From: Massilia sp. H-1
GTDB taxonomy: Bacteria > Pseudomonadota > Gammaproteobacteria > Burkholderiales > Burkholderiaceae_D
DNA: 64,000 nt
Reading direction: 5' to 3'
Assembly (NCBI GenBank): GCA_024703915.1
Contig: CP087969.1
Location: 4,588,001 to 4,652,000, forward strand
The first letter of the stretch is position 1, and every line of letters begins with the position of its first letter. Positions 1-64,000 of this stretch are shown in pieces. The notes under the pieces were generated by a model, which had not been told where the DNA came from, did no database searches, and saw only the letters and a list, made by a program, of their open reading frames with translations. A program made the translations under genes and the position numbers.

Positions 1-40
1 GTTATAGTCTGGTGATATTCTTTCAATAAGGAGCTGTCCC

Positions 41-1145
41 ATGCATGCAGTCCTGCGCCTTTCCCTGCTGATGATGGCGGCGTTTGCCGCCGATGCCCTT
101 GCCGCCACCCAGTCGCTCGGCATCAAGTCGCCCAACGGCGAAGCGACCATCGCTTACGACATGAATGCGCGCGGCCAGGTGGCCGCCGTGCTGGAAGACG
201 ACGAAGGCAGGCAGCGCGGGGTGCTGTATGAACAGGGCAAGGTGACGGAGTTGCGTTCGCTGGGCGGCGGCTACAGCGATGCCAAAGCCATCAATGAGCA
301 AGGACAGGTGGTCGGCTCGGCGCAAGGTGCCGACCGCCGCTGGAAAGCCTTCGTCTTCGAGCGCGGCAGCGGCATGCGCGAGCTGGGCACCCTGGGCGGC
401 GCGAGCAGCTACGGCCTGGCGATCAACCAGCGCGGCGATGTGGTCGGCTTTTCCGACACGCCCGACGGTTACTTTCACGCCTTCGTCGTCCAGCAGGGAC
501 GGCCCATGCAGGATCTGGGCACGCTGGGCGGCACCATCAGCTACGCGAGCGCCATGAACAACACGGGGCAGGTGGTGGGCACCGCCTCCATGCCCGACGA
601 ATACCGCCACGCTTTCCTGTACGACCCGGTGCGCGGCATGGTCGATCTGGGCACGCTGGGCGGCCTGTCCAGCTCCGCCTCCGCCATCAACGACGCCGAA
701 GCGTGATCGTGGGCGCATCGCTGACCCGCGATCGCCGCTGGCATGCGTTCATGCATGACGGCAAGCGCATGATCGACCTGGGCGCCATCATCGGCCATGG
801 CTCGAGCTTTGCGACGGGCATCAACAATGCTTAGGCCACGTGGTCGGCACCTTGCTCATCGGCGACGAGCGCCAAAGTTTCGTCTGGCGCGACAACAAGA
901 TGATCGTCCACCGCGGCGGCAAGGGCTTGCACGTGATCAATGGCATCAACAACAGGGAACAGGTCATCGGCGCCACTTTCGACAAGCGGCTCGACGCTGC
1001 CACCATGCCGTCGGCCGCGGTGCCGGTGGTCGACCACGGCGGTCAGAAGTTGTCCTTGCTGATCGTGTTCGCGATCGTGGCGGCAGCGCTGGGCGTGGCC
1101 GTGCGGCGTTATCTGGTCAGTGTGCGCGCCCCCGATTTCGCCTGA
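41..1145 (+). CDS. HAF-repeat secreted protein
   Basis: Predicted exported protein of the HAF-repeat family (probable extracellular repeat proteins), whose function is unknown. The first ~22 residues form a signal peptide ending near ALA. The body has at least four ~40-residue repeats, each with a core like LGTLGG followed by SxAxAIN, the family hallmark. The last ~40 residues contain a hydrophobic helix (SLLIVFAIVAAALGVAV) and a basic tail, so the protein may stay membrane-anchored. The start is supported by AAGGAG about 8 bases upstream. The frame breaks near 705 and at 834; the second break is a GCCGGC lesion (NNAGHVVG is restored when GCTTAGGCC is read as GCCGGCC). I treat the gene as intact, about 367 aa. 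Confidence 0.8.
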
Positions 1146-1209
1146 ATGACGCTTGCAAAGCGTGGCCATTAGTGCAACCATCGCAAGTGAGCTTTTTGCG
1201 AGGTCCATC

Positions 1210-1890
1210 ATGTCCATGACCCTGTATTACCATCCACTCGCATCGTACTGTCACAAGGTGATGGTGGCGCTGCACGAGCTGAACCTCGACGCCGAGCGCA
1301 AGCTGATCGATCTGGGCGCCGAGGCGGACCGCGCGCAGCTGCGGGCGGTCTGGCCCATGACCAAGTTCCCGGTGCTGCGCGACCATGCGCGCGGGCGCGA
1401 CGTGCCCGAGTCGTCGATCATCATCGAATACATCGACCGCCATTACGGCGGACCGGCGCGGCTGGTGCCTAAGCCGATCCGGACGCCGCGCTCGACGTGC
1501 GCCTGTGGGATCGCGTGTTCGACAATTACGTGATGGGGCCGATGCAGGAAATCGTCGCCGCCCACTTCAGCGGCGTGACGGACAACAGCGGCTTACTGGC
1601 CACGCTCGCCGCGGCATACCGGATGATCGATGCGCGCATGAAGGGGCGCGAATGGGCCGTGGGCGACCACTTCCAGCATGGCCGACTGCGCGGCCGTGCC
1701 GTCGCTGTTTTATGCCTGTACACTCAGCGCTTTCCCGCCGGAGTGCACCCATCTGGCGGCGTATTTCGAACGCTTGATGGCACGCCCGTCGGTGCAGCGC
1801 ATGCTCGATGAAGCGCGGCCGTATTTCCACATGTACCCGTTCGCGGACGCCATTGCGCCGCGCTTTCGCAGTTCACCTCAGGAAAAATGA
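1210..1890 (+). CDS. glutathione S-transferase family protein
   Basis: Two-domain glutathione transferase. Residues 4-80 are the thioredoxin-like domain (LYYHPLASYCHKVMVALHE, then a cis-Pro region KFPVLRD and ES-SIIIEY, the usual glutathione-contact Glu-Ser). The rest is the all-helical domain, with MADCAAVPSLFYA as the conserved N-capping-box helix. The ATG at 1210 was chosen because it sits right before MTLYYHP. The frame breaks at ~1477 (GCCGGC lesion: LVPADPDAALD is restored) and ~1675. Its stop overlaps the next ATG by four bases, so the two are probably translated together. The natural substrate cannot be told from sequence. Confidence 0.85.
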
Positions 1891-2315
1891 CATTGAACGC
1901 CCCATTGCAGGACACGAAAATCGACGTGAAAATCAAGTTGGCAGGCCTGTGGGCCTCTACGCTGTTTTGCTATATCTACGGTGACTACTTCGAACTGTAT
2001 GTCCCCGGAAAACTGAGCGGCATGCTGAGCGGGCAAATGGTGCCGCTCGGTCCCGTCACGCAGGGCGTCCTGCTCGCCACGACGATCATGTTGGCTGTCC
2101 AGTGCGTGATGGTGTGCCTGTCGCTGCTCATGAAGCCCGCGCTCAACCGCTGGGTGAACGTGATTTTCGGCCTCGTCTTCACGGCCATCGTGGGGGCCGT
2201 GATTTCCAAAAGCGGGTGGGTGTTCTACCAGCTGATGGGCGCGATCGAGATCGCACTGTTGTTGGGGATCGTCTGGCAAGCCTGGACTTGGCCCCGCGCC
2301 GATTCCACGCACTGA
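1887..2315 (+). CDS. DUF6326-like integral membrane protein
   Basis: A 142-aa protein with four predicted membrane helices (about residues 18-40, 55-82, 86-108, 115-135). The pattern LWASTLFCYIYGDYFELY near the start and RWVNVIFGLVFTAIVG in the third helix resemble the DUF6326 family of small membrane proteins of unknown role; that match is from memory of the family pattern. The start codon overlaps the stop of the glutathione transferase gene (ATGA). The frame is undamaged. I assign no function. Confidence 0.7.
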   Translation: MTLNAPLQDTKIDVKIKLAGLWASTLFCYIYGDYFELYVPGKLSGMLSGQMVPLGPVTQGVLLATTIMLAVQCVMVCLSLLMKPALNRWVNVIFGLVFTAIVGAVISKSGWVFYQLMGAIEIALLLGIVWQAWTWPRADSTH

Positions 2316-2332
2316 GGCCGAGGAAATCTATC

Positions 2333-2716
2333 ATGGCGTTTTCTCCTCAGCGCATGCTGGTCTGGATGCCGGGCAGTCTACTCGTCGCTATGTCGCACAT
2401 TGAAGTTGAAGAAAAAAACGAGGGGCGGCTGGTGCTCAACGCAGATGGCTGGCCGTTTTCTTTCGAGCGGGCCTCGCAGCGGATCTCCCGCGCTGGACAG
2501 CATGTCGCCGCCTTTGCTGCAGTCGACTCGGTTGACCTTGCCCATTTCAAGAACGGCAAGCGCTTCGAATGGTGGGTGCTCAGCCTTCAGCTGCGTGGCG
2601 GGAAAACGTTGACGATCGGGCGTTCCACCGATGGCGCCGAGGCGTCGCTTGCCGGGGCAAGTGTGGCGACCATCACCGGCAAGCAGGTGCGCGCGCTCGA
2701 GCGGCCTGGCTTGTAG
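2333..2716 (+). CDS. hypothetical protein, 127 aa
   Basis: Small soluble protein starting MAFSPQRMLVW, with a mixed alpha/beta composition and the segment RFEWWVLSLQLRGGKTLTIG that looks like paired beta strands. No motif I recognise. It begins 17 bases after the preceding membrane-protein gene on the same strand and probably shares its transcript. AGGAAA lies about 8 bases before the ATG. Single uninterrupted frame. Confidence 0.6.
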   Translation: MAFSPQRMLVWMPGSLLVAMSHIEVEEKNEGRLVLNADGWPFSFERASQRISRAGQHVAAFAAVDSVDLAHFKNGKRFEWWVLSLQLRGGKTLTIGRSTDGAEASLAGASVATITGKQVRALERPGL

Positions 2717-2729
2717 AGCGGGACGTCGA

Positions 2730-3050
2730 TCACATATCGATGATGTTATCGGCCACAAACAAGGCCACAAACTGCATCGGCTCCAGCGTGCCGCCCAGAT
2801 TGCGCGCTTCGATCTGATTCGATTCCCATAAGGCGCGGATCTGTTCGCGCACGCCGGGCTCGAACTCGAGCTGTTCCATCACGATGTCTTCCCAGCTGCC
2901 GCTGCAGCCGAAAGCTTGCTGCAGCTTGGGCGTGGCCGCATCGAGCTTGGCCTCCATCTCGGGATCGAGTTCGCCGATTGCCTTGAGAATGAACGAGTCG
3001 ACGAACTTGAGGAAGGGTTTTCCTTCGTAGCGGTTGAACGGCTCGCTCAT
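2730..3050 (-). CDS. conserved hypothetical protein, 106 aa
   Basis: Small, acidic, apparently all-helical protein (MSEPFNRYEGKPFLKFVDSF...). It lies three bases downstream of uvrB on the same strand, so it is most likely the second gene of the uvrB transcript. No catalytic motif is visible. Intact frame. Position after uvrB is its only functional hint; a DNA-damage role would be inference only. Confidence 0.65.
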   Translation of the reverse strand: MSEPFNRYEGKPFLKFVDSFILKAIGELDPEMEAKLDAATPKLQQAFGCSGSWEDIVMEQLEFEPGVREQIRALWESNQIEARNLGGTLEPMQFVALFVADNIIDM

Positions 3051-3053
3051 GAC

Positions 3054-5141
3054 TTACTTGCCCACGATGGATGCCACGTTGTCGGCGCCCGGCGCGCCGA
3101 AAGCCTGCGTCTTGAGCACGTGCAGTTGGTCGCGCATTTGCGCCGCTTTTTCGAACTCCAGATTTTTCGCGTGGTCGAGCATGAGTTTTTCGATCCGCTT
3201 GATCTCCTTGCCGATCTGCTTCTCGCTCATGGCCTCGATCTTGGCGGTTTCCTTTTCCGCGTCCAGGGTCTCGCGCGCCTGCTGCGGGCTGTACACGCCG
3301 TCGATCAGTTCCTTGATCTGCTTCTTGATGCCGACCGGGGTGATGCCATTGGCCAGATTGAAGGCGACCTGCTTGGCGCGCCGCCGTTCGGTCTCGCCGA
3401 TCGCCATTTTCATGGAATCGGTGATCTTGTCGGCGTACAGGATCGCCACGCCATTGAGGTTACAGCGGCGCGGCCGATGGTCTGGATCAGGCTGCGCTCG
3501 GAGCGCAGGAAGCCTTCCTTGTCGGCGTCCAGGATGGCCACCAGCGACACTTCGGGCAAATCGAGGCCTTCGCGCAGCAGATTGATCCCGACCAGCACGT
3601 CGAAGGTGCCCAGGCGCAGGTCGCGCAGGATTTCGACCCGTTCCACCGTTTCGATATCGCTGTGCAGATAGCGCACCTTGATGCCATGGTCGCCCAGGTA
3701 GTCGGTGAGCTGCTCGGCCATGCGCTTGGTCAGCGTGGTGACCAGCACCCGCTCGTCCTTGGCCACGCGGTCCTGGATCTCGGACATCAGGTCGTCCACC
3801 TGGGTGAGGGCCGGTTTGACGATCACTTGCGGGTCCACCAGGCCGGTCGGGCGCACCACCTGTTCGACCACGTTGTCGGCGTGGGTCTTTTCGTAGTCGG
3901 CCGGGGTGGCGGAGACGAAAATCGTCTGACGCAGCTTGCCCTCGAATTCCTCGAACTTGAGCGGGCGGTTGTCGAGCGCGGACGGCAGCCGGAAGCCGTA
4001 GTCGACCAGATTGGTCTTGCGCGAACGGTCGCCGTTGTACATGGCGTTGAGCTGGCCGACCAGCACGTGCGACTCGTCGAGGAACATCAGCGCGTCCTTC
4101 GGCAGGTAGTCGACCAGGGTCGGCGGCGGCTCGCCCGGGGCGGCGCCCGACAGGTGGCGCGAATAGTTCTCGATGCCCTTGGTGAAGCCGATTTCGGCCA
4201 TCATCTCGAGGTCGAAGCGGGTGCGCTGCTCGATGCGCTGCTCTTCGATCAGCTTGTTCTCCTTGCGGAAGAACTCAAGCCGCTCGCGCAGTTCCAGCTT
4301 GATCGTCTCGATCGCGCGCAGGACCGTCGAGCGCGGGGTCACGTAGTGCGAACCCGGATACACGGTAAAGCGCGGGATCTTCTGGCGCACGCGCCCGGTC
4401 AGCGGGTCGAACAGCTGCAACGATTCGATCTCGTCGTCGAACATCTCGACCCGGATCGCCAGTTCGGCATGCTCGGCGGGGAAGATGTCGATCGTGTCGC
4501 CGCGCACGCGGAAGGTGCCGCGCCCGAAGTCGATCTCGTTGCGGGTGTACTGCATCTGGATCAGGCGCGCGATCACGTCGCGCTGGGCGACCTTGTCCTT
4601 GGCGCGCAGCGTCAGGATCATCTGGTGGTATTCGTTCGGGTTGCCGATACCGTAAATGGCCGACACGGTGGCCACGATGACCACGTCGCGCCGCTCCATG
4701 AGCGACTTGGTGCACGACAGGCGCATCTGCTCGATATGCTCGTTGATCGACGAGTCCTTTTCGATGAACAGGTCGCGCTGCGGCACGTAGGCTTCGGGCT
4801 GGTAGTAGTCGTAGTAGCTGACAAAATATTCGACCGCGTTCTCGGGGAAGAACTCATGAAACTCCGAATACAGCTGGGCCGCCAGCGTCTTGTTGGGGGC
4901 GAACACGATGGCGGGCTGGTGGCTGCGCGCGATCACGTTGGCCATGGTGTAGGTCTTGCCCGAACCGGTCACGCCGAGCAGGGTCTGGAACGACAGACCG
5001 TCGTTGATGCCCTCGACCAGGCCGAACGATCGCGGTCGGCTGGTCGCCCGCGGGAGCGAAGGGCTGGTGCAGCTTGAACGGGGAGTCAGGGAACGTCACC
5101 ACGGTCGGCGCCGGGTCGCTTGCAACGGATAATTCAGCCAT
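3054..5141 (-). CDS. uvrB: UvrABC excinuclease subunit B
   Basis: Damage-loading helicase of nucleotide excision repair: UvrA hands over the lesion and UvrB recruits UvrC. Visible motifs: Walker A in [11 protein letters not shown] (~40), the beta-hairpin region [15 protein letters not shown], the helicase motif [11 protein letters not shown], motif VI beginning QTIGRAA near 540, and the C-terminal UVR/UvrC-binding helix ([20 protein letters not shown]). Predicted length about 695 aa, usual for the family. Two breaks: ~5030 (AIAGLVE becomes AIVRPG; GCCGGC read as GTTCGGC) and ~3463 (AARNLNGVA; a GCGCGC site). Both destroy invariant residues of a universally intact gene, which argues for sequence error. 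Divergent from the aminotransferase gene with 99 bp between. Confidence 0.97.
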
Positions 5142-5201
5142 ACGATCAGACCTTTGTTAGAATGGAGTCCCGCTTGCAGGCCCCAATGAATTGCAGGGTC
5201 G

Positions 5202-5217
5202 CTGTCTATACAACTGC
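5202..5217. promoter_or_regulatory. weak LexA-like site upstream of uvrB
   Basis: CTGT-N8-CTGC about 60 bp before uvrB, in the divergent region where an SOS box is expected. The left half fits CTGT; the right half lacks the ACAG ending. It is much poorer than the site at 31035, so I list it only as a candidate. Confidence 0.25.
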
Positions 5218-5240
5218 AGCCGACAACCAAGTTTTACCAG

Positions 5241-6460
5241 ATGACCTCACCAGCTTCCGCCAGCATTTTCAGCGCCATCGACATGGCCCCGCGCGACCCA
5301 ATTCTGGGTATTACCGAGGCGTTCAACGCCGACACCAACCCTGCCAAGATCAACCTGGGCGTGGGTGTCTATTATGACGATAACGGCAAAGTGCCGCTGC
5401 TCGAATGCGTGCGCAAAGCCGAAGATATCCTGATCGCCCAGCTGGCGCCGCGCACCTACCTGCCGATCGAAGGCCTGGCGGCCTACGACAAGGCGGTGCA
5501 AGAGCTGGTATTTGGTGCCAACAGCCCGATTATTCAAGACAAGCGCGCCGTCACCGTGCAAGCCATCAGTGGCACCGGCGCCCTCAAAATCGGCGCCGAC
5601 TTCCTGCAGCGCTTCGCGCCAGGTTCGAGCGTCTACATCAGCGACCCAAGCTGGGAAAACCACCGCGCCCTGTTCAAAGCGCCGGTTTCACCGTCAATAA
5701 CTACCGCTACTACGACGCGGCCACCCGCGGCGTCGATTTCAGCTTAAGCATGCTGGCTGACGTCAAAGCGATGCCGAAGGGCGCGATCGTCCTGCTGCAC
5801 GCCTGCTGCCACAACCCGACCGGCGCCGACCTCACGTCCGCCCAGTGGGATGAAGTTGTCAACGCGGTGCGCGCCGCAGGCCTGGTGCCTTTCCTCGACA
5901 TGGCTTACCAGGGCTTCGGCTCGGGCATCGCCGAAGACGGCGCCGTGGTCGGCAAATTCGCCGCAGTAGGCGGGCCCGCTGCTGATCTCGAATTCGTTCT
6001 CCAAGTCGTTCTCGCTGTACGGCGAGCGCGTGGGCGCCTTGTCGGTAGTGGGCGCGAGCGCGGAAGAAGCGGCGCGCCTGCTGTCGCAGCTCAAGCGCGT
6101 GGTGCGCACCACTTACTCGAACCCGCCTGTCCACGGCGGCAAGGTGGTCGCCACCGCGCTGACCACGCCGGAACTGCGCCAGCTGTGGGAAGACGAACTG
6201 GCCTAAGCATGCGCGTGCGGATCAAGGAAATGCGCAATGCCTTCGTGGAAAAGCTCAAGGCCAAGGCCCCGGCCCACGATTTCGAATTCGTGCGCGAGCA
6301 GGTCGGCATGTTCTCGTACTCGGGCCTGACCAAGGCCCAGGTGGAGCGCCTGCGCACCGAGCATTCGATCTACGCCGTGGACACGGGCCGCATCTGCGTG
6401 GCCGCCCTGAACTCGAAAAATATCGATCTCGTCATTGACGCAATCATGAAAGTCCTCTAA
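5241..6460 (+). CDS. aspartate/aromatic amino acid aminotransferase (AspC/TyrB type)
   Basis: PLP-dependent class I aminotransferase exchanging amino groups between aspartate or aromatic amino acids and 2-oxoglutarate. Seen: [16 protein letters not shown] near the start, [36 protein letters not shown], the PLP-lysine segment [16 protein letters not shown] (recovered across frames) and the C-terminal FSYSGL (substrate-carboxylate Arg region). About 400 aa as expected. Four breaks: 5685 (one G lost in GGCGCC), 5743 (in-frame GCCGGC lesion, FSGML), ~5965 and 6203 (GCCGGC lesion giving a false stop in ELAGMRVRI). AspC and TyrB cannot be separated by eye; being adjacent to uvrB fits the aromatic enzyme of Burkholderiales. 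Confidence 0.93.
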
Positions 6461-6536
6461 ACTCTTGCTTCTTCGGATTGCGCTGATACTGTGTAATCCG
6501 GAAGGCATCGGGAAGTACGGCACCAGATTGCGTTGC

Positions 6537-6565
6537 TTGACAGCGTAACTTGAGAAGTACATAAT
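6537..6565 (+). promoter_or_regulatory. sigma70 promoter of tRNA-Asn copy 1
   Basis: TTGACA, 17-base spacer, CATAAT, ending 11 bases before the mature tRNA. A near-consensus promoter, expected for a tRNA gene. Confidence 0.75.
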
Positions 6566-6576
6566 GTTGCCTCTTT

Positions 6577-6652
6577 TCCCTGATAGCTCAGTTGGTAGAG
6601 CGACGGACTGTTAATCCGCAGGTCCCTGGTTCGAGTCCAGGTCGGGGAGCCA
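6577..6652 (+). tRNA. tRNA-Asn (GTT), copy 1
   Basis: Cloverleaf with acceptor stem TCCCTGA/TCGGGGA (one T-G pair), D-loop AGCTCAGTTGGTAGAG, anticodon loop CTGTTAATC (anticodon GTT), T-loop GGTTCGAGTCC, discriminator G and encoded CCA. 76 nt. Identical to the copy at 21957. Confidence 0.97.
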
Positions 6653-6660
6653 GAATACAG

Positions 6661-6694
6661 AAAGAGCCTTGCGCGCAAGCCCAAGGCTCTTTTT
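6661..6694 (+). terminator. rho-independent terminator after tRNA-Asn copy 1
   Basis: AAAGAGCCTTG / CAAGGCTCTTT stem with a 10-base loop, ending in a T run, 8 bases after the tRNA CCA. The same hairpin follows the second copy. Confidence 0.85.
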
Positions 6695-6824
6695 ACGTTG
6701 GCTTGTCATCGGCTTGCAACACAAAAGACAACAATCTTTGCTTTTGTTCAATATTGGTACTATGATGCCGCCTGGCATAAATGCGCCGCCTTGTGCGCGT
6801 TTGCTTTCCTCTTTATTGAACTCC

Positions 6825-7412
6825 ATGAAAAAATTTGCATTCTCGATCGCCCTGGCGATCGCTTCGATGGGCGCGGCCCACGCCCAGGCACCTGCCGCCA
6901 ACGACGGCCTGCATTTCTTCCTCGGCGCCAGCCTGACCTTCGGCGGCGACAAGCTGGCCAAACTCGAATACACGAATGGTACCGACAGCAGCGTCACCGC
7001 TGGCGGCCTGGTGCAGCTGCAAGGCGGCGTCGAATACCGCATCAACAGCGATTTCGCCGTGCAAACCTCGATCGGCTACCACGTCAGCGACGCCACTGCC
7101 AGCGACGGCAGCATCCGTTTCACCCGCATGCCAATCGAACTGATCGGCTACTACAGCGTGGCGCCTCAGTGGCGTATCAGCGCTAAGCGCGCTATGTCAG
7201 CAATGCCAAGCTCAAGGCCAGCGGCAACGCTTGCATACCGCGGTCACGTCGATTTCGACAACACCATCGGCGCCCTGGTCGAAGCCGAATACATGATCAG
7301 CCCGAAGGCTGGCGTGAAAATGCGCATCGTGTCGGAAAAATACGAGACCACGATCGGCCAGTACAAAGTTGACGGCAACCACGTCGGTGGTTTCTTCAAC
7401 TATTACTTCTAA
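6825..7412 (+). CDS. small outer-membrane beta-barrel protein
   Basis: About 195-aa protein with a clear signal peptide (MKKFAFSIALAIASMGAAHA, cleavage after AHA) followed by alternating polar/hydrophobic strands and a C-terminal aromatic (FFNYYF), the usual signature of an outer-membrane barrel of the OmpW/opacity type. The ATG at 6825 places the Lys-Lys signal peptide first; earlier in-frame codons would only add unrelated residues. Breaks at ~7186 (GCTAAGCGCGC, a GCCGGC lesion; ISAGARYVS is restored) and ~7220. It follows the first tRNA-Asn and ends at a strong hairpin shared with the convergent giant locus. Confidence 0.8.
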   Translation: MKKFAFSIALAIASMGAAHAQAPAANDGLHFFLGASLTFGGDKLAKLEYTNGTDSSVTAGGLVQLQGGVEYRINSDFAVQTSIGYHVSDATASDGSIRFTRMPIELIGYYSVAPQWRISAKRAMSAMPSSRPAATLAYRGHVDFDNTIGALVEAEYMISPKAGVKMRIVSEKYETTIGQYKVDGNHVGGFFNYYF

Positions 7413-7430
7413 GCCGTTCTGGAAGTAAGC

Positions 7431-7464
7431 CACAAAGGGCTGCGCTTGCGCAGCCCTTTGTGTT
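7431..7464. terminator. bidirectional terminator between convergent genes
   Basis: Perfect 13-bp stem ACAAAGGGCTGCG/CGCAGCCCTTTGT with a CTTG loop and A/T runs on both flanks, lying between the convergent barrel gene and the leftward surface-protein operon. Confidence 0.85.
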
Positions 7465-7472
7465 TGCTTAAC

Positions 7473-10400
7473 TCAGCGCCCGAGGCTGTTTTCGTCGAAC
7501 TTGAAGCGCAGGCGCAGGAAGGTGCCGTGGCTGGTGTAGTCGGCCCCGCTCAAGTCGCGGTCGCTAAAGCCGGACAAGTTGTGGCCGAGCGAGACATACA
7601 GGTTCTTCGCCAGCCGGTAGCCCACTTCGGCGCCGTAGGCAAGCTGGCGGCTGTCGCCCTGCGGGCTGTACAGGACCGATGCGAGCACCCCCACGTCCCA
7701 TTTCGGGGCGATATCCCATACCACGCGGCCACCGGCCAGCCAGGCCGTGAACTTCTGTTCGGCCCATGGCAGGGGGTGGTCGGTATTGGCCTTGCTTAGC
7801 CAGCCGTCCGCTCATCCACCAGGCCCGGCTCGGGTGGTAGTCGGCATGCACCGAGACGATGTGGGCGCGGTAATCCTCGCCCTCGGCGCGGGCCTGATCG
7901 CGCACGGTCTTGTACTCATAGCGGGCCAGGGCGTTGACGTCGTTGCGTTCGCGCGGGCGCCAGGCGAAGCCGAGCTGGGCCCGGTCCTGCACGGTGTTGC
8001 CGAGCGCGGCGCCCTGGAGGTCGTCGCGATTGCGCTGGTACAGCAGGTAATTGCGGGCCAGCAGGGTCCAGTCCTCGGACAGCTTGCGCGCCAGCGTCAG
8101 GGTGGACAGCCACTGATCCTGGCTCTGGTCGGCCAGCAGATCGGCGCGGTCGAACAGCTTGCGGTATTCCAGCTTGGCCGAGGCGCTCCACAGCGGATCG
8201 ACGCGGTAGTCGATGGCCCCGGACACGGCCACCGCTTCCTGGGCCGCGCCATCGAGGACCTTCAGGTACTCGATGCCGGTGGCGGCGCTCACGCCCGGAC
8301 GCAGCTGGAAGCTGTTGCGCAGGCCGGACGCCAGCTGGGCGTTGTGCTGGGCGTCGAAGCCGGTGTCAGCGCTGTCGCGCAGCCGGTATTCGCTGAACAC
8401 GGTCCCGCCCGGCATGTAGGCGCCGTCGACCCCGGCCACCACGCTGGTGCTGCGCTCGGCCGGATTGAGCGAGTACGAGGAGGCCAGGCCGGTCTGGGTT
8501 TCGGCGCGCGTACAGGCGGGCGCGGCTGTCGGTCTGGTATTGGGCCCCCAGGCCGTAGCGGTGCTGCTGTTCGCCGTCGACGCTGTGCTCGGCATCGGCC
8601 GAGAGCAGCAGGCGCTCGCTGGCCTTGAAGTGCAGGCCGACGCGCGCGGTGGTCGCGTTCACGCCGCGAAACGGCGCGCCGCTCGACGGAACCGGGGCCA
8701 GCGGCAGGCCGGTTGCAGGTGTCCAGTCCGGCCGTCTCGAGGCTGCCGAAAAAGCCGCCCGACGGGTTGTCCAGGCTGCCCGGCGGGGCGGTGTTGGGGG
8801 CGATCGGATTGCGCGCATCGAGGCTGCCGTCTTCGCGCATGTGGCGCAGCGACAGGTCGATGCTTAGGCGCGGGGAGAGCGCGTACGAGATGCTTAAGCG
8901 CTGGCCGTCGCGGCTGGCGTCGCTGCGCTGGTCGCTGCTGCGCACCGCTTCCGCATACAGCCTGGCGCGCTCGCTCACGCGCCACTTGGCGCTGGCGCCG
9001 CCGTCGCGCTGGCCGGGGTTCAGCCCGGCGGCCGTATTGTTGAAATTGCGTCCGGCCTGCTGCCACCAGGCGCGCGCCTCGAGGGCCTGGCTCTGGTGGC
9101 GCAATTCGATCCGGCCGGCGCTGCCGTCCTGCTCATCCATCTGCTCGCCGGGCTGATGGGTCGGGGGTGGGCGAGACCGTGCCGCCCACGCTGTAGGTGG
9201 TCGAGTTCGAGCGGGCCAGCTCGGCCACCAGTTCCGTGTCTGCGCCCAGCCTGAGCTGGGCCGCCACGCTGTGCAGCGCGTACGGCGAATCGGGGTTGCG
9301 GTCGTCCACCGCCGAGACGCCCACGGTCAGGTTCTCGCCCAGCGCCACCTTGGCGTCGGCCCCCAGCACCCAGAAACGTTCGCCGCCCTGGTCGACTTCG
9401 TAGGTGATGCGGACCGATTGCGGATCGCCGTCGGCGGTCAGGCTGGCGATGGCCTGGTTGAACAGGATGCGCCCGCTCAGGGGCTCGAAGCTGTAGTCGA
9501 CATAGCGCTGCAGCGGCACCACTTGCTTGACCAGATTCGACTGGTTCTTGTCGCGCACCACCAGTTCGACCTTGTCCGAATTGGCGATGGCGCTGCTGCT
9601 GCGCACCGCGAACGGCCCGGAGGTGCCGTTGGCCTGGTATTCCTCGACCACCTGGCGCAGGCTGTCGTAGATGGCAAAGCCGTTGCCGCTGACGGCGCCC
9701 TGCTGGTAGTGGCCGCGCAAGCCGGTGGCGGTGCGGTTGTACTGCCCCAGCCGGTGCATGCCCGTATCGAGGCCGCTGCCGGTGCTTAAGCCAGTTCGGA
9801 CAGGCCGGAACCGGTCACGAAGTCGCCGTACATCAGGTAGTGCTGGCCCTGGTCCAGGCGCAGGTACAGACGTTCGCTGGAACGGGCGTCGAAGCCGGTG
9901 ACGCTGGCGTCGCCGTAGACCGGATAGTAGCGGTTCGGATCGAGGTCGCGCAGCAGGCGGCTGGCCTGGGCCTTGTCCGAATCGTAGGCGGCCGTGAGCG
10001 AGCGGTCGCCGCCGATGTCGCCCTTGGCGAAGAATGCCAGGCGCGCCGCGACGTCGGTCTTGCCGCCGTTGAACTGGCGGCTCCAGTGGCTCAGCGATTG
10101 CTCGAAGCCGTCATTGAAATGGCGCGGCCCGCCGCCGTCCTCGCTGCGGCGGCCGATCACGCCTTCGGCCAGGCCTACCGCGATCAGGGGGCGCCGTTCG
10201 GCCACGAAACTGAGCTGGCCGCGCGCCTGCAGGGCGCCGCTGGAGACGGCCAGCGTCACATCCTGGGCGTGCTCGGGCGCGATCAGGGTGAAGCGGGCAA
10301 GGCCATTGTCGACCCGGATCCGGGTGCCGCGCAACAGGCGGTCGAGCGGCACGCCCAGGCGCAGCGCGGGCGCGGCGGCGGGGTCGACGATGCGCCCGCC

Positions 10401-10684
10401 ATTGCTGTCGGCGCTGATCCAGTTGGTGCTTAGCCAGCGGCTGGCCCTGGGCGTCGAGCAGGCGCACCGTGACCGTGACCACCGAGCGCCCGTCGGCTTA
10501 CAATTGATCGGCGTCGGTCGTGACCACGATGTCGGCCAGGGCGGGGTCGGCCCGCAGCAGCAGCTGGCCGGGCAGGGCGCCCGGCTGGGCCAGCGGGGGC
10601 GACCGGGGCCTGCTGCGCATGCAGCGGATAGGCGGCGGCGACGGCGAGCACGCCGAGCAGGGGACGCATGAGCTTAGTGCGCAT
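7473..10684 (-). CDS. outer-membrane barrel partner of the giant surface protein
   Basis: Predicted ~1070-aa exported protein. The ATG at 10684 is preceded by AAGGGG and starts a signal peptide (MRTKLMRPLLGVLAVAAAYP...HAQ). Residues ~50-160 read like an invasin/Ig-like domain (SVVTVTVRLLDAQGQPLAG, ending in VAERRPLIAVGLAEG). Next come a DPNRYYPVYGDASV motif and a long run of short amphipathic strands ending LRLRFKFDENSLGR, typical of a large outer-membrane barrel. Broken at many points, most with GCCGGC-lesion form (7797, 9784, 10430, 10497; in-frame at 8863 and 8893). It follows the giant DUF4347 gene by 73 bp on the same strand; I infer that it helps display or export that protein. Exact family not identified. 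Confidence 0.7.
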
Positions 10685-10757
10685 TTTTTTCCCCTTGCGC
10701 TTAAGCGTGGCGGCTGGCTGGCGGCTGTCATTCTTGCGGTTCACTTTGTGGTTGACC

Positions 10758-13700
10758 TTACTTGAGAAGCTGACCCCGGGACTGGCGGTGGGAGGCGGCG
10801 CCGCGGTCGGCAGCTTGGCGCTGGCGGACCCGTTCCAGGACCGGCGCCGCGCACGACGTTTCGGCGAAGTCGGCGCGGATCAGTTCACCGTTGCGCACGT
10901 CGAGCAGCAGGCTGGCCGCGTCGCCCAGGTTGCGGTTGCTGGTTTCGCCCAGCACGCTGCTTAAGCTTCACAGGGTGGTGCCGTCGACCTTGATCACGTG
11001 CGCCATCGGACTGAGGCCGCAGTAACTGTACTTGCCGTCCAGGTCGCTGGTCAGGTGGGTGCCGTCTTCGAGGTAGAGGCGCACGCCGGGGATGCCGCTT
11101 TCGCCGTCATCCTGCAGGCCGTTGCGGTTGCAGTCGGTGAAGACCTTGCTTAGCCACGCAGGCGTCGCTGGTGAACACGCCACCGGTCACGTCGACCCGG
11201 TATTGCGCTTCGTTCGACGCGGCCGCGCCGCTCAGGCTTAGCCAGCGTGAGCGGATCGAGGCAGCCTAGCTTGCGTGTTGCACGAGTAGGCGCGGGCGCG
11301 GTTGACGCCGTCGCCCTGCATGCTGCCGACACCGACCCGGACCCGGTAGCTGAGCACCAGCTGCTGGCCGGCGCTGGCGGGGCCCAGGTTGAAGCCGAGC
11401 ACCGAGCCCGGCGCCATGGCCGGATCGGCCGCGCGCACGCCATTGACCGTCACCGTGCCCGGCACGTAGCGGAAGCCTGGCGGCAGCACGTCGCGCACCG
11501 AGGTTTGCAGCACGCCGGTGCTTAGCGCCGCGCTTGAGCACGATGGTGTAGCGCACCGCGTCGCCCAGTTCGGCGGTGCGGCGGTCGCCGGTCTTGCTCA
11601 GCGTGGCCGTGCCCGGTGCCACCGGGTCGAGCGGGATATGGTTGTTCAGGATCGCAGCCGACACGCCGTTGCTGATCTGCAGACGCAGATAGTACTGGGT
11701 GCTGGCGGCGCCGCCCGCCACCAGGCCGCTGCAGGCGGCCGGGTCGTGGACCGGGGCGCCGTTGGCCGGCTGCGGTGTCGCTGGCCTGGATGAAGGCGGG
11801 ATCGGGCGCGGCGCCCACCACCAGCGTGGCGCTGCACGGCGGCAGCTGGGCCGACAGGGTGCTGTAGCCGCTTGGCGCCGCCGTCACGGCCAGCGTGTAA
11901 GTCCCGCTCGGGTAGCCGTTTTGCAGCAGGTACTGGTAGGCGCCGTCGCTGCCGGTGACCTGGGTCTGGACCGTGGCCCCGCCGACCAGGTGGGTGGCCG
12001 GATCGAGCCTAGCCGGGCCGCTGAAGACCACGGTGGCGCTTAGCCACCGGCTGGCGCGTGACGGCGTCATAGACGACGCCTTCCGGGTCGAGCGGCAGGT
12101 TCTGGCCGGTGATCTCGTCGGTCGGCGCCAGCGTGATGTTGGCGATGGTCTTGAGCGCGCTGGTGCGATGGGTGCCGTCCGATTGCGGCATCCCGGTCAG
12201 GTTGCTGCCTGGCTTGTCAAAGCCGATGGCGAAACCGCTGCCGCTCGGCAGGCCGGTCTGGGCGTATGCCGGGCAGGCCAGATTGTCGAACTGGTACTGG
12301 CCCTGGGCCGAGGTGGTGACGCTGCAGACCGGCTGGCGGTTCTGGGTCAGGCGCACCGTCCAGCCGCCCAGGAAGGCGCCGCCGTTGTGGCCCGGCGTCG
12401 GTCGGCTGCTCAGCATGACCGCGCCGCTGACGATCGGCAGTTTCACGCCGCTGGCGCTGCGCGCGCAGGCCGAACAGATAACCGTCCAGCTTGCCGCCAT
12501 TGGCCGCCACGACCGCCGCGTCGACCGTGACGCCGGTGATGCTGGTCTGGTGCGGCTGGGTGCCGAAGGTGGCGTCGTTGACGCTGCCATGCCAACCACG
12601 CCAAGCATGCTCGCGCCCGTCGGCGTACAGGTTGAAGTTGCCATCGGCCGCGTTGCGGCGCAGCGTGTAGCTGCTTAAGCCGTCACGCGGGCGAAGGCAT
12701 AGCTGCCGTCGGCGCCGCTGGTGGCCACGCCGATCTCGGCGCCGTTGGCGATCAGGGCCACGCGGATGCTTAAGCCAGGCCGGTTTCGCCATTGTCTTTC
12801 AGGCCGTTGCCATTGGTGTCGGCGTAGACGAATCCTTGCAGGCTGCCCGTGCTCTGTTCGCCGAACAGGTAGCCGGTCGCGTTCTGGCCCGGGGCCAGCA
12901 CGATGGCGGCGATCTGGTTGTGCGCGGCGCTGTCGTCAAAGCTGCTGTTGTCGACCGTGCCGCCCAGGTTGCTTATGGTTTCGCGGCCGTCGGTGGCGTC
13001 AGCCGACTGCGTCTCGGTCAGGGTGTAGGTGCCGCCCTTGATGGTGCTGGAAGCTGTAGCTGCCGTCGGCGCCGCTGACGGTGCTCAGGTCGACCGCGGC
13101 GCCGTCGACATCGAGACCGGTCAGCCGGATGCTGGCGCTTACAAGCGACCGCTCTCGCCGCTTTCCTTGATGCCGTTGTGATTGGCATCGGTGTAGACCA
13201 GGCCCGCGATCGACGTTCCTGACGGCGACGCCGCGCGCGTGACGACGATGGTGGTGGTGACGGTGTTGCCGTTCTCGGCGCGCACCACGATGGTCACGGT
13301 ATTGCTGCCGATACCCAGCGGCAGCGCCATGACGGGCTGCCGCTGGCGGTGGCGACGCCGTTGACGGTGATGGTGGCGGTGGCGTCGGCCACGGTCGCGG
13401 TGACGGTCAGCGTCGCCACGCCATTGCCGACGCTGGCGGTGTAGGCGGTGGTGCCCGGCGCGAAGGCGGGCGCCAGCGCGGCGCCGCCCGAGACGGTCAG
13501 CGCTCCCAGGCTGGCATTGGACGACTGCGCGCGTGACCGTGACCGTATAAGTACGGGTGGTGACACCGTCCTGCGCGGTGACGATGGTGGTGATGGTATT
13601 GCTGCCGACAGCCAGCGCCAGCGGCGCCGAGGCTGTGCCGCTGGTGGTGGCGACGCCGTTCACGGTGACGCTGGCATTGGCGTCGGCCACGGTCGGCGTG

Positions 13701-16700
13701 ACGCTGAGCGTGGTGACGCCATTGGCGACGCTGGCCGTGTAAGCCGTGGTGCCCGCCGCGAAGACCGGCGCCAGGGTACCGTTCGACAGCGCCAGCGCGT
13801 TCAGGCTGGCGTTGGCCGATGCGGCCCGCGTCACGCTCACGGTATAGGTTTTGGTGGTGACGCCATCCTGCGCCGTGACGACCACGGTCACGCTATTGGG
13901 GCCGACCGCCAGGGCCAGCGGCGCCGAGGCGGTGCCGCTGGCGGTCGCAACGCCGTTGACGGTGACCGTGGCCGTCGCGTCGGCCACGGTCGGCGTGACG
14001 GTCATCGTGCTCACGCCATTGGCGACGGCGGCGCTGTAGCTGGTCGTCGCTGACGCGAACACAGGGCTGAGCGTACCGCTCGACAGGGCCAGTGCGCCCA
14101 GGTTGGCGTTGGCGGCGGCGCTGCGGGTCACGCTGACCGTGTAGGTCCTGGTGGTGCCGTCCTGCGCGGTGACGACCACGGTGACGGTGTTGCTGCCGAT
14201 TGCCAGTGGAATCGCTGCCGAGGCGCTGCCGCTGGTGGTGGCGATGCCATTCACGGTGACGGTCGCATTGACGTCGGCGACAGTCGGGGTGACGGTCAGC
14301 GCGGCGATGCCGGTGGCGACGGTAGCGCTGTAGGTGGTGGTGCCTGGTGCGAAGGCTTAGGCGCCAGCGTGCCGTTGGACAGGGCCAGGGCGCCCAGATC
14401 GGCATTGGCCGACAGGCGGGTGACGGTCACGGTGTAGCTCTTGGTGGTGCCGTCCTGGGCGGTGACCATGGTGGTGATGAGGTTGGCGCCCACGTTGAGC
14501 GCGATCGCGGCGGAGGCGGTGCCGCTGGCGACGGCAACGCCATTGACCGTGATGCTGGCGTTGGCGTCCGCTCTGGTCGGCGTGACGGTCAGCGAGCCAG
14601 TGGCATTGGCGACGCTGGCGGTGTAGCCGGTGGTGGCTGGAGCGAAGGCTTGGCGCCAGGGCGCCGCTCGAGAGCGACAGCGCGCTCAGGTCGGCGTTGC
14701 CTGACGCTGCGCGCGTGACGGTCACGGTATAGGTTCTGGTCGTGGTGCCGTCCTGGGCCGTGACGATGGTGGTGACGACGTTGCTGCCGACATTGAGCGC
14801 GATCGCGCCCGATGCCGTGCCGCTGACCACGGCAACGCCGTTGACCGTGATGCTGGCGTTGGCGTCCGACCTGGTGGGTGTGACGGTCAGCGAAGTGGTG
14901 GCATTGCCGACGCTGGCCGTGTAGCTGGTGGTGCCGGATGCGAATACGGGCGCTAGCGTGCCGCTCGAGAGCGAAAGGGCGCTCAGGTCGGCGTTGGCGG
15001 AACCGGCCCGGGTGACCGTCACGGTATAGGTCTTGGTGGTGGTGCCGTCCTGGGCCGTGACGACGGTGGTGATGACGTTGCTGCCGACATTGAGCGCGAG
15101 CGCGCCTGATGCCGTGCCGCTGGCCACGACGACACCGTTGACGGTGATGCTGGCGTTGGCGTCCGACCGGGTGGGCGTGACGGTCAGCTGTGTGGTGGCA
15201 TTGCCGACGCTGGCGGTGTAGCTGGTGGTGCCGGATGCGAACACGGGTGCGAGCGTGCCGCTCGAGAGCGAAAGGGCGCTCAGGTCGGCGTTGGCGGAAC
15301 CGGTCCGGGTGACCGTGACGGTATAGGTCTTGGTGGTGGTGCCGTCCTGGGCCGTGACGACGGTGGTGATGGTATTGCTGCCCACGCTCAGCGCGATCGC
15401 GCCGGAAGCGGTGCCGCTGGCCACGGCGACGCCGTTGACGGTGATGCTGGCGTTGGCGTCCGACCTGGTGGGCGTGACGGTCAGCGAGGTGGTGGCATTG
15501 CTGACGCTGGCCGTGTAGCTGGTGGTGCCGGATGCGAATACGGGCGCCAGCGTGCCGCTCGAGAGCGAGAGGGCGCTCAGGTCGGCGTTGGCGGAACCGG
15601 CCCGGGTGACCGTGACGGTATAAGTCTTGGTGGTGGTGCCGTCCTGGGCCGTGACGATGGTGGTGATGGTATTGCTCCCCACGCTCAGCGCGATCGCGCC
15701 GGACGCGTTGCCGCTGGTGACGGCGACGCCGTTGACGGTGATCGAGGCCGTGGCGTCGGCCACGGTCGGCGTGACGGTGAGCGAGGTGGTGGCGTTGCCG
15801 ACGCTGGCCGTGTAGCCGGTGGTGCTTAGGCCGCGAACACGGGCGCCAGCGTGCCGCTCGAGAGCGACAAGGCGCCCAGGTCGGCATTGGCCGAGGCGGC
15901 GCGGGTGACCGTGACGGTATAGGTTTTGGTGGTGGTGCCATTCTGGGCCGTGACGATGGTGGTGATGGTGTTGGCGCCCACGCTCAGCGCGATCGCGCCG
16001 GACGCGTTGCCGCTGATGACGGCAACGCCGTTGACGGTGATGCTGGCGGTGGCGTCGGTCACGGTCGGCGTGACGGTGAGCGAGGTGGTGGCATTGCCGA
16101 CGCTGGCCGTGTAACTGGTGGTGCTTAGCCGCGAACACGGGCGCGAGCGTGCCGCTCGAGAGCGACAAGGCACCCAGGTCGGCATTGGCCGAGGCGGCGC
16201 GGGTGACCGTGACGGTATAGGTCTTGGTGGTCGTGCCATTCTGGGCCGTGACGATGGTGGTGATGGTGTTGGCGCCCACGCTCAGGGCAATCGCCCCGGA
16301 GGCATTGCCGCTGATGACGGCAACGCCGTTGACGGTGATGCTGGCCGTGGCGTCGGCCACGGTCGGCGTGACGGTCAGCGAGGTGGTGCCGTTGCCGACG
16401 CTGGCCGTGTAGCTGGTGGTGCTTACGCCACGAACACGGGCGCCAGCGTGCCGCTCGAGAGCGACAAGGCGCTCAGGTCGGCATTGGCGGAACCGGCCCG
16501 GGTGACCGTGACGGTATAAGTCTTGGTGGTGGTGCCGTCCTGGGCCGTGACGATGGTGGTGATGGTATTGCTGCCCACGCTCAGGGCAATCGCGCCGGAG
16601 GCATTGCCGCTGATGACGGCAACGCCGTTGACGGTGATGCTGGCGTTGGCGTCCGACCTGGTGGGCGTGACGGTGAGCGAGGTGGTGGCATTGCCGACGC

Positions 16701-19700
16701 TGGCGGTATAGCTGGTGGTGCTTAGGCCGCGAACACGGGCGACAGGGTCCCGCCTCGACAGGGACAAGGCGCTCAGGTCCGCATTGGCGGAGGCGGCCCG
16801 GGTGACCGTGACGGTATAGGTCTTGGTGGTGGTGCCGTCCTGCGCCGTGACGATGGTGGTGATGGTATTGCTGCCCACGCTCAGCGCGATCGCGCCAGAC
16901 GCGTTGCCACTGGTAACCGCGACCCCGTTGACGGTGATCGAGGCCGTGGCGTCGGCCACGGTCGGCGTGACGGTCAGCGAGGTGGTGGCATTGCCGACGC
17001 TGGCCGTGTAGCTGGTGGTGCTTACCGCGAACGCGGGCGCGAGCGTCCCGCTCGAGAGCGACAAGGCGCCCAGGTCGGCATTGGCCGAGGCGGCGCGCGT
17101 GACCGTGACGGTATAGGTCTTGGTGGTGGTGCCGTCCTGCGCCGTGACGATGGTGGTGATGGTATTGCTCCCCACGCTCAGCGCGATCGCGCCGGACGCG
17201 TTGCCGCTGGTGACGGCAACGCCGTTGACGGTGATGCTGGCCGTGGCGTCGGCCACGGTCGGCGTGACGGTCAGCGAAGTGGTGGCATTGCCGACGCTGG
17301 CCGTGTAGCTGGTGGTGCTTACCGCGAACGTGGGCGCGAGCGTGCCGCTCGAGAGCGACAATGCGCCCAGGTCGGCATTGGCCGAGGCGGCGCGGGTGAC
17401 GGTGACGGTGTAGGTCTTGGTGGTGGTGCCGTCCTGCGCCGTGACGATGGTGGTGATGGTGTTGGCGCCCACGTTCAGGGCAATCGCGCCCGATGCATTG
17501 CCGCTGATGACGGCAACGCCGTTGACGGTGATGCTGGCGGTGGCGTCGGCCACGGTCGGCGTGACGGTGAGCGAAGTGGTGGCATTGCCGACGCTGGCCG
17601 TGTAGCCGGTGGTGCTTAGGCCACGAACACGGGGGCGAGCGTGCCGCTCGAGAGCGACAATGCGCTCAGGTCGGCATTGGCCGAGGCGGCGCGGGTGACG
17701 GTGACGGTGTAGGTCTTGGTGGTGGTGCCGTCCTGCGCCGTGACGATGGTGGTGATGGTGTTGGCGCCCACGCTCAGGGCGATCGCGCCGGACGCATTGC
17801 CGCTGATGACGGCGACGCCGTTGACGGTGATGCTGGCGGTGGCATCGGCCACGGTCGGCGTGACGGTGAGCGAGGTGGTGGCGTTGCCGACGCTGGCCGT
17901 GTAGCCGGTGGTGCTTAGCCGCGAACACGGGCGCGAGCGTCCCGCTCGAGAGCGACAATGCGCTCAGATCGGCATTGGCCGAGGCGGCGCGCGTGACCGT
18001 CACCGTGTACGTCTTGGTGGTGGTACCGTCCTGCGCCGTGACGATGGTGGTGATGGTATTGCTGCCCACATTCAGTGCGATCGCGCCCGAGGCATTGCCG
18101 CTGACGACAGCGACACCGTTGACGGTGATCGAGGCCGTGGCGTCGGCCACGGTCGGCGTGACGGTGAGCGAGGTGGTGGCATTGCCGACGCTGGCGGTAT
18201 AGCCGGTGGTGCTTAGCCGCGAGAACACGGGCGACAGGGTCCCGCTCGACAGGGACAAGGCGCTCAGGTCGGCATTGGCGGAGGCGGCGCGCGTGACGGT
18301 GACGGTGTAGGTCTTGGTGGTGGTCCCGTCCTGCGCGGTGACCACCGTGGTGATAGTGTTGCTGCCGACGTTGAGGGCGATCGCGCCAGACGCGTTGCCA
18401 CTGGTTACGGCGACCCCGTTGACGGTGATCGAGGCCGTGGCGTCGGCCACGGTCGGCGTGACGGTCAGCGAGGTGGTGGCATTGCCCACGCTGGCCGTGT
18501 AGCTGGTGGTGCCGCTGGCAAATACCGGCGCCAGGGTGCCGCTCGAGAGCGACAGTGCGCTCAGGTTGGCGTTGGCCGATCCGCTCCTGGTCACCGTGAT
18601 GGTGTAGGTCTTGGTGGTGGTGCCATTGCTCGCGGTGGCCACCACCGTGATGGTGTTGGCGCCGACATTGAGCGCCACCGCGCCCGAGGCGGCACCGCTG
18701 GCGACCGTCACGCCGTTGACGGTGACGGTGGTGCCGGGAATGTCGACGGTGGGTGTGATGGTGGTGCTGGTGGTTCCGTTCGCGACCGTAAAGCTGTAAC
18801 TGGTGGTGGCGCTGGAGAAGGAAGGACTGAGGGTGCTTAAGCCGAGGCGGAGAGATTGCTCAGGTCGGCATTCGCGGTCGGGTTAATGAATACGAAACTA
18901 TTGAACCCTTCCTGCCACAGTTTGGCGCCGACACCGCCATTGCCGCCGTCCGAGGTCACCCGGACTTCATCGATGTTGGCGAAACTGGCGGGTAGCGTGA
19001 TGAGCACGGGATTGAAGCTGCCGCCGACGTTGAACGCGTGGCTGCCGACGAAGACATTGTTGCAGGTAAGCGGAGGCCGTGTAATTGGAGCCCAGCCCTT
19101 GTGCATCCTGAATCCTGGAAGCTGAACAGGCCGAACATGCGGTTCGACTGGCTCTTGATGATGAAAGAGGCGACCGGATCGTAGCCGATGCCGCTGTGAT
19201 ACAACAACATCGATCCGGTCCCGCCAGCCAGATCGATGTTGGTGGCGGTGCCGGTCAGGGTATTGCCGCTGGCAGCGAAATAGAACTGGTAGACGACAGC
19301 CAAAGCAATATCGGTCGTGCCGGTGTTGATCTGGCCATCGACCATCATAGACGTAAAGAAGGATCCATCGGGATGGGAGAAGGGAATCGTGACAGTGCCA
19401 GCCACCGTGGGCAAGACCATGCGGTAAGCAGGGAAAGCCAGCGCCGCGCTGCGCATCGCCGCGGTACGCGCTTCCAGCACCCAGTCGCCACCCTGGTCGG
19501 CCGCGCCGGTCAGATTGGTCGAGGCGGCCACGCGCGCTCCGGTGGCGGCGGCCAGCTGGTCGATGAAGGCGCAGTGGCGTCGCCCGCGGCGACGTTGCAA
19601 CCATAGATGAACAGGTCGGCGTCGTCGCGCAAGGCGGCGCGCACGGTGGCCAGATCGTCGAGCATGGCGCGCCAGCGCATCGCTGTCGAGCGTGAGCGAA

Positions 19701-20028
19701 CCGAGCGTCAGCCTGGCCGGGGCGCCGTGCGAAATCAGGTGCAGTGCGCTGACGTCCTGGCGGCCGCATGAGGGTGGCGGCGATCTGGTGCAAGCCATCC
19801 TGCTGACTGTCGAGAACGACCACTTCCATGTCGGCGGCCTGGGCCTAAGCAGCAGTGCGCGAGTAGTCGGCAATGCTGTCTTCGACAAACAGGATGGGCC
19901 GGTCGGGCGCGCGCGCCTGGGCGCTGGCGGCAAGACAAGAGAATAATAAGGCGGCGATGAGGAAGACAATCCAATTGATGTGTGACCAATCCCGGTGTGG
20001 TGCGCAGCGGCATCACTTGCTTGTCCAT
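10758..20028 (-). CDS. giant DUF4347 / cadherin-like / SdrD-B / DUF11 surface protein
   Basis: About 3,090 residues if the frame is restored. Order from the N terminus: signal peptide (start 20028, GGGGA upstream); DUF4347-type domain ~25-190 ([53 protein letters not shown]); a ~200-residue linker; 19 tandem ~99-residue cadherin-like beta-sandwich repeats; at least four SdrD-B-like Cna/prealbumin domains ([33 protein letters not shown]); and a DUF11-type domain ([18 protein letters not shown]). This is an adhesin or biofilm-type architecture. More than 25 frame breaks, most with GCCGGC-lesion form; in some repeats the lesion is in frame and gives FAVSTT. The C-terminal end is uncertain because of frame breaks. 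Probably one operon with the barrel gene downstream. Confidence 0.8.
13170..18850 (-). repeat. 19 tandem ~297-bp repeats (cadherin-like domains)
   Basis: Nineteen consecutive copies of a 294-300-bp unit inside the giant surface gene. Each encodes LS(L)[17 protein letters not shown], then [33 protein letters not shown] and [17 protein letters not shown]. Units from ~14.7 to 18.5 kb are almost identical, with two alternating variants (TVADATAS and TRSDANAS), a sign of recent amplification or gene conversion; units at both edges are more diverged. Copy number may be mis-assembled. The complementary strand shows a ladder of ~62-aa open frames, which are shadows. Confidence 0.9.
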
Positions 20029-20197
20029 AGTTTCCCCATTGTGTACGTCGTATCGACGCTGCTTGCGGCAAGCGTTGTTTTTGTTACACTCAATTATCCA
20101 GAGAACAATCTGCGGTTCAATCCATATTGCATACTCCGCTACGGAATGCGAAGAAAGTTGCTGGAAATGCGACAGTCCCCGCCCGGCCGCCCGGCGC

Positions 20198-20675
20198 TCA
20201 GGCGGGTCGCCATTGCAGCGCTTGCTGCATGCCGTCATCGGACGTGACGGCGAAGCCCTTGCGTCCATACAGGCGGCGCGCGCCAGTGTTGCCCAGGCTG
20301 ACCTTGAGTGTGAGCGTTTGTCCGTGCGCCGCGGCCTGATTCTGCAGCGCGTCGAGGATGGCGCCGCCATGGCCCTGGCCGCGCGCGCCCGGCAGCAGCG
20401 TCAGGTCGACCAGGTGCAGGGCGTCCGGTGTGCTGTCGAGTACGAGGCGGTAGGGCCTCGCCGTCGCGCTCGATGATGTAATGGCTGGCATGGGGGAAGC
20501 AGGCGCGCATGCCTTGCGCCTCGGCGTTCTGCTGGATCCGCAGCAACTGGCGCAGGAAGGCTTGGTCGGGAGCAACCTGGGCCAGTTCCTCGCGCGCTGG
20601 CGAACAGGGCGTCGAGGAAAGGCTGGTCGGCCGCTTGCGGCGCGCGAGGTGCAAAGGGGCGGTCAGGCACACCAT
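20198..20675 (-). CDS. GNAT-family acetyltransferase
   Basis: About 160-aa N-acetyltransferase using acetyl-CoA. The core is LHLVDLTLLPGARGQGHGGAI (strand 4 plus the acetyl-CoA loop R/Q-x-x-G-x-G/A), followed by TLKVSLGNTGARRLYGRKGF, the typical strand-5/helix-4 end. The ATG at 20675 has GGAG 6 bases upstream. Breaks at about 20455, 20600 and 20645 shift the N-terminal half; expected text FLDALFASAREELAQV is split over two frames. GNAT genes of this type sit next to tail-collar and DUF6916 genes in related genomes (from memory), matching the neighbours here. Substrate unknown. Confidence 0.8.
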
Positions 20676-20759
20676 CGTTATCTCCGTCACGACGCGCTAC
20701 CGTTTCGCGCCGCGTTTTGCTATGCTCGACGCCAACCTGACCACGAGAGGCAAGCGTCC

Positions 20760-21071
20760 ATGACAGTGACCATCGAACAAATGACAGCAGTGCTGGACAG
20801 TACCTTCGTGGCCCACACGGCCATGCCGCAAGGATTGCCCTGACCCTGGTCGAGGCCAGCGAGCGCGCGCGCAAACGGCTTGCTTAGGCACAATTCCGGA
20901 CGTCGCTGAGCCTGATACTGACCGGCCCGCGCGAACCGGTCCTGTCCGACGATCACTACGTGCTCGACCATCCGGTGCTGGGCCGCAACCAATGGTTCAT
21001 GGCGCCGATCGCACCGCGGCTTGGCGTCCACCCCGGCCGCGCACCAGCGTTACCAGATCATTTTCTCCTGA
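20760..21071 (+). CDS. DUF6916-like small protein
   Basis: About 103-aa protein starting MTVTIEQMTAVLDSTF. The order LTLVEA ... SLSLILTGPREPVLSDDHYVLDHPVLG ... FMAPIAP ... RYQIIFS fits DUF6916, a small beta-rich family that accompanies tail-collar (microcystin-dependent protein) genes. Frame breaks at ~20840, ~20884 (GCTTAGGC, a GCCGGC lesion) and ~21025; the last restores the C-terminal RYQIIFS. Divergent from the GNAT gene and convergent with the tail-collar gene. Function unknown. Confidence 0.65.
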
Positions 21072-21075
21072 GCCC

Positions 21076-21777
21076 TTACGGACGGCTCAGGGTAGATCCC
21101 TTCGACCACGATCACGAAGTTGAGCGCCAGGTAGGGCGGCACGGTCGGGACCTGGCCATTGACGCTGACGCTGACGGGCGCCTGCAGGGGCGTGCCGGAA
21201 CCGGTGTTGTCGACCGTGACGCTGCCGCCCGCGAAGCTGCCGCCGATGGTGGCGCTGGCCGGATTCAGGGCCACGGTGCCAGGCCCCGGCATCGGGACGG
21301 TAGAGCAGCGGCTGGTTCGCGCCGCCCGCCTTGCCGGTGGCCAGGAAACTGCTGCATGGCCTACTGCGAGGTGGTGGCCAGGTCGGTGCTGGCGTTCAGG
21401 GTGACCGTGGCGCCGCCGCCGCCGCCCGGTGTGAAGGTGGCGTTGTGGTTGTGGGGCCTAAGCAGGTTGGCCACCGTCAGCGCGACATTGGCCGTCCCCG
21501 TGCCGTTCAGGATAGCAGTGACGTTGGGCGTGCCGCCGACGCTGCCCAGCGAACTGTCGATGCGTCCGCCCACGCCGGTCGACGGCGCAATGGGCATGCG
21601 TCCGCGCAGGTCGGGAAGAGCGAAGGTGCTCTGGCCGTCGCCGCCGTAGGTGGTGCCCAGCAGGGAGAACAGGGCGCTGTTTTGGGCGATGCTCAGGAGC
21701 TGGCCTGCGCACATCAAGGTGCCCTGTGGAGCGTAATTGAAAGCGACCGGGAATATCATCCCCATGTACATGTCCAT
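21076..21777 (-). CDS. tail-collar / microcystin-dependent-type protein
   Basis: Phage-tail-collar domain protein. N terminus MYMGMIFPVAFNYAPQG, then CAGQLLSIAQNSALFSLLGT and TYGGDGQSTFALPDLRGRMP, the hallmark of the tail-collar fold, then LPAHNHN and a Gly/Thr/Val-rich beta region ending LNFVIVVEGIYPSR. About 230 aa. The LPAHNHN motif is disturbed by an in-frame GCCGGC lesion at 21458; breaks at ~21360 and ~21295 shift the middle. Reading one extra T out at ~21095 ends the protein at the TAA at 21076. Not part of a recognisable prophage here: no capsid, lysis or integrase genes are near. Confidence 0.85.
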
Positions 21778-21916
21778 TTCTGATCCTTTCTAGTCGTTGC
21801 GGCTGTGGTGAACGATGAGAAGTGCCAGAAAGATACTAAGCGAATCTTTCAGAGAATAAATAATTTACTTTTGTTCATGCTTTTGGCATGACAGCGCGAG
21901 GGCCGCTTGCGCGGAC

Positions 21917-21945
21917 TGGACAGTGTCTTCACGGGCTTATATAAT
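21917..21945 (+). promoter_or_regulatory. sigma70 promoter of tRNA-Asn copy 2
   Basis: TGGACA, 17-base spacer, perfect TATAAT, ending 11 bases before the mature tRNA. The promoter sequence differs from that of copy 1 although the tRNA is identical, so each copy has its own promoter. Confidence 0.75.
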
Positions 21946-21956
21946 GCGGCCTCTTT

Positions 21957-22032
21957 TCCCTGATAGCTCAGTTGGTAGAGCGACGGACTGTTAATCCGCA
22001 GGTCCCTGGTTCGAGTCCAGGTCGGGGAGCCA
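21957..22032 (+). tRNA. tRNA-Asn (GTT), copy 2
   Basis: Same 76 nt as the tRNA at 6577: anticodon GTT, encoded CCA, complete cloverleaf. Confidence 0.97.
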
Positions 22033-22040
22033 GAATACAA

Positions 22041-22074
22041 AAAGAGCCTTGAGCGCAAGCCCAAGGCTCTTTTT
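22041..22074 (+). terminator. rho-independent terminator after tRNA-Asn copy 2
   Basis: AAAGAGCCTTG/CAAGGCTCTTT stem and T run, as after copy 1. It lies just beyond the 3' end of the convergent protease gene and may serve both. Confidence 0.85.
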
Positions 22075-22084
22075 CATGTGCGCC

Positions 22085-23195
22085 TTACTTGCGCAGGCGG
22101 CGGCGCGAAGCGAGCAGCATCATCGCTGCCATGCCCAGCAGGGCAACGCCCGAAGGCTCGGGCACGACATGGATGGCGCCGTTGGTGGCGTCCACCAGGT
22201 AGGGCACATAGCTCGCCAGGAGAATGCCGCCGAACGAGGTGCCGAAGGTGCCGCCAATCTGGGTCACCCCGTCGATGGTCCAGCGCTGGCTGAAGGTATT
22301 GTTCGCCACCAGCATCAGCTCGCCATACATGGTGACGAAGGCCGGGCCGCCGGAATCGCCGCCACCGATGCCCGACTCGCGGTTGTTCAGCAGCAGCCAT
22401 GTGCAAACGCCGAAGTAGGTACAGTGGGTATCCTGCACCACGCCCAGGGCGTTGGTGCCGTCGAAGTCGGCGTAATAGACCTCATTGTTGCCGCCCCATC
22501 CGGATTCGTCGTCGCCGTCGAACATGTCGATGTAATTTTCGCCCGTGCGCTTGACGCGGAATGCGGGACCGACCGTGTAGCCGTTGATGCCGTCGCCCGA
22601 GGTGCCGTGTAGCTTACCATGGTGATGTGGGTGCCGGAGCTGACAGGGTTGGCGGCCATCTTGTAGATTTTCGCGCCCGCCGGTGCATCGGCGCCGAGGG
22701 TGATGACGGACAGGTCGTCATTCACGCAGAAGGCGTTGACGCCAACCGGGCAATTGCCAAAGCCTTTGTAATCGGGGTTCATCGACACGCCCACTGCCGT
22801 CATCACGGCCGTGCCGTTGGTTCCGGTGGTGTTGAACACGACGCGCACGTCGTTGCCGGGCGTGTTCAGGTCGATCACCGTGCCGTTGCCGTCGGTGTCG
22901 ACGCAGTGGCCAGCATGGAGACGACCTGGCGTTTGCCGACCAGCGCACCGGAGCAGATGAACGACTGGCCCGCGTAGCGGATATTGATGCTGACCACGCC
23001 GGAATAGGGCGAGGCGGCATTGTTCGGGTCGACGTGGGCAGCGGGCGAATCGGGCAGGGCGCCCGCGGTAATCAAGGGTGAATAAGTGACGCCGTCAATG
23101 ACGGTGGCCTGGGCGCCTGTGCTGGCGGCGAAAAAGGCGCCACTCATGATGGCGTAACCCAGCAATTTTTTCAGTGACGCATGTCGATTCAACAT
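22085..23195 (-). CDS. trypsin-like serine protease with PEP-CTERM anchor
   Basis: Secreted S1-family protease. Start at 23195 (AAGGAAA upstream) gives a signal peptide (MLNRHASLKKLLGYAIMSGA...AQA). Catalytic triad: His in AGHCVDTDGN (reading ATGCTGGCCACTGC as GCCGGCCACTGC, another GCCGGC lesion at ~22912), Asp in DDLSVITLG, Ser in GGGDSGGPAF. The C terminus is VPEPSGVALLGMAAMMLLA then RRRLRK, a standard PEP-CTERM sorting signal, so an exosortase should cleave and process it at the envelope. A further break at ~22611 (TAC-GGC with extra bases). About 369 aa. The exosortase at 53.2-54.0 kb looks dedicated to a different substrate. Confidence 0.9.
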
Positions 23196-23440
23196 AGTCG
23201 GTTTCCTTGTAGGTAAGCGGAACATCCCCGGCACGCAAGATTTCACGTGTCATGCGCATCATGCAGAAAGCATGCCATCGGAAAAATTCTTAAGAAATAC
23301 ATACACTTATCGTTGCACAAGAAGCAATGCGGTGCCCAGATGTAAAATTTCTCGACGGCAAAAACATTGCCTAAAAAATCATTGTCGGCCGACCCCATGG
23401 ACTGCGTCGCAAGCAAAACCGGCGTGCTACACTTTGCCTT

Positions 23441-25141
23441 ATGCCCCTGCCAAGACCGCGTTTTCTGCATGCCTTTGTGACCATCGCGACCATGCTGGCG
23501 CTGCTGTGCGCCGCGCCGCTGGCGGTGGCCGATGCCAGCCGCCGTCAGGTGCTGGTGATCTATTCGCTGGGGTCCGATGCCGCCTCGGCCTGGCAAACCC
23601 GCCTGACAGCCTAAGGCATCGCCCACGAGGTCGGCGGCGGGCAGGGCGGCGCCGTGCCCGAAGTATTCGACGAACGGCTCGACGTGATCCGGGTCGGCGA
23701 GCGCGAGGCGCTGGCGGCCATGGCGCCCTATCTGCAAGCGAAGTACGCGCGCCTGCGCTTCGACGCCGTGATCGCCGAAAACTACCAGGCCAACCGCTTC
23801 CTGAGCGAGCATCCGGATTTGTTCCCCGGCGTGCCGCGCTTTTACGTCAACCATGGCCGCGCGGCTGGCATCCGGCCGACGGCACCGGCATGGAAATCGA
23901 CTTCGATTTCATGCGCGCGATCGACGCCATTCCGCTGGCGCTGCCGCATGTCAAACGCATCGTGGTCGTGGCCGACGCCACGCCGCGCGGCAAGGAATGG
24001 CTCGACGCCGTGCGCGCTATCGCGCCCCAGTACGAGGGGCGTATCGGGTTCGAGTTCTGGGACCGCCTCACGTTCGCCCAGCTGTATCAGCGCGCGGGGA
24101 CGCTCGGGCCCGACACCGCAATCTACATGTTCCCCACCTATGCCGACGCCAGCGGCGCGACCGGCATGCCCGCGATGGTGGCGCGCACCCTGGCCGCCAG
24201 CACGCGCGTGCCGGTGTTTACCTATGTCGACTCGCTGATGGTGCCGGGTGTGGTGGGCGGTTACGTGATCAGCGGCGAACGGGTGGGACGCGCGATCGGG
24301 CGCCTGGTCAACGGCCAGCCTAACCCGCCTGAGCGAGGTGCAGACCTATGTGTTCGACCGCCAGCTTGCACGGCGCTTCGGCATGCGCGAGATCCCCGGA
24401 ACCCAGTGGCGCAACGCCGATCAGGGCGTGTGGGAGCAGTACCGCTGGCAGATCATCGGCAGCGTTTCGCTGATCGCGCTGCAGGCCATGCTCATCACGG
24501 CGCTGGTGATGGCGCTGCGCGGACGGCGCCGGGCAATGTTCGCCCTGGACCGCGAGCGCGCCAGCCTGGAGCAGGCGGTCGGGGAGCGCACGATCGAACT
24601 GCAGGCGGCCAACAACGCGCTGGAACAGCAGGTCACGACCGACGCCCTGACCGGGATCGGCAACCGGCGCCGCATGACGGCCCAGATCAGCGCCGAACTC
24701 GAACGGGCGCGCCGGTTCGGCCATCCGCTGTCGCTGCTGATGATCGACATCGACCACTTCAAGGATGTCAACGACCGCTTCGGCCACGACGTCGGCGACC
24801 GCGCCATCGTGGCGGTGGCAATGGCGCTGTCGGTGGATCTGCGCGCCAGCGATGCGGCGGCCCGCTTTGGCGGCGAGGAATTCGTGGTCCTGATGCCCGA
24901 GACCGATGTCGGCATGGCCTGCGACGTGGCCGACCGCCTGCGCAGGTCGATCGAGGCGCTGCGCCTCGAAGGCGACGACGGACGCCCGATCGCGCTGACC
25001 ATCAGCATCGGCGTGGCGCTGGCCAGTTCGCGCGGCCAGGCCGAGACGCCCTCGGCGCTGCTCTCGCGCGCCGACCGGGCGCTGTACCAGGCCAAGGCCG
25101 GGGGCCGAAACTGCGTGGTGCGCGCCATGGAGCCTGCATGA
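23441..25141 (+). CDS. membrane-bound diguanylate cyclase with periplasmic ABC-type sensor domain
   Basis: Makes cyclic di-GMP from GTP. Signal peptide/first helix at 1-30 (FVTIATMLALLCAAPLAVA); a periplasmic region resembling an ABC-transporter substrate-binding sensor (VLVIYSLGSD, FPGVPRFYVNHG, VKRIVVVADATPRG, VPGVVGGYVISGE); a membrane helix (~SVSLIALQAMLITALVMAL); a short coiled coil; then GGDEF with DALTGIGNRRRM, DIDHFKDVNDRFGHDVGD and the active-site loop RFGGEEFVVL. RASD lies five residues before GGEEF, the usual inhibitory I-site spacing. A GCCGGC lesion at 23606 inserts a false in-frame TAA (TAGIAHEV); other breaks at ~23865 and 24320. The stop overlaps the photolyase start (ATGA). 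Confidence 0.92.
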
Positions 25142-26670
25142 CGGTGCTGCGACTGGTGCTCGGCGACCAGCTTAATCCCCTGCACAGCTGGTTCGCGGCG
25201 GTCCGCGACGACGTCGTCTACACGCTGATGGAAGTGCGCCAGGAGACCGACTACACGCACCATCACGCGCAAAAGATCATCGCCATTTTCAGCTTAAGGC
25301 ATGCGCGCTGGCGCGTGCGCTGGAACAGGGCGGCCACCGCGTGCACTATCTGGCGATCGACGACCCGCACAACACGCAAACCATTTCCGGCAACCTGGAC
25401 TGGCTGCGTGCGCGCTGCGCGCCACCGCCTTCGAATACCAGGCGCCCGACGAATGGCGGCTCGACCAGCAGCTGGCGGCTTACGCCGATGCCCTGCCGTG
25501 CCCGGCGCGGATGTGCGACAGCGAGCATTTCCTGACCACCCGCGACGAAGCGCAGCGCATCTTCATGCTACCGCAAGCAGTGGCTGATGGAGTACTTCTA
25601 CCGCCAGATGCGGCTGGTGCACAAGGTGCTGGTCGAACAGGACGGCAAGCCAGTAGGCAGGCCAGTGGAACTTCGACCACGACAACCGCAAGCCATGGCG
25701 CGGCACGCCGCCCGAGCCGTTCGATACGCGGTCCAGCATGACCACACGGCGCTGTGGGAGACGATCAAGCATGCGGGCGTGGGCAGCTTCGGCCAGGCCC
25801 AACAGCGCGCGATCGTCTGGCCGCAGGACCGCGCCGAGGCGCTGACCCATCTGGACGCCTTCATCCAGCACGGTCTGCCGCACTTCGGCGACTACCAGGA
25901 TGCGATGAGCAGCAAGGCCTCGCGCCTGTTCCATTCGATGCTCTCGTTCGCGCTCAATACCAAGATGCTGCACCCGCGCGAAGTGATCGCCGACGCCGAA
26001 GACGCCTGGCGCAGCCGGCCACGCGCCGCTGCACGCGGTCGAGGGTTTCATTCGCCAGATTCTGGGCTGGCGCGAATACGTGCGCGGCGTGTACTGGGCC
26101 CATATGCCCGGCTACGGCGCGCACAATGTGTTCGGCCACACGCAGGCGCTGCCGTCCTGGTTCTGGGACGGCAAAACGAAGATGAACTGCCTGCGCCACG
26201 CGATCGGCCAGTCGCTCGACGACGCCCACGCCCACCACATCCAGCGCCTGATGGTGATCGGTAATTTTGCGCTGCTGGCCTAGCCTCGATCCGGACCAGG
26301 TGCACCAGTGGTATCTGGGCGTGTACGTGGACGCTTCGAGTGGGTCGAAATGCCGAACACGATCGGCATGAGCCAGTTCGCCGACGGCGGCCTGCTGGCC
26401 ACCAAGCCGTATGTGTCGAGCGCGGCCTACATCGACCGCATGAGCGACTACTGCAAGGGCTGCCACTACGACAAGAAGGCCCGCCTGGGCGAACTGGCCT
26501 GTCCCTATAATGCGCTGTACTGGGATTTTTTCGAGCGCCACGCGGACCGGCTGGCGGGCAATCAGCGCCTCGCCATGGTGTACCGCAATCTCTACAACAT
26601 GGACGATCAGGCGCGCGCCGCCTTCCAGGAGCGCGCCGCCAGCCCGCGCGCCCGGCTCGACCAACTTTGA
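25138..26670 (+). CDS. cryptochrome/photolyase-related FeS protein (PhrB-like)
   Basis: About 510-aa member of the FeS bacterial cryptochrome/photolyase group (deoxyribodipyrimidine photolyase-related), flavoproteins that repair (6-4) photoproducts or sense light. Seen: LVLGDQLNPLHSWF at the N terminus, WNFDHDNRKPW, YQDAMSSKASRLFHS, FIRQILGWREYVRGVYW, and C-terminal cysteines in TKMNCLRH and YCKGCHYDKK...LACPYNALYW that fit the 4Fe-4S ligands. At least seven breaks, several GCCGGC lesions (25291, 26028 where an A precedes an intact GCCGGC, 26280). Translationally coupled to the upstream diguanylate cyclase, which makes a light or damage link to c-di-GMP plausible but unproven. Confidence 0.92.
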
Positions 26671-26682
26671 CACGGATGGAAC

Positions 26683-27599
26683 ATGACACTGCATATTGAA
26701 ACGCCGCTCATCGAGTCGGGCGCGCTCGCTTCAAACGGGCGCACGGTCTGGCTCAAGATGGAGGCGTTGCAGCCGCCGGGTTCCTTCAAGATCCGCGGCA
26801 TCGGCCACGCCTGCCAGGGAATACGTGCGGCGCAGGGCGCGCCGCTTCATCTCTTCGTCGGGCGGCAATGCCAAGGCATCGCGGCCGCGTATGCGGGCCG
26901 CAAGCTCGGTGTGCCGGTGCTGGTGGTGGTGCCGGAGACGACGACCGAACGCGCGCGAACTGATCCGGCGCGAGCAGGCCGACATCATCGTGCATGGCGC
27001 CAGCTTCCAGGAAGCGAATGCGCACGCGCAATCGCTGCTCGGCCCGAACGACGCGTTCATCCATCCCTTCGACGATCCCTTGCTGTGGGACGGCCACGCC
27101 AGCATGATCGATGAAGTGGCGCGCGCCGGCGTGCAGCCCGATGCGGTGGTGCTGTCGGTGGGCGGCGGGGGATTGCTGTGCGGCGTGCTGCAGGGGCTGC
27201 ACCGCAACGGCTGGGGGCAGGTGCCGGTGATCGCGGTGGAGACGGCGGGCGCCGATTCGCTGGCCCAGGCGATGGCCGTCGCATGAGCGCGTCACGCTGT
27301 CGGCCATTACCAGCATCGCCACGTCGCTCGGTGCGCGCCAGGTGGCGCAGCAAGCCTTCGAATGGACGCAGCGCCATCCGGTGCGCAGCGCCGTGGTAAG
27401 CGATGCCGACGCCGTGGCGGCCTGCCTGCGCTTCATGGACGACCAGCGCATTGTCGTGGAGCCAGCCTGCGGCGCCGCGCTGGCTGCCGTGTATGGCAAC
27501 GCGCCGCAGCTGGCCGGCTTGCGCGAGGTGCTCGTGATCGTGTGCGGCGGCGTGACCGCCAGCACCGAACAGCTGCGCAAATGGGCCTACAGCGCGTAA
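26683..27599 (+). CDS. PLP-dependent L-serine/L-threonine dehydratase
   Basis: Fold-type II PLP enzyme deaminating serine or threonine to the 2-oxoacid. Seen: PPGSFKIRGIG with the PLP lysine (~residue 35), SSGGNAG (substrate-carboxylate loop, recovered across frames), VLSVGGGGLLCGVL (phosphate cradle), VEPACGAALA and VIVCGGVTAS at the C terminus. About 305 aa. Breaks at ~26820, ~26874 (GCCAAGGC for GCCGGC), ~26948 (one GC lost from a GCGCGC run) and ~27286. Two intact GCCGGC sites are present (27125, 27513). Starts 12 bases after the photolyase stop; its last 13 bases overlap the convergent lipase gene. Confidence 0.9.
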
Positions 27600-28902
27600 A
27601 TGATGGATGCAATCGTGTCGTAGATCGGATAGACCTTGGGCCCCGACTTGGGCCAGCCGATCATGTCGAAGTGGTCGTAGGTGCGGTAGGTTTGCAGGAA
27701 GTTCCAGCTGCCCTTGACGGGGGTGCCGTCGAAATCGCGCACCGCCTGCCCGGCCGAAGCAGCGCATGCTCACAGTGTTGACCACGCCGTCGTTGGCGAA
27801 CCAGCGTTCGTCGACCCTGACCCGTCCCGGCGCGGACTGGGTGTACGAACCGAGGCCCCGCTGGGCGATGGACGGCACGATCCATTCGCCGGAATAGGGC
27901 TTGGTCAGCGGCGCCATGTCGCGCCTTGGATACTGGTATTTCCGGTTCTGGAAGAAGGCCAGCGTGCGGTCGGTGCCGTTGCAGCAAAGGCGCCCGCTTC
28001 GGTGGCGGTATTGGCCATCGAGAAGTAGTAGACGTTGGGCGAGGTCTTGACCCAGGCGTTGAATTCACGCGCCCCGTCCGGCCCCATTTCCCATTGCGCC
28101 GAATCGAAATTGTCCTGATTCCAGAACGGCGTGGCCATAGCCCGCTCGAGGTAGCTTGGCGTCCGATTCGTTGGCCTGCCGTTCGATGCCGAACTGCTGC
28201 AGCTGCAAGTCGAGCCCGTGGCCGCTGCCGCCCGGATTGGCGATGGCGCCGATGCCACCTGCCATGCGCGATGAAGGGGCCGAAGTCGGTCATGGCGTCG
28301 CGCAGGCTGGTGCCGTCGTGCGGCGCGGCGAGCGTAGTGGCGCTCGCGACCCAGCCGCTCTTGCCGCCCTGGTAAAGCTCGCCGCCGCCTTCGTCGCCAT
28401 GGGGCGAGCCGTGCTCGAGCAGCTGGATCAGCGCGCGGATGGTCTGGCCGCCCTGGCTGTGGCCGATCAGGTGCACCGGGTGCTGGGCGTCCCAGGCGGG
28501 ATACAGCGCGATCGGATAATTGTTTGGATTGTGCGAAGGATCGGTGGCCCAGCATTTGCCGGGCGGACGGCGCTCTGCCACGTGGTCGGCGCGCGTGGTG
28601 TGGACGCTGCCGTAGTCCACGCAGCCGCCCTTGATCTGGTAATACAGTTCGGCCGAGCGGTCCCAGCTCGAGCTGATCGAGCCGACCGACGCGGCCAGGA
28701 TCTGGTGCTCGCCCTGGTGGTGGCGCATGTGCTCGGCGATATCGTCGAAGCCGCCCCAGTATTTGAAGCCGGTCCGCTTGTATTGTTCCGGACCGAAACC
28801 GAGAAAACCGTGGACCAATACCACGGGATAATTGTTGGCGGCGATGGCAGGCTGGGCGAGCGCCAGCAACAGTGCCGCGGCGAACTTGGTGCGATGGGAC
28901 AT
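27587..28902 (-). CDS. secreted triacylglycerol lipase (family I.5-like)
   Basis: Secreted esterase/lipase, about 435 aa. Signal peptide MSHRTKFAAALLLALAQPAIAA. Then YPVVLVHGFLGFG (oxyanion region), FKYWGG as in staphylococcal/Geobacillus lipases, SSSWDRSAELYYQIKGG, VDYGSVHTTRADH, the nucleophile elbow HLIGHSQGGQT and TTLAAPHDGTSL. The catalytic His is expected in the C-terminal segment YDHFDMIGWP. Breaks near 28255, 28150, 27985, 27915 and 27750. Restoring the last frame ends the protein in IYAL at the TAG at 27587. Stands alone and is convergent with the dehydratase gene. Confidence 0.88.
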
Positions 28903-28998
28903 GGCGTACTTCCGGTGATGGAGGTCGCCACCATTGTAGGTACGATAGCCAAAGCGCGGCCTTGAACCGCGCTCAAACTCGGCGCGTTTGCAACAGTC

Positions 28999-30142
28999 TC
29001 AGGGACTGCCGCCCGGTCCGTTGCTGCCGACCGCGCTGGCGGCCATGCCGAGCGGGGTCTTGCCTTGCCACACAACGTCATTGTCGACCGAGTACAGCTT
29101 GCACGGTTCATTGCTTTTCTTTTCGCAGGTGCTGATCGCGCGCTGATCGGGATCTTCGCCGTCTTCGGCCCAGCACCAGGCCCCGCTGGCAGAGACCGCG
29201 AAGGCGCGCGGCGTCATGCGCGCCAGGTATTCGCGGTAGGCGGCGCGTCCGCTTTCGGCCAGATAGGGAACGGCCGCGATATCGTCGATGCGGGCAAAAT
29301 TGGTGGGCGGCAGGGTCGGCGCGGCACCGACCGCGACCATTTCCGCGGTGGGCATGCCGATCTGGCGCAGGAACGGTTCGGCTTGCTTCCACCAGATCTT
29401 TTCACCGTCGCGGCTGGCAATCATGCCGTGCGAATCGCGCTTGAAGGCGCCGAATTCGACCAGCCGCGCCCGGCCGCCCTCGCGCACGAAGGCGGTGTGC
29501 ATGCGGCCGACCAGGTCGGGACCGAACAGCGAATCGTTGACGCCGTACATCCACAGGCTGGGCACCTTGTTGTGCGCGCCATAGCTGGCGAAGGCATTGA
29601 CCAGCGAGGCGCGCCAGTCGCAGCTGTTGCCATCGTCGCGCAGGCCGCCGGCTGAAGTTGATCAGGCCGCGCACGCCGGGCACCGCGCGTGCCGAGCGCC
29701 ATGGTGGCCAGGCCGCCATACGATTGGCCTAAGCAACCACGATGCGGTCGGCGTCGACCCATGTCTGTTCACGCGCAAATTGGATGGCTGACAACACGTC
29801 ATCGGCCTGGGCCTGGCCATTGGCTGTCATGTTGCAGCCGTGATTGGCGTAGGTGCCGGTCGAACTGGCGAAGCCCTGGCGCATCGGCACCATGACCGCG
29901 TAGCCGCGCTTGACGAAGGCGGTGGCCATGAATATGAAACGGTCGCGCGGCTGGAACTGCGGCTCGCCCGCTTCCTTGCCATGATTGATGATCAACAGCG
30001 GGAACGGTCCCTTGCCGTTCGGCCGGAACACGGTGGTTTGCAGGCGCGCGTTGCCATCTTCACCAGCGGGCACCATGATCACTTGCTCATTCAAGCGGAA
30101 GTCGACCGGCAGATCTTGTTCGACTGCCAAGGATGGCATCAT
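28999..30142 (-). CDS. secreted alpha/beta hydrolase (dienelactone-hydrolase-like)
   Basis: Alpha/beta-hydrolase of about 380 aa: LLIINHGKEAG, YAVMVPMRQGFASSTG, DRIVVAGQSYGGLATMAL (nucleophile Ser), SLWMYGVNDSLFG (acid region) and FKRDSHGMIAS (catalytic His). Two GCCGGC lesions interrupt it: 29730 (VVAGQSYGG) and ~29650 (NFAGGLRDD). I mark the ATG at 30142, but about 18 codons immediately upstream read in frame as a signal peptide (RTVFSIASVSLACLC), so the true start is probably a non-ATG codon, or a damaged ATG, near 30195. Substrate unknown; the cysteine-rich C-terminal ~80 residues (GAWCWAEDGED, STCEKKSNEPCKLY) are an addition beyond the hydrolase core. Confidence 0.82.
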
Positions 30143-30345
30143 GCAGAGGCAGGCAAGGGAAACGCTGGCGATGGAAAAGACGGTACGAATGATGGGCTCC
30201 CGATGGATTGGATTGCCGAAAGGAATGTATCGATTCTAGGCAGGAGTTTTTTCAGGAGCAATACCCGATTGATAATTTCAAGCGTATGTGTGCAAAAAGA
30301 TCGCTGCCTTGCACAGCCGTTGGTAACATGCTTAAGCACGCCGTC

Positions 30346-31010
30346 ATGAAAACTTATTCGTCCGACATTTCCACTCCACCAAGTAAGCCGCGCTGCCCGC
30401 GCTGCCTGCGTCCCGCAATCGGCCTGCGTGTGCGGCTGGATCGCGCCCGTGCCTGCCGAGGCGGGCTTGCTGATCTTGCAGCATCCGATGGAGGTCGACA
30501 ATGCCAAGGGCAGCGCCCGCCTGTTGCACCTGAGCGTGGCCGGTTCCGTCATGGCCACCGGCGAGACCTTCGACCCGCTGGCGCTGGAGCGCCTGCTGAG
30601 CGAGGGCGGGTGCGTGCCGCTGTTGCTGTACCCGGACTTGCCGGGCGAACGCGCGTCGGCATTGCCGCGCCGCCGCCCTTCGACGTGGGTCTGTGCGCGC
30701 AGCCTGCGCGTGTGCTGCTGGTGGTACTGGACGGAACGTGGCGCAAAAGCCGCAAGATGCTGTATCAGAATCCCTTGCTGCAAGCCTTGCCGCGCTTGCC
30801 GCTGACGCAAATGCTTAGGCCTCGCATTATGCGATTCGCAAGGCGCATGCGCCGGATCAGCTGTCCACGCTGGAGGCGACTTGCCATGCGCTGGCGATGC
30901 TGGAGGGCGCGCCCCAGCGCTACCAGCCCTTGCTCGACAGCTTCGACCGCTTTATTGCCTGTTTTCAGGCGACCGGGGGCAGGCTGGCACGCCTGGAACA
31001 GGGCGATTGA
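30346..31010 (+). CDS. DTW-domain protein (tRNA-uridine aminocarboxypropyltransferase)
   Basis: DTW-domain enzyme of the TapT/YfiP family, which transfers a 3-amino-3-carboxypropyl group from SAM to U47 of tRNA. Seen: zinc-type cysteines (RCPRCLRPAIG then CVCGW), LLILQHPMEVDNAKGSARLL, VVLDGTWRKSRKML (the DTW signature) and a helical C-terminal region ending LARLEQGD. About 220 aa. Breaks at ~30434, ~30650 and 30812 (GCTTAGGCC for a GCCGGCC site; QMPASHYAIRK). Followed closely by the LexA box of the next gene. Confidence 0.88.
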
Positions 31011-31034
31011 AACGGCAGGCGGGTCGGTGTAATA

Positions 31035-31054
31035 TACTGTATATCCATGCAGTA
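31035..31054. promoter_or_regulatory. LexA (SOS) box upstream of the radical SAM gene
   Basis: TACTGTATATCCATGCAGTA matches the consensus TACTGTATATATATACAGTA at 17 of 20 positions, with both CTG/CAG half-sites perfect. It ends 16 bases before the GTG start at 31071 and 24 bases after the DTW stop, so bound LexA would block this gene. Its central ATG (31047) should not be used for translation. Confidence 0.85.
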
Positions 31055-31070
31055 TACGCAGGTGAACCCC

Positions 31071-32239
31071 GTGACCGATCCCAACGACCAATCCGAACAG
31101 CACGTCATGCTGCCGCCGCGGCCGCTGTCCGCGCAAAAAGGGCGGGGCGCCGTGTCCAATCTGCAAGGCCGGTACGAGGTCAATGCCCGCGAGGGGTTTG
31201 ACGACGGCTGGGCGCAGGAAGACGAGGCCCCCGCGCCCTTCAAGACGCAAGTGACGGACGAATTCGCCAAAACCATCCTCACGCGCAACGCCTCGCCGGA
31301 CATTCCCTTCAATGTCTCGCTCAATCCCTACCGCGGCTGCGAACACGGCTGCGTCTATTGTTTCCGCGCGGCCGACCCACAGCTACCTGGGCCTGTCGCC
31401 GGGGCTCGATTTCGAGAGCCGGCTGTTCTGCCAAGGTCAACGCGGCCGACCTGCTGCGGCAGGAGCTGGCCAAGCCGTCTTACCGGCCGGAACCTATCGC
31501 CGTCGGCGTGAACACGGATGCCTACCAGCCCTGCGAGCGCGAACGGCGCATCACGCGGCGCGTGCTGGAGGTGCTGCACGACTGCGAGCACCCGGTCGCG
31601 CTCATTTCCAAGTCCTCGCTGATCGAGCGCGACATCGATCTGATCGCGCCCATGGCGGCCAAGCAGCAAGCCATTGCCGCCATCACGCTGACCACGCTCG
31701 ACCCGGCCATCTCACGCACGCTCGAGCCGCGCGCCGCGGCCCCTGCGCGCAGGCTGCGCACGATCCGCACCCTGACCGATGCTTAGCATCCCCGTGCGCG
31801 TGAGCGTGGCGCCCATCATTCCTTTCATCACCGAACCGGAACTCGAAAAAGTGCTCGAAGCGGCGCGCGCGGCTTGGCTGCTGTTTCCGCCCACTACGTG
31901 GTGCTGCGCTTGCCATGGGAAGTCAATCCCTTGTTCCAGCAATGGCTGGAGGCCCACTTCCCGGAGCGCGCCCAGCGCGTGATGAACCGCGTGCGCGACA
32001 TGCGCGGCGGCAAGGACTACGACAGCGACTTCCAGCAAGCGCATGTCAGGCGAGGGGGTATGGGCCGATCTGATCCGCCAGCGCTTCGTCAAGGCGGTCG
32101 AACGCCTGGGCATGAATCTCACCAGCGGGCGCTTTGCCGCGCTCGATGCCTCGCGCTTCCGGCGGCCGACGGTGGTGCCATGCCTACCAAGGCCAAGCAA
32201 TGCGGCAATGCGACCGGCCAGCTCGATCTGTTTTCCTGA
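31071..32239 (+). CDS. PA0069-family radical SAM protein
   Basis: Radical SAM protein of about 385 aa related to spore photoproduct lyase-like proteins; biochemical role unknown. Cluster motif CEHGCVYCFAR (CX3CX2C) preceded by NVSLNPYRG, then GVNTDAYQPCER, ALISKSSLIERDIDL, RTLTDAGIPVRVSVAPIIP and LRLPWEVNPLFQQW. GTG at 31071 chosen because AGGTGA lies 5 bases upstream and the ATG at 31047 falls inside the LexA box. Breaks at ~31374, ~31432, 31786 (GCCGGC lesion, DAGIPVR), ~31870, ~32040 and ~32163. To my knowledge the Pseudomonas aeruginosa homologue PA0069 is in the SOS regulon, which fits the box here. Confidence 0.9.
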
Positions 32240-32330
32240 ATCCGGGCCTTGCGAAAAGTCAACGGCAGGCTTGTCTTGCCGCGCCGGATTGACGAAGCTC
32301 AAACTGTATAGACAAGATCCCCTTGCTGCA

Positions 32331-32358
32331 TTGACCCCTGTTTTCCCGATCCTATACT
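32331..32358 (+). promoter_or_regulatory. sigma70 promoter of the methionine-rich gene pair
   Basis: TTGACC, 16-base spacer, TATACT, about 55 bases before the first ATG. It lies in a noticeably less GC-rich stretch after the radical SAM gene. Confidence 0.6.
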
Positions 32359-32412
32359 GGCCTCTCTCTTCAATCTCGAAGGGAATTTACATCACTTACG
32401 ATAGGAAATCAC

Positions 32413-32643
32413 ATGACGATGCAATCGACGATGCCCATGCCTATGTCCATGCCCATGCCCATGTCCATGCCGGGAATGATGAACGGCATGCCCATGCAGG
32501 CAATGATGCCGATGATGATGGCGAGCATGAAGATGAAGATGGTAGTAAGCAAGACTGAATGCGAAATGGTCCCGGCCGCCGGGATGGACAAGGACATGTT
32601 CGCCAGCAGCTGCCAGATGCTGCAAATGATGATCGAGGCTTAA
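32413..32643 (+). CDS. methionine-rich small protein 1 (76 aa)
   Basis: Extraordinary composition: about one residue in three is Met, in MP/MS/MxxM patterns over residues 1-45 (MPMPMSMPMPMSMPGMM), followed by KTECEMVPAAGMDKDMFASSCQML. There is no signal peptide or membrane helix. The second half is clearly related to the next gene (C-M-x-P-x-x-G-M-x-x-x-M-F-x-x-S-C-x-x-L/M), so both are real and paralogous. GGAAA lies 5-10 bases before the ATG. Met/Cys-rich segments suggest soft-metal (Cu(I)/Ag(I)) binding or a redox sink; this is inference. No family recognised. Confidence 0.75.
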   Translation: MTMQSTMPMPMSMPMPMSMPGMMNGMPMQAMMPMMMASMKMKMVVSKTECEMVPAAGMDKDMFASSCQMLQMMIEA

Positions 32644-32645
32644 GC

Positions 32646-32932
32646 ATGCCGATCACCATGCAGTCGGGAAATATGTGCATGATGGCCGTGAGCGATCATG
32701 TCATGATGACGCCGCCCGTCATGATGCCGCCGATGGCCACCATGCCGTCCATGATGTGCCGGGTTCAGGTTGAACTGAAAAAGATGCCATGGTGTGCCAG
32801 ATGACGCCGGGCCAGGGGATGAACGCGGAAATGTTCACCGCGTCGTGCAAGTTGATGGAAAAAATGATGCAGATCGGCATGCCCATGATGATTGCGTGCA
32901 ATGGGTCGCCCGTCATGTGCTGTACGGCATAA
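32646..32932 (+). CDS. methionine/cysteine-rich small protein 2
   Basis: Second member of the pair, beginning two bases after the first gene. Read through one likely lost A in the A-run at ~32780, it encodes about 95 residues with ~25 Met and 6 Cys: ITMQSGNMCMMAVSDHVMM, then CQMTPGQGMNAEMFTASC, ending CNGSPVMCCTA. The CQM...SC block aligns with CEM...SC of protein 1. Without correction the frame runs to 32804. Function unknown; metal binding is the natural guess from composition. Confidence 0.68.
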
Positions 32933-33192
32933 ATGGCCGCTACCGGCCCGTGCGGTAAAGGTAGTTAAAAGAAGATAGCAGTACGATCGTTTCCATCGCC
33001 ATGCGACGCGCAGCGTCGCTGGCGTTGAACCTGCAAGTCCACCACATTCAGCGCAGCCACGCGCTTGTTTTCGGCCTAAGCATCTGGGTTTTCATCACGT
33101 GCCTCGCATCGGTCCACACCAATTCATACTAGACCTGTTTGCTCGCCACCAGAACAACTGAGTGGCGATAAGCTTATGCGCGGGCCCGGCTG
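32933..33192. other. 260-bp region without a recognisable gene
   Basis: Lies between the methionine-rich pair and the convergent gamma-glutamylcyclotransferase gene. It contains one lesion-type motif (CCTAAGC at ~33075), hinting that it may once have coded, but I could not build a protein with recognisable features on either strand. No clear terminator hairpin. Confidence 0.5.
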
Positions 33193-33754
33193 TTACAGCA
33201 GGCGCAGGTGTTTCTCGATGGTGAAGACATGCTCGTCGTCCTTGCCCAATTCTGCGCAGCGCGTGCGCCAGCTCGAACAGATAGTCGCGATTGTGGCCGC
33301 TCGGGCCGCTGGAACGGGCGATGTGCAGGGCGATGTCGAGTTCCGTCGCCGCGCCAAGGAAGGCCGCGTTGTCCTCGGTGGCGATGTAGACCAGGCCTTC
33401 TTCGCTGTCGCCATTGTCGAAGGTGATCTCGGTGGCCAGGCGCAGGTAGCCGTTCTTTTCGCGGTGGTCGAGGTGGGCGAAGACTTCGGGCGTGATCAGG
33501 TAGGCCATGCCATAGCATTCCGCACCCGGGTCCTGCACCAGCGTGGCCACGCGGCCCGGCGCTGTCTCGGTGCCGCGGTGGTCGTGCGAGCCTTGCCAGA
33601 AGCGGCGCGACCAGTTGCGTATGCTCGCCGCGCGCCGTTCGATGAAGGGGAAGTCGGCCTTGAAGATCAGCGAGCCGTAGCCGAACAGCCAGACGCTGTG
33701 ATGGCCGTCGAATTTATTCATCTGCTGATTGATGGCGATCGTGTTGTGGGACAT
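33193..33754 (-). CDS. gamma-glutamylcyclotransferase (ChaC-like)
   Basis: Cleaves gamma-glutamyl groups (probably of glutathione) to 5-oxoproline. VWLFGYGSLIFKADFPF holds the YGSL substrate loop, followed by RRFWQGSHDHRGTETAPGRV, GMAYLI and the HREKNGYLR helix with the catalytic Glu. Start MSHNT at 33754. The C-terminal part shifts at ~33255, where one GC is lost from CTGCGCGCAGAA; restoring it ends the protein with FTIEKHLRLL at 33193, about 187 aa. Downstream of, and nearly continuous with, the LysR gene. Confidence 0.88.
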
Positions 33755-33782
33755 GGGTGCCTCTGCCGGTATGCAGCGTCCA

Positions 33783-34696
33783 TTATAAAGGCGGGGAATG
33801 TTCCAGTCGTGGGCCTCCACGAACTTGAACAGATAGGCGATGAAGCTCTCCGCCATGGCGACAGCGAGCGGTTCTGGCGCCGGTACACGAAGAAGCGGCG
33901 CGTCAGTTCCGGCTCGTGCAGCTGGCGCATGTGCAGCTGGTGCAGGCGCACCAGCGGCTCCGCGTAGGGCAGGCAGACCGTCACGCCCAGGCCGGCGCTG
34001 ACCATCGCCAGCGCGGTCGTCATGAACGTCACTTCATTGGCCGGATTGAGCGAGACGTCGCGCAGGGAGCTGTGCATGTCGCTGAGCAGCCGTTCGGTAA
34101 AACTGGCCCTGCAGCGAAATGAAGGGATGGTCCGACAGATCGGACCAGGTCACGCGCTCGCGCTGCTCGAGCGGATGGGCGCGCGGGAACACCAGCACGA
34201 AGGGCATCTCGAACAGGACCGAAGCGTCGACCTGCGCGCTGGGTTCGCGCTCCGGGCCGACCGCCACGTCCACTTCGCCACTGAGCACGCGCGCCGTCAC
34301 GTTCTCGACCGCGCAATCGACCAGCCGCACCTGGATGTCCGGATGGGCTGCGCGGTAGCCGATGATCACTTCGGGCAGCAGCGTGCACGACATCAGCTGC
34401 GGCGCGGCGATCCGGACCACGCCTTTTTGAGCTGCGACTGGTTCGCGATGTCGAGCAGGGCGCCGTCCAGATCGTCGATCATCTTGGAAAACAGGGGGTA
34501 CAGCTCGCGTCCCACCTCGGTCAGGGCGATCTTGCGCGTGCTGCGGTCCACCACCCGGATCGAGAGCGTCTGTTCGAGCTCCTTGATCAGCCCCGACAGG
34601 GCAGACTGGGTCACGTGCATGTACTCGGCGGCGAGCGTGAAACTGCCGGTCCGGGCCAGCGCTACCAGCGCGCATCTGGCGTAAAGTGGGATTCAT
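33783..34696 (-). CDS. LysR-family transcriptional regulator
   Basis: N-terminal winged HTH (LRQMRALVALARTGSF, then YMHVTQSALSGLIKELEQ and RVVDRSTRKIALTEVG) and a type-2 periplasmic-binding effector domain (GVVRIAAPQLMSCTLLP, VDVAVGPERE, MVSAGLGVTVCLPYAEPL). About 304 aa. Breaks at ~34660, ~34430, ~34105 and ~33860. The end is uncertain: the nominal frame runs on into the cyclotransferase gene, and a one-base correction gives TAA at 33783. Divergent from the VOC/FAH/MaiA operon, which it most likely controls from the 88-bp spacer. Confidence 0.88.
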
Positions 34697-34784
34697 TAGC
34701 TAATCCGATAATTCGCTTGAAAAATATTGTTTGTATGATAGTTCGTTTTGCACTCTAATAGTGGGATCGGAACTGGAGGACAGC

Positions 34785-35319
34785 ATGAAAATTCAACGCA
34801 TTCACCACGTGGCGTACCGCTGCAAGGACGCCAAAGAGACGGTCGAGTGGTACGTCAAGCATCTGAACATGGACTTTGTCCTGGCCATCGCCGAGGACGA
34901 GGTGCCGTCGACCGGCGCCTACGACCCCTACATGCACGTCTTCCTCGACGCGGGCAACGGCAATGTGCTGGCCTTCTTCGAGCTGCCGCTGCAGCCCGGC
35001 ATGGGCCGCGACGAGAATACCCCGGCCTGGGTCCAGCACCTGGCGCTGGAAGTCGGTTCGATGGACGAACTGCTCGCGGCCAAGGAACGTCTGGTCGCCG
35101 CCTGGCATTGACGTGCTGGGGCCGACCAACCACACCATCTTCAAGTCGATCTACTTCTTCGATCCGAACGGTCACCGCCTCGAACTGGCCTGCAATACCG
35201 CCACCGACGAGATGAAGCAGAAGCTCGACGACGTCAAATGGGACATGCTCAACGAGTGGGCCCAGACCCGCAAGGCCCCGAAACACGCGGCCTGGATGCA
35301 CGCCAAAACGAAGGACTGA
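34785..35319 (+). CDS. VOC-superfamily (glyoxalase/dioxygenase-fold) protein
   Basis: First gene of a three-gene catabolic operon, about 178 aa. RIHHVAYRCKDAKETVEWYV starts the first beta-alpha-beta module, with metal-ligand candidates at HHVAY, QHLALEV and the Glu in HRLELAC. GGAGGA lies 5-10 bases before the ATG. A GCCGGC lesion at 35104 (GCCTGGC) splits VAAGIDVLG. Probably acts on an aromatic ring or ring-cleavage product alongside the FAH-family hydrolase and maleylacetoacetate isomerase that follow; the exact reaction is not deducible. Confidence 0.85.
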
Positions 35320-35321
35320 AC

Positions 35322-36354
35322 ATGAAGCTAGCAACCCTCAAAACCGACAGCCGCGACGGCGCCCTGGTCGTCGTCAGCCGCGACCTGACCCGTTACCAGA
35401 AGGTCCCCAAGATCGCCGCCACGCTGCAGTTCGCGCTCGACAACTGGGACATGGTGGCCGAACGCCTGCAGGCCGTGTACGTGGCCCTGAACGACAACGC
35501 CACCTGGGACGCGCAGCCCTTCGACCAGTCGCTGTGCCACTCGCCGCTGCCGCGCGCCTACCAGTGGGCCGACGGCTCGGCCTACATCAACCACGTGGAA
35601 CTGGTGCGCAAGGCGCGCAACGTCGACGTCTTAGGCCTCGTTCTACACCGACCCGCTGATGTACCAGGGCGGTTCCGATTCCTTCATCGGCCCGCGCGAC
35701 CCGATCTGGGCCCTGTCCGAGGACTGGGGCATCGATCTGGAAGCGGAAGTCGCGGTCATCACCGGCGACTTGCCGATGGGCGCGAGCGTGGAAGCCTGCA
35801 GCCAAGGCGCGATCCGGCTGGTCATGCTGGTCAACGACGTCTCGCTGCGCAATCTGATTCCGGCCGAACTGCTCAAGGGCTTCGGCTTCTTCCAGTCGAA
35901 AGCGGCCAGCGCGTTTTCGCCCGTGTGCGTGACGCCCGATGAACTGGGCGACGCCTGGCAGGACGCCAAGCTGGCGCTGCCGCTGAACGTAGAGATCAAT
36001 GCGCGTCCGTTCGGCCGTCCGAACGCGGGCGTCGACATGACCTTCAATTTCGCGCAACTGGTGGCGCACGCGGCGCGCACGCGCGAGCTGGCGGCCTAAG
36101 CACCATCATCGGCTCCGGCACGGTGTCGAACAAGCAGGGCGACCTGCATGGATCGAGCATCGAGAACGGCGGCGTCGGCTACTGCTGCCTGGCCGAAGTG
36201 CGCATGTATGAAACGATCGAGCAGGGCGCGCCCAAGACCTCGTTCCTGCGCTTTGGCGACAGCGTGCGCATCGAGATGTTCGACGCGGCTTGGCGCCAGC
36301 ATTTTCGGCGCGATCGAGCAGAAGGTCGCGCGCTACGAAGGGCGGACAGCATGA
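35322..36354 (+). CDS. fumarylacetoacetate hydrolase family protein
   Basis: Metal-dependent hydrolase cleaving fumarylacetoacetate or a related acylpyruvate. MKLATLKTDSRDGALVVV at the start, then GSDSFIGPRDPIW, the metal-binding DLEAEVAVITGD, VMLVNDVSLRNL, FQSKAASAFSPVCVTPDELG, GSGTVSNKQG and VRIEMFDAAG. About 340 aa, the larger FahA-like form. GCCGGC lesions at ~35630 (DVPASFYTD) and ~36098 (ELAAGTIIGSG, false stop), another break at ~36290. Starts two bases after the VOC stop; its TGA overlaps the maiA ATG. Confidence 0.9.
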
Positions 36355-36997
36355 AACTGTACGACTACTTCCGCAGCTCGGCTTCGTACCGCGTGCGTAT
36401 CGGCCTCAAGCTCAAGGGCCTGGACTACGAGTCGGTGCCGGTGCATCTGCTGCGCGACGGCGGCGAGCAGCTCAAGCCCGAATACCGCGCCGTCAATCCG
36501 AGCGCGCTGGTACCGGCGCTGCAGGACGGCGACGCGACCATCACCCAGTCGCTGGCCATTCTCGAATACCTCGACGAAGTCCATGCGATGGTGCCGCTGC
36601 TGCCGCGCGACGCGCTGGGCCGCGCGCGCGTGCGCCAGCTGGCGCTGATGATCGGCTGCGATATCCACCCGATCAATAATCTGCGCGTCCTGCGCTATCT
36701 GGTCAAACAGGCCTAGCCTGACCGAAGAAGCCAAGAATGCCTGGTATGTGCACTGGGTCCAGGAGGGCTTCGCCGCGCTCGAGGCCGAGCTCGCCCATTC
36801 CCCTGACACGGGACGCTTCTGCCACGGCGACACGCCCACCATCGCCGACTGCGTCCTGGTACCGCAAGTGTTCAATGCCGTGCGCTTCAATATCGACATG
36901 ACGCCGTATCCCGTCATTGTCCGGATCGATGCCGCACTGCGCGAACTGCCTAGCCTTCGCCGCCGCCCACCCCTCGGCCCAGCCCGACGCGGAGTAA
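36351..36997 (+). CDS. maiA: maleylacetoacetate isomerase (zeta-class GST)
   Basis: Glutathione-dependent cis-trans isomerase turning maleylacetoacetate (or maleylpyruvate) into the fumaryl form used by the preceding hydrolase. Signature SSASYRVRIGLKLKGL at residues 8-23 (active-site Ser region), NPSALVPAL, TQSLAILEYLDE, CDIHPINNLRVL and TPTIADCVLVPQVFNA. About 215 aa. GCCGGC lesions at 36713 (QAGLTEEA, false stop) and 36948 (LPAFAAAHP). With the VOC and FAH genes it forms the end of a homogentisate- or gentisate-type pathway; the ring dioxygenase is not in this window. Confidence 0.92.
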
Positions 36998-37054
36998 CGG
37001 AACCATGCCTGTCGCCGCAAGGTCTTATGGCCATGCGGTGTACAGGAGGGGCCG

Positions 37055-37615
37055 ATGGGCAAACGCATCCTGCTGATTCAGGGGCACCCCGATCCCTGCC
37101 CGAATCACCTCTGCCATACACTGGCCGACGCCTACGCCAGCGGCGCCATCGCAGTCGGGCATGAACTGCGCACCATCACCGTCGCACAGCTCGAATTTCC
37201 TCTGTTGCGCAACGAGCAGGAGTGGGCCCACGGCCCGCTGCCGGAATGCCTGCGGAAGGCCCAGGACGATATTTTTTGGGCACAGCATCTGGTGGTGTTC
37301 TTTCCCCTGTGGATGGGTGACATGCCCGCCCTGTTCAAAGGCTTTCTGGAGCAGGTGGCGCGGCCCGGGTTCGCCTTCGCCAGCGACAAGCTGCTCACCA
37401 AAAAACCACTGGCGGGCCGTTCGGCGCGCGTGGTGGTCACCATGGGCATGCCAGTCTTGCGCTACCGCCTTTACTTCCTCAACCGAAACGTGCTGTCCTT
37501 CGTCGGGATCCGGCCGGTTCGCCACACCCTGATCGGCATGGCGGCCCATGCCGCGCCCGATGTCGTCGTCGAGTGGACGGGCAAGCTGCAGGACATGGGG
37601 CGCGAAGGCAGTTAG
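37055..37615 (+). CDS. NAD(P)H-dependent quinone oxidoreductase (flavodoxin-like fold)
   Basis: FMN/FAD flavoprotein of the NQO1/MdaB/KefF group: RILLIQGHPDP at the N terminus (flavin phosphate loop), LVVFFPLWMGDMPALFKGFLEQV and the GRSARVVVTMGMP core. 186 aa in an undamaged frame. Starts 57 bases after maiA on the same strand and could share the transcript. Probably two-electron reduction of quinones for redox protection. Confidence 0.85.
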   Translation: MGKRILLIQGHPDPCPNHLCHTLADAYASGAIAVGHELRTITVAQLEFPLLRNEQEWAHGPLPECLRKAQDDIFWAQHLVVFFPLWMGDMPALFKGFLEQVARPGFAFASDKLLTKKPLAGRSARVVVTMGMPVLRYRLYFLNRNVLSFVGIRPVRHTLIGMAAHAAPDVVVEWTGKLQDMGREGS

Positions 37616-38141
37616 CCGACATCACCTTGCGGTCACCGAAAGCGAACGTTTCCGTCCACCCTGTGACGCGGGCGTCCCCTGGCCTGTCGGGCCGGGTGCG
37701 GCCTGCCTGCCCCGGGCGCTTTTGGGGGCGAAACGAAAAAGCCCGCGCTTTCAGCTGCGATATGCGCCGATACGCTGCGAGAACGGCGCGAAATCATTAC
37801 AGCGCAACGCGAAAGTGTGCGATTTCCTTCCGATTTTGCACGCGCCGAATGCGATTTTCAACGATCGTCCGGTCGGATGGGAGGGCGCCCCGGCCATCGC
37901 ACAGTATCGCGCGCCGTTCGGCGGAAATCGTGCGAAAATCGCTGCTTGCGACGTCGCTTCTGCAGCGTATCGCAGGCATTTCGTACGGACGCGCACTGAA
38001 TCGGGCAAACGCGCGCAGTTTTGGCGATCGCCGTCGCGAAGGCGCACCCGGACCCCGCGCCATCGGAGCGACTAAGCAACCGTGGCATTGAGTAAAGTAT
38101 GATGGCACACCATGATTTTTCACCTGCTGAGGAGCGTAAGA
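37616..38141. other. ~500-bp region without a convincing gene
   Basis: Long open frames exist on both strands but none shows a plausible protein. The middle is rich in short words such as GCGAAAATCGC, TGCGATTTTC and GCGATCGCCG in both orientations. A lesion-type CTAAGC occurs at ~38073. The last 30 bases hold the AGGAG of the next gene. Confidence 0.5.
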
Positions 38142-38601
38142 ATGGCAATTCGCGCAGTGGCAGCAATGTGCATGGGCGTGCTCATGCTGGCTGGTCCCGT
38201 TCAAGCCAGCGAGCCTGCCGGTCGCATCACCGGCGTTGGCGGCGTATTCTTCAAGGCCAAGGATCCGAAGGCGCTGGCCGCCTGGTATCGCGACGTGCTC
38301 GGTTTGCCGCTGGAAGTGTGGGGCGGCGCCAAGCTGCGCTATGACGCGCCGCAGCATCCGCCTAGCGCTGATCTGGAATGCCTTCCCCGCGACCACCCGC
38401 TACTTCGCGCCGTCCACCAGCGAGTTCATGATCAATTACGCGGTCGACGATATGGATGCTTACCTCAAGCGGCTGGAAAGCAAGGGCGTCGCCGTCCTTA
38501 AGCGCACCGACGACGATCCGAACGGACGCTTCGCCTGGATTCTCGATCCCGAAGGGAACAAGATCGAGCTGTGGGAACCCAAGCGGGTTGTGAATCCGTA
38601 A
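38142..38601 (+). CDS. secreted VOC-family protein
   Basis: Glyoxalase/bleomycin-resistance-fold protein with a signal peptide (MAIRAVAAMCMGVLMLAG...QAS), unusual for this mostly cytoplasmic superfamily. One VOC module: VFFKAKDPKALAAWYRDVLGL, then EFMINYAVDDMDAYLKRLESKGV and FAWILDPEGNKIELWEP with the conserved Glu. The ATG at 38142 has AGGAG 8 bases upstream. Break at ~38360 (CCTAGCG), which splits ALIWNAFPA. About 152 aa. Function unknown. Confidence 0.82.
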
Positions 38602-38647
38602 ATGGCCGTTGCCAATGAGCGCATGAAAGTAACTAGAAAAATCGACG

Positions 38648-39148
38648 ATGCAAAATGACATCACAATCGAGTGTTCGCTCGTCGGTGCGGGCTGGGCTCA
38701 ATGTTATCTCGACGTGTATGGGGCGGTGTGTACGACCACAGCCTCCTATCTTTCCGATGCACTGTTCGAGCTATTCAACGGAACGAACCACATGCTTGGT
38801 GGCGGCAACGAAGCAAGATTCAGTTTCGACGACGAGCCTGGTGAATATCGGTGGATCTTTCGGCGAACTTCCATTGGTGGGCTCGGCATCAAGATCCTCG
38901 AGTTCGATGATCTGTGGGGTGGGAAACCGGATGAGGACGGGGCAGTGCTCGCAGACTTCATGTGTCAGGCTCATGATTTCGGCGCAGCCTTGCTGGTGTC
39001 ATTGAACAAATTGCTCGATGAAATCGGGGTGGCCGGATACAGGGAAACGTGGTCGAGCACAGAATTTCCTATTGCTGATTACAAGATCTTGTGCGCCCAT
39101 CTCGGTGAACCACTGTCTCCCCGATTAAGAACGACCGACGCTCAATGA
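38648..39148 (+). CDS. hypothetical protein of an immunity-type island, 166 aa
   Basis: Acidic, soluble protein beginning MQNDITIECSLVGAGWAQCY, with RWIFRRTSIGGLGIKILEF and an acidic C-terminal half. Intact frame, no lesion-type motif, and a lower GC content than its neighbours. Composition and position next to a SUKH protein suggest an immunity protein against a polymorphic toxin, but I recognise no family. Confidence 0.65.
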   Translation: MQNDITIECSLVGAGWAQCYLDVYGAVCTTTASYLSDALFELFNGTNHMLGGGNEARFSFDDEPGEYRWIFRRTSIGGLGIKILEFDDLWGGKPDEDGAVLADFMCQAHDFGAALLVSLNKLLDEIGVAGYRETWSSTEFPIADYKILCAHLGEPLSPRLRTTDAQ

Positions 39149-39212
39149 CCAGAATGGAAGAATCAAAGTGCGAGCTTCTCCGCCACCATCGATGCGATCC
39201 GGTGGACCTGCC

Positions 39213-39341
39213 ATGACCCAGCTTCAAGTTCACCTTTGTGCCCCTGGAATCACCGAGCTGCCTGCGTATCTGGTGCTCACTCAGAAAGGCTATGCGGTCA
39301 GCCTTCCCGGCCATGAAATAGATGCTTTCTTGCTGCGCTAA
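39213..39341 (+). CDS. small protein or fragment, 42 aa, of the immunity-type island
   Basis: MTQLQVHLCAPGITELPAYL... ends in EIDAFLLR before TAA. It reads like the first third of a longer immunity-type protein, so it is probably a truncated gene rather than a complete one. It stops 21 bases before the SUKH gene. Confidence 0.4.
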   Translation: MTQLQVHLCAPGITELPAYLVLTQKGYAVSLPGHEIDAFLLR

Positions 39342-39362
39342 CACGTCGTTGAAGGAGAAAAA

Positions 39363-39948
39363 ATGAGTATCTCGCAAGCAATCGCTAGGTTGGAACAACA
39401 GGGCATCGAACGTGCTACCGACGATATCGCAGCCCATTTGCAGCAGCTCGCGTCATGCGCCAATTGCTCGATCGGCGACGAGTTCGCCGCGCTCTACAGG
39501 AATTTGCGTGGCGGGTGGCTGTTTGATGGTGACTTCCGCTTGATGCCGATTGAAGAGGTTGGCAATGTCGGGCAATTGCAGGGTGGCGAGTTTGGCCGAT
39601 TGAGTACACCGCCGTCCTGGGTCGCCTTCTTGGACGCAATGGACAGCAACTATATCGCCATCGATTTACTGACAAACAAGATCCTCGATTGTGATCACGA
39701 CGTAATGGGCGAGGCGAGCGTGATAGCGCATTCGCTATCGGACTTCTTCGCTCATTTCTTTCTAGCGGCGCCAGAAAGCTATTGGTTGGGAGTCGGTTTT
39801 TCGCCGCTTGAGACGCTGGTTCATCCTCCTTCCCCCGAACTCAATCGCTTGGCTTTCCAGTCATTTTGGGATGCCCTTGGCGACGAGGCAGGGCCGGAGA
39901 CTTGCAGCTCTTCCAGTTGCGAACGACGCCGCATTGCATACAGTTTGA
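39363..39948 (+). CDS. SMI1/KNR4 (SUKH) family immunity-type protein
   Basis: SUKH-fold protein, a group that often neutralises contact-dependent or secreted nuclease toxins. GGWLFDGDFRLMPIEEV, PPSWVAFLDAMDSNYIAIDL and DHDVMGEASVIAHSLSDFF match the family's order (core ending in a helix that calls the SxSxFxxF pattern). AAGGAG precedes the ATG. The nominal frame runs on to 40004, but reading the GCCGGC lesion at ~39890 out (EAGRRLAALPVAND) gives a stop at 39948, about 195 aa. Lower GC than flanking genes. Confidence 0.75.
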
Positions 39949-39966
39949 AGTGCAGGAAGCATCACT

Positions 39967-40128
39967 ATGACATGGTGCAGGGCCACTCCTGTCCCTTTGA
40001 ATAGCCCTGACATCAGATCAAGGTACTGGGGCGCGCTACGTGCCGTCGCAACGAAAAAAATGGCCGAGGAAGATCTGGAGAAAACCTTGCGCGAGAAGGG
40101 GATCACAAGGAGCGATCCGCCAAGATGA
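39967..40128 (+). pseudogene. 53-codon remnant after the SUKH gene
   Basis: MTWCRATPVPLNSPDIRSRY... continues to EDLEKTLREKGITRSDPPR. It looks like the tail of a larger protein, not a free-standing one, and is immediately followed by a strong hairpin. I assume it is the leftover C terminus of a gene lost by deletion. Confidence 0.35.
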
Positions 40129-40132
40129 TGCG

Positions 40133-40155
40133 ACCCGGCCGTGCATCGGCCGGGT
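40133..40155. terminator. hairpin between the island and the convergent CBS gene
   Basis: Perfect 9-bp stem ACCCGGCCG/CGGCCGGGT with a TGCAT loop, just past the 3' end of the convergent CBS gene. No T run follows on either strand, so termination strength is uncertain. Confidence 0.6.
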
Positions 40156-40167
40156 GCTGAAGCAGTA

Positions 40168-40610
40168 TTAATGCGCCTTGGCGCGGTCCGCTTCGGACGG
40201 CGCCGAAATTTCTTCCAGCGCCTGCTCGATGCCCTTGGACTGCTTGGTTGCCATGTCGCCCAGCGACACGATGCCCACCAGGCTGTGCGAGCTTTGATCG
40301 ACGACCGGCACGCGCCGGATCTGTACATTGCCCATCTGGCCCAGCACTTCGTCGACCGACTGGCTTGAATAGCAGGTGCGCACGTCGGTGCTCATGACGT
40401 CGCCGACCCGGGTTTTTTCCGGCGCCTGGTAATGGCGGTGGAGCGCACGGTGATGTCGCGGTCGGTGATCATGCCGACCAGCTTGTTGCCGTCGCAGACG
40501 GGAATCGAGCCGACATTGAATTCGTCCATCATCTGGGCGGCGCGGCGGACGGTTTCCTCGGGCGAGATACTTTTCACGTTGCGGGTCATTACATCTTGGA
40601 TCGTTTGCAT
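40168..40610 (-). CDS. tandem CBS-domain protein
   Basis: About 147-aa protein made of two CBS domains that bind adenine nucleotides: MQTIQDVMTRNVKSISPEET...GMITDRDITVR (first) and VGDVMSTDVRTCYSSQSVDE...VGIVSLGDMA (second). Start at 40610 with GGAGG upstream. The linker is damaged at ~40420 (GCCGGCC read as ATTACC; STAAGQAPEKTR expected). Likely a stand-alone energy-sensing or stress protein. Confidence 0.9.
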
Positions 40611-40734
40611 CTGAGCCTCCTGGTCGTTTGGACTACGGGTTTTGTCAATAATGCACCGTTTCGCAAAAGCCTGACGCATGGTTGAAGTGCTGCCCCGTGC
40701 GCTACAATCGCTCTTTTGCACCGCACCATTTGCC

Positions 40735-41543
40735 ATGCCGCCTACCTCCATTCCTCCCGTCATTCTTGACGCCTTGCAGCGCGCCCACCCATCCTGGCAT
40801 CCGCTGTTGCGCGCGGGGCTGGACGTGGTTGCGCGCGCCAATCCGGCCTATCTGCCGGCGCTGGCGCAAGACAACTATCTGCCGACCGAACAGCGCCTGT
40901 TCGCGGCCTTCGCCTTGCCGCTGGACGCGGTGCGCTACGTGCTGGTGGGGGAGGGGCCGTATCCGCGCGCGGAAAGCGCGACCGGCGTTTGCTTCATGGA
41001 TGGCGCCGTGGGCAGCCTGTGGTGCGAGAGCGGCCTGTCCAAGCCTGTGAACAAGGCCACCTCGCTGCGCAATTTCATGAAAATGCTGCTGGTGGCCGAC
41101 GGCCAGCTCAGCGCCGACGCCACGGGCGGCGCGGCCATGGCCCCGGTGGCGGCCAATGCGGCGGCCAATGGCAGCATCCAGACGCTGGCCGAACTGCAAG
41201 ACAATCTGACCGGGCACGGCTTTCTGCTGCTGAACGCGTCGCTGGTGTTCCGGAGCACGGTCGCGCCGGTGGTGGACGCGCGCGCCTGGCTGCCATTCCT
41301 GGAAACGGTGCTGGGTGGCCTGCTGAATAAACAGGCAGTGCCGACATTGGTGCTTTGGGGGAAGATTGCAGAACAGCTCAGGAAGTTGCTTAGAGGGTGG
41401 ATAAGTTTCCACAGCTAATCTCGGAGCATCCCTACAACCTCAGCTTCATTCAGCATGCTGGGATGCAAGATTTCTTCAGGCCGATGCGGCTGCTGAAGGC
41501 CCGCTCCAAGACAAAGCCCCACGATTTTGTTATACTTGACTAA
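40735..41543 (+). CDS. uracil-DNA glycosylase-family protein
   Basis: Family-1-like glycosylase: VRYVLVGEGPYPRAESATGVCF corresponds to the water-activating GQDPYP loop, with Glu where family 1 has Gln-Asp; then FLLLNASLVFRS and TLVLWGKIAEQL. A CCTAAG-type lesion at ~41388 (GCTTAGAGG) gives a false C terminus; reading through it restores SEHPYNLSFIQHAG, the Leu-intercalation loop equivalent of HPSPLS, and a stop at 41543. About 269 aa. Contains an intact GCCGGC at 40854. The altered active-site loop makes classic uracil excision doubtful. Confidence 0.82.
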
Positions 41544-41556
41544 ATCGTTCAACTAA
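41532..41556 (+). promoter_or_regulatory. type-1 IscR binding site
   Basis: ATACTTGACTAAATCG then TTCAACTAA fits the type-1 consensus ATASYYGACTRWWWYAGTCRRSTAT at about 22 of 25 positions. It lies 65 bases before iscR and overlaps the end (TAA at 41541) of the glycosylase gene. TTGACT within it can act as the -35, so [2Fe-2S]-IscR would repress its own operon. Confidence 0.8.
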
Positions 41557-41620
41557 TCGGGTTTTTAAGGAACCGCATTAGCTTGAGCAAGAGCAATATT
41601 TTAACAGATCCGGGATACTG

Positions 41621-42097
41621 ATGCGTCTGACCACCAAAGGCCGTTTTGCCGTTACAGCCATGATCGATCTTGCCCTGCGCCAAGGTAAGGGTCCGGTCAC
41701 GCTGGCGGGCATCAGCCAGCGTCAGGCCATTTCCCTGTCCTATCTGGAACAGTTGTTTGGCAAGTTGCGCCGCCACGAGATCGTCGAATCGATCCGCGGT
41801 CCGGGCGGCGGCTACAGTCTGGCGCGCCGCGCCGACAAGGTGACCGTGGCCGACATCATCATCGCCGTCGATGAACCGCTCGACGCGACCCAGTGCGGCG
41901 GCAAGGAAAACTGCCACGGCGCCGATGCCGCCACCGGCGCGCTGCATGACCCACGAATTGTGGGCCACGCTGAACGAAAAATGGTCGATTACCTCGACTC
42001 GGTCTCGCTGCAAGACCTGGTCGACCAGCAGCACCAGAAGAATTCTGAACAAGTCGTCGTCTTGCACCGCAATCCGGCTGCAGTGGCACAAAATTGA
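41621..42097 (+). CDS. iscR: Fe-S cluster-responsive regulator IscR
   Basis: Rrf2-family regulator of Fe-S cluster assembly. N-terminal winged HTH ([48 protein letters not shown]) and cluster ligands Cys in TQCGGKENC and RCMTHE (plus the His). Two breaks (~41938 and ~41978) hide the third Cys in another frame: [14 protein letters not shown] is readable there. About 158 aa. First gene of the isc operon; site at 41532 upstream. Confidence 0.95.
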
Positions 42098-42116
42098 AGC
42101 ATATTGGAGTGAATTG

Positions 42117-43374
42117 ATGAACGCCCCTCTGGACAAAAACCTCGAGCAGACCTTCGTGACTGCGCCGCACTTCCCGATCTACATGGACTATTCGGCCACC
42201 ACGCCGATCGATCCGCGCGTGGCCGACAAAATGATTCCTTACCTGCGCGAGCAGTTCGGCAATCCGGCGTCGCGCAGCCACATGTACAGGCTGGACCGCC
42301 GAAGCGGCAGTCGAGGAAGCGCGCGGCCACGTCGCCGCGCTGGTCGGCGCCGATCCGCGCGAGATCATCTGGACCTCGGGCGCGACCGAATCGAACAACC
42401 TGGCCATCAAGGGCGCAGCGCAGTTCTACAAAACCAAGGGCAAGCACATCATCACGGTCAAGACCGAGCACAAAGCCGTGCTCGACACCGTGCGCGAACT
42501 GGAGCGCGTCGGATTCGAAGCAACTTACCTCGAACCGCAAGACAATGGTCTGATCACCGTGGCCCAGCTGGAAGCGGCGATCCGTCCGGACACGATTCTG
42601 GTCTCCGTCATGCTGGTCAATAACGAAATCGGCGTGATCCAGCCGATCGAAGAACTGGCCGCACTCACGCGCTCGAAAGGCATCATCTTCCATTGCGACG
42701 CGGCCCAGGCCACGGGCAAGGTCAAGATCGATCTGGAAAACTCCAAGGTCGACCTGATGACCTTCACCGCCCACAAAACCTACGGCCCTAAAGGCATCGG
42801 CGCCCTGTACGTACGCCGCAAGCCGCGCGTGCGCCTCGAAGCGCAAATGCACGGCGGCGGTCACGAGCGCGGCCTGCGTTCGGGCACCCTGGCCACCCAC
42901 CAGATCGTCGGCATGGGCGAGGCCTTCCGCATCGCCAAAGAAGAGATGGACAGCGAAATCGCCCGCATCACGGCGCTGCGCGACCGCCTGGCCAAAGGCC
43001 TGCAAGAGATCGAAGAGGTCTACATCAACGGCGACATGGAACACCGCGTTCCGCACAACCTGAACGTCTCGTTCAACTATGTGGAAGGCGAGTCGCTGAT
43101 CATGGCGATCAAGGACATCGCCGTGTCGTCCGGTTCGGCCTGCACCTCGGCCAGCCTGGAGCCATCGTACGTGCTGCGCGCCCTGGGCCGCAGCGACGAA
43201 CTGGCACACAGCTCCATCCGTTTCACCATCGGCCGGTTCTCGACCGAAGCCGACATCGATTTCGCAGTGGACCTGCTCAAGTCGAAGGTCCACAAGCTGC
43301 GCGAACTGTCGCCGCTGTGGGATATGTTCAAAGAAGGGATCGACATCAACTCGATCCAATGGGCAGCCCACTAA
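42117..43374 (+). CDS. iscS: cysteine desulfurase IscS
   Basis: PLP enzyme that takes sulfur from cysteine and passes it to IscU. Seen: [14 protein letters not shown] near the start, [36 protein letters not shown] lysine in [29 protein letters not shown] and the mobile catalytic Cys in [16 protein letters not shown]. About 419 aa. One break at ~42289, where TACGGCTGG has an extra A ([16 protein letters not shown]). 20 bases after iscR. Confidence 0.97.
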
Positions 43375-43401
43375 CCGTATTGAATATTCAGGAGTTCTAA
43401 A

Positions 43402-43791
43402 ATGGCATACTCGGAAAAAGTGTTGGATCACTACGAAAATCCACGTAACGTCGGCGCCTTCGACAAGGGCGACGAGACGATCGGCACCGGCATGGTCGGC
43501 GCGCCTGCTTGCGGCGACGTCATGAAGCTGCAAATCAAGGTCGGCGCCGATGGCCTGATCGAAGACGCAAAGTTCAAGACCTACGGCTGCGGCTCGGCGA
43601 TCGCTTCGTCGTCGCTGGTGACCGAATGGGTCAAGGGCAAAACGCTGGATCAGGCACTGTCGATCAAGAACACCCAGATCGCAGAAGAACTGGCGCTGCC
43701 GCCGGTCAAGATCCACTGCTCGATCCTGGCCGAAGACGCGATCAAGGCCGCGGTGCTCGACTACAAAACGAAGCACCCGACCGCCGCTTAA
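43402..43791 (+). CDS. iscU: Fe-S scaffold protein IscU
   Basis: Scaffold on which [2Fe-2S] clusters are built. 129 aa, undamaged. Three cluster cysteines in PACGDVMKL, GCGSAIASS and KIHCSILAEDA; the Asp of CGD is present, and LPPVK just before the third Cys is the HscA recognition motif. AGGAG lies about 8 bases before the ATG. Confidence 0.98.
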   Translation: MAYSEKVLDHYENPRNVGAFDKGDETIGTGMVGAPACGDVMKLQIKVGADGLIEDAKFKTYGCGSAIASSSLVTEWVKGKTLDQALSIKNTQIAEELALPPVKIHCSILAEDAIKAAVLDYKTKHPTAA

Positions 43792-43806
43792 ATTGCTGGA
43801 GAAATT

Positions 43807-44131
43807 ATGGCAATCACACTGACCGAAAAAGCAGCCAAGCATATCAACCGCTACATTGAACGTCGCGGCAAAGGTGTGGGACTGCGTTTTGGCGTGCGCA
43901 CGACAGGCTGTTCCGGGCTGGCGTACAAGCTCGAATACGTGGATGAAGCGCAGGCCGAAGACAACGTCTTCGAGTCGTACAGGCGTCAAGGTATTCGTCG
44001 ACCCGAAAAGCCTGCCGTACATCGACGGCACCGAGCTCGATTTCACGCGCGAAGGCTTGAACGAAGGCTTCCGCTTCAACAATCCGCAGGTCAAGGACGA
44101 ATGCGGTTGCGGCGAAAGCTTCCGTATCTGA
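43807..44131 (+). CDS. iscA: A-type Fe-S carrier IscA
   Basis: Cluster carrier of about 107 aa. Conserved cysteines in [17 protein letters not shown] and the C-terminal CGCGESFRI. One break at ~43980 (TACGGCGTC with an extra A; restores [19 protein letters not shown]). 15 bases after iscU. Confidence 0.96.
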
Positions 44132-44133
44132 CG

Positions 44134-44647
44134 ATGCAGAATCACTTCGACCTGTTCGCGCTGCTTACTGCGTTTTCCGTCGACCTGGGCGCGCTCGATG
44201 CGGCTTACCGCGACGTGCAGGGGCAGGTCCACCCGGACCGCTTCGTCAATGCCACCGACGCTGAAAAGCGGGTGGCGATGCAGTGGGCGACCCGTGCCAA
44301 CGAGGCTTACCAGACGCTCAAGAACCCGCAAAAGCGCGCAGTATCTGTGCGAGCTGCACGGCGTGGATCTGAAGACGGAATCGAATACGGCCATGCCGAT
44401 GGATTTCCTGATGCAGCAGATGGAATGGCGCGAGGCGCTCGGCGACGCCAAGGCGGCCAAAGATATGGACGCGCTGGAAGCGCTGGACGCCGAAGTGGGC
44501 AAGGACCGCAAGGCACGCATGGTGCGGATCGGCGAACAACTGGACGCAGGCGATTACGAGCACGCCGCGCAAGGCGTGCGCGCACTGATGTTCCTCGAAA
44601 AATTTGGCGAAGAGCTGCAATACGCGTTCGACGCGCTGGATAACTAG
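44134..44647 (+). CDS. hscB: Fe-S assembly co-chaperone HscB
   Basis: J-domain protein that brings IscU to HscA and stimulates its ATPase. N-terminal J domain with [17 protein letters not shown] (HPD motif), then a helical IscU-binding region ([14 protein letters not shown]...). About 171 aa. One GC is lost from a GCGCGC run at ~44337 ([11 protein letters not shown] expected). Two bases after iscA. Confidence 0.95.
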
Positions 44648-44656
44648 CAGTTGGCA

Positions 44657-44701
44657 CGTCGTCCTCGCGAAGGCAGGGCCCCCGCCTCCGCGAGGACGAC
44701 G
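44657..44701. repeat. REP-like inverted repeat between hscB and hscA
   Basis: Perfect 13-bp arms CGTCGTCCTCGCG/CGCGAGGACGACG around a 19-base GC-rich centre that can pair further (AGGC...GCCT). It has the look of the CGTC-type intergenic repeats (REP/NEMIS-like) of proteobacteria and sits inside the isc operon, 20 bases before the hscA ATG. Confidence 0.75.
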
Positions 44702-44720
44702 GCGAAAACAGAAAAATACA

Positions 44721-46589
<1,869 letters not shown>

Positions 46590-46609
46590 ACCAATTTAAA
46601 GGACACACC

Positions 46610-46951
46610 GTGCCACAAATCGTATTCCTCCCGCATCCCGAGTTCTGCCCCGAAGGCGCCGTCGTTGAAGCGCCGACCGGCAAATCGGTGTGCGACGTCA
46701 TGCTTGAAAACGACATCGAGATCGAGCACGCCTGCGACCGCGTGTGCGCCTGCACCACCTGCCACGTGCTGGTGCGCGAAGGCTATGCGTCGCTCAAGGA
46801 ACCCGAAGAAAACGAAGAAGACCTGCTCGACCGCGCCTGGGGCCTGGAGCCCGTGTCGCGCCTGTCGTGCCAGGCCATCGTCGGTACCGAAGACCTGGTC
46901 GTCGAGATCCCGAAATATACGATCAACCACGCAGCCGAAAAGAGCCACTGA
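46610..46951 (+). CDS. fdx: [2Fe-2S] ferredoxin of the ISC system
   Basis: Adrenodoxin-type ferredoxin supplying electrons for cluster assembly. EIEHACDRVCACTTCHVLVREG holds the ligand pattern CX5CX2C, and the fourth Cys is in VSRLSCQAIVG. 113 aa, undamaged. GTG start at 46610 chosen because GGA lies 6-8 bases upstream and PQIVFLPHPEFCPEG starts the known fold. Confidence 0.95.
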   Translation: MPQIVFLPHPEFCPEGAVVEAPTGKSVCDVMLENDIEIEHACDRVCACTTCHVLVREGYASLKEPEENEEDLLDRAWGLEPVSRLSCQAIVGTEDLVVEIPKYTINHAAEKSH

Positions 46952-46953
46952 TC

Positions 46954-47148
46954 ATGAGATGGAGCGACGTTTCCCTCATCGCCGAGGCGCTGTACGATAA
47001 ATTCCCCGAGATCGATCCGATCACGGTGCGCTTTACCGATCTGCACAACTGGATCGTCGACCTCGAAGGCTTCGACGACGACCATGCGCGCGGCGGCGAG
47101 AAAGTCCTCGAAGCGATTCAACAGGCGTGGATCGATGAAGCGCGCTGA
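46954..47148 (+). CDS. iscX: Fe-S assembly regulator IscX
   Basis: Small acidic protein that binds IscS and iron and tunes cluster assembly. 64 aa: MRWSDVSLIAEALYDKFPE...DLHNWIVDLEGFDD...AWIDEAR, full family length and undamaged. Starts two bases after fdx; its end overlaps the next gene's start by 14 bases. Confidence 0.95.
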   Translation: MRWSDVSLIAEALYDKFPEIDPITVRFTDLHNWIVDLEGFDDDHARGGEKVLEAIQQAWIDEAR

Positions 47149-48017
47149 TACTGCCAAGCTTAGCCGAAGCGCTGGCGCCCGAAATCCGTCCCGGTCAGTC
47201 CGTCGCACTGCTGCAGGAACTGCACATCCTCACGCGACGGCAAGCTCAATCAGGACAGTCGCCGCAAGCTCAAGCAGGTCTATCACCTGGTCCAGTTCAT
47301 CGAACCGCTGATCCGCGAGATCCAGCAGGACCATCCTGCCATTTCGCTGGTGGACCACGGGGCAGGCAAGTCCTACCTCGGCTTTATTCTGTACGACCTG
47401 TTCTTCAAGACGCTCGACGACGGCTCGCGCATCTACGGCATCGAAACGCGCGAAGAGCTGGTGCAGAAATCGGCGGCACTGGCGCAAAAGCTGGGCTTCC
47501 CCGGCATGTCGTTCCTGAACCTGTCGGTGGCCGATTCGACCAAGTCCGACAAACTGCCCGCGCAGATCGACATCGTCACCGCGCTCCACGCCTGCAATAC
47601 CGCCACCGACGACGCGATCGACTTCGCGCTCAAAAACGCGCCAAGTTCATGGTGCTGGTGCCATGCTGCCAGGCCGAAGTGGCCTCCGTCCTCAAGAAGA
47701 ACAAGGGCAAGGACCTGGGCAAGAGCGCACTGACTGAAATCTGGCGCCACCCGCTGCACACGCGCGAATTCGGCAGCCAGGTCACCAACGTGCTGCGCTG
47801 CCTGCAGCTCGAAGCGCACGGCTACCAGGTCAACGTGACCGAACTGGTGGGCTGGGAGCATTCGATGAAAAATGAGCTGATCATCGCCAGCTACAAGAAC
47901 CTGCCGCGCAAGCGTCCGACCGAGCGCCTGCAGGAAGTGCTGGCCACGCTCGGCCTGGAAGAAATGGGCGAGCGCTTCTACACCGAACAACTGGAAAAAG
48001 CCGAAGCGACAACATGA
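47135..48017 (+). CDS. class I SAM-dependent methyltransferase
   Basis: About 293-aa methyltransferase of unknown substrate. [11 protein letters not shown], then [20 protein letters not shown] (SAM-binding GxG loop), [13 protein letters not shown] (acidic ribose contact), [16 protein letters not shown] and [12 protein letters not shown], the conserved Cys pair typical of this group; [16 protein letters not shown] near the end. ATG at 47135 overlaps iscX. Breaks at ~47160, ~47238 (one CG lost from ACGCGCGACGG) and ~47636. Extension of the isc operon by overlap suggests co-transcription. Confidence 0.82.
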
Positions 48018-49056
48018 GCCACACGAGCGAGCACTGGATCGACATGCGCAGCGACACCGTCACGCAGCCCGGCGAAGCGATGCGCGCCGCGATGGCTGCC
48101 GCCCCGGTGGGCGACGACGTGTACGGCGACGACCCGACCGTCAATCGCCTGCAGGACGTGGCTGCCGAGATGTTCGGCTACGAGGCCTACTCCTGTTCGC
48201 ACCCTCGGGCACCCAGAGCAATCTGATCGCGCTGCTGGTCCATTGCGCGCGCGGCGACGAGTACCTGGTCGGCCAGGAAGCGCACACCTACAAGTACGAA
48301 GGCGGCGGCGCCGCGGTGCTGGGCAGTATTCAGCCGCAGCCGATCGCCAACCAGCCGGACGGCAGCATCGCCCTGAGTGACATTGCGGCTTACATCAAGC
48401 CGGACGACATGCACTTCGCGCGTACCCGCATCCTGGCGCTCGAGAACACGATCGGCGGGCGCGTGCTGGGTGCCGACTACATGAAAGCGGCGACTACGCT
48501 GGCGCACGCGCGCGGCCTGGCCACCCACCTGGACGGCGCCCGTATCTGCAACGCGGCCGTCAAGCAGGGCATCAGCCTGCGCGAGGCGACCGCCGGTTTC
48601 GATACCGTCTCCGTGTGCCTGTCCAAGGGACTGGGCGCGCCGGTCGGTTCGGTGCTGCTGGGGCCGAAGGCCTTCATCGAGCAGGGCAAGCGCTGGCGCA
48701 AGATGCTGGGCGGCGGCATGCGCCAGGCTTAAGCATCGTCGCCGCGGCCAAGCTTGTACGCGCTGGAGCACAACGTCGAACGCCTGGCGGACGACCACGC
48801 CAATGCGGCCAATCTGTCGCGCGGACTGGCGCAGATTGCGCAGCTTAAGGTCGCCACACCGCAAACGAACATTTTCTACATCGAAGTTCCACCTGCCGCG
48901 GTGGACGCCTTGCGCGCCACGCTGCTGCGCGAACGGATCCGTGTCACCGTCGGTCAGCACACACGTCTGGTCACGCACCTGAACGTGTCGGCGGCGGACG
49001 TGGAACGTGTGATCGCCGTATTCACCGCATTCTTTCAAGACTGGCACGCTGCCTGA
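48014..49056 (+). CDS. ltaE: low-specificity L-threonine aldolase
   Basis: PLP enzyme splitting threonine or allo-threonine to glycine and acetaldehyde. [17 protein letters not shown] and [13 protein letters not shown] near the start, [41 protein letters not shown] lysine in [15 protein letters not shown] and [16 protein letters not shown]. About 347 aa. Breaks at ~48188 (GGCGCTC region) and 48728 (RQAGIVAAAS; GCCGGC lesion, false stop). ATG overlaps the methyltransferase stop. Confidence 0.95.
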
Positions 49057-49798
49057 TGACCGACACCTCGATTCGCCTCGCCAAGCGCGTGGCTGAAATG
49101 ATCCCTTGCTCGCGCAATGAAGCCGAGCAGTATATTTCCGGCGGCTGGATCAGCGTCGACGGCGTGGTGGTGGAAGAGCCGGGTGCGCGCGTGCTCGACG
49201 AGCAGGATGTCGTCATCCACGAAGACGCGACGCTGGCCGAAATTCTGCCGGTGACGATCCTGCTGCACAAGCTTTACCCGGATTCAACGCCTAAGCATCG
49301 GCACCGATGGCGCCGACGCGACCACGCTGCTGTCGCTCGAGACCTTGCTGCCTTAACCGATCATGGCAACCAGCGCTTCCTGCGCCGCCACCTGGCCAAG
49401 CTGACGCTGTGCTCGCCGATCGAGACCAAGTCGAGCGGCCTGGTGGTCTACACCCAGGACTTCCGCGTCGCGCGCAAGCTGGTCGACGAAGGCAACCGCG
49501 TCGAGCAGGAGTTCGTGGTGGAAGTGGCGGGCGACATCCGCGAAGACGGTCTGAAGCTGCTCAATCACGGCCTCACGTTCAACGGCAAGGAAATCCCGCC
49601 GATGAAGGTCAGCTGGCAGAACGAAACGCGCCTGCGTTTCGCGCTCAAGGGCGTCAAGCCGGGGCAACTGGTACACATGTGCCGCATGGTCAACCTGACC
49701 GTGGTGAGCATGAAGCGCCTGCGCATCGGCCGCGTGCCGATGGCCAGTCTGCTTAAGCAGGGCAGTGGCGTTATCTGCACGAGTACGAGCGCTTCTGA
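49056..49798 (+). CDS. RsuA/RluF-type RNA pseudouridine synthase-like protein, active site altered
   Basis: N-terminal S4 RNA-binding domain (IRLAKRVAEMIPCSRNEAEQYI, WISVDGVVVEEPGARVL) and a pseudouridine-synthase-like domain (EQEFVVEVAGDI, LRFALKGVKPGQLVHMCRMV, VVSMKRLRIGRVPMASLPAGQWRYL). The position of the catalytic GRLDxxTSGL reads SPIETKSSGLVVYTQD, so the invariant Asp is replaced by Glu; no lesion lies there. It may bind RNA without modifying it, or use Glu. GCCGGC lesions at ~49290, ~49352 and ~49750; the last restores the C terminus LHEYERF. About 248 aa. Overlaps ltaE by one base (TGATG). Confidence 0.82.
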
Positions 49799-49837
49799 GG
49801 GCTGAGTCGCCCGAGCCTCTGCAGTCGACCTGACTGC

Positions 49838-50639
49838 CTAGTGCTGCGGCGCCGCACTGTAGCGCGCCACCTCATCGGCAAAGCGCAGGTCCCCATGCGT
49901 GCCCATCCACGTCCACATGGCGTCGACCGCCGCACCGTTGCCCTCGTAATAGCGCCTGGTGAAAGCGAGCCAGAAATGGTGGGTGCGCAAGGGGATTTGA
50001 AGCCGGATCAATTGCTTGCCGAATTTGGCGGCGACCGTGGCATCCAGACTCGTCGGCACGACCATGGTGGCGGCGTAGCCGTCGATCCGGCCACGGGCCA
50101 GTTTTTCCAGGTTGCGCGCCTCGTCGTGGGCGCCATCGTCGACGCGGTAACCCTCGCCCCGCAGTTGGATGGCAAGCGATGCGCCGCTGTTCATGCCCAG
50201 CCTGTGAGTGCGGAAGTAATGGCCGGGATCCGTGTCCGGCGCGATCCGGTCGCTTCACGCGGACGAAGACGACGGTGTACATCTGCACGGCGCGTTGTTC
50301 GTCCAGTTTGCCCGTCTTTCCTGTCGGTAGCGCGAACGCGTCCTGATCGCCTTCGTTCGCATTCATCAGCGTGGCGTCGATATCCTGGCTGACCAGGGCG
50401 TTGCGCAGCCGCCGCGGCGGTATCCGTACCGACACCATCGTGCAGTCTGCCGCTGCGGCAATGGCGCGCAGCAGGTCCACGGCCGCGCGCATGGGATTCG
50501 CTTCCATGCTGCCGTTGCCGAGAAAATAGGGCGGACGGTCCTGGTCCACATAGCCGATGCGCACGGGCGCGCACGTCCCCGCGGCCTGCGGAGCAGGCAG
50601 TAATACCGCCATCGTCAGGAAGAGGGAAGCCGCGCGCAT
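49838..50639 (-). CDS. periplasmic solute-binding protein, family-3-like
   Basis: About 265-aa exported protein: signal peptide MRAASLFLTMAVLLPAPQAAG, then PVRIGYVDQDRPPYFLGNGS and AVDLLRAIAAAADC, the start of a type-2 periplasmic binding fold, and RGRIDGYAATMVVP and GTHGDLRFADEVARY at the end. No transporter genes adjoin, so it may be an orphan receptor. Breaks near 50255 and 50195. Its 3' end faces the pseudouridine-synthase-like gene. Confidence 0.8.
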
Positions 50640-50736
50640 GTCGGAGATTTCGCTGTTCTCCTGACAATTGTATTCCCTTAATGCACCAGTTTCATGCTGA
50701 ATGCATAAAATTCGCAGCGCCGCTCAATTGTCGCTG

Positions 50737-51046
50737 CTAGCGCTGTTTCTTGGCATTCGTGCTGAAGGTGCGCGAGTAGAACCCCGGGTCTTTTTCGCCA
50801 CCCAGGCAATGAAGGCCGTGATGTCGGCGTTCTCATGCGCAGCGCTTCCCAGGTGTGATACGACTTCAATAACTCGCGCTCCGTGAACGTCGAATGGATC
50901 TTCCGGTGGCAGATTTTATGCACCAAGAACTGCTCGGTGCCCTTGAACTTCTTCGGCACGAGGTGATGCCGGTCGACGTTGACCGACCCCAGGATACGCC
51001 CGCACAAAGGACAGTTTGCCTCGTCCACACCACACTCCGTTACCAA
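50737..51046 (-). CDS. HNH-type zinc-finger protein
   Basis: About 103 aa. CPLCGR, NVDRHHLVPKKFKGTEQ and LVHKICHRKIHSTFTERELL give a CxxC...H-H...CxxxH zinc/HNH fold. The C terminus is shifted at ~50839, where one GC is lost (CTGCGCGCATGAG), restoring ALRAHENADITAFIAWVAKK and a stop at 50737. HNH folds of this type are found in small nucleases of unknown target; no restriction or phage gene is nearby. Confidence 0.78.
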
Positions 51047-51118
51047 TGCTTACCACCTCGACCTGCGGCGGCCATTACAATGCCGCCTGCATTACCCTCA
51101 ACAGATAAAGGCATCATA

Positions 51119-51830
51119 ATGAAATTCCAACATATTTGCGTCCTCGCATTCGCCGCTGCCGCCGCGCCAGCATTCGCAGCCGACGATCTGGGCAACGTGG
51201 GCGCACTGACCCAGGCCGAGTTTGCCAACCTGTCGAAAGACTTCACGGCAGCCGCCAGCTACAAGGGCGTGTCGCCTGCCGAGCCGCTGGGTCTGACCGG
51301 TTTCGACATCGGTGTCGAACTGACCTCGACCAAAATGAAGCACGGCGACGTGTGGGAAAAAGCGGGCGCCGACAGCTCGACCCTGTACATGCCGAAGGTG
51401 CACGTGCACAAAGGTCTGCCATTCAATATCGACATCGGCGCGAGCCTGTCGATGGTGCCTGGTTCCGATATCAAGATCGGCGGGGCGGAAATCAAGTACG
51501 CGCTGATCGAAGGCGGCACCGCCACCCCGGCCGTGTCGGTACGCGGCGCCGTGACCCGTCTGTTCGGCGTGGACCAGATCGACGCCGACACGCGCAGCCT
51601 GGAACTGACCGTCTCCAAAGGCTTCCTGAACATGACGCCGTACGGCGGCGTGGGCAAGGTATGGGGCACGCTGACCCCGCACGTGGGCAGCCTGACCAAG
51701 GAAACGCCGAGCGCGACCAAGGTATTCAGCCTACCTGAACTTCAGCCTCGGCTTCGGCAATCTCGCCGCCGAGATCGACAAGACCGGCGACAACAAGTCG
51801 GTCAGCGTCAAGATGGGCTTCCGCCTGTAA
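51119..51830 (+). CDS. exported beta-rich outer-membrane-type protein
   Basis: About 236 aa. Signal peptide MKFQHICVLAFAAAAAPAFA, then a repeating beta-strand pattern (GFDIGVELTSTKMK, VHKGLPFNIDIGASL, SVSVKMGFRL) ending with a C-terminal hydrophobic residue after Arg, like other uncharacterised barrel proteins of the order. Break at ~51735, with LNFSLGFGNLAAEI readable in the next frame. Stands alone, followed by the long palindrome. Confidence 0.75.
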
Positions 51831-51843
51831 AGACGTCAGGGGT

Positions 51844-51955
51844 CAGGTCCGCCTCCGGAAACAATTTCACAATCAGGGTCAGACCTCAATTTTGCAAGAA
51901 TTGCAGAATTGAGGTCTGACCCCGATTGTGAAATTGTTTCCGGATGGCGGACCTG
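51844..51955. repeat. 112-bp near-perfect palindromic element
   Basis: Two ~48-base arms: the left begins CAGGTCCGCC and ends GACCTCAATT; the right begins AATTGAGGTC and ends GGCGGACCTG. They pair with only about three mismatches around a ~15-base centre. RNA or single-stranded DNA would form one very long hairpin. It begins 13 bases after a stop codon. The GGTCAGACC/GGTCTGACCCC words are the kind seen in dispersed intergenic repeats of related genomes (from memory). Confidence 0.85.
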
Positions 51956-52079
51956 CCCCCCCCAACGCTGTCGATTTGATCACAGTGTTGTCAATTGTGT
52001 TGCGCACGGGAGGATATTGCTTGATCCTGTGCAACTCCGGCGGTAAGCTTGCTGCACTAGCCACCCCAGAGGATGTCGA

Positions 52080-52703
52080 ATGAGTTCTGAATGCGAAGGC
52101 TGCCCGGCCTGTGAGCCCTTGCGTGCGCAACTGGCCGACAAAGACCGTCAGATCGCTGCCTTGTCCGAGAAAATGCGGCACGACGTACTCACCGGCGTGC
52201 ATAACCGCCGCAGCCTTGCCGAACTGATCGACGATGAACTGCTGCGCTCTTCGCGCACCGGCCAGCCATTCTGCTTCGCCGTCATCGGCGTCGACGGCAT
52301 GAAAGGCATCAATTCCCTGTACGGCGAACCGGTCGGCGACACCGTGCTGCAAACGGTCGCGCGCGAAGCTTGCCTCCTGCTGCGCACCCTGGACCGTTTC
52401 GGCCGGATTGACGAAGATACCTTCGGCATCATCCTGCCCGTCACCTGGCTGCACCAGGGCGTGCTGGCGATGAACCGCCTCAATGCCTTTGTGGCCGCCT
52501 TCGACTGGAACACCGTCACGCCCGGCAGCACGGTCACCTTCTCGACCGGCCTGACTACCAATGCAGCCTAAGCCGAAAAAGCGGAGAACATGATCGAGCG
52601 CGGCCTCAAGGCGCTGGCCGAGGCCAAGGCCATGGGACCGAACAATATGCAAACGCTCGAGCAGGAGCTGCCTGCCAGCCTGTTTGCAGCCATGGACGAC
52701 TAA
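52080..52703 (+). CDS. degenerate GGDEF-domain protein
   Basis: About 207 aa: N-terminal CEGCPAC cysteine cluster, a short coiled coil (LRAQLADKDRQIAALSEKM), then a GGDEF-fold domain with DVLTGVHNRRSL and GVDGMKGINSLYGEPVGD. The active-site loop reads RFGRIDEDTFGIIL in place of RxGGDEF, so cyclase activity is unlikely; it may sense GTP or c-di-GMP or bind a partner. GCCGGC-type lesion at 52568 (false stop). Its stop overlaps that of the convergent EpsI-like gene. Confidence 0.82.
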
Positions 52704-53217
52704 GCCGCCTGCGCCACCGTCACGGCCCACCACGGGCCCGTGGTTTGCCCCGTCTGCACCGCCCAGTACCAGGCCGACACATCGCTCCACTGCGCGCCCG
52801 CGCTGTCGACGATGCGTTCGCGCACTTCCATGGCAGGTGCTTAAGCGCGCGTGGCGCGAAAGCCGGACCAGCGCTCCGTCCCCATTACCGCAATCGGCAG
52901 CGGCACCAGCGCGTAGCCGTTGGCCTTGAAGCAGTCGCTCGCCGGATGCAGTTTGCGCGTGCCTTGCGCCACGTAGCGCAGGATGATCTCGCGCTTGCCG
53001 TCGCTGAAGCGTCCCACCCGTCCCGGGAAATTCTGCTGAAACTTTTCCTCGATCGGCGACGGCGGCAGCGCTGTCAGCGGCTTGCCTTCAAAGCTGGCTA
53101 AGCCAGCCGGGGAAGGTCCCATGCGGCCGGAGCCTGGCGCAGCCAGCGCCGCCAGCGGGGCCAGCGCGGCAGCCGCAGGCACAGCGCCACGAACAGCCAG
53201 GCAGCGATCCCCTTCAT
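52700..53217 (-). CDS. EpsI-like exosortase-associated protein
   Basis: Third gene of the exosortase operon. Signal anchor MKGIAAWLFVALCLRL, then a soluble domain with PIEEKFQQNFPGRVGRFSDG, LHPASDCFKANGY (the conserved His-Pro...Cys of EpsI/DUF3485 proteins) and a C-terminal WSDVSAWYWAVQTGQ. About 172 aa. Breaks at ~53098 and 52840 (GCTTAAGC). ATG overlaps the exosortase TGA, so they are translationally coupled. EpsI proteins accompany exosortases; their exact role is not settled. Confidence 0.82.
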
Positions 53218-54014
53218 GGCGCACTCCGCGCGATATGCCGCACACCGGCAAAGATCATCAGCGCAGCCGCCACAAAGCACACCATGCCGATCGCCGGGTG
53301 CGCAGCGTCAGGCAAGGCGATCAGGCCGGTCTCGGCGTAGAAGAGGGCGCAGGCGCGCACCGCGTTGCTCACGATGATCGCCGCGCCGCTCACGGCCAGC
53401 GCGGCCAGCGTGCGGATCCAGCCGAGGCGGTAGCTGGCCGCCAGCGCGCACGCCAGGTACAAGCTTCTAGCCCACAGCATTTTCACGCCGCTGCAAGGCG
53501 CGTCGATCGAGACCAGCTGCCCGCCCCAGTCCAGCATCGCACCGTCGCGCACGACGCCGATGCCGCCCATGCGCAGCAGGGCGGCCGACAGCGTGCTTAG
53601 GCCATCACGCGCATCGGATAGCCGAGATAGAACTGCAGGCTCGCCGCCAGCGGCAGCGCCAGCATGCACAGCGCCAGCAGCGCCGCGTCGAGACGGCGCC
53701 CGCGCCGGCACGCGCTGGCCAGCGCCGCCAGCGCGGCCGCCGCGGGTACGGCGCCGAACGCAGGCGGAATCCCGGCCGCCGTGGCGATCGCGTAGGCCGC
53801 CAGCAGCGCCGAGGGCAGCGCCAGCGGCCAGCGCACCGGCGCTACCTCCGGCGAGCGCCACACCAGCGTCACTGCCGTCGCCGCCGCCAGCAGGCTGGCC
53901 GGATCGTTGGAGGCGTCAATGCTGCCCGCAACGAACCATGCCCATACCGGCCACAGGGCCAGGCACGCGGCGGCCATGCGCAGCGGACGGCGGCATCGGC
54001 CAGCGCGCGATCAT
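53214..54014 (-). CDS. exosortase (dedicated, VIT-protein associated)
   Basis: Integral membrane cysteine transpeptidase that cleaves PEP-CTERM signals. Catalytic residues visible in order: Cys in DAPCSGVKMLWARSLYL, Arg in SNAVRACALFYAE, His in DAAHPAIGMVCF, within about eight membrane helices. GCCGGC lesion at 53602 (MRVMAGTLSAALL). The nominal ORF starts at 53977 (MAAACLALWPVW); allowing one frame correction, an ATG at 54014 (MIARWPMPPS) overlaps the VIT gene's TGA and is my preferred start, ~266 aa. Middle gene of a three-gene operon. Confidence 0.9.
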
Positions 54015-56290
54015 GCGCGCCATGCCGCATGGGTAGCGGTGCACGCCCAGCATGATCAGGGCCACGGCCAGCATGGCCCAGGTTTCCGGTTCGGGGATGG
54101 TCGGCACCGAGCCTGGCGCCACCGGTTCCAGTCCGGCCGCGTCGTACTGGGCCTTCGATTCCAGCACCACCGCCCCGGAGACCGGCGTCACCAGCTGGTA
54201 GGTGCGCGCCATCTCGACTGCTGCCGCGCGCTGGGCCGGATCGGCGGCCTTGTCGCGCACCTGGTCGAAGGCCCACAGGCGCGCCAGGTGGCCGGAGGTC
54301 AGCGCTTCATTGCTCATGGGGCGAACCGGGGCACGCTCGCGCTGAACGCGCCAGCGCTGCGCATTGGCCTGCCAGCTGTCCAGCAGGGGCGGCAGGTCGG
54401 CGGCGCCGTTGCCGCTGGTGTGGACGCGGGTGACGAATCCCTGCCGTTCAAGGCGGGTCACGATCGCGTTCGTCCCGGGCGTGGCCTGCATGTCGTACAG
54501 CGTGGCCGCGCGCGCGGCCGCCGGGCCAGCATCTGCAGCAGGGCCTCGGTCGCCTAGCCCGGCCTCCGGCTGCGCGCCATGGATCCAGACGATGGCATTG
54601 CGTTCATCCGGTCCGATCCACTCCCACGCCTTCGCCAGTGCGGCGGCGTTATCGCGTCCCCCCTTGAAGTCGAGCTCTTTTACGAACGCGCGGGTGGCCG
54701 CAGTGTCATTGCGCTTCGGTTCAAACACGACCGGTTCCTCGTCGCCCGCGAACACGAGCAGCAGATCGGCGGCCGATGGTATGTGCCCGAGCGTCGAGCA
54801 GCTGCGCGCGGCTGGCGCCGACCGTGGCCGAGCCGTCGATCACGAGCGCCACTCTGGCTTAGCGCCGCAGCCGGATCGGCGCTGATGGTTTGCACGATCA
54901 TATTGCCCTTGTCGCCTTTGTCGTCGCGGCTCCATGCCTGCAGAGTCGCTTGCGGGCGGCGCACGTCGACCTGCGGCAGACCGGCGCCGGGCGCCAGCTG
55001 CGCGAGCTCGCCGCGCACTGCGAACAGGCCGGGCTTGACCGTTTCCGCGCGCAGCAAACCGGTGCTGCCCAGCGGCGCCGACGATTCGATCCACACTGCG
55101 TGGCGCAGGGCGCTGTCGATCTCGAAATTGCGCTCGCTGATCATCGGCAGCTGCATGCTGGCGCGCTGCAGCGTGGCCAATTGCATCGGCACGGTCATCC
55201 CGATCCGCACCTTCATGCTGCCGCCTGGCTGAATGGGGAACATCTGGACCAGTACGCGACCCGGCCCGGCGGTGGTCACGAGCAGCGGGTCGCGCTGCGC
55301 CCGCACCACGCTTTCATAGGCGGCGCGGACCGCGCTGCGGCCGCCGAACGCGGCTTCGTGCTCTTCGTCGCCGATCCACAAGGTGGCGCGCGAGACCACG
55401 GCGCCCGGCGGCAGCAGCAGTTCGGCGCGGCCTTCTTCCTGGCCGGACGAGTCGTTCCGCAACGTCATGGTCCATTCGAGGTAGCCGAGCGCCGCATAGC
55501 CATCGACCGAACCATCGATGCGCGAGCTTTCCAGCCGCACGCCGCCCACGCGCTGGCCCACCTGTTCGCCGCCGCGGTCGGTGTCGAACAGATTGCGCAT
55601 GCCGCGCTCGCCCTCCGGCGGCGCCGGATGGCTGCTGAAGGTGGTGCCGGTGACCTTGAAGAAAACGGAGCGCGCTTCATTCGCGTCAAACGTCGACTGC
55701 AGGTCCAGCACGGCGCCAACGATGCTGCAGCGCTGCTGCGCGCGGGTGGCACATCTCGAGCAGGATCGCTTCGGAGCCGACCGCGCGCAGCCAGCGCACG
55801 CCTTGGGCCTGGGTCGCAGGTTCGACGGCCGTTGCCATCTGCATGCCGATGCGGGTCAGCGCGGCCGGTCCGTCGACCACCAGCATGGCGGCCAGCGCGA
55901 GCGCAATCCCGGCCCACAGCGGGGGCGGCGCCTGGCCGGACTTGGTGCGCAGCTGCCTGCGCGCCGTCAGCGCGGCCAGCAGCGAGAGCGCCGGTGCCAG
56001 CAACAGGAATCCCAGTCCGAACAGAATGAGCAGGATGATGCCGATCGGCAGCGCTTAAGCAGGAACAGAATCGCGTAAATGAGCGATATGCCGGTGGAAA
56101 AGGCGTGCAGCCACGCCCATGGTTTGCCCAGCGGTAGGCTCCGGCCGACGGCGCCCAGCAGCATCAGATTGGCCAGCGGGACCGTGCCGATCAGCAGGGC
56201 ATGGAAGGGCGTCGGGATCGGATTGAACAGGCTGTGCTCGAGGATGCCGGTCGCCACCTCGGCCAGCAAGGCGATGAAGGGCAATACCAC
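54011..56290 (-). CDS. multi-spanning VIT/vWA protein with PEP-CTERM (exosortase substrate)
   Basis: About 758 aa. N-terminal third: six or so membrane helices (VLPFIALLAEVATGI, LIGTVPLANLMLLGAVG, GISLIYAILFL, GIALALAAMLVVDGPAAL). Then a VIT domain (YAALGYLEWTMTLRND, GRAELLLPPGAVVSRATLWI, FGGRSAVRAAYESVV, VLVQMFPIQPGG), a vWA-like domain (ARVALVIDGSATVGASRAQL, AIVWIHGAQPE) and a C-terminal IPEPETWAMLAVALIMLGV PEP-CTERM signal. Breaks at ~55750, 56055 (GCTTAAGC), 54857, 54545 and ~54780. GTG start at 56290. Coupled to the exosortase that should process it. Confidence 0.83.
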
Positions 56291-56317
56291 GCTCTAAAAA
56301 AAAATACGAAGGGGAGG

Positions 56318-56335
56318 CTGGCTCGTTCGAGCCAG
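56318..56335. other. hairpin in the leader of the VIT operon
   Basis: Perfect 8-bp stem CTGGCTCG/CGAGCCAG with a TT loop; on the minus strand a run of nine T lies 13 bases beyond it and the VIT start follows. It could attenuate transcription from the RDD side, but the T run is too distant for a classical terminator. Confidence 0.4.
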
Positions 56336-56449
56336 GAGGTGCAGGGCAAGCCCGGTGTCTTCTTGCATGATGATTCCTGGTTCCTGTGAAGGAACCGATG
56401 CTAAGGAATCAATGTGAAGCGAGAATGCGTTCTATGTGCGCTGGGGAAC

Positions 56450-56983
56450 TTAACTGGCTGTCTTGGGCGCTTTTTCCCGCTTCGGCAGCGAGATCAGGCG
56501 GGTGCTTAGGCCAGGCGGTCGTGCAGGAACTGGCGGTCCTTGTCGAAAAAGGCCGTCATCGCCCATCCGAGGATGCCGACCACGAACATGCTTAGGCCGC
56601 ATGCCAGCGCGTCAGATGGTGATAATGGATTGCGGCAAACGCCTAAGCAAGACCCAGCCCCATGCCAGCAGGTAGCGGATCGCGGCATTCTTGAACGGCA
56701 CCTTGGCCTGCCCCAGCGTGACGATCTTGATGCGCCAGGTTTTCATGGCGAGCGTGAAACCGCTGCCGGTCCAGGAGTGAATCAGGTAGGCGCCGACGAA
56801 GAGGAACAGGGCAGCCTTGCTGCCGTAGAAGGTCAGTGCTTCATTGTGAAACGGTGCAGCCGCCAGCGTGAATACGGTCAGCCCGAATGCGCTCACCGCC
56901 CCCACCAGGAAGGCTTCATAAACCAGGCAGATCAGGCGGCGTTTGAGGGAAGGCGTGGAAAGCGGCGACGTACTATTTTGCAT
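56450..56983 (-). CDS. RDD-family membrane protein
   Basis: About 175 aa with three membrane helices. SLKRRLICLVYEAFLVGAVS contains the RDD-like start (Arg and acidic residues in the first helix), then GFTLAMKTWRIKIVTLGQ, LLAWGWVL and FFDKDRQFLHDRLAGTRLI, the conserved end. GCCGGC-type lesions at 56506, ~56590 and ~56643. Last gene of the sigma-factor operon; transport role unknown. Confidence 0.85.
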
Positions 56984-57064
56984 TGGGAACAGGTGCTGCT
57001 TAAGCGTGGCCGGTGGTGGTGGATTGACTGCCGAAGCGTGGCGGCGCCTGGGATGCAGGCCGGG

Positions 57065-57662
57065 CTAGGCCGGGTTCGGGTTGCGCACGGTGTTGGGCGG
57101 GCACTGCCGCTTCGGCGTGGGCGCGAGCGCCTTCGGCTGGGTTTTCGGCGGCAGGGCCGTGACCGGCTGCTTTTGTTTCTTGACGGCGGCGTCGGCCGCG
57201 AGCTTGCGCTTTTGTTCTTCAGGCAACTGCTGGTATTGCTCCCACTGCGTTGCCTTTTGCGATTTCTCGACCTTCTTGCTCAGCGTGTAGTTTTCGCGCG
57301 CAACCCGGCGTTGCTCGGGCGTCAGCTTGAGCCAGGCGCGCATGCGTTCCTGCACGCGCTGCTGCTCGTCCGGCTTCATGGTGGAGTAGCGGTTGGCAAT
57401 ATCGATCCACTTGGCCTTGCGCGCCGTGTCGAGGCGGTCCCATTCGACCTTGAGCGGATCGAGGGCGACCCGTTGCGGTGCCGTCAATTCTTTCCAGAGG
57501 GGCTTGTCGGTCAGGGCAGGGCCGGGCGCGGCGGGCGCGGCCGGGACGGGCTTGGGCAGCCGGCGCGGCGGCCGGTACCTGGGCGCCGGTCAGGGCGGTC
57601 GCCATCAGGGCGGCGCCTGCCAGCAGGCAAACGCCAATCAGTGGCCGTGAAACGCCGGTCAT
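57065..57662 (-). CDS. DUF3106 protein
   Basis: Exported, basic, helical protein: signal peptide [20 protein letters not shown], a Pro/Ala linker, then the DUF3106 repeats LTAPQRVALDPLKVEWDRL, ARKAKWIDIANRYSTMKPDE and VQERMRAWLKLTPEQR. About 198 aa. The linker break at ~57560 is an extra base beside GCCGGC (PAPKPVPAAPAAPGPALTDK is restored). ATG overlaps the TGA of DUF3619. Possibly an envelope-stress sensor of the operon's sigma factor; inferred from context. Confidence 0.85.
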
Positions 57663-58053
57663 TGTGCGCGCTGCTCGAGGTAAGCGTTGAAACCTTCGTC
57701 CAGGTAGGCAGTCAGCGGCAGCTCGTCGGACAGCACTTCGGCGTCCAGTTCGGCGACTTCGGCGATGCGCTGCTGTTCCTCGTACTGGTAAATACCGGCC
57801 AGGCCGATCACCAGTGCCATCAGCGGCACCAGCACGCTCATGCGGCCAAGGAAGGAAAACGAGAAGAAGGAGCCGACATGGCTTAGGCAAGCTGCCCGGC
57901 GGCGAGCGCCACGGTGCTGTCCGGCTTTTTACGGGCGACGGCGGCTTTGCGCGCCGATGCAAGACGATCCACGGTCGATGGAGGAAGATGGTCGAGATGC
58001 TCGTTGAGCGCGTGGCGTACCTTGTACGCGAAATTCAGATCGTCTGCGTTCAT
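57659..58053 (-). CDS. DUF3619 protein (possible anti-sigma partner)
   Basis: About 130 aa: cytoplasmic N terminus ([35 protein letters not shown]), one membrane helix ([18 protein letters not shown]) and an acidic periplasmic tail ending [12 protein letters not shown]. This topology and its overlap (ATGA) with the sigma-factor stop resemble a membrane anti-sigma factor, though no zinc motif is seen. GCCGGC lesion at 57885 (QLAGHVGSFF). Confidence 0.83.
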
Positions 58054-58620
58054 AATGTAATTCCCTTGGCTTTCAGCGATTCAGCGAGGGCGTGGGTTGC
58101 CCGCGAGCAGTGCGTTTTGACGCTCCCCTCAGAACACCCCATTGCTTCGGCTGTTTCAGCCACGTCCATGTCTTGCCAGTAACGCATGAGGAAGGCTTCC
58201 CGTTGACGCGCTTAAGCAGTTTTTGTATCTCGGCGTCGATCAGGCTCAGGGTTTGCTGGCGCTCGACCAGGTCGGCGCCGGACTCGGCCGCGGCCGATCC
58301 TTCCTCCGCTGCGTACGATTCGAGTATATCAAAGTCTTCCTCGTCGTTTTCGGCTTTCCCATGCCGCCAAACAGGCTGACCCAGGTATTGCGGACCTTTT
58401 CGCGGCGGAAGTAGTCGAGGATGGTGTTTTGCAGGATGCGCTGGAACAGCATCGGCAGCTCGGCGACCGGCTTGTCGCCGTATTTCTCGGCAAGCTTGAT
58501 CATCGCGTCCTGCACGATATCGAGCGCGGACTCGTCCTTGCGCACGGCGTAGGCAGCCTGTTTGAAAGCACGCCGTTCGACACTCTCAAGAAAATCGGAT
58601 AGTTCTTTGTCTGTGGCCAT
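58050..58620 (-). CDS. ECF-type RNA polymerase sigma factor
   Basis: Sigma-70-family factor of about 189 aa. Region 2: [47 protein letters not shown]; acidic linker ([10 protein letters not shown]...); region 4: [19 protein letters not shown] and [23 protein letters not shown]. Breaks at ~58355 and 58210 (GCTTAAGC; KLPARQREAF is restored). First gene of the sigma/DUF3619/DUF3106/RDD operon, divergent from ilvB. The order is, from memory, conserved in Burkholderiales. Confidence 0.92.
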
Positions 58621-59095
58621 GCGCGGGGGTGGGGGTGTGGCTTTTCGGAAAACTGACGCATGCTAGCAAATTATGGGCAGTTATGCATTGAAATTACGCC
58701 AAATTGCCCGTTTCCAGCGCCGAAAGCGGCGAATTTGCCCATTTTTTAGCTTGACCAAAATGGTGCAGCGCGGTAAGGTATAGAACGCTTTGCAACCCCG
58801 AAGCTGTATGGTCATGTTGAGACCGGCACAAAAGGCCATCCTCGTCATGACGTGCTTTCATATGTAGGCAGTTTGCTCTGACCCGTGCCACAAGCGCGAG
58901 AGGTTCGCAGTGATCGCTACAAAAACTCACGCCAAACGAGTTGCGTTTAGCGCCGGTTCTGTAACGTATCTATGGGTACGTGAAAGATCGACGTGACCGC
59001 AGAAAAAGGGGAGCATGAGCTAATGTCGCGACACGCGTGTCTCGTTAGGAAAGAGCATCCGATCACCTCCCAATGGGTTTTGAAAGGAATGTATC
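58621..59095 (+). other. 475-bp divergent region and ilv leader
   Basis: Between the sigma factor and ilvB. Contains a TTGACC box (58751) overlapping a NtrC-like inverted sequence, a 19-codon open frame at 58808 (MVMLRPAQKAILVMTCFHM), a two-codon start-stop ATGAGCTAA at 59015 preceded by GGGGAG, an overlapping 36-codon frame from 59023 that runs into ilvB, and the palindrome GACACGCGTGTC (59030). No protein-coding gene is convincing. The length fits a regulated leader. Confidence 0.45.
58751..58767. promoter_or_regulatory. NtrC-like inverted site upstream of ilvB
   Basis: TTGACCAAAATGGTGCA: the right half is a perfect TGGTGCA, the left half (TGACCA against TGCACCA) is imperfect. It resembles the glnA-type NtrC site but no sigma54 -24/-12 element was seen downstream. 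Confidence 0.25.
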
Positions 59096-60824
59096 ATGAA
59101 CAACGAAACAGCAGCTCCCATCACGGGCGCTGAGATTGTAGTGCGTTGTCTGGCGGAAGAGGGCGTTAAACACGTCTTCGGCTATCCAGGCGGAGCAGTC
59201 CTCTACATCTACGACGCCATCTTCAAGCAAGACAAATTCCAGCACGTCCTCGTACGCCACGAGCAGGCAGCCGTTCATGCGGCCGATGCCTATTCGCGCA
59301 GTTCGAACACGGTCGGCGTCGCCCTCGTCACGTCCGGTCCCGGCGTCACGAATGCGGTCACCGGTCTGTCGACCGCGTACATGGATTCGATTCCGATGGT
59401 CGTCATTTCCGGGCAAGTCCCCAGCCACGCGATTGGCCAGGACGCGTTCCAGGAATGCGACACGGTCGGCATCACCCGTCCCTGCGTCAAGCACAATTTC
59501 CTCGTCAAAGACGTCAAGGATCTGGCTGCGACGATCAGGAAAGCATTCTTTATCGCCAGAACGGGCCGTCCGGGTCCGGTGCTGGTCGATATTCCCAAAG
59601 ACATCAGCATGCACAAGTGCGTCTACGACTATCCGAAGGATATCGAGATGCGCTCGTACAAGCCGGTCGACAAGGGCCACTCGGGCCAGATCCGCAAAGC
59701 CGTGCAGCTGCTGCTGCAAGCCGAACGTCCGATGATTTACACGGGCGGCGGCGTGATTCTGGCCAATGCGGCGCCCGAGCTCAACAAGCTGGTCGACAAG
59801 CTCGGCTTCCCGGTCACCAACACGCTGATGGGCCTGGGCGCTTACCGCGCCTCGAGCGATCTGTTTGTCGGCATGCCGGGCATGCACGGCACCTATGAAG
59901 CGAACATGGCGATGCAGAACTGCGACGTCCTGATCGCCATCGGCGCCCGCTTCGACGACCGCGTGATCGGCAACCCGAAACACTTCGCTTCCAACCCGCG
60001 CAAGATCATCCACGTGGACATCGATCCATCGTCGATCTCCAAGCGCGTCAAGGTCGACATTCCGATCGTCGGCAACGTCAAGGACGTGCTGGTCGAAATG
60101 CTGGCCCAGCTCGACGCGGCCGAAGCGAAGCCGAATGCCGCTCTACCTCAAGGACTGGTGGAAACAAATCAAGGAATGGCGCGGCCGCGATTGCCTCAAG
60201 TACCAGGACTCCGACCTGGTCATCAAGCCGCAGTCGGTGGTCGAAAAAGTGTGGGAAATCACCAAGGGCGACGCCTTCATCACCTCGGACGTGGGCCAGC
60301 ACCAGATGTGGGCGGCCCAGTACTACAAGTTCGACAAGCCGCGCCGCTGGATCAATTCCGGCGGCCTGGGCACCATGGGGGTAGGCTTGCCGTACGCCAT
60401 GGGCGTGCAAATGGCCAATCCGGACGCCACCGTCGCCTGCATCACCGGCGAAGGGTCGATCCAGATGTGCATCCAGGAACTGGCCACTTGCAAGCAATAC
60501 CATTTGACGCCGAAGATCATTCTGCTCAACAACCGCTTCCTCGGCATGGTCCGCCAGTGGCAGCAGATCGACTACGGTTCGCGCTATTCCGAGTCCTACA
60601 TGGATTCGCTGCCGGACTTCTCGATGCTGGCTGAATCGTTCGGCCACGTCGGCATGAAGATCGAGAAACCGGGCGACGTCGACGGTGCGCTGAAAGAAGC
60701 GTTCGGCATGAAAGACCGCCTGGTCTTCATGAACTTCATCACCGACCAGTCCGAGAACGTCTGGCCGATGGTCAAGGCGGGCAAGGGCCTGTCCGAAATG
60801 CTGCTCGGATCGGAGGACCTGTAA
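59096..60824 (+). CDS. ilvB: acetolactate synthase large (catalytic) subunit
   Basis: ThDP/FAD enzyme of valine, leucine and isoleucine synthesis. FGYPGGAVLYIYDAIF, catalytic Glu in VRHEQAAVHAADAYSR, VTSGPGVTNAVTGLSTAYMD, GRPGPVLVDIPKDI, ARFDDRVIGN, and the ThDP segment ITGEGSIQMCIQELATC ... ILLNNRFLGMVRQWQ (GEG where many have GDG). About 575 aa. One break at ~60140, in the linker before LKDWWKQIKEW. AAAGGAA lies 7-13 bases upstream of the ATG; overlaps ilvH by one base. Confidence 0.97.
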
Positions 60825-61315
60825 TGCGCCATATTATTTCTGTCTTGCTTGAAAACGAAGCCGGTGCGCTCTCGCGCGTGGTCGGCCTGTTCTCTGCGCG
60901 CGGCTACAACATCGAAACGCTGACTGTTGCCCCGACCGAAGATGCCACCCTGTCGCGCATGACCATCGTCACCAGCGGCTCGGACGACATCATCGAGCAG
61001 ATCACCAAACACCTGAACCGCCTGATCGAGGTGGTCAAAGTGGTTGACCTGACCGAAGGTGCACACATCGAGCGCGAGCTCATGCTGATCAAGGTGCGCG
61101 CGGTGGGCAAGGAACGCGAAGAAATGAAGCGCACCGCGGATATCTTCCGCGGCCGCATCATCGATGTCACGGAAAAGACGTACACGGTGGAGCTGACCGG
61201 CAACAAGGGCAAGCTCGACGCGTTCATCGATTCCATCGACCGCGCCTCCATCCTCGAAACGGTACGTACGGGCGGATCCGGTATCGGCCGCGGCGAACGC
61301 ATCCTCAAAGTTTAA
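60824..61315 (+). CDS. ilvH: acetolactate synthase small (regulatory) subunit
   Basis: ACT-domain regulatory subunit conferring valine feedback. 163 aa, undamaged: MRHIISVLLENEAGALSRVVGLFSARGYNIETLTV (N-terminal ACT domain), then a C-terminal domain with ERELMLIKVRA and RGRIIDVTEKTYTVELTG. ATG overlaps the ilvB stop (TAATG). Confidence 0.97.
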   Translation: MRHIISVLLENEAGALSRVVGLFSARGYNIETLTVAPTEDATLSRMTIVTSGSDDIIEQITKHLNRLIEVVKVVDLTEGAHIERELMLIKVRAVGKEREEMKRTADIFRGRIIDVTEKTYTVELTGNKGKLDAFIDSIDRASILETVRTGGSGIGRGERILKV

Positions 61316-61363
61316 TACGTGCTCGCAAGCACAACCCCCAACACTAAGATTATAGGAAATATC

Positions 61364-62383
61364 ATGAACGTTTTTTACGACAAAGACTGCGACCTCTCCC
61401 TCGTTAAAGGCAAGAACGTTGCCATCATCGGCTACGGCTCGCAAGGCCACGCGCACGCACAAAACCTGAACGATTCGGGCGTGAATGTCACGGTCGGCCT
61501 GCGCAAGGGCGGCGCGTCGTGGAACAAGGTCGAACAGGCTGGTCTGAAAGTGGCGGAAGTGAACGACGCCATCAAGGCCGCCGACATCATCATGATCCTG
61601 CTGCCGGACGAAAACATCGCCCAGGTCTACAACGAAAACGTCGCGCCCAACGCCAAGCAGGGCGCCGTGCTGGCCTTCGCCCACGGCTTCAATGTGCACT
61701 ACGGCCAGGTCGTGCCACGCGCCGACCTCGACGTCATCATGATCGCGCCGAAGGCCCCGGGCCACACCGTGCGCGGTACCTACGCGGTAAAGCGGCGGCG
61801 TGCCGCACCTGATCGCCGTCTACCAGGACAAATCCGGCTCGGCGCGCGACATCGCCCTGTCGTACGCGATGGCCAACGGCGGCAGCCGTGCTTAAGCATC
61901 ATCGAAACGAACTTCCGTGAAGAAACCGAGACCGACTTGTTCGGCGAGCAAGCCGTTCTGTGCGGTGGCGCGGTTGAACTGATCAAGGCCGGTTTCGAGA
62001 CCCTGACCGAAGCTGGTTACGCTCCGGAAATGGCTTACTTCGAATGCCTGCACGAACTGAAACTGATCGTCGATCTGATCTATGAAGGCGGCATCGCCAA
62101 CATGAACTACTCGATCTCGAACAACGCGGAATACGGCGAGTATGTGACCGGTCCGAAAGTGGTGACCTCGGCCACCAAGGATGCGATGCGTCAGTGCCTG
62201 AAGGACATCCAGACCGGCGAATACGCCAAGAGCTTCATCCTGGAAAACAAGGCTGGCGCCCCGACCCTGATTTCCCGCCGCCGCCTGACCGCCGAGCACC
62301 CGATCGAAGAAGTCGGCGCCAAACTGCGCGCCATGATGCCTTGGATCGCCAAGAACAAGCTGGTGGATCAGTCGAAGAACTAA
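61364..62383 (+). CDS. ilvC: ketol-acid reductoisomerase (class I)
   Basis: NADPH- and Mg-dependent second enzyme of branched-chain amino acid synthesis. NADPH loop [16 protein letters not shown], then [26 protein letters not shown] with catalytic Lys, and acidic metal ligands in [16 protein letters not shown] and [19 protein letters not shown]. 338-340 aa. Two GCCGGC lesions: 61785 ([16 protein letters not shown]) and 61893 ([13 protein letters not shown], false stop). Separated from ilvH by 48 bases with AGGAAA before the ATG. Confidence 0.97.
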
Positions 62384-62391
62384 GCAGCAAC

Positions 62392-62417
62392 GGTGGAGCT
62401 GCACGCGCAGCTCCACC
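62392..62417 (+). terminator. hairpin after ilvC
   Basis: Perfect 11-bp stem GGTGGAGCTGC/GCAGCTCCACC with an ACGC loop, 9 bases after the ilvC stop. No T run follows; it may also protect the mRNA 3' end. Confidence 0.65.
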
Positions 62418-62508
62418 AAATGTAGTAAAACGCATTCATTTGCAACCATTGATGTCAAAGACGCGCCGGGATGTGAATTCCGGGTATCTTTCCAGTTAAT
62501 CAAGCTGG

Positions 62509-62530
62509 AAGGGGCGATGTGCCCCTTTTT
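62509..62530 (+). terminator. rho-independent terminator before the SIMPL gene
   Basis: AAGGGGC/GCCCCTT stem with a GATGT loop followed by a T run, 28 bases upstream of the next ATG. Its position right in front of a gene could make it an attenuator. Confidence 0.7.
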
Positions 62531-62557
62531 CTTGCCATTCACCTGGAGAATCAAACA

Positions 62558-63346
62558 ATGTCGCTCAAGAAAATCGCCATCCTCGCCGCTGTCGCCCTCG
62601 CCACCCAGGCCCAGGCCCAATCGGCATTGCCGACCACCGGCACGCTCGTTATCGTTCCCGCCTACGGCGAAGTCACGCACGTCAATGACGAAGCCACCGT
62701 CAATTTCATGGTCGAGGAACAGGACAAGGACAAGGCGGCAGCCGCATCAGCGTCAATCAAAAGATGAAACAGAGCACCGACATCGTCCGCAAGGAAGATG
62801 CGAAGGCCGCGCTCAAGACCATGGGTTACTACACCTATCCGGTGTACCCGGAACAGGCGCCGCCGATGCCGGTGCCGCAGTCGCCTGACCAGATTTTCCA
62901 GCAGCCGAAGCCGCCCAAGCCCATCGCCTGGCGCGTCGGCCAGTATCTGGAAGTAAAAACCACCAACATCGGCGGCCTGCCGAAAATGACCGCTGCCGTG
63001 CAAAAGTCGCGGCACTCAACGGCATCAGCTTCGGCCTGAGCCCGGCCACCACCAAGCAGCTCGACGACAAGCGCATCGCCGAGACCTATCGCAACCTGAA
63101 CGAACGCATCGCCTCGATCGTTCGCGCCATGGGCCGCAAGGTCGGCGAAGCCACGCTCGAGACGGTCGACTTCGAAGGCTCGGGCAATTACAGCCAAGAA
63201 CCCGAACGGCGACGCCATGCGCGCCCCCGATGATGATGCGCGCCAAGGGCCGCATGCAGGAATCGACCGAAGTGGCCGAGCCGAGCTTCGAGCCGGGCGA
63301 AACCACGCTGCAAATGCGTTTGGTCGGAAAGGTGAAATTCAAGTAG
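62558..63346 (+). CDS. exported SIMPL-domain (DUF541) protein
   Basis: About 262 aa. Signal peptide MSLKKIAILAAVALATQAQA, then the SIMPL core: VPAYGEVTHVNDEATVNFMV, VNQKMKQSTDIVRKEDAKAALKTMGY, YLEVKTTNI, GISFGLSPATTKQLDD and a C-terminal TTLQMRLVGKVKF. Breaks at ~62748, ~63006 and ~63197. Lies between ilvC and pssA; periplasmic oligomer-forming family of unknown role. Confidence 0.85.
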
Positions 63347-63436
63347 ACGCGCTTGCGCTCGCTCAGTTGGCGGTCGGACCACTATAATGAGTGGCGCGAC
63401 CGCCCCGGGCGGCCAACTCACTTGAAACGGAAACAT

Positions 63437-64000
63437 ATGGCAACCTTCCCCCGCCGCAGAAAGCCTGGCGCCCATCCAAAACCGAAGAAGTTCTCGCGTT
63501 CCGCAGCATCGGCCGCCCGAAGTTCGACGCGGACGGCAACAAGATCCGCCCGCGCGGGGTCTACCTGCTGCCCAACGCCTTCACCACGGCGGCCCTGTTC
63601 TGCAGGCTTCTTCGCCATCATCATGGCGATGAGCTACAAGTTCGAACACGCGGCCTGGGCCATCTTCATTGCCATGATTCTCGACGGCCTGGACGGGCGC
63701 ATCGCCCGCCTGACCAATACCCAGTCCGAATTCGGTGCCCAGTACGACAGCCTGTCCGACATGGTGTCCTTCGGCGCCATTGCGCAGCTGGGTGATCTAC
63801 GAGTGGTCGCTGCACAGCCTGGACCACAAGCTGGGCTGGATCGCCGCCTTCGTCTACTGCTCGGGCGCCGCGCTGCTGCTGGCGCGTTTCAATACCAATA
63901 TCGAAGTGGTCGACAAGCGCTTCTTCCAGGGCTTGCCCAGCCCGGCGGCGGCGGCCATGGTGGCTAAGCTTCATCCTGATCATGACCGATTTCGCACCCG
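63437..64000 (+). CDS. pssA: CDP-diacylglycerol-serine O-phosphatidyltransferase, 5' part
   Basis: Membrane enzyme of phosphatidylserine/phosphatidylethanolamine synthesis, cut by the window end. RGVYLLPNAFTTAALFAGFF (first helix), CDP-alcohol motif spread over DGLDGRIARLTNTQSEFG and AQYDSLSDMVSFG, and further helices (WIAAFVYCSGAALLLARF). Breaks at ~63470, 63602 (GCCGGC read as TGCAGGC), ~63790 (IAPALVIYEW) and 63965 (VAGFILIMTD). Position after ilvC matches the usual betaproteobacterial order. Confidence 0.93.

Follow-up and report, generated by a model that had tools for sequence, protein, structure and literature searches.

The methionine-rich gene lies on the forward strand at positions 32413–32932 of the window, by which we mean the whole 64,000-nucleotide stretch of Massilia sp. 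H-1 DNA that was analysed, and it is present there in three fragments. The first fragment (32413–32643) encodes the Met-rich N-terminus and most of a first domain; it comprises 76 amino acids with a Met content of 36%, which confirms the composition given in an earlier sequence-only reading. Among the 370 open reading frames (ORFs) of at least 45 amino acids in the window, two reach 20% Met, and both are fragments of this gene. The first frame break (32638–32645, at GCTTAAGC) amounts to a net +2 relative to both intact relatives described below and creates a TAA codon. The second fragment (32646–32804) carries the end of domain 1, a Met/Pro linker and the start of domain 2, the second frame break (32778–32782) is a net −1 at a run of A, and the third fragment (32783–32932) contains most of domain 2 (C-x-M-x-P-x2-G ... 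SC ... CNGSPVMCC) and runs to the stop codon. The cysteine-containing motif noted earlier is indeed found twice, as CEMVPAAGMDKDMFASSC and CQMTPGQGMNAEMFTASC, its exact form being C-x-M-x-P-x-x-G-M-x-x-x-M-F-x-x-S-C, and the region of the second copy is covered by two overlapping frames, 32646–32804 and 32789–32932. These had been interpreted as a tandem pair of small genes. The same DNA, however, is one open frame in two genomes of the window's genus, G013 (168 amino acids) and G016 (170 amino acids), one of which is Massilia aquatica. Judged by these sequences, the second occurrence of the motif belongs to a domain that is repeated within one protein.

Convergent with the Met-rich gene, on the reverse strand at 32940–33060, is the remnant of a gene for a small basic protein with the motif N-V-x-D-L-x3-R-x2-R. 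It is divided between the ORFs 32940–33047 and 32965–33060 and is frame-broken by a net −2 relative to G013 and G016, in both of which it is intact. The aligned DNA of the window thus contains two frame breaks in the Met-rich gene within 520 bp and a third one next door, a pattern that would suit a true pseudogene. We nevertheless consider this explanation unlikely, as the genome of the window (G000) is one contig with a completeness of 48%, long GC3-biased open frames (900 nt or more) make up 27% of the window compared with 59–61% in three stretches of 20 kb from a one-contig genome of the same genus and 45–54% in the short loci of G016 and G013, and the dN/dS ratio of the two outer fragments against the relatives is 0.14–0.22. 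Because the assembly is 48% complete, the breaks are likely to be sequencing (base-calling) errors in an intact gene.

Genes split between frames are also found at 31047–32239 and elsewhere in the window, and the assembly seems to be rich in indels. The split gene at 31047–32239 resembles radical SAM genes and is presumably one of them, though two of its fragments had no Pfam match. Beyond the small basic-protein remnant, at 33098–33856 on the reverse strand, lies a gene for a ChaC-like gamma-glutamylcyclotransferase (Pfam E-value 8.9e-48); glutathione turnover would fit a use of sulfur, this being a single case. ARAGORN reports a 94-nt tRNA-Gln (ctg) on the reverse strand at 28947–29040, which overlaps long ORFs and is probably spurious. 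The interval 31500–33500 had no Rfam match at the gathering score, and at E ≤ 0.5 five matches were obtained on 15 loci, every one under the gathering score.

An AGGA ribosome-binding site (32403–32406, forward strand) precedes the ATG and is aligned in G013 and G016, in agreement with the sequence-only reading. The promoter proposed there was a sigma-70-like TTGACC-N16-TATACT at 32331–32358 on the same strand. This sequence is present and its TATACT is aligned in all three genomes, but the promoter scan by itself is at chance level, with one occurrence found and 0.8 expected in shuffled sequences. On the 5' side of the promoter, an imperfect inverted repeat, ATTGACGAAGCTCAAA (32288–32303), is a candidate operator. 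It is seen as an aligned block ATTGAC..A.CTCAA in the window, G013 and G016; the exact dyad ATTGA-N6-TCAAT is found in G013 and G016 only.

The intact protein begins with the Met-rich N-terminus, which is followed by domain 1, the Met/Pro linker and domain 2. The domain is about 60 amino acids long and is present in two copies in both the G013 and G016 proteins, which are 70% identical to each other. Five domain units align at seven invariant columns, C, P, G, C, M, G and P. Three Cys residues per domain are mostly conserved; in G564 and G569 one of them has moved by two residues and another is swapped for Met. The gammaproteobacterial and Massilia proteins contain two domains, and the myxobacterial and alphaproteobacterial ones a single domain after Met/Gly/Pro/Asn repeats, which vary in length among myxobacterial members. 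Nine full-length members contain 28–50% Met, 55–86 Met and Cys residues each, no more than one His and no Trp; the Met content of the 30 myxobacterial members is 38–50%, and the tabulated members have 3–14 Cys per protein. The absence of a signal peptide, also claimed earlier, was borne out by inspection of the N-termini and by 12 sequences in which no stretch of 19 amino acids holds more than nine L/I/V/F/A/W residues, Met uncounted.

AlphaFold2 predicts a strand-strand-helix-strand-strand arrangement for the G013 domain (three sequences in the alignment, mean pLDDT of 79, pTM of 0.55) and two strands and a helix in each half of the full 168-residue G013 protein (two sequences, mean pLDDT of 61). 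Confidence is low at residues 1–27 and 83–102, and the Met-packed stretches are probably disordered according to this model. A Foldseek comparison of the predicted domain with the PDB had no match at E ≤ 0.001, and a further fold comparison, with a best Z-score of 2.9, identifies no known fold without demonstrating a novel one. A search of the PDB by sequence returned two weak matches with E-values of 0.096 and 0.75, which we take as chance.

Tails of this kind might bind hydrophobic peptides, the protein being a chaperone with a Met-rich groove or a phase-separating scaffold of condensates. The Met-rich grooves of STI1 domains, as described in PMC13083928, provide a precedent, and both the variable length of the Met/Pro/Gly/Asn repeats and the low confidence of the modelled tails agree with such a role. 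On the other hand, the predicted domain has no clear PDB match, which is weak evidence either way, and apart from the regulator discussed below, neighbour clusters are shared by at most 4 of 13 myxobacterial loci. We regard a groove or condensate function as very improbable.

The family was opened by a distant relative in Pyxidicoccus, found in a scan of genome contigs, which is 38% identical over residues 109–164. A profile of the domain then located family members in 30 of 195 Myxococcota genomes, in 8 of 398 sampled Pseudomonadota genomes (the window's own among them), in 34 of the 248 genomes that represent one family within the window's class, gammaproteobacterial in the GTDB scheme, and in 2 of 289 genomes in the class of G805. 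The latter two and G896, which comes from the Pseudomonadota sample, are probably alphaproteobacteria, an assignment that rests on the description 'same phylum'. In the window's own family the gene is carried by three of 392 genomes, all of them in the window's genus (3 of 17). The relatives carry the paired-Cys motif, for which the sequence-only reading had suggested a search for homologues.

Substitution patterns place the family under purifying selection in the pairs tested, with dN/dS ratios of 0.24 between G013 and G016 and 0.13–0.48 in five gammaproteobacterial pairs in addition to those of the outer window fragments. Low-complexity drift is ruled out by these ratios and by a Met content that stands apart among the ORFs of the window, and a chance motif by the profile-matching domains of relatives from other lineages. 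Phage or plasmid origin was also rejected, as no relative was found in viral contigs or PLSDB plasmids. Neither Pfam nor NCBIfam gave a match at the cut-off for the window pieces or the G013, G016 and Pyxidicoccus proteins, which upholds the remark that no family with this motif was known, and PADLOC gave none at E ≤ 0.1 for three proteins. We found no description of the Met-rich family among the open-licence papers covered. Sequence comparison shows a genuine protein family that the searched libraries do not describe.

Outside Massilia the gene has a recurrent partner. A gene for an XRE-cupin regulator lies tail-to-tail with the Met-rich gene within 1.5 kb in 26 of 30 myxobacterial loci (median gap of about 14 bp) and in 24 of 30 gammaproteobacterial loci (about 84 bp), the gaps being measured from tblastn ends. 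It is convergent in all three alphaproteobacterial loci, two by tabulation and G1379 by separate inspection. The tabulation covers 30 of the 34 gammaproteobacterial genomes; outside it are G1216, G1222, G1226 and G1202, the last of which was seen separately and has the XRE-cupin. Six gammaproteobacterial loci have none within 1.5 kb: in G1167 and G1063 it is within 5 kb of the Met-rich gene, in G1070, G1039 and G755 (whose locus, L062, is at a contig end) a 93–94% identical XRE-cupin is encoded elsewhere in the genome, and in G1157 there is a partial match about 10 kb off. Of the four myxobacterial loci without an adjoining XRE-cupin, that of G477 has the gene some 5 kb off, and in G564, G569 and G450 the copy is on another contig only. 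Some genomes, such as G449, carry a second copy elsewhere.

The association is one-sided in Myxococcota, since the XRE subfamily is found in all 30 Met-positive genomes and also in 45 of the 165 in which no Met-rich gene was detected (75 of 195 in total). Twenty myxobacterial XRE loci not adjoining a detected Met-rich gene showed neither a Met-rich ORF nor the small gene described below, in a script run without a positive control; one of these loci belongs to G450, whose Met-rich gene is on another contig. In Massilia no XRE-cupin gene adjoins the locus, G013 and G016 have only 34–36% identical ones elsewhere, and G000 has none at E ≤ 1e-20.

All three partner regulators that were scanned have HTH_3 and Cupin_2 domains above the Pfam cut-off. 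Two XRE-cupins of the module share 35% and 37% identity with E. coli SutR over 162–169 aligned positions, and for two the best solved match is the Vibrio cholerae protein 1Y9Q. Few XRE-cupin structures have been solved, and the top rank of 1Y9Q therefore carries little information on the ligand. SutR was named for sulfur utilization, as the title of Yamamoto 2015 cited in PMC8464067 has it; the cupin pocket of 1Y9Q holds D-methionine, and XRE-cupin factors in Pseudomonas are inhibitors of neighbouring genes, both according to PMC7901475. The partner regulator resembles SutR (YdcN) and 1Y9Q in its XRE helix-turn-helix and cupin, and differs from them in its position next to a Met-rich gene and, in many loci, a gene for a small basic protein. 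On the analogy of SutR and 1Y9Q, it may bind methionine or control sulfur genes.

The small protein, of about 50 amino acids with V-I-D-L-x3-R-x2-R near the N-terminus, is encoded 5' of the XRE gene in many loci (for example, L045:6365–6553, L075:7000–7161, L079:7861–8037 and L012:6512–6763). A regular expression detected it in 20 of 30 myxobacterial and 19 of 29 gammaproteobacterial loci, where it missed diverged copies and some genes were cut by the 1.5-kb flank. The myxobacterial version has a Trp/Val tail, and four versions had no Pfam match. Massilia keeps this gene convergent with the Met-rich gene: among 17 genomes of the genus, G013 and G016 alone have it intact and the window has it broken, and these are the same genomes that contain the Met-rich gene.

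Conserved DNA elements also precede the Met-rich gene in the other lineages. The gammaproteobacterial loci L063–L105 share a block with an imperfect inverted repeat ending in ATATCCAT, about 205–270 bp upstream, and ATATCCA is found 214–225 bp before the gene start in 28 of 29 loci. In 26 of 30 myxobacterial loci (L015–L044), GGAGGAAA occurs 96–122 bp before the start, in some of them within a CCTCCG-N6-CGGAGG-like dyad, and a similar dyad is present upstream of the alphaproteobacterial G1379 gene. A search for dyads across lineages revealed no common operator. A longer form of the gammaproteobacterial block, TTAGATNNNNTATTCACTNNRGTTNTTTGC, was written from the alignment of the Met-gene upstream regions, and its presence there is therefore by construction. 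When three mismatches were allowed, all 8 gammaproteobacterial genomes searched, which belong to two of the three genera, contained it a single time, at the Met-rich gene only; the reversed pattern gave no occurrences. One occurrence per genome points to a regulatory site for one gene. ATATCCA precedes the small-gene/XRE operon in 1 of 19 gammaproteobacterial loci and GGAGGAAA does so in 0 of 20 myxobacterial ones. The element is thus not usual there, and the XRE-cupin is only a putative binder of it.

Several genes of sulfur metabolism were found in the wider neighbourhood. Matches above the NCBIfam cut-off include SfnB in G1105, G1191 and G1379, SsuE in G1105, SsuA in G1115, SsuD in G1145 and NtaA/DmoA monooxygenases in the G1191 and G896 loci, and MetN-, MetQ-, cystine-ABC- and sulfurtransferase-like neighbours matched below the cut-off. 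Sulfur markers are present in 13 of 34 proteobacterial Met-gene loci compared with 4 of 40 random windows from 11 Met-positive genomes, the markers having been chosen post hoc from 8 of the test loci. In loci fetched afterwards the count was 2 of 12 (one of the two being syntenic with a locus already seen), which is close to the 4 of 40 background. None of 14 myxobacterial and neither of two Massilia loci had such a marker, and none was found at 20001–46000 of the window. When loci were grouped post hoc by a shared upstream or downstream flank and the groups merged by hand, about 12 neighbourhoods resulted for the lineages other than Massilia and Myxococcota. A sulfur marker is present in 8 of these, with the L165 group resting on matches of 32–37%. 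This neighbourhood is suggestive of a sulfur-related function, a lead and not proof.

The sequence-only reading had proposed a cytosolic sponge for Cu(I) or Ag(I). In a buffer for these or other soft metals, the thioethers of the Met tails would collect the metal and the domain cysteines would hold it. The three mostly conserved Cys per domain, the Cys-to-Met swap in G564 and G569, which retains soft ligands, and the absence of a signal peptide, from which reduced cysteines would follow, are all in line with this function. Yet E. coli CopA, CueR, CusABCFRS and CueO as queries (MsrB was in the same set) identified no convincing copper gene in 48 loci: none of 2 Massilia and 14 myxobacterial loci was flagged, and the 4 flagged among 32 gammaproteobacterial and alphaproteobacterial loci comprise three 30%-identity CusR matches (L077, L112 and L114) and one MsrB, compared with 5 of 40 control windows, CopA and CusA matches included. 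Furthermore, the nine full-length members have 0–1 His, and we know of no copper regulator of the SutR-like XRE-cupin type. The metal sponge has gained no positive support in this way, and we consider a soft-metal buffer rather unlikely.

The other function suggested earlier was a methionine-oxidation buffer. Here the Met residues would take the damage by hypochlorite or peroxide and methionine sulfoxide reductases would restore them. In G805, an MsrB gene above the NCBIfam cut-off (L079:5191–5589) follows a cystine-type ABC transporter and is situated 1.2 kb upstream of the Met-rich gene, and the extreme Met content suits a sacrificial sink. Such a sink would be the cytosolic counterpart of MrpX, a periplasmic Met-rich peptide that goes with YedYZ (Melnyk 2015, as cited in PMC5748585 and PMC4623255). 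However, MsrB is near 1 of the 48 loci and MsrA near none, and the conserved cysteines would presumably be oxidised as well. MrpX is likewise a very Met-rich small protein and a proposed chemical sink; being periplasmic and associated with sigF/nrsF and yedYZ, it differs from the present family, which has no signal peptide, folded Cys domains by prediction and an XRE-cupin neighbour. In the lack of a signal peptide the family is unlike periplasmic Met-rich proteins in general. We rate an oxidant sink as quite unlikely.

We favour the explanation that the Met-rich protein is a regulated cytosolic reserve or sink of sulfur in the form of Met and Cys, to which we assign a probability of roughly 0.35. 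One cytosolic protein, of two domains and 168–170 amino acids in the intact relatives, would consist of Met-packed stretches joining small hairpin-helix-hairpin domains with conserved Cys, Pro and Gly. Cells with plentiful sulfur amino acids would make it, storing the sulfur of methionine and cysteine, and would consume it by proteolysis under scarcity. Except in Massilia, the adjoining SutR-like XRE-cupin would control how much is made, acting as a repressor through the upstream element and sensing methionine or a related metabolite. Points against a reserve include the marker count in the loci fetched afterwards, the absence of an adjoining XRE-cupin in Massilia and the wider spread of the XRE subfamily in Myxococcota. 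In addition, a folded domain that is conserved and has C, P and G as invariant residues exceeds the needs of a passive store. A narrower version, which we put forward tentatively and hold to be doubtful, is that of a methionine bank, in which a cytosolic protein of up to half Met is made and consumed under a methionine-sensing XRE-cupin repressor with the assistance of the small basic protein.

Known stores offer partial parallels. Met-rich 2S albumins are secretory proteins of plants. With those of seeds (HaSSA, named in PMC7387578) we draw a likeness only in the idea of a methionine-dense reserve and claim no sequence relation. The copper storage protein Csp3, as presented in PMC5171941, is similarly cytosolic and rich in sulfur ligands, but is a four-helix bundle that directs 18–19 Cys into its core, whereas the present family is dominated by Met, has 3–14 Cys and is predicted to form a beta-beta-helix-beta-beta domain rather than a four-helix bundle.

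Proteins with 40–50% Met are costly, yet they are conserved in several bacterial lineages, which demands a function outside those of the families that we found. The novelty consists in the family and its gene module, and it would shrink if a metal or oxidant role were proved; a metal or oxidant sink would still be a new, cytosolic kind. A sulfur reserve would be, to our knowledge, the first protein-based one in bacteria. If the methionine bank is real, its role in sulfur economy would match that of cyanophycin for nitrogen, and it would operate in Massilia as well as in myxobacteria, alphaproteobacteria and gammaproteobacteria.
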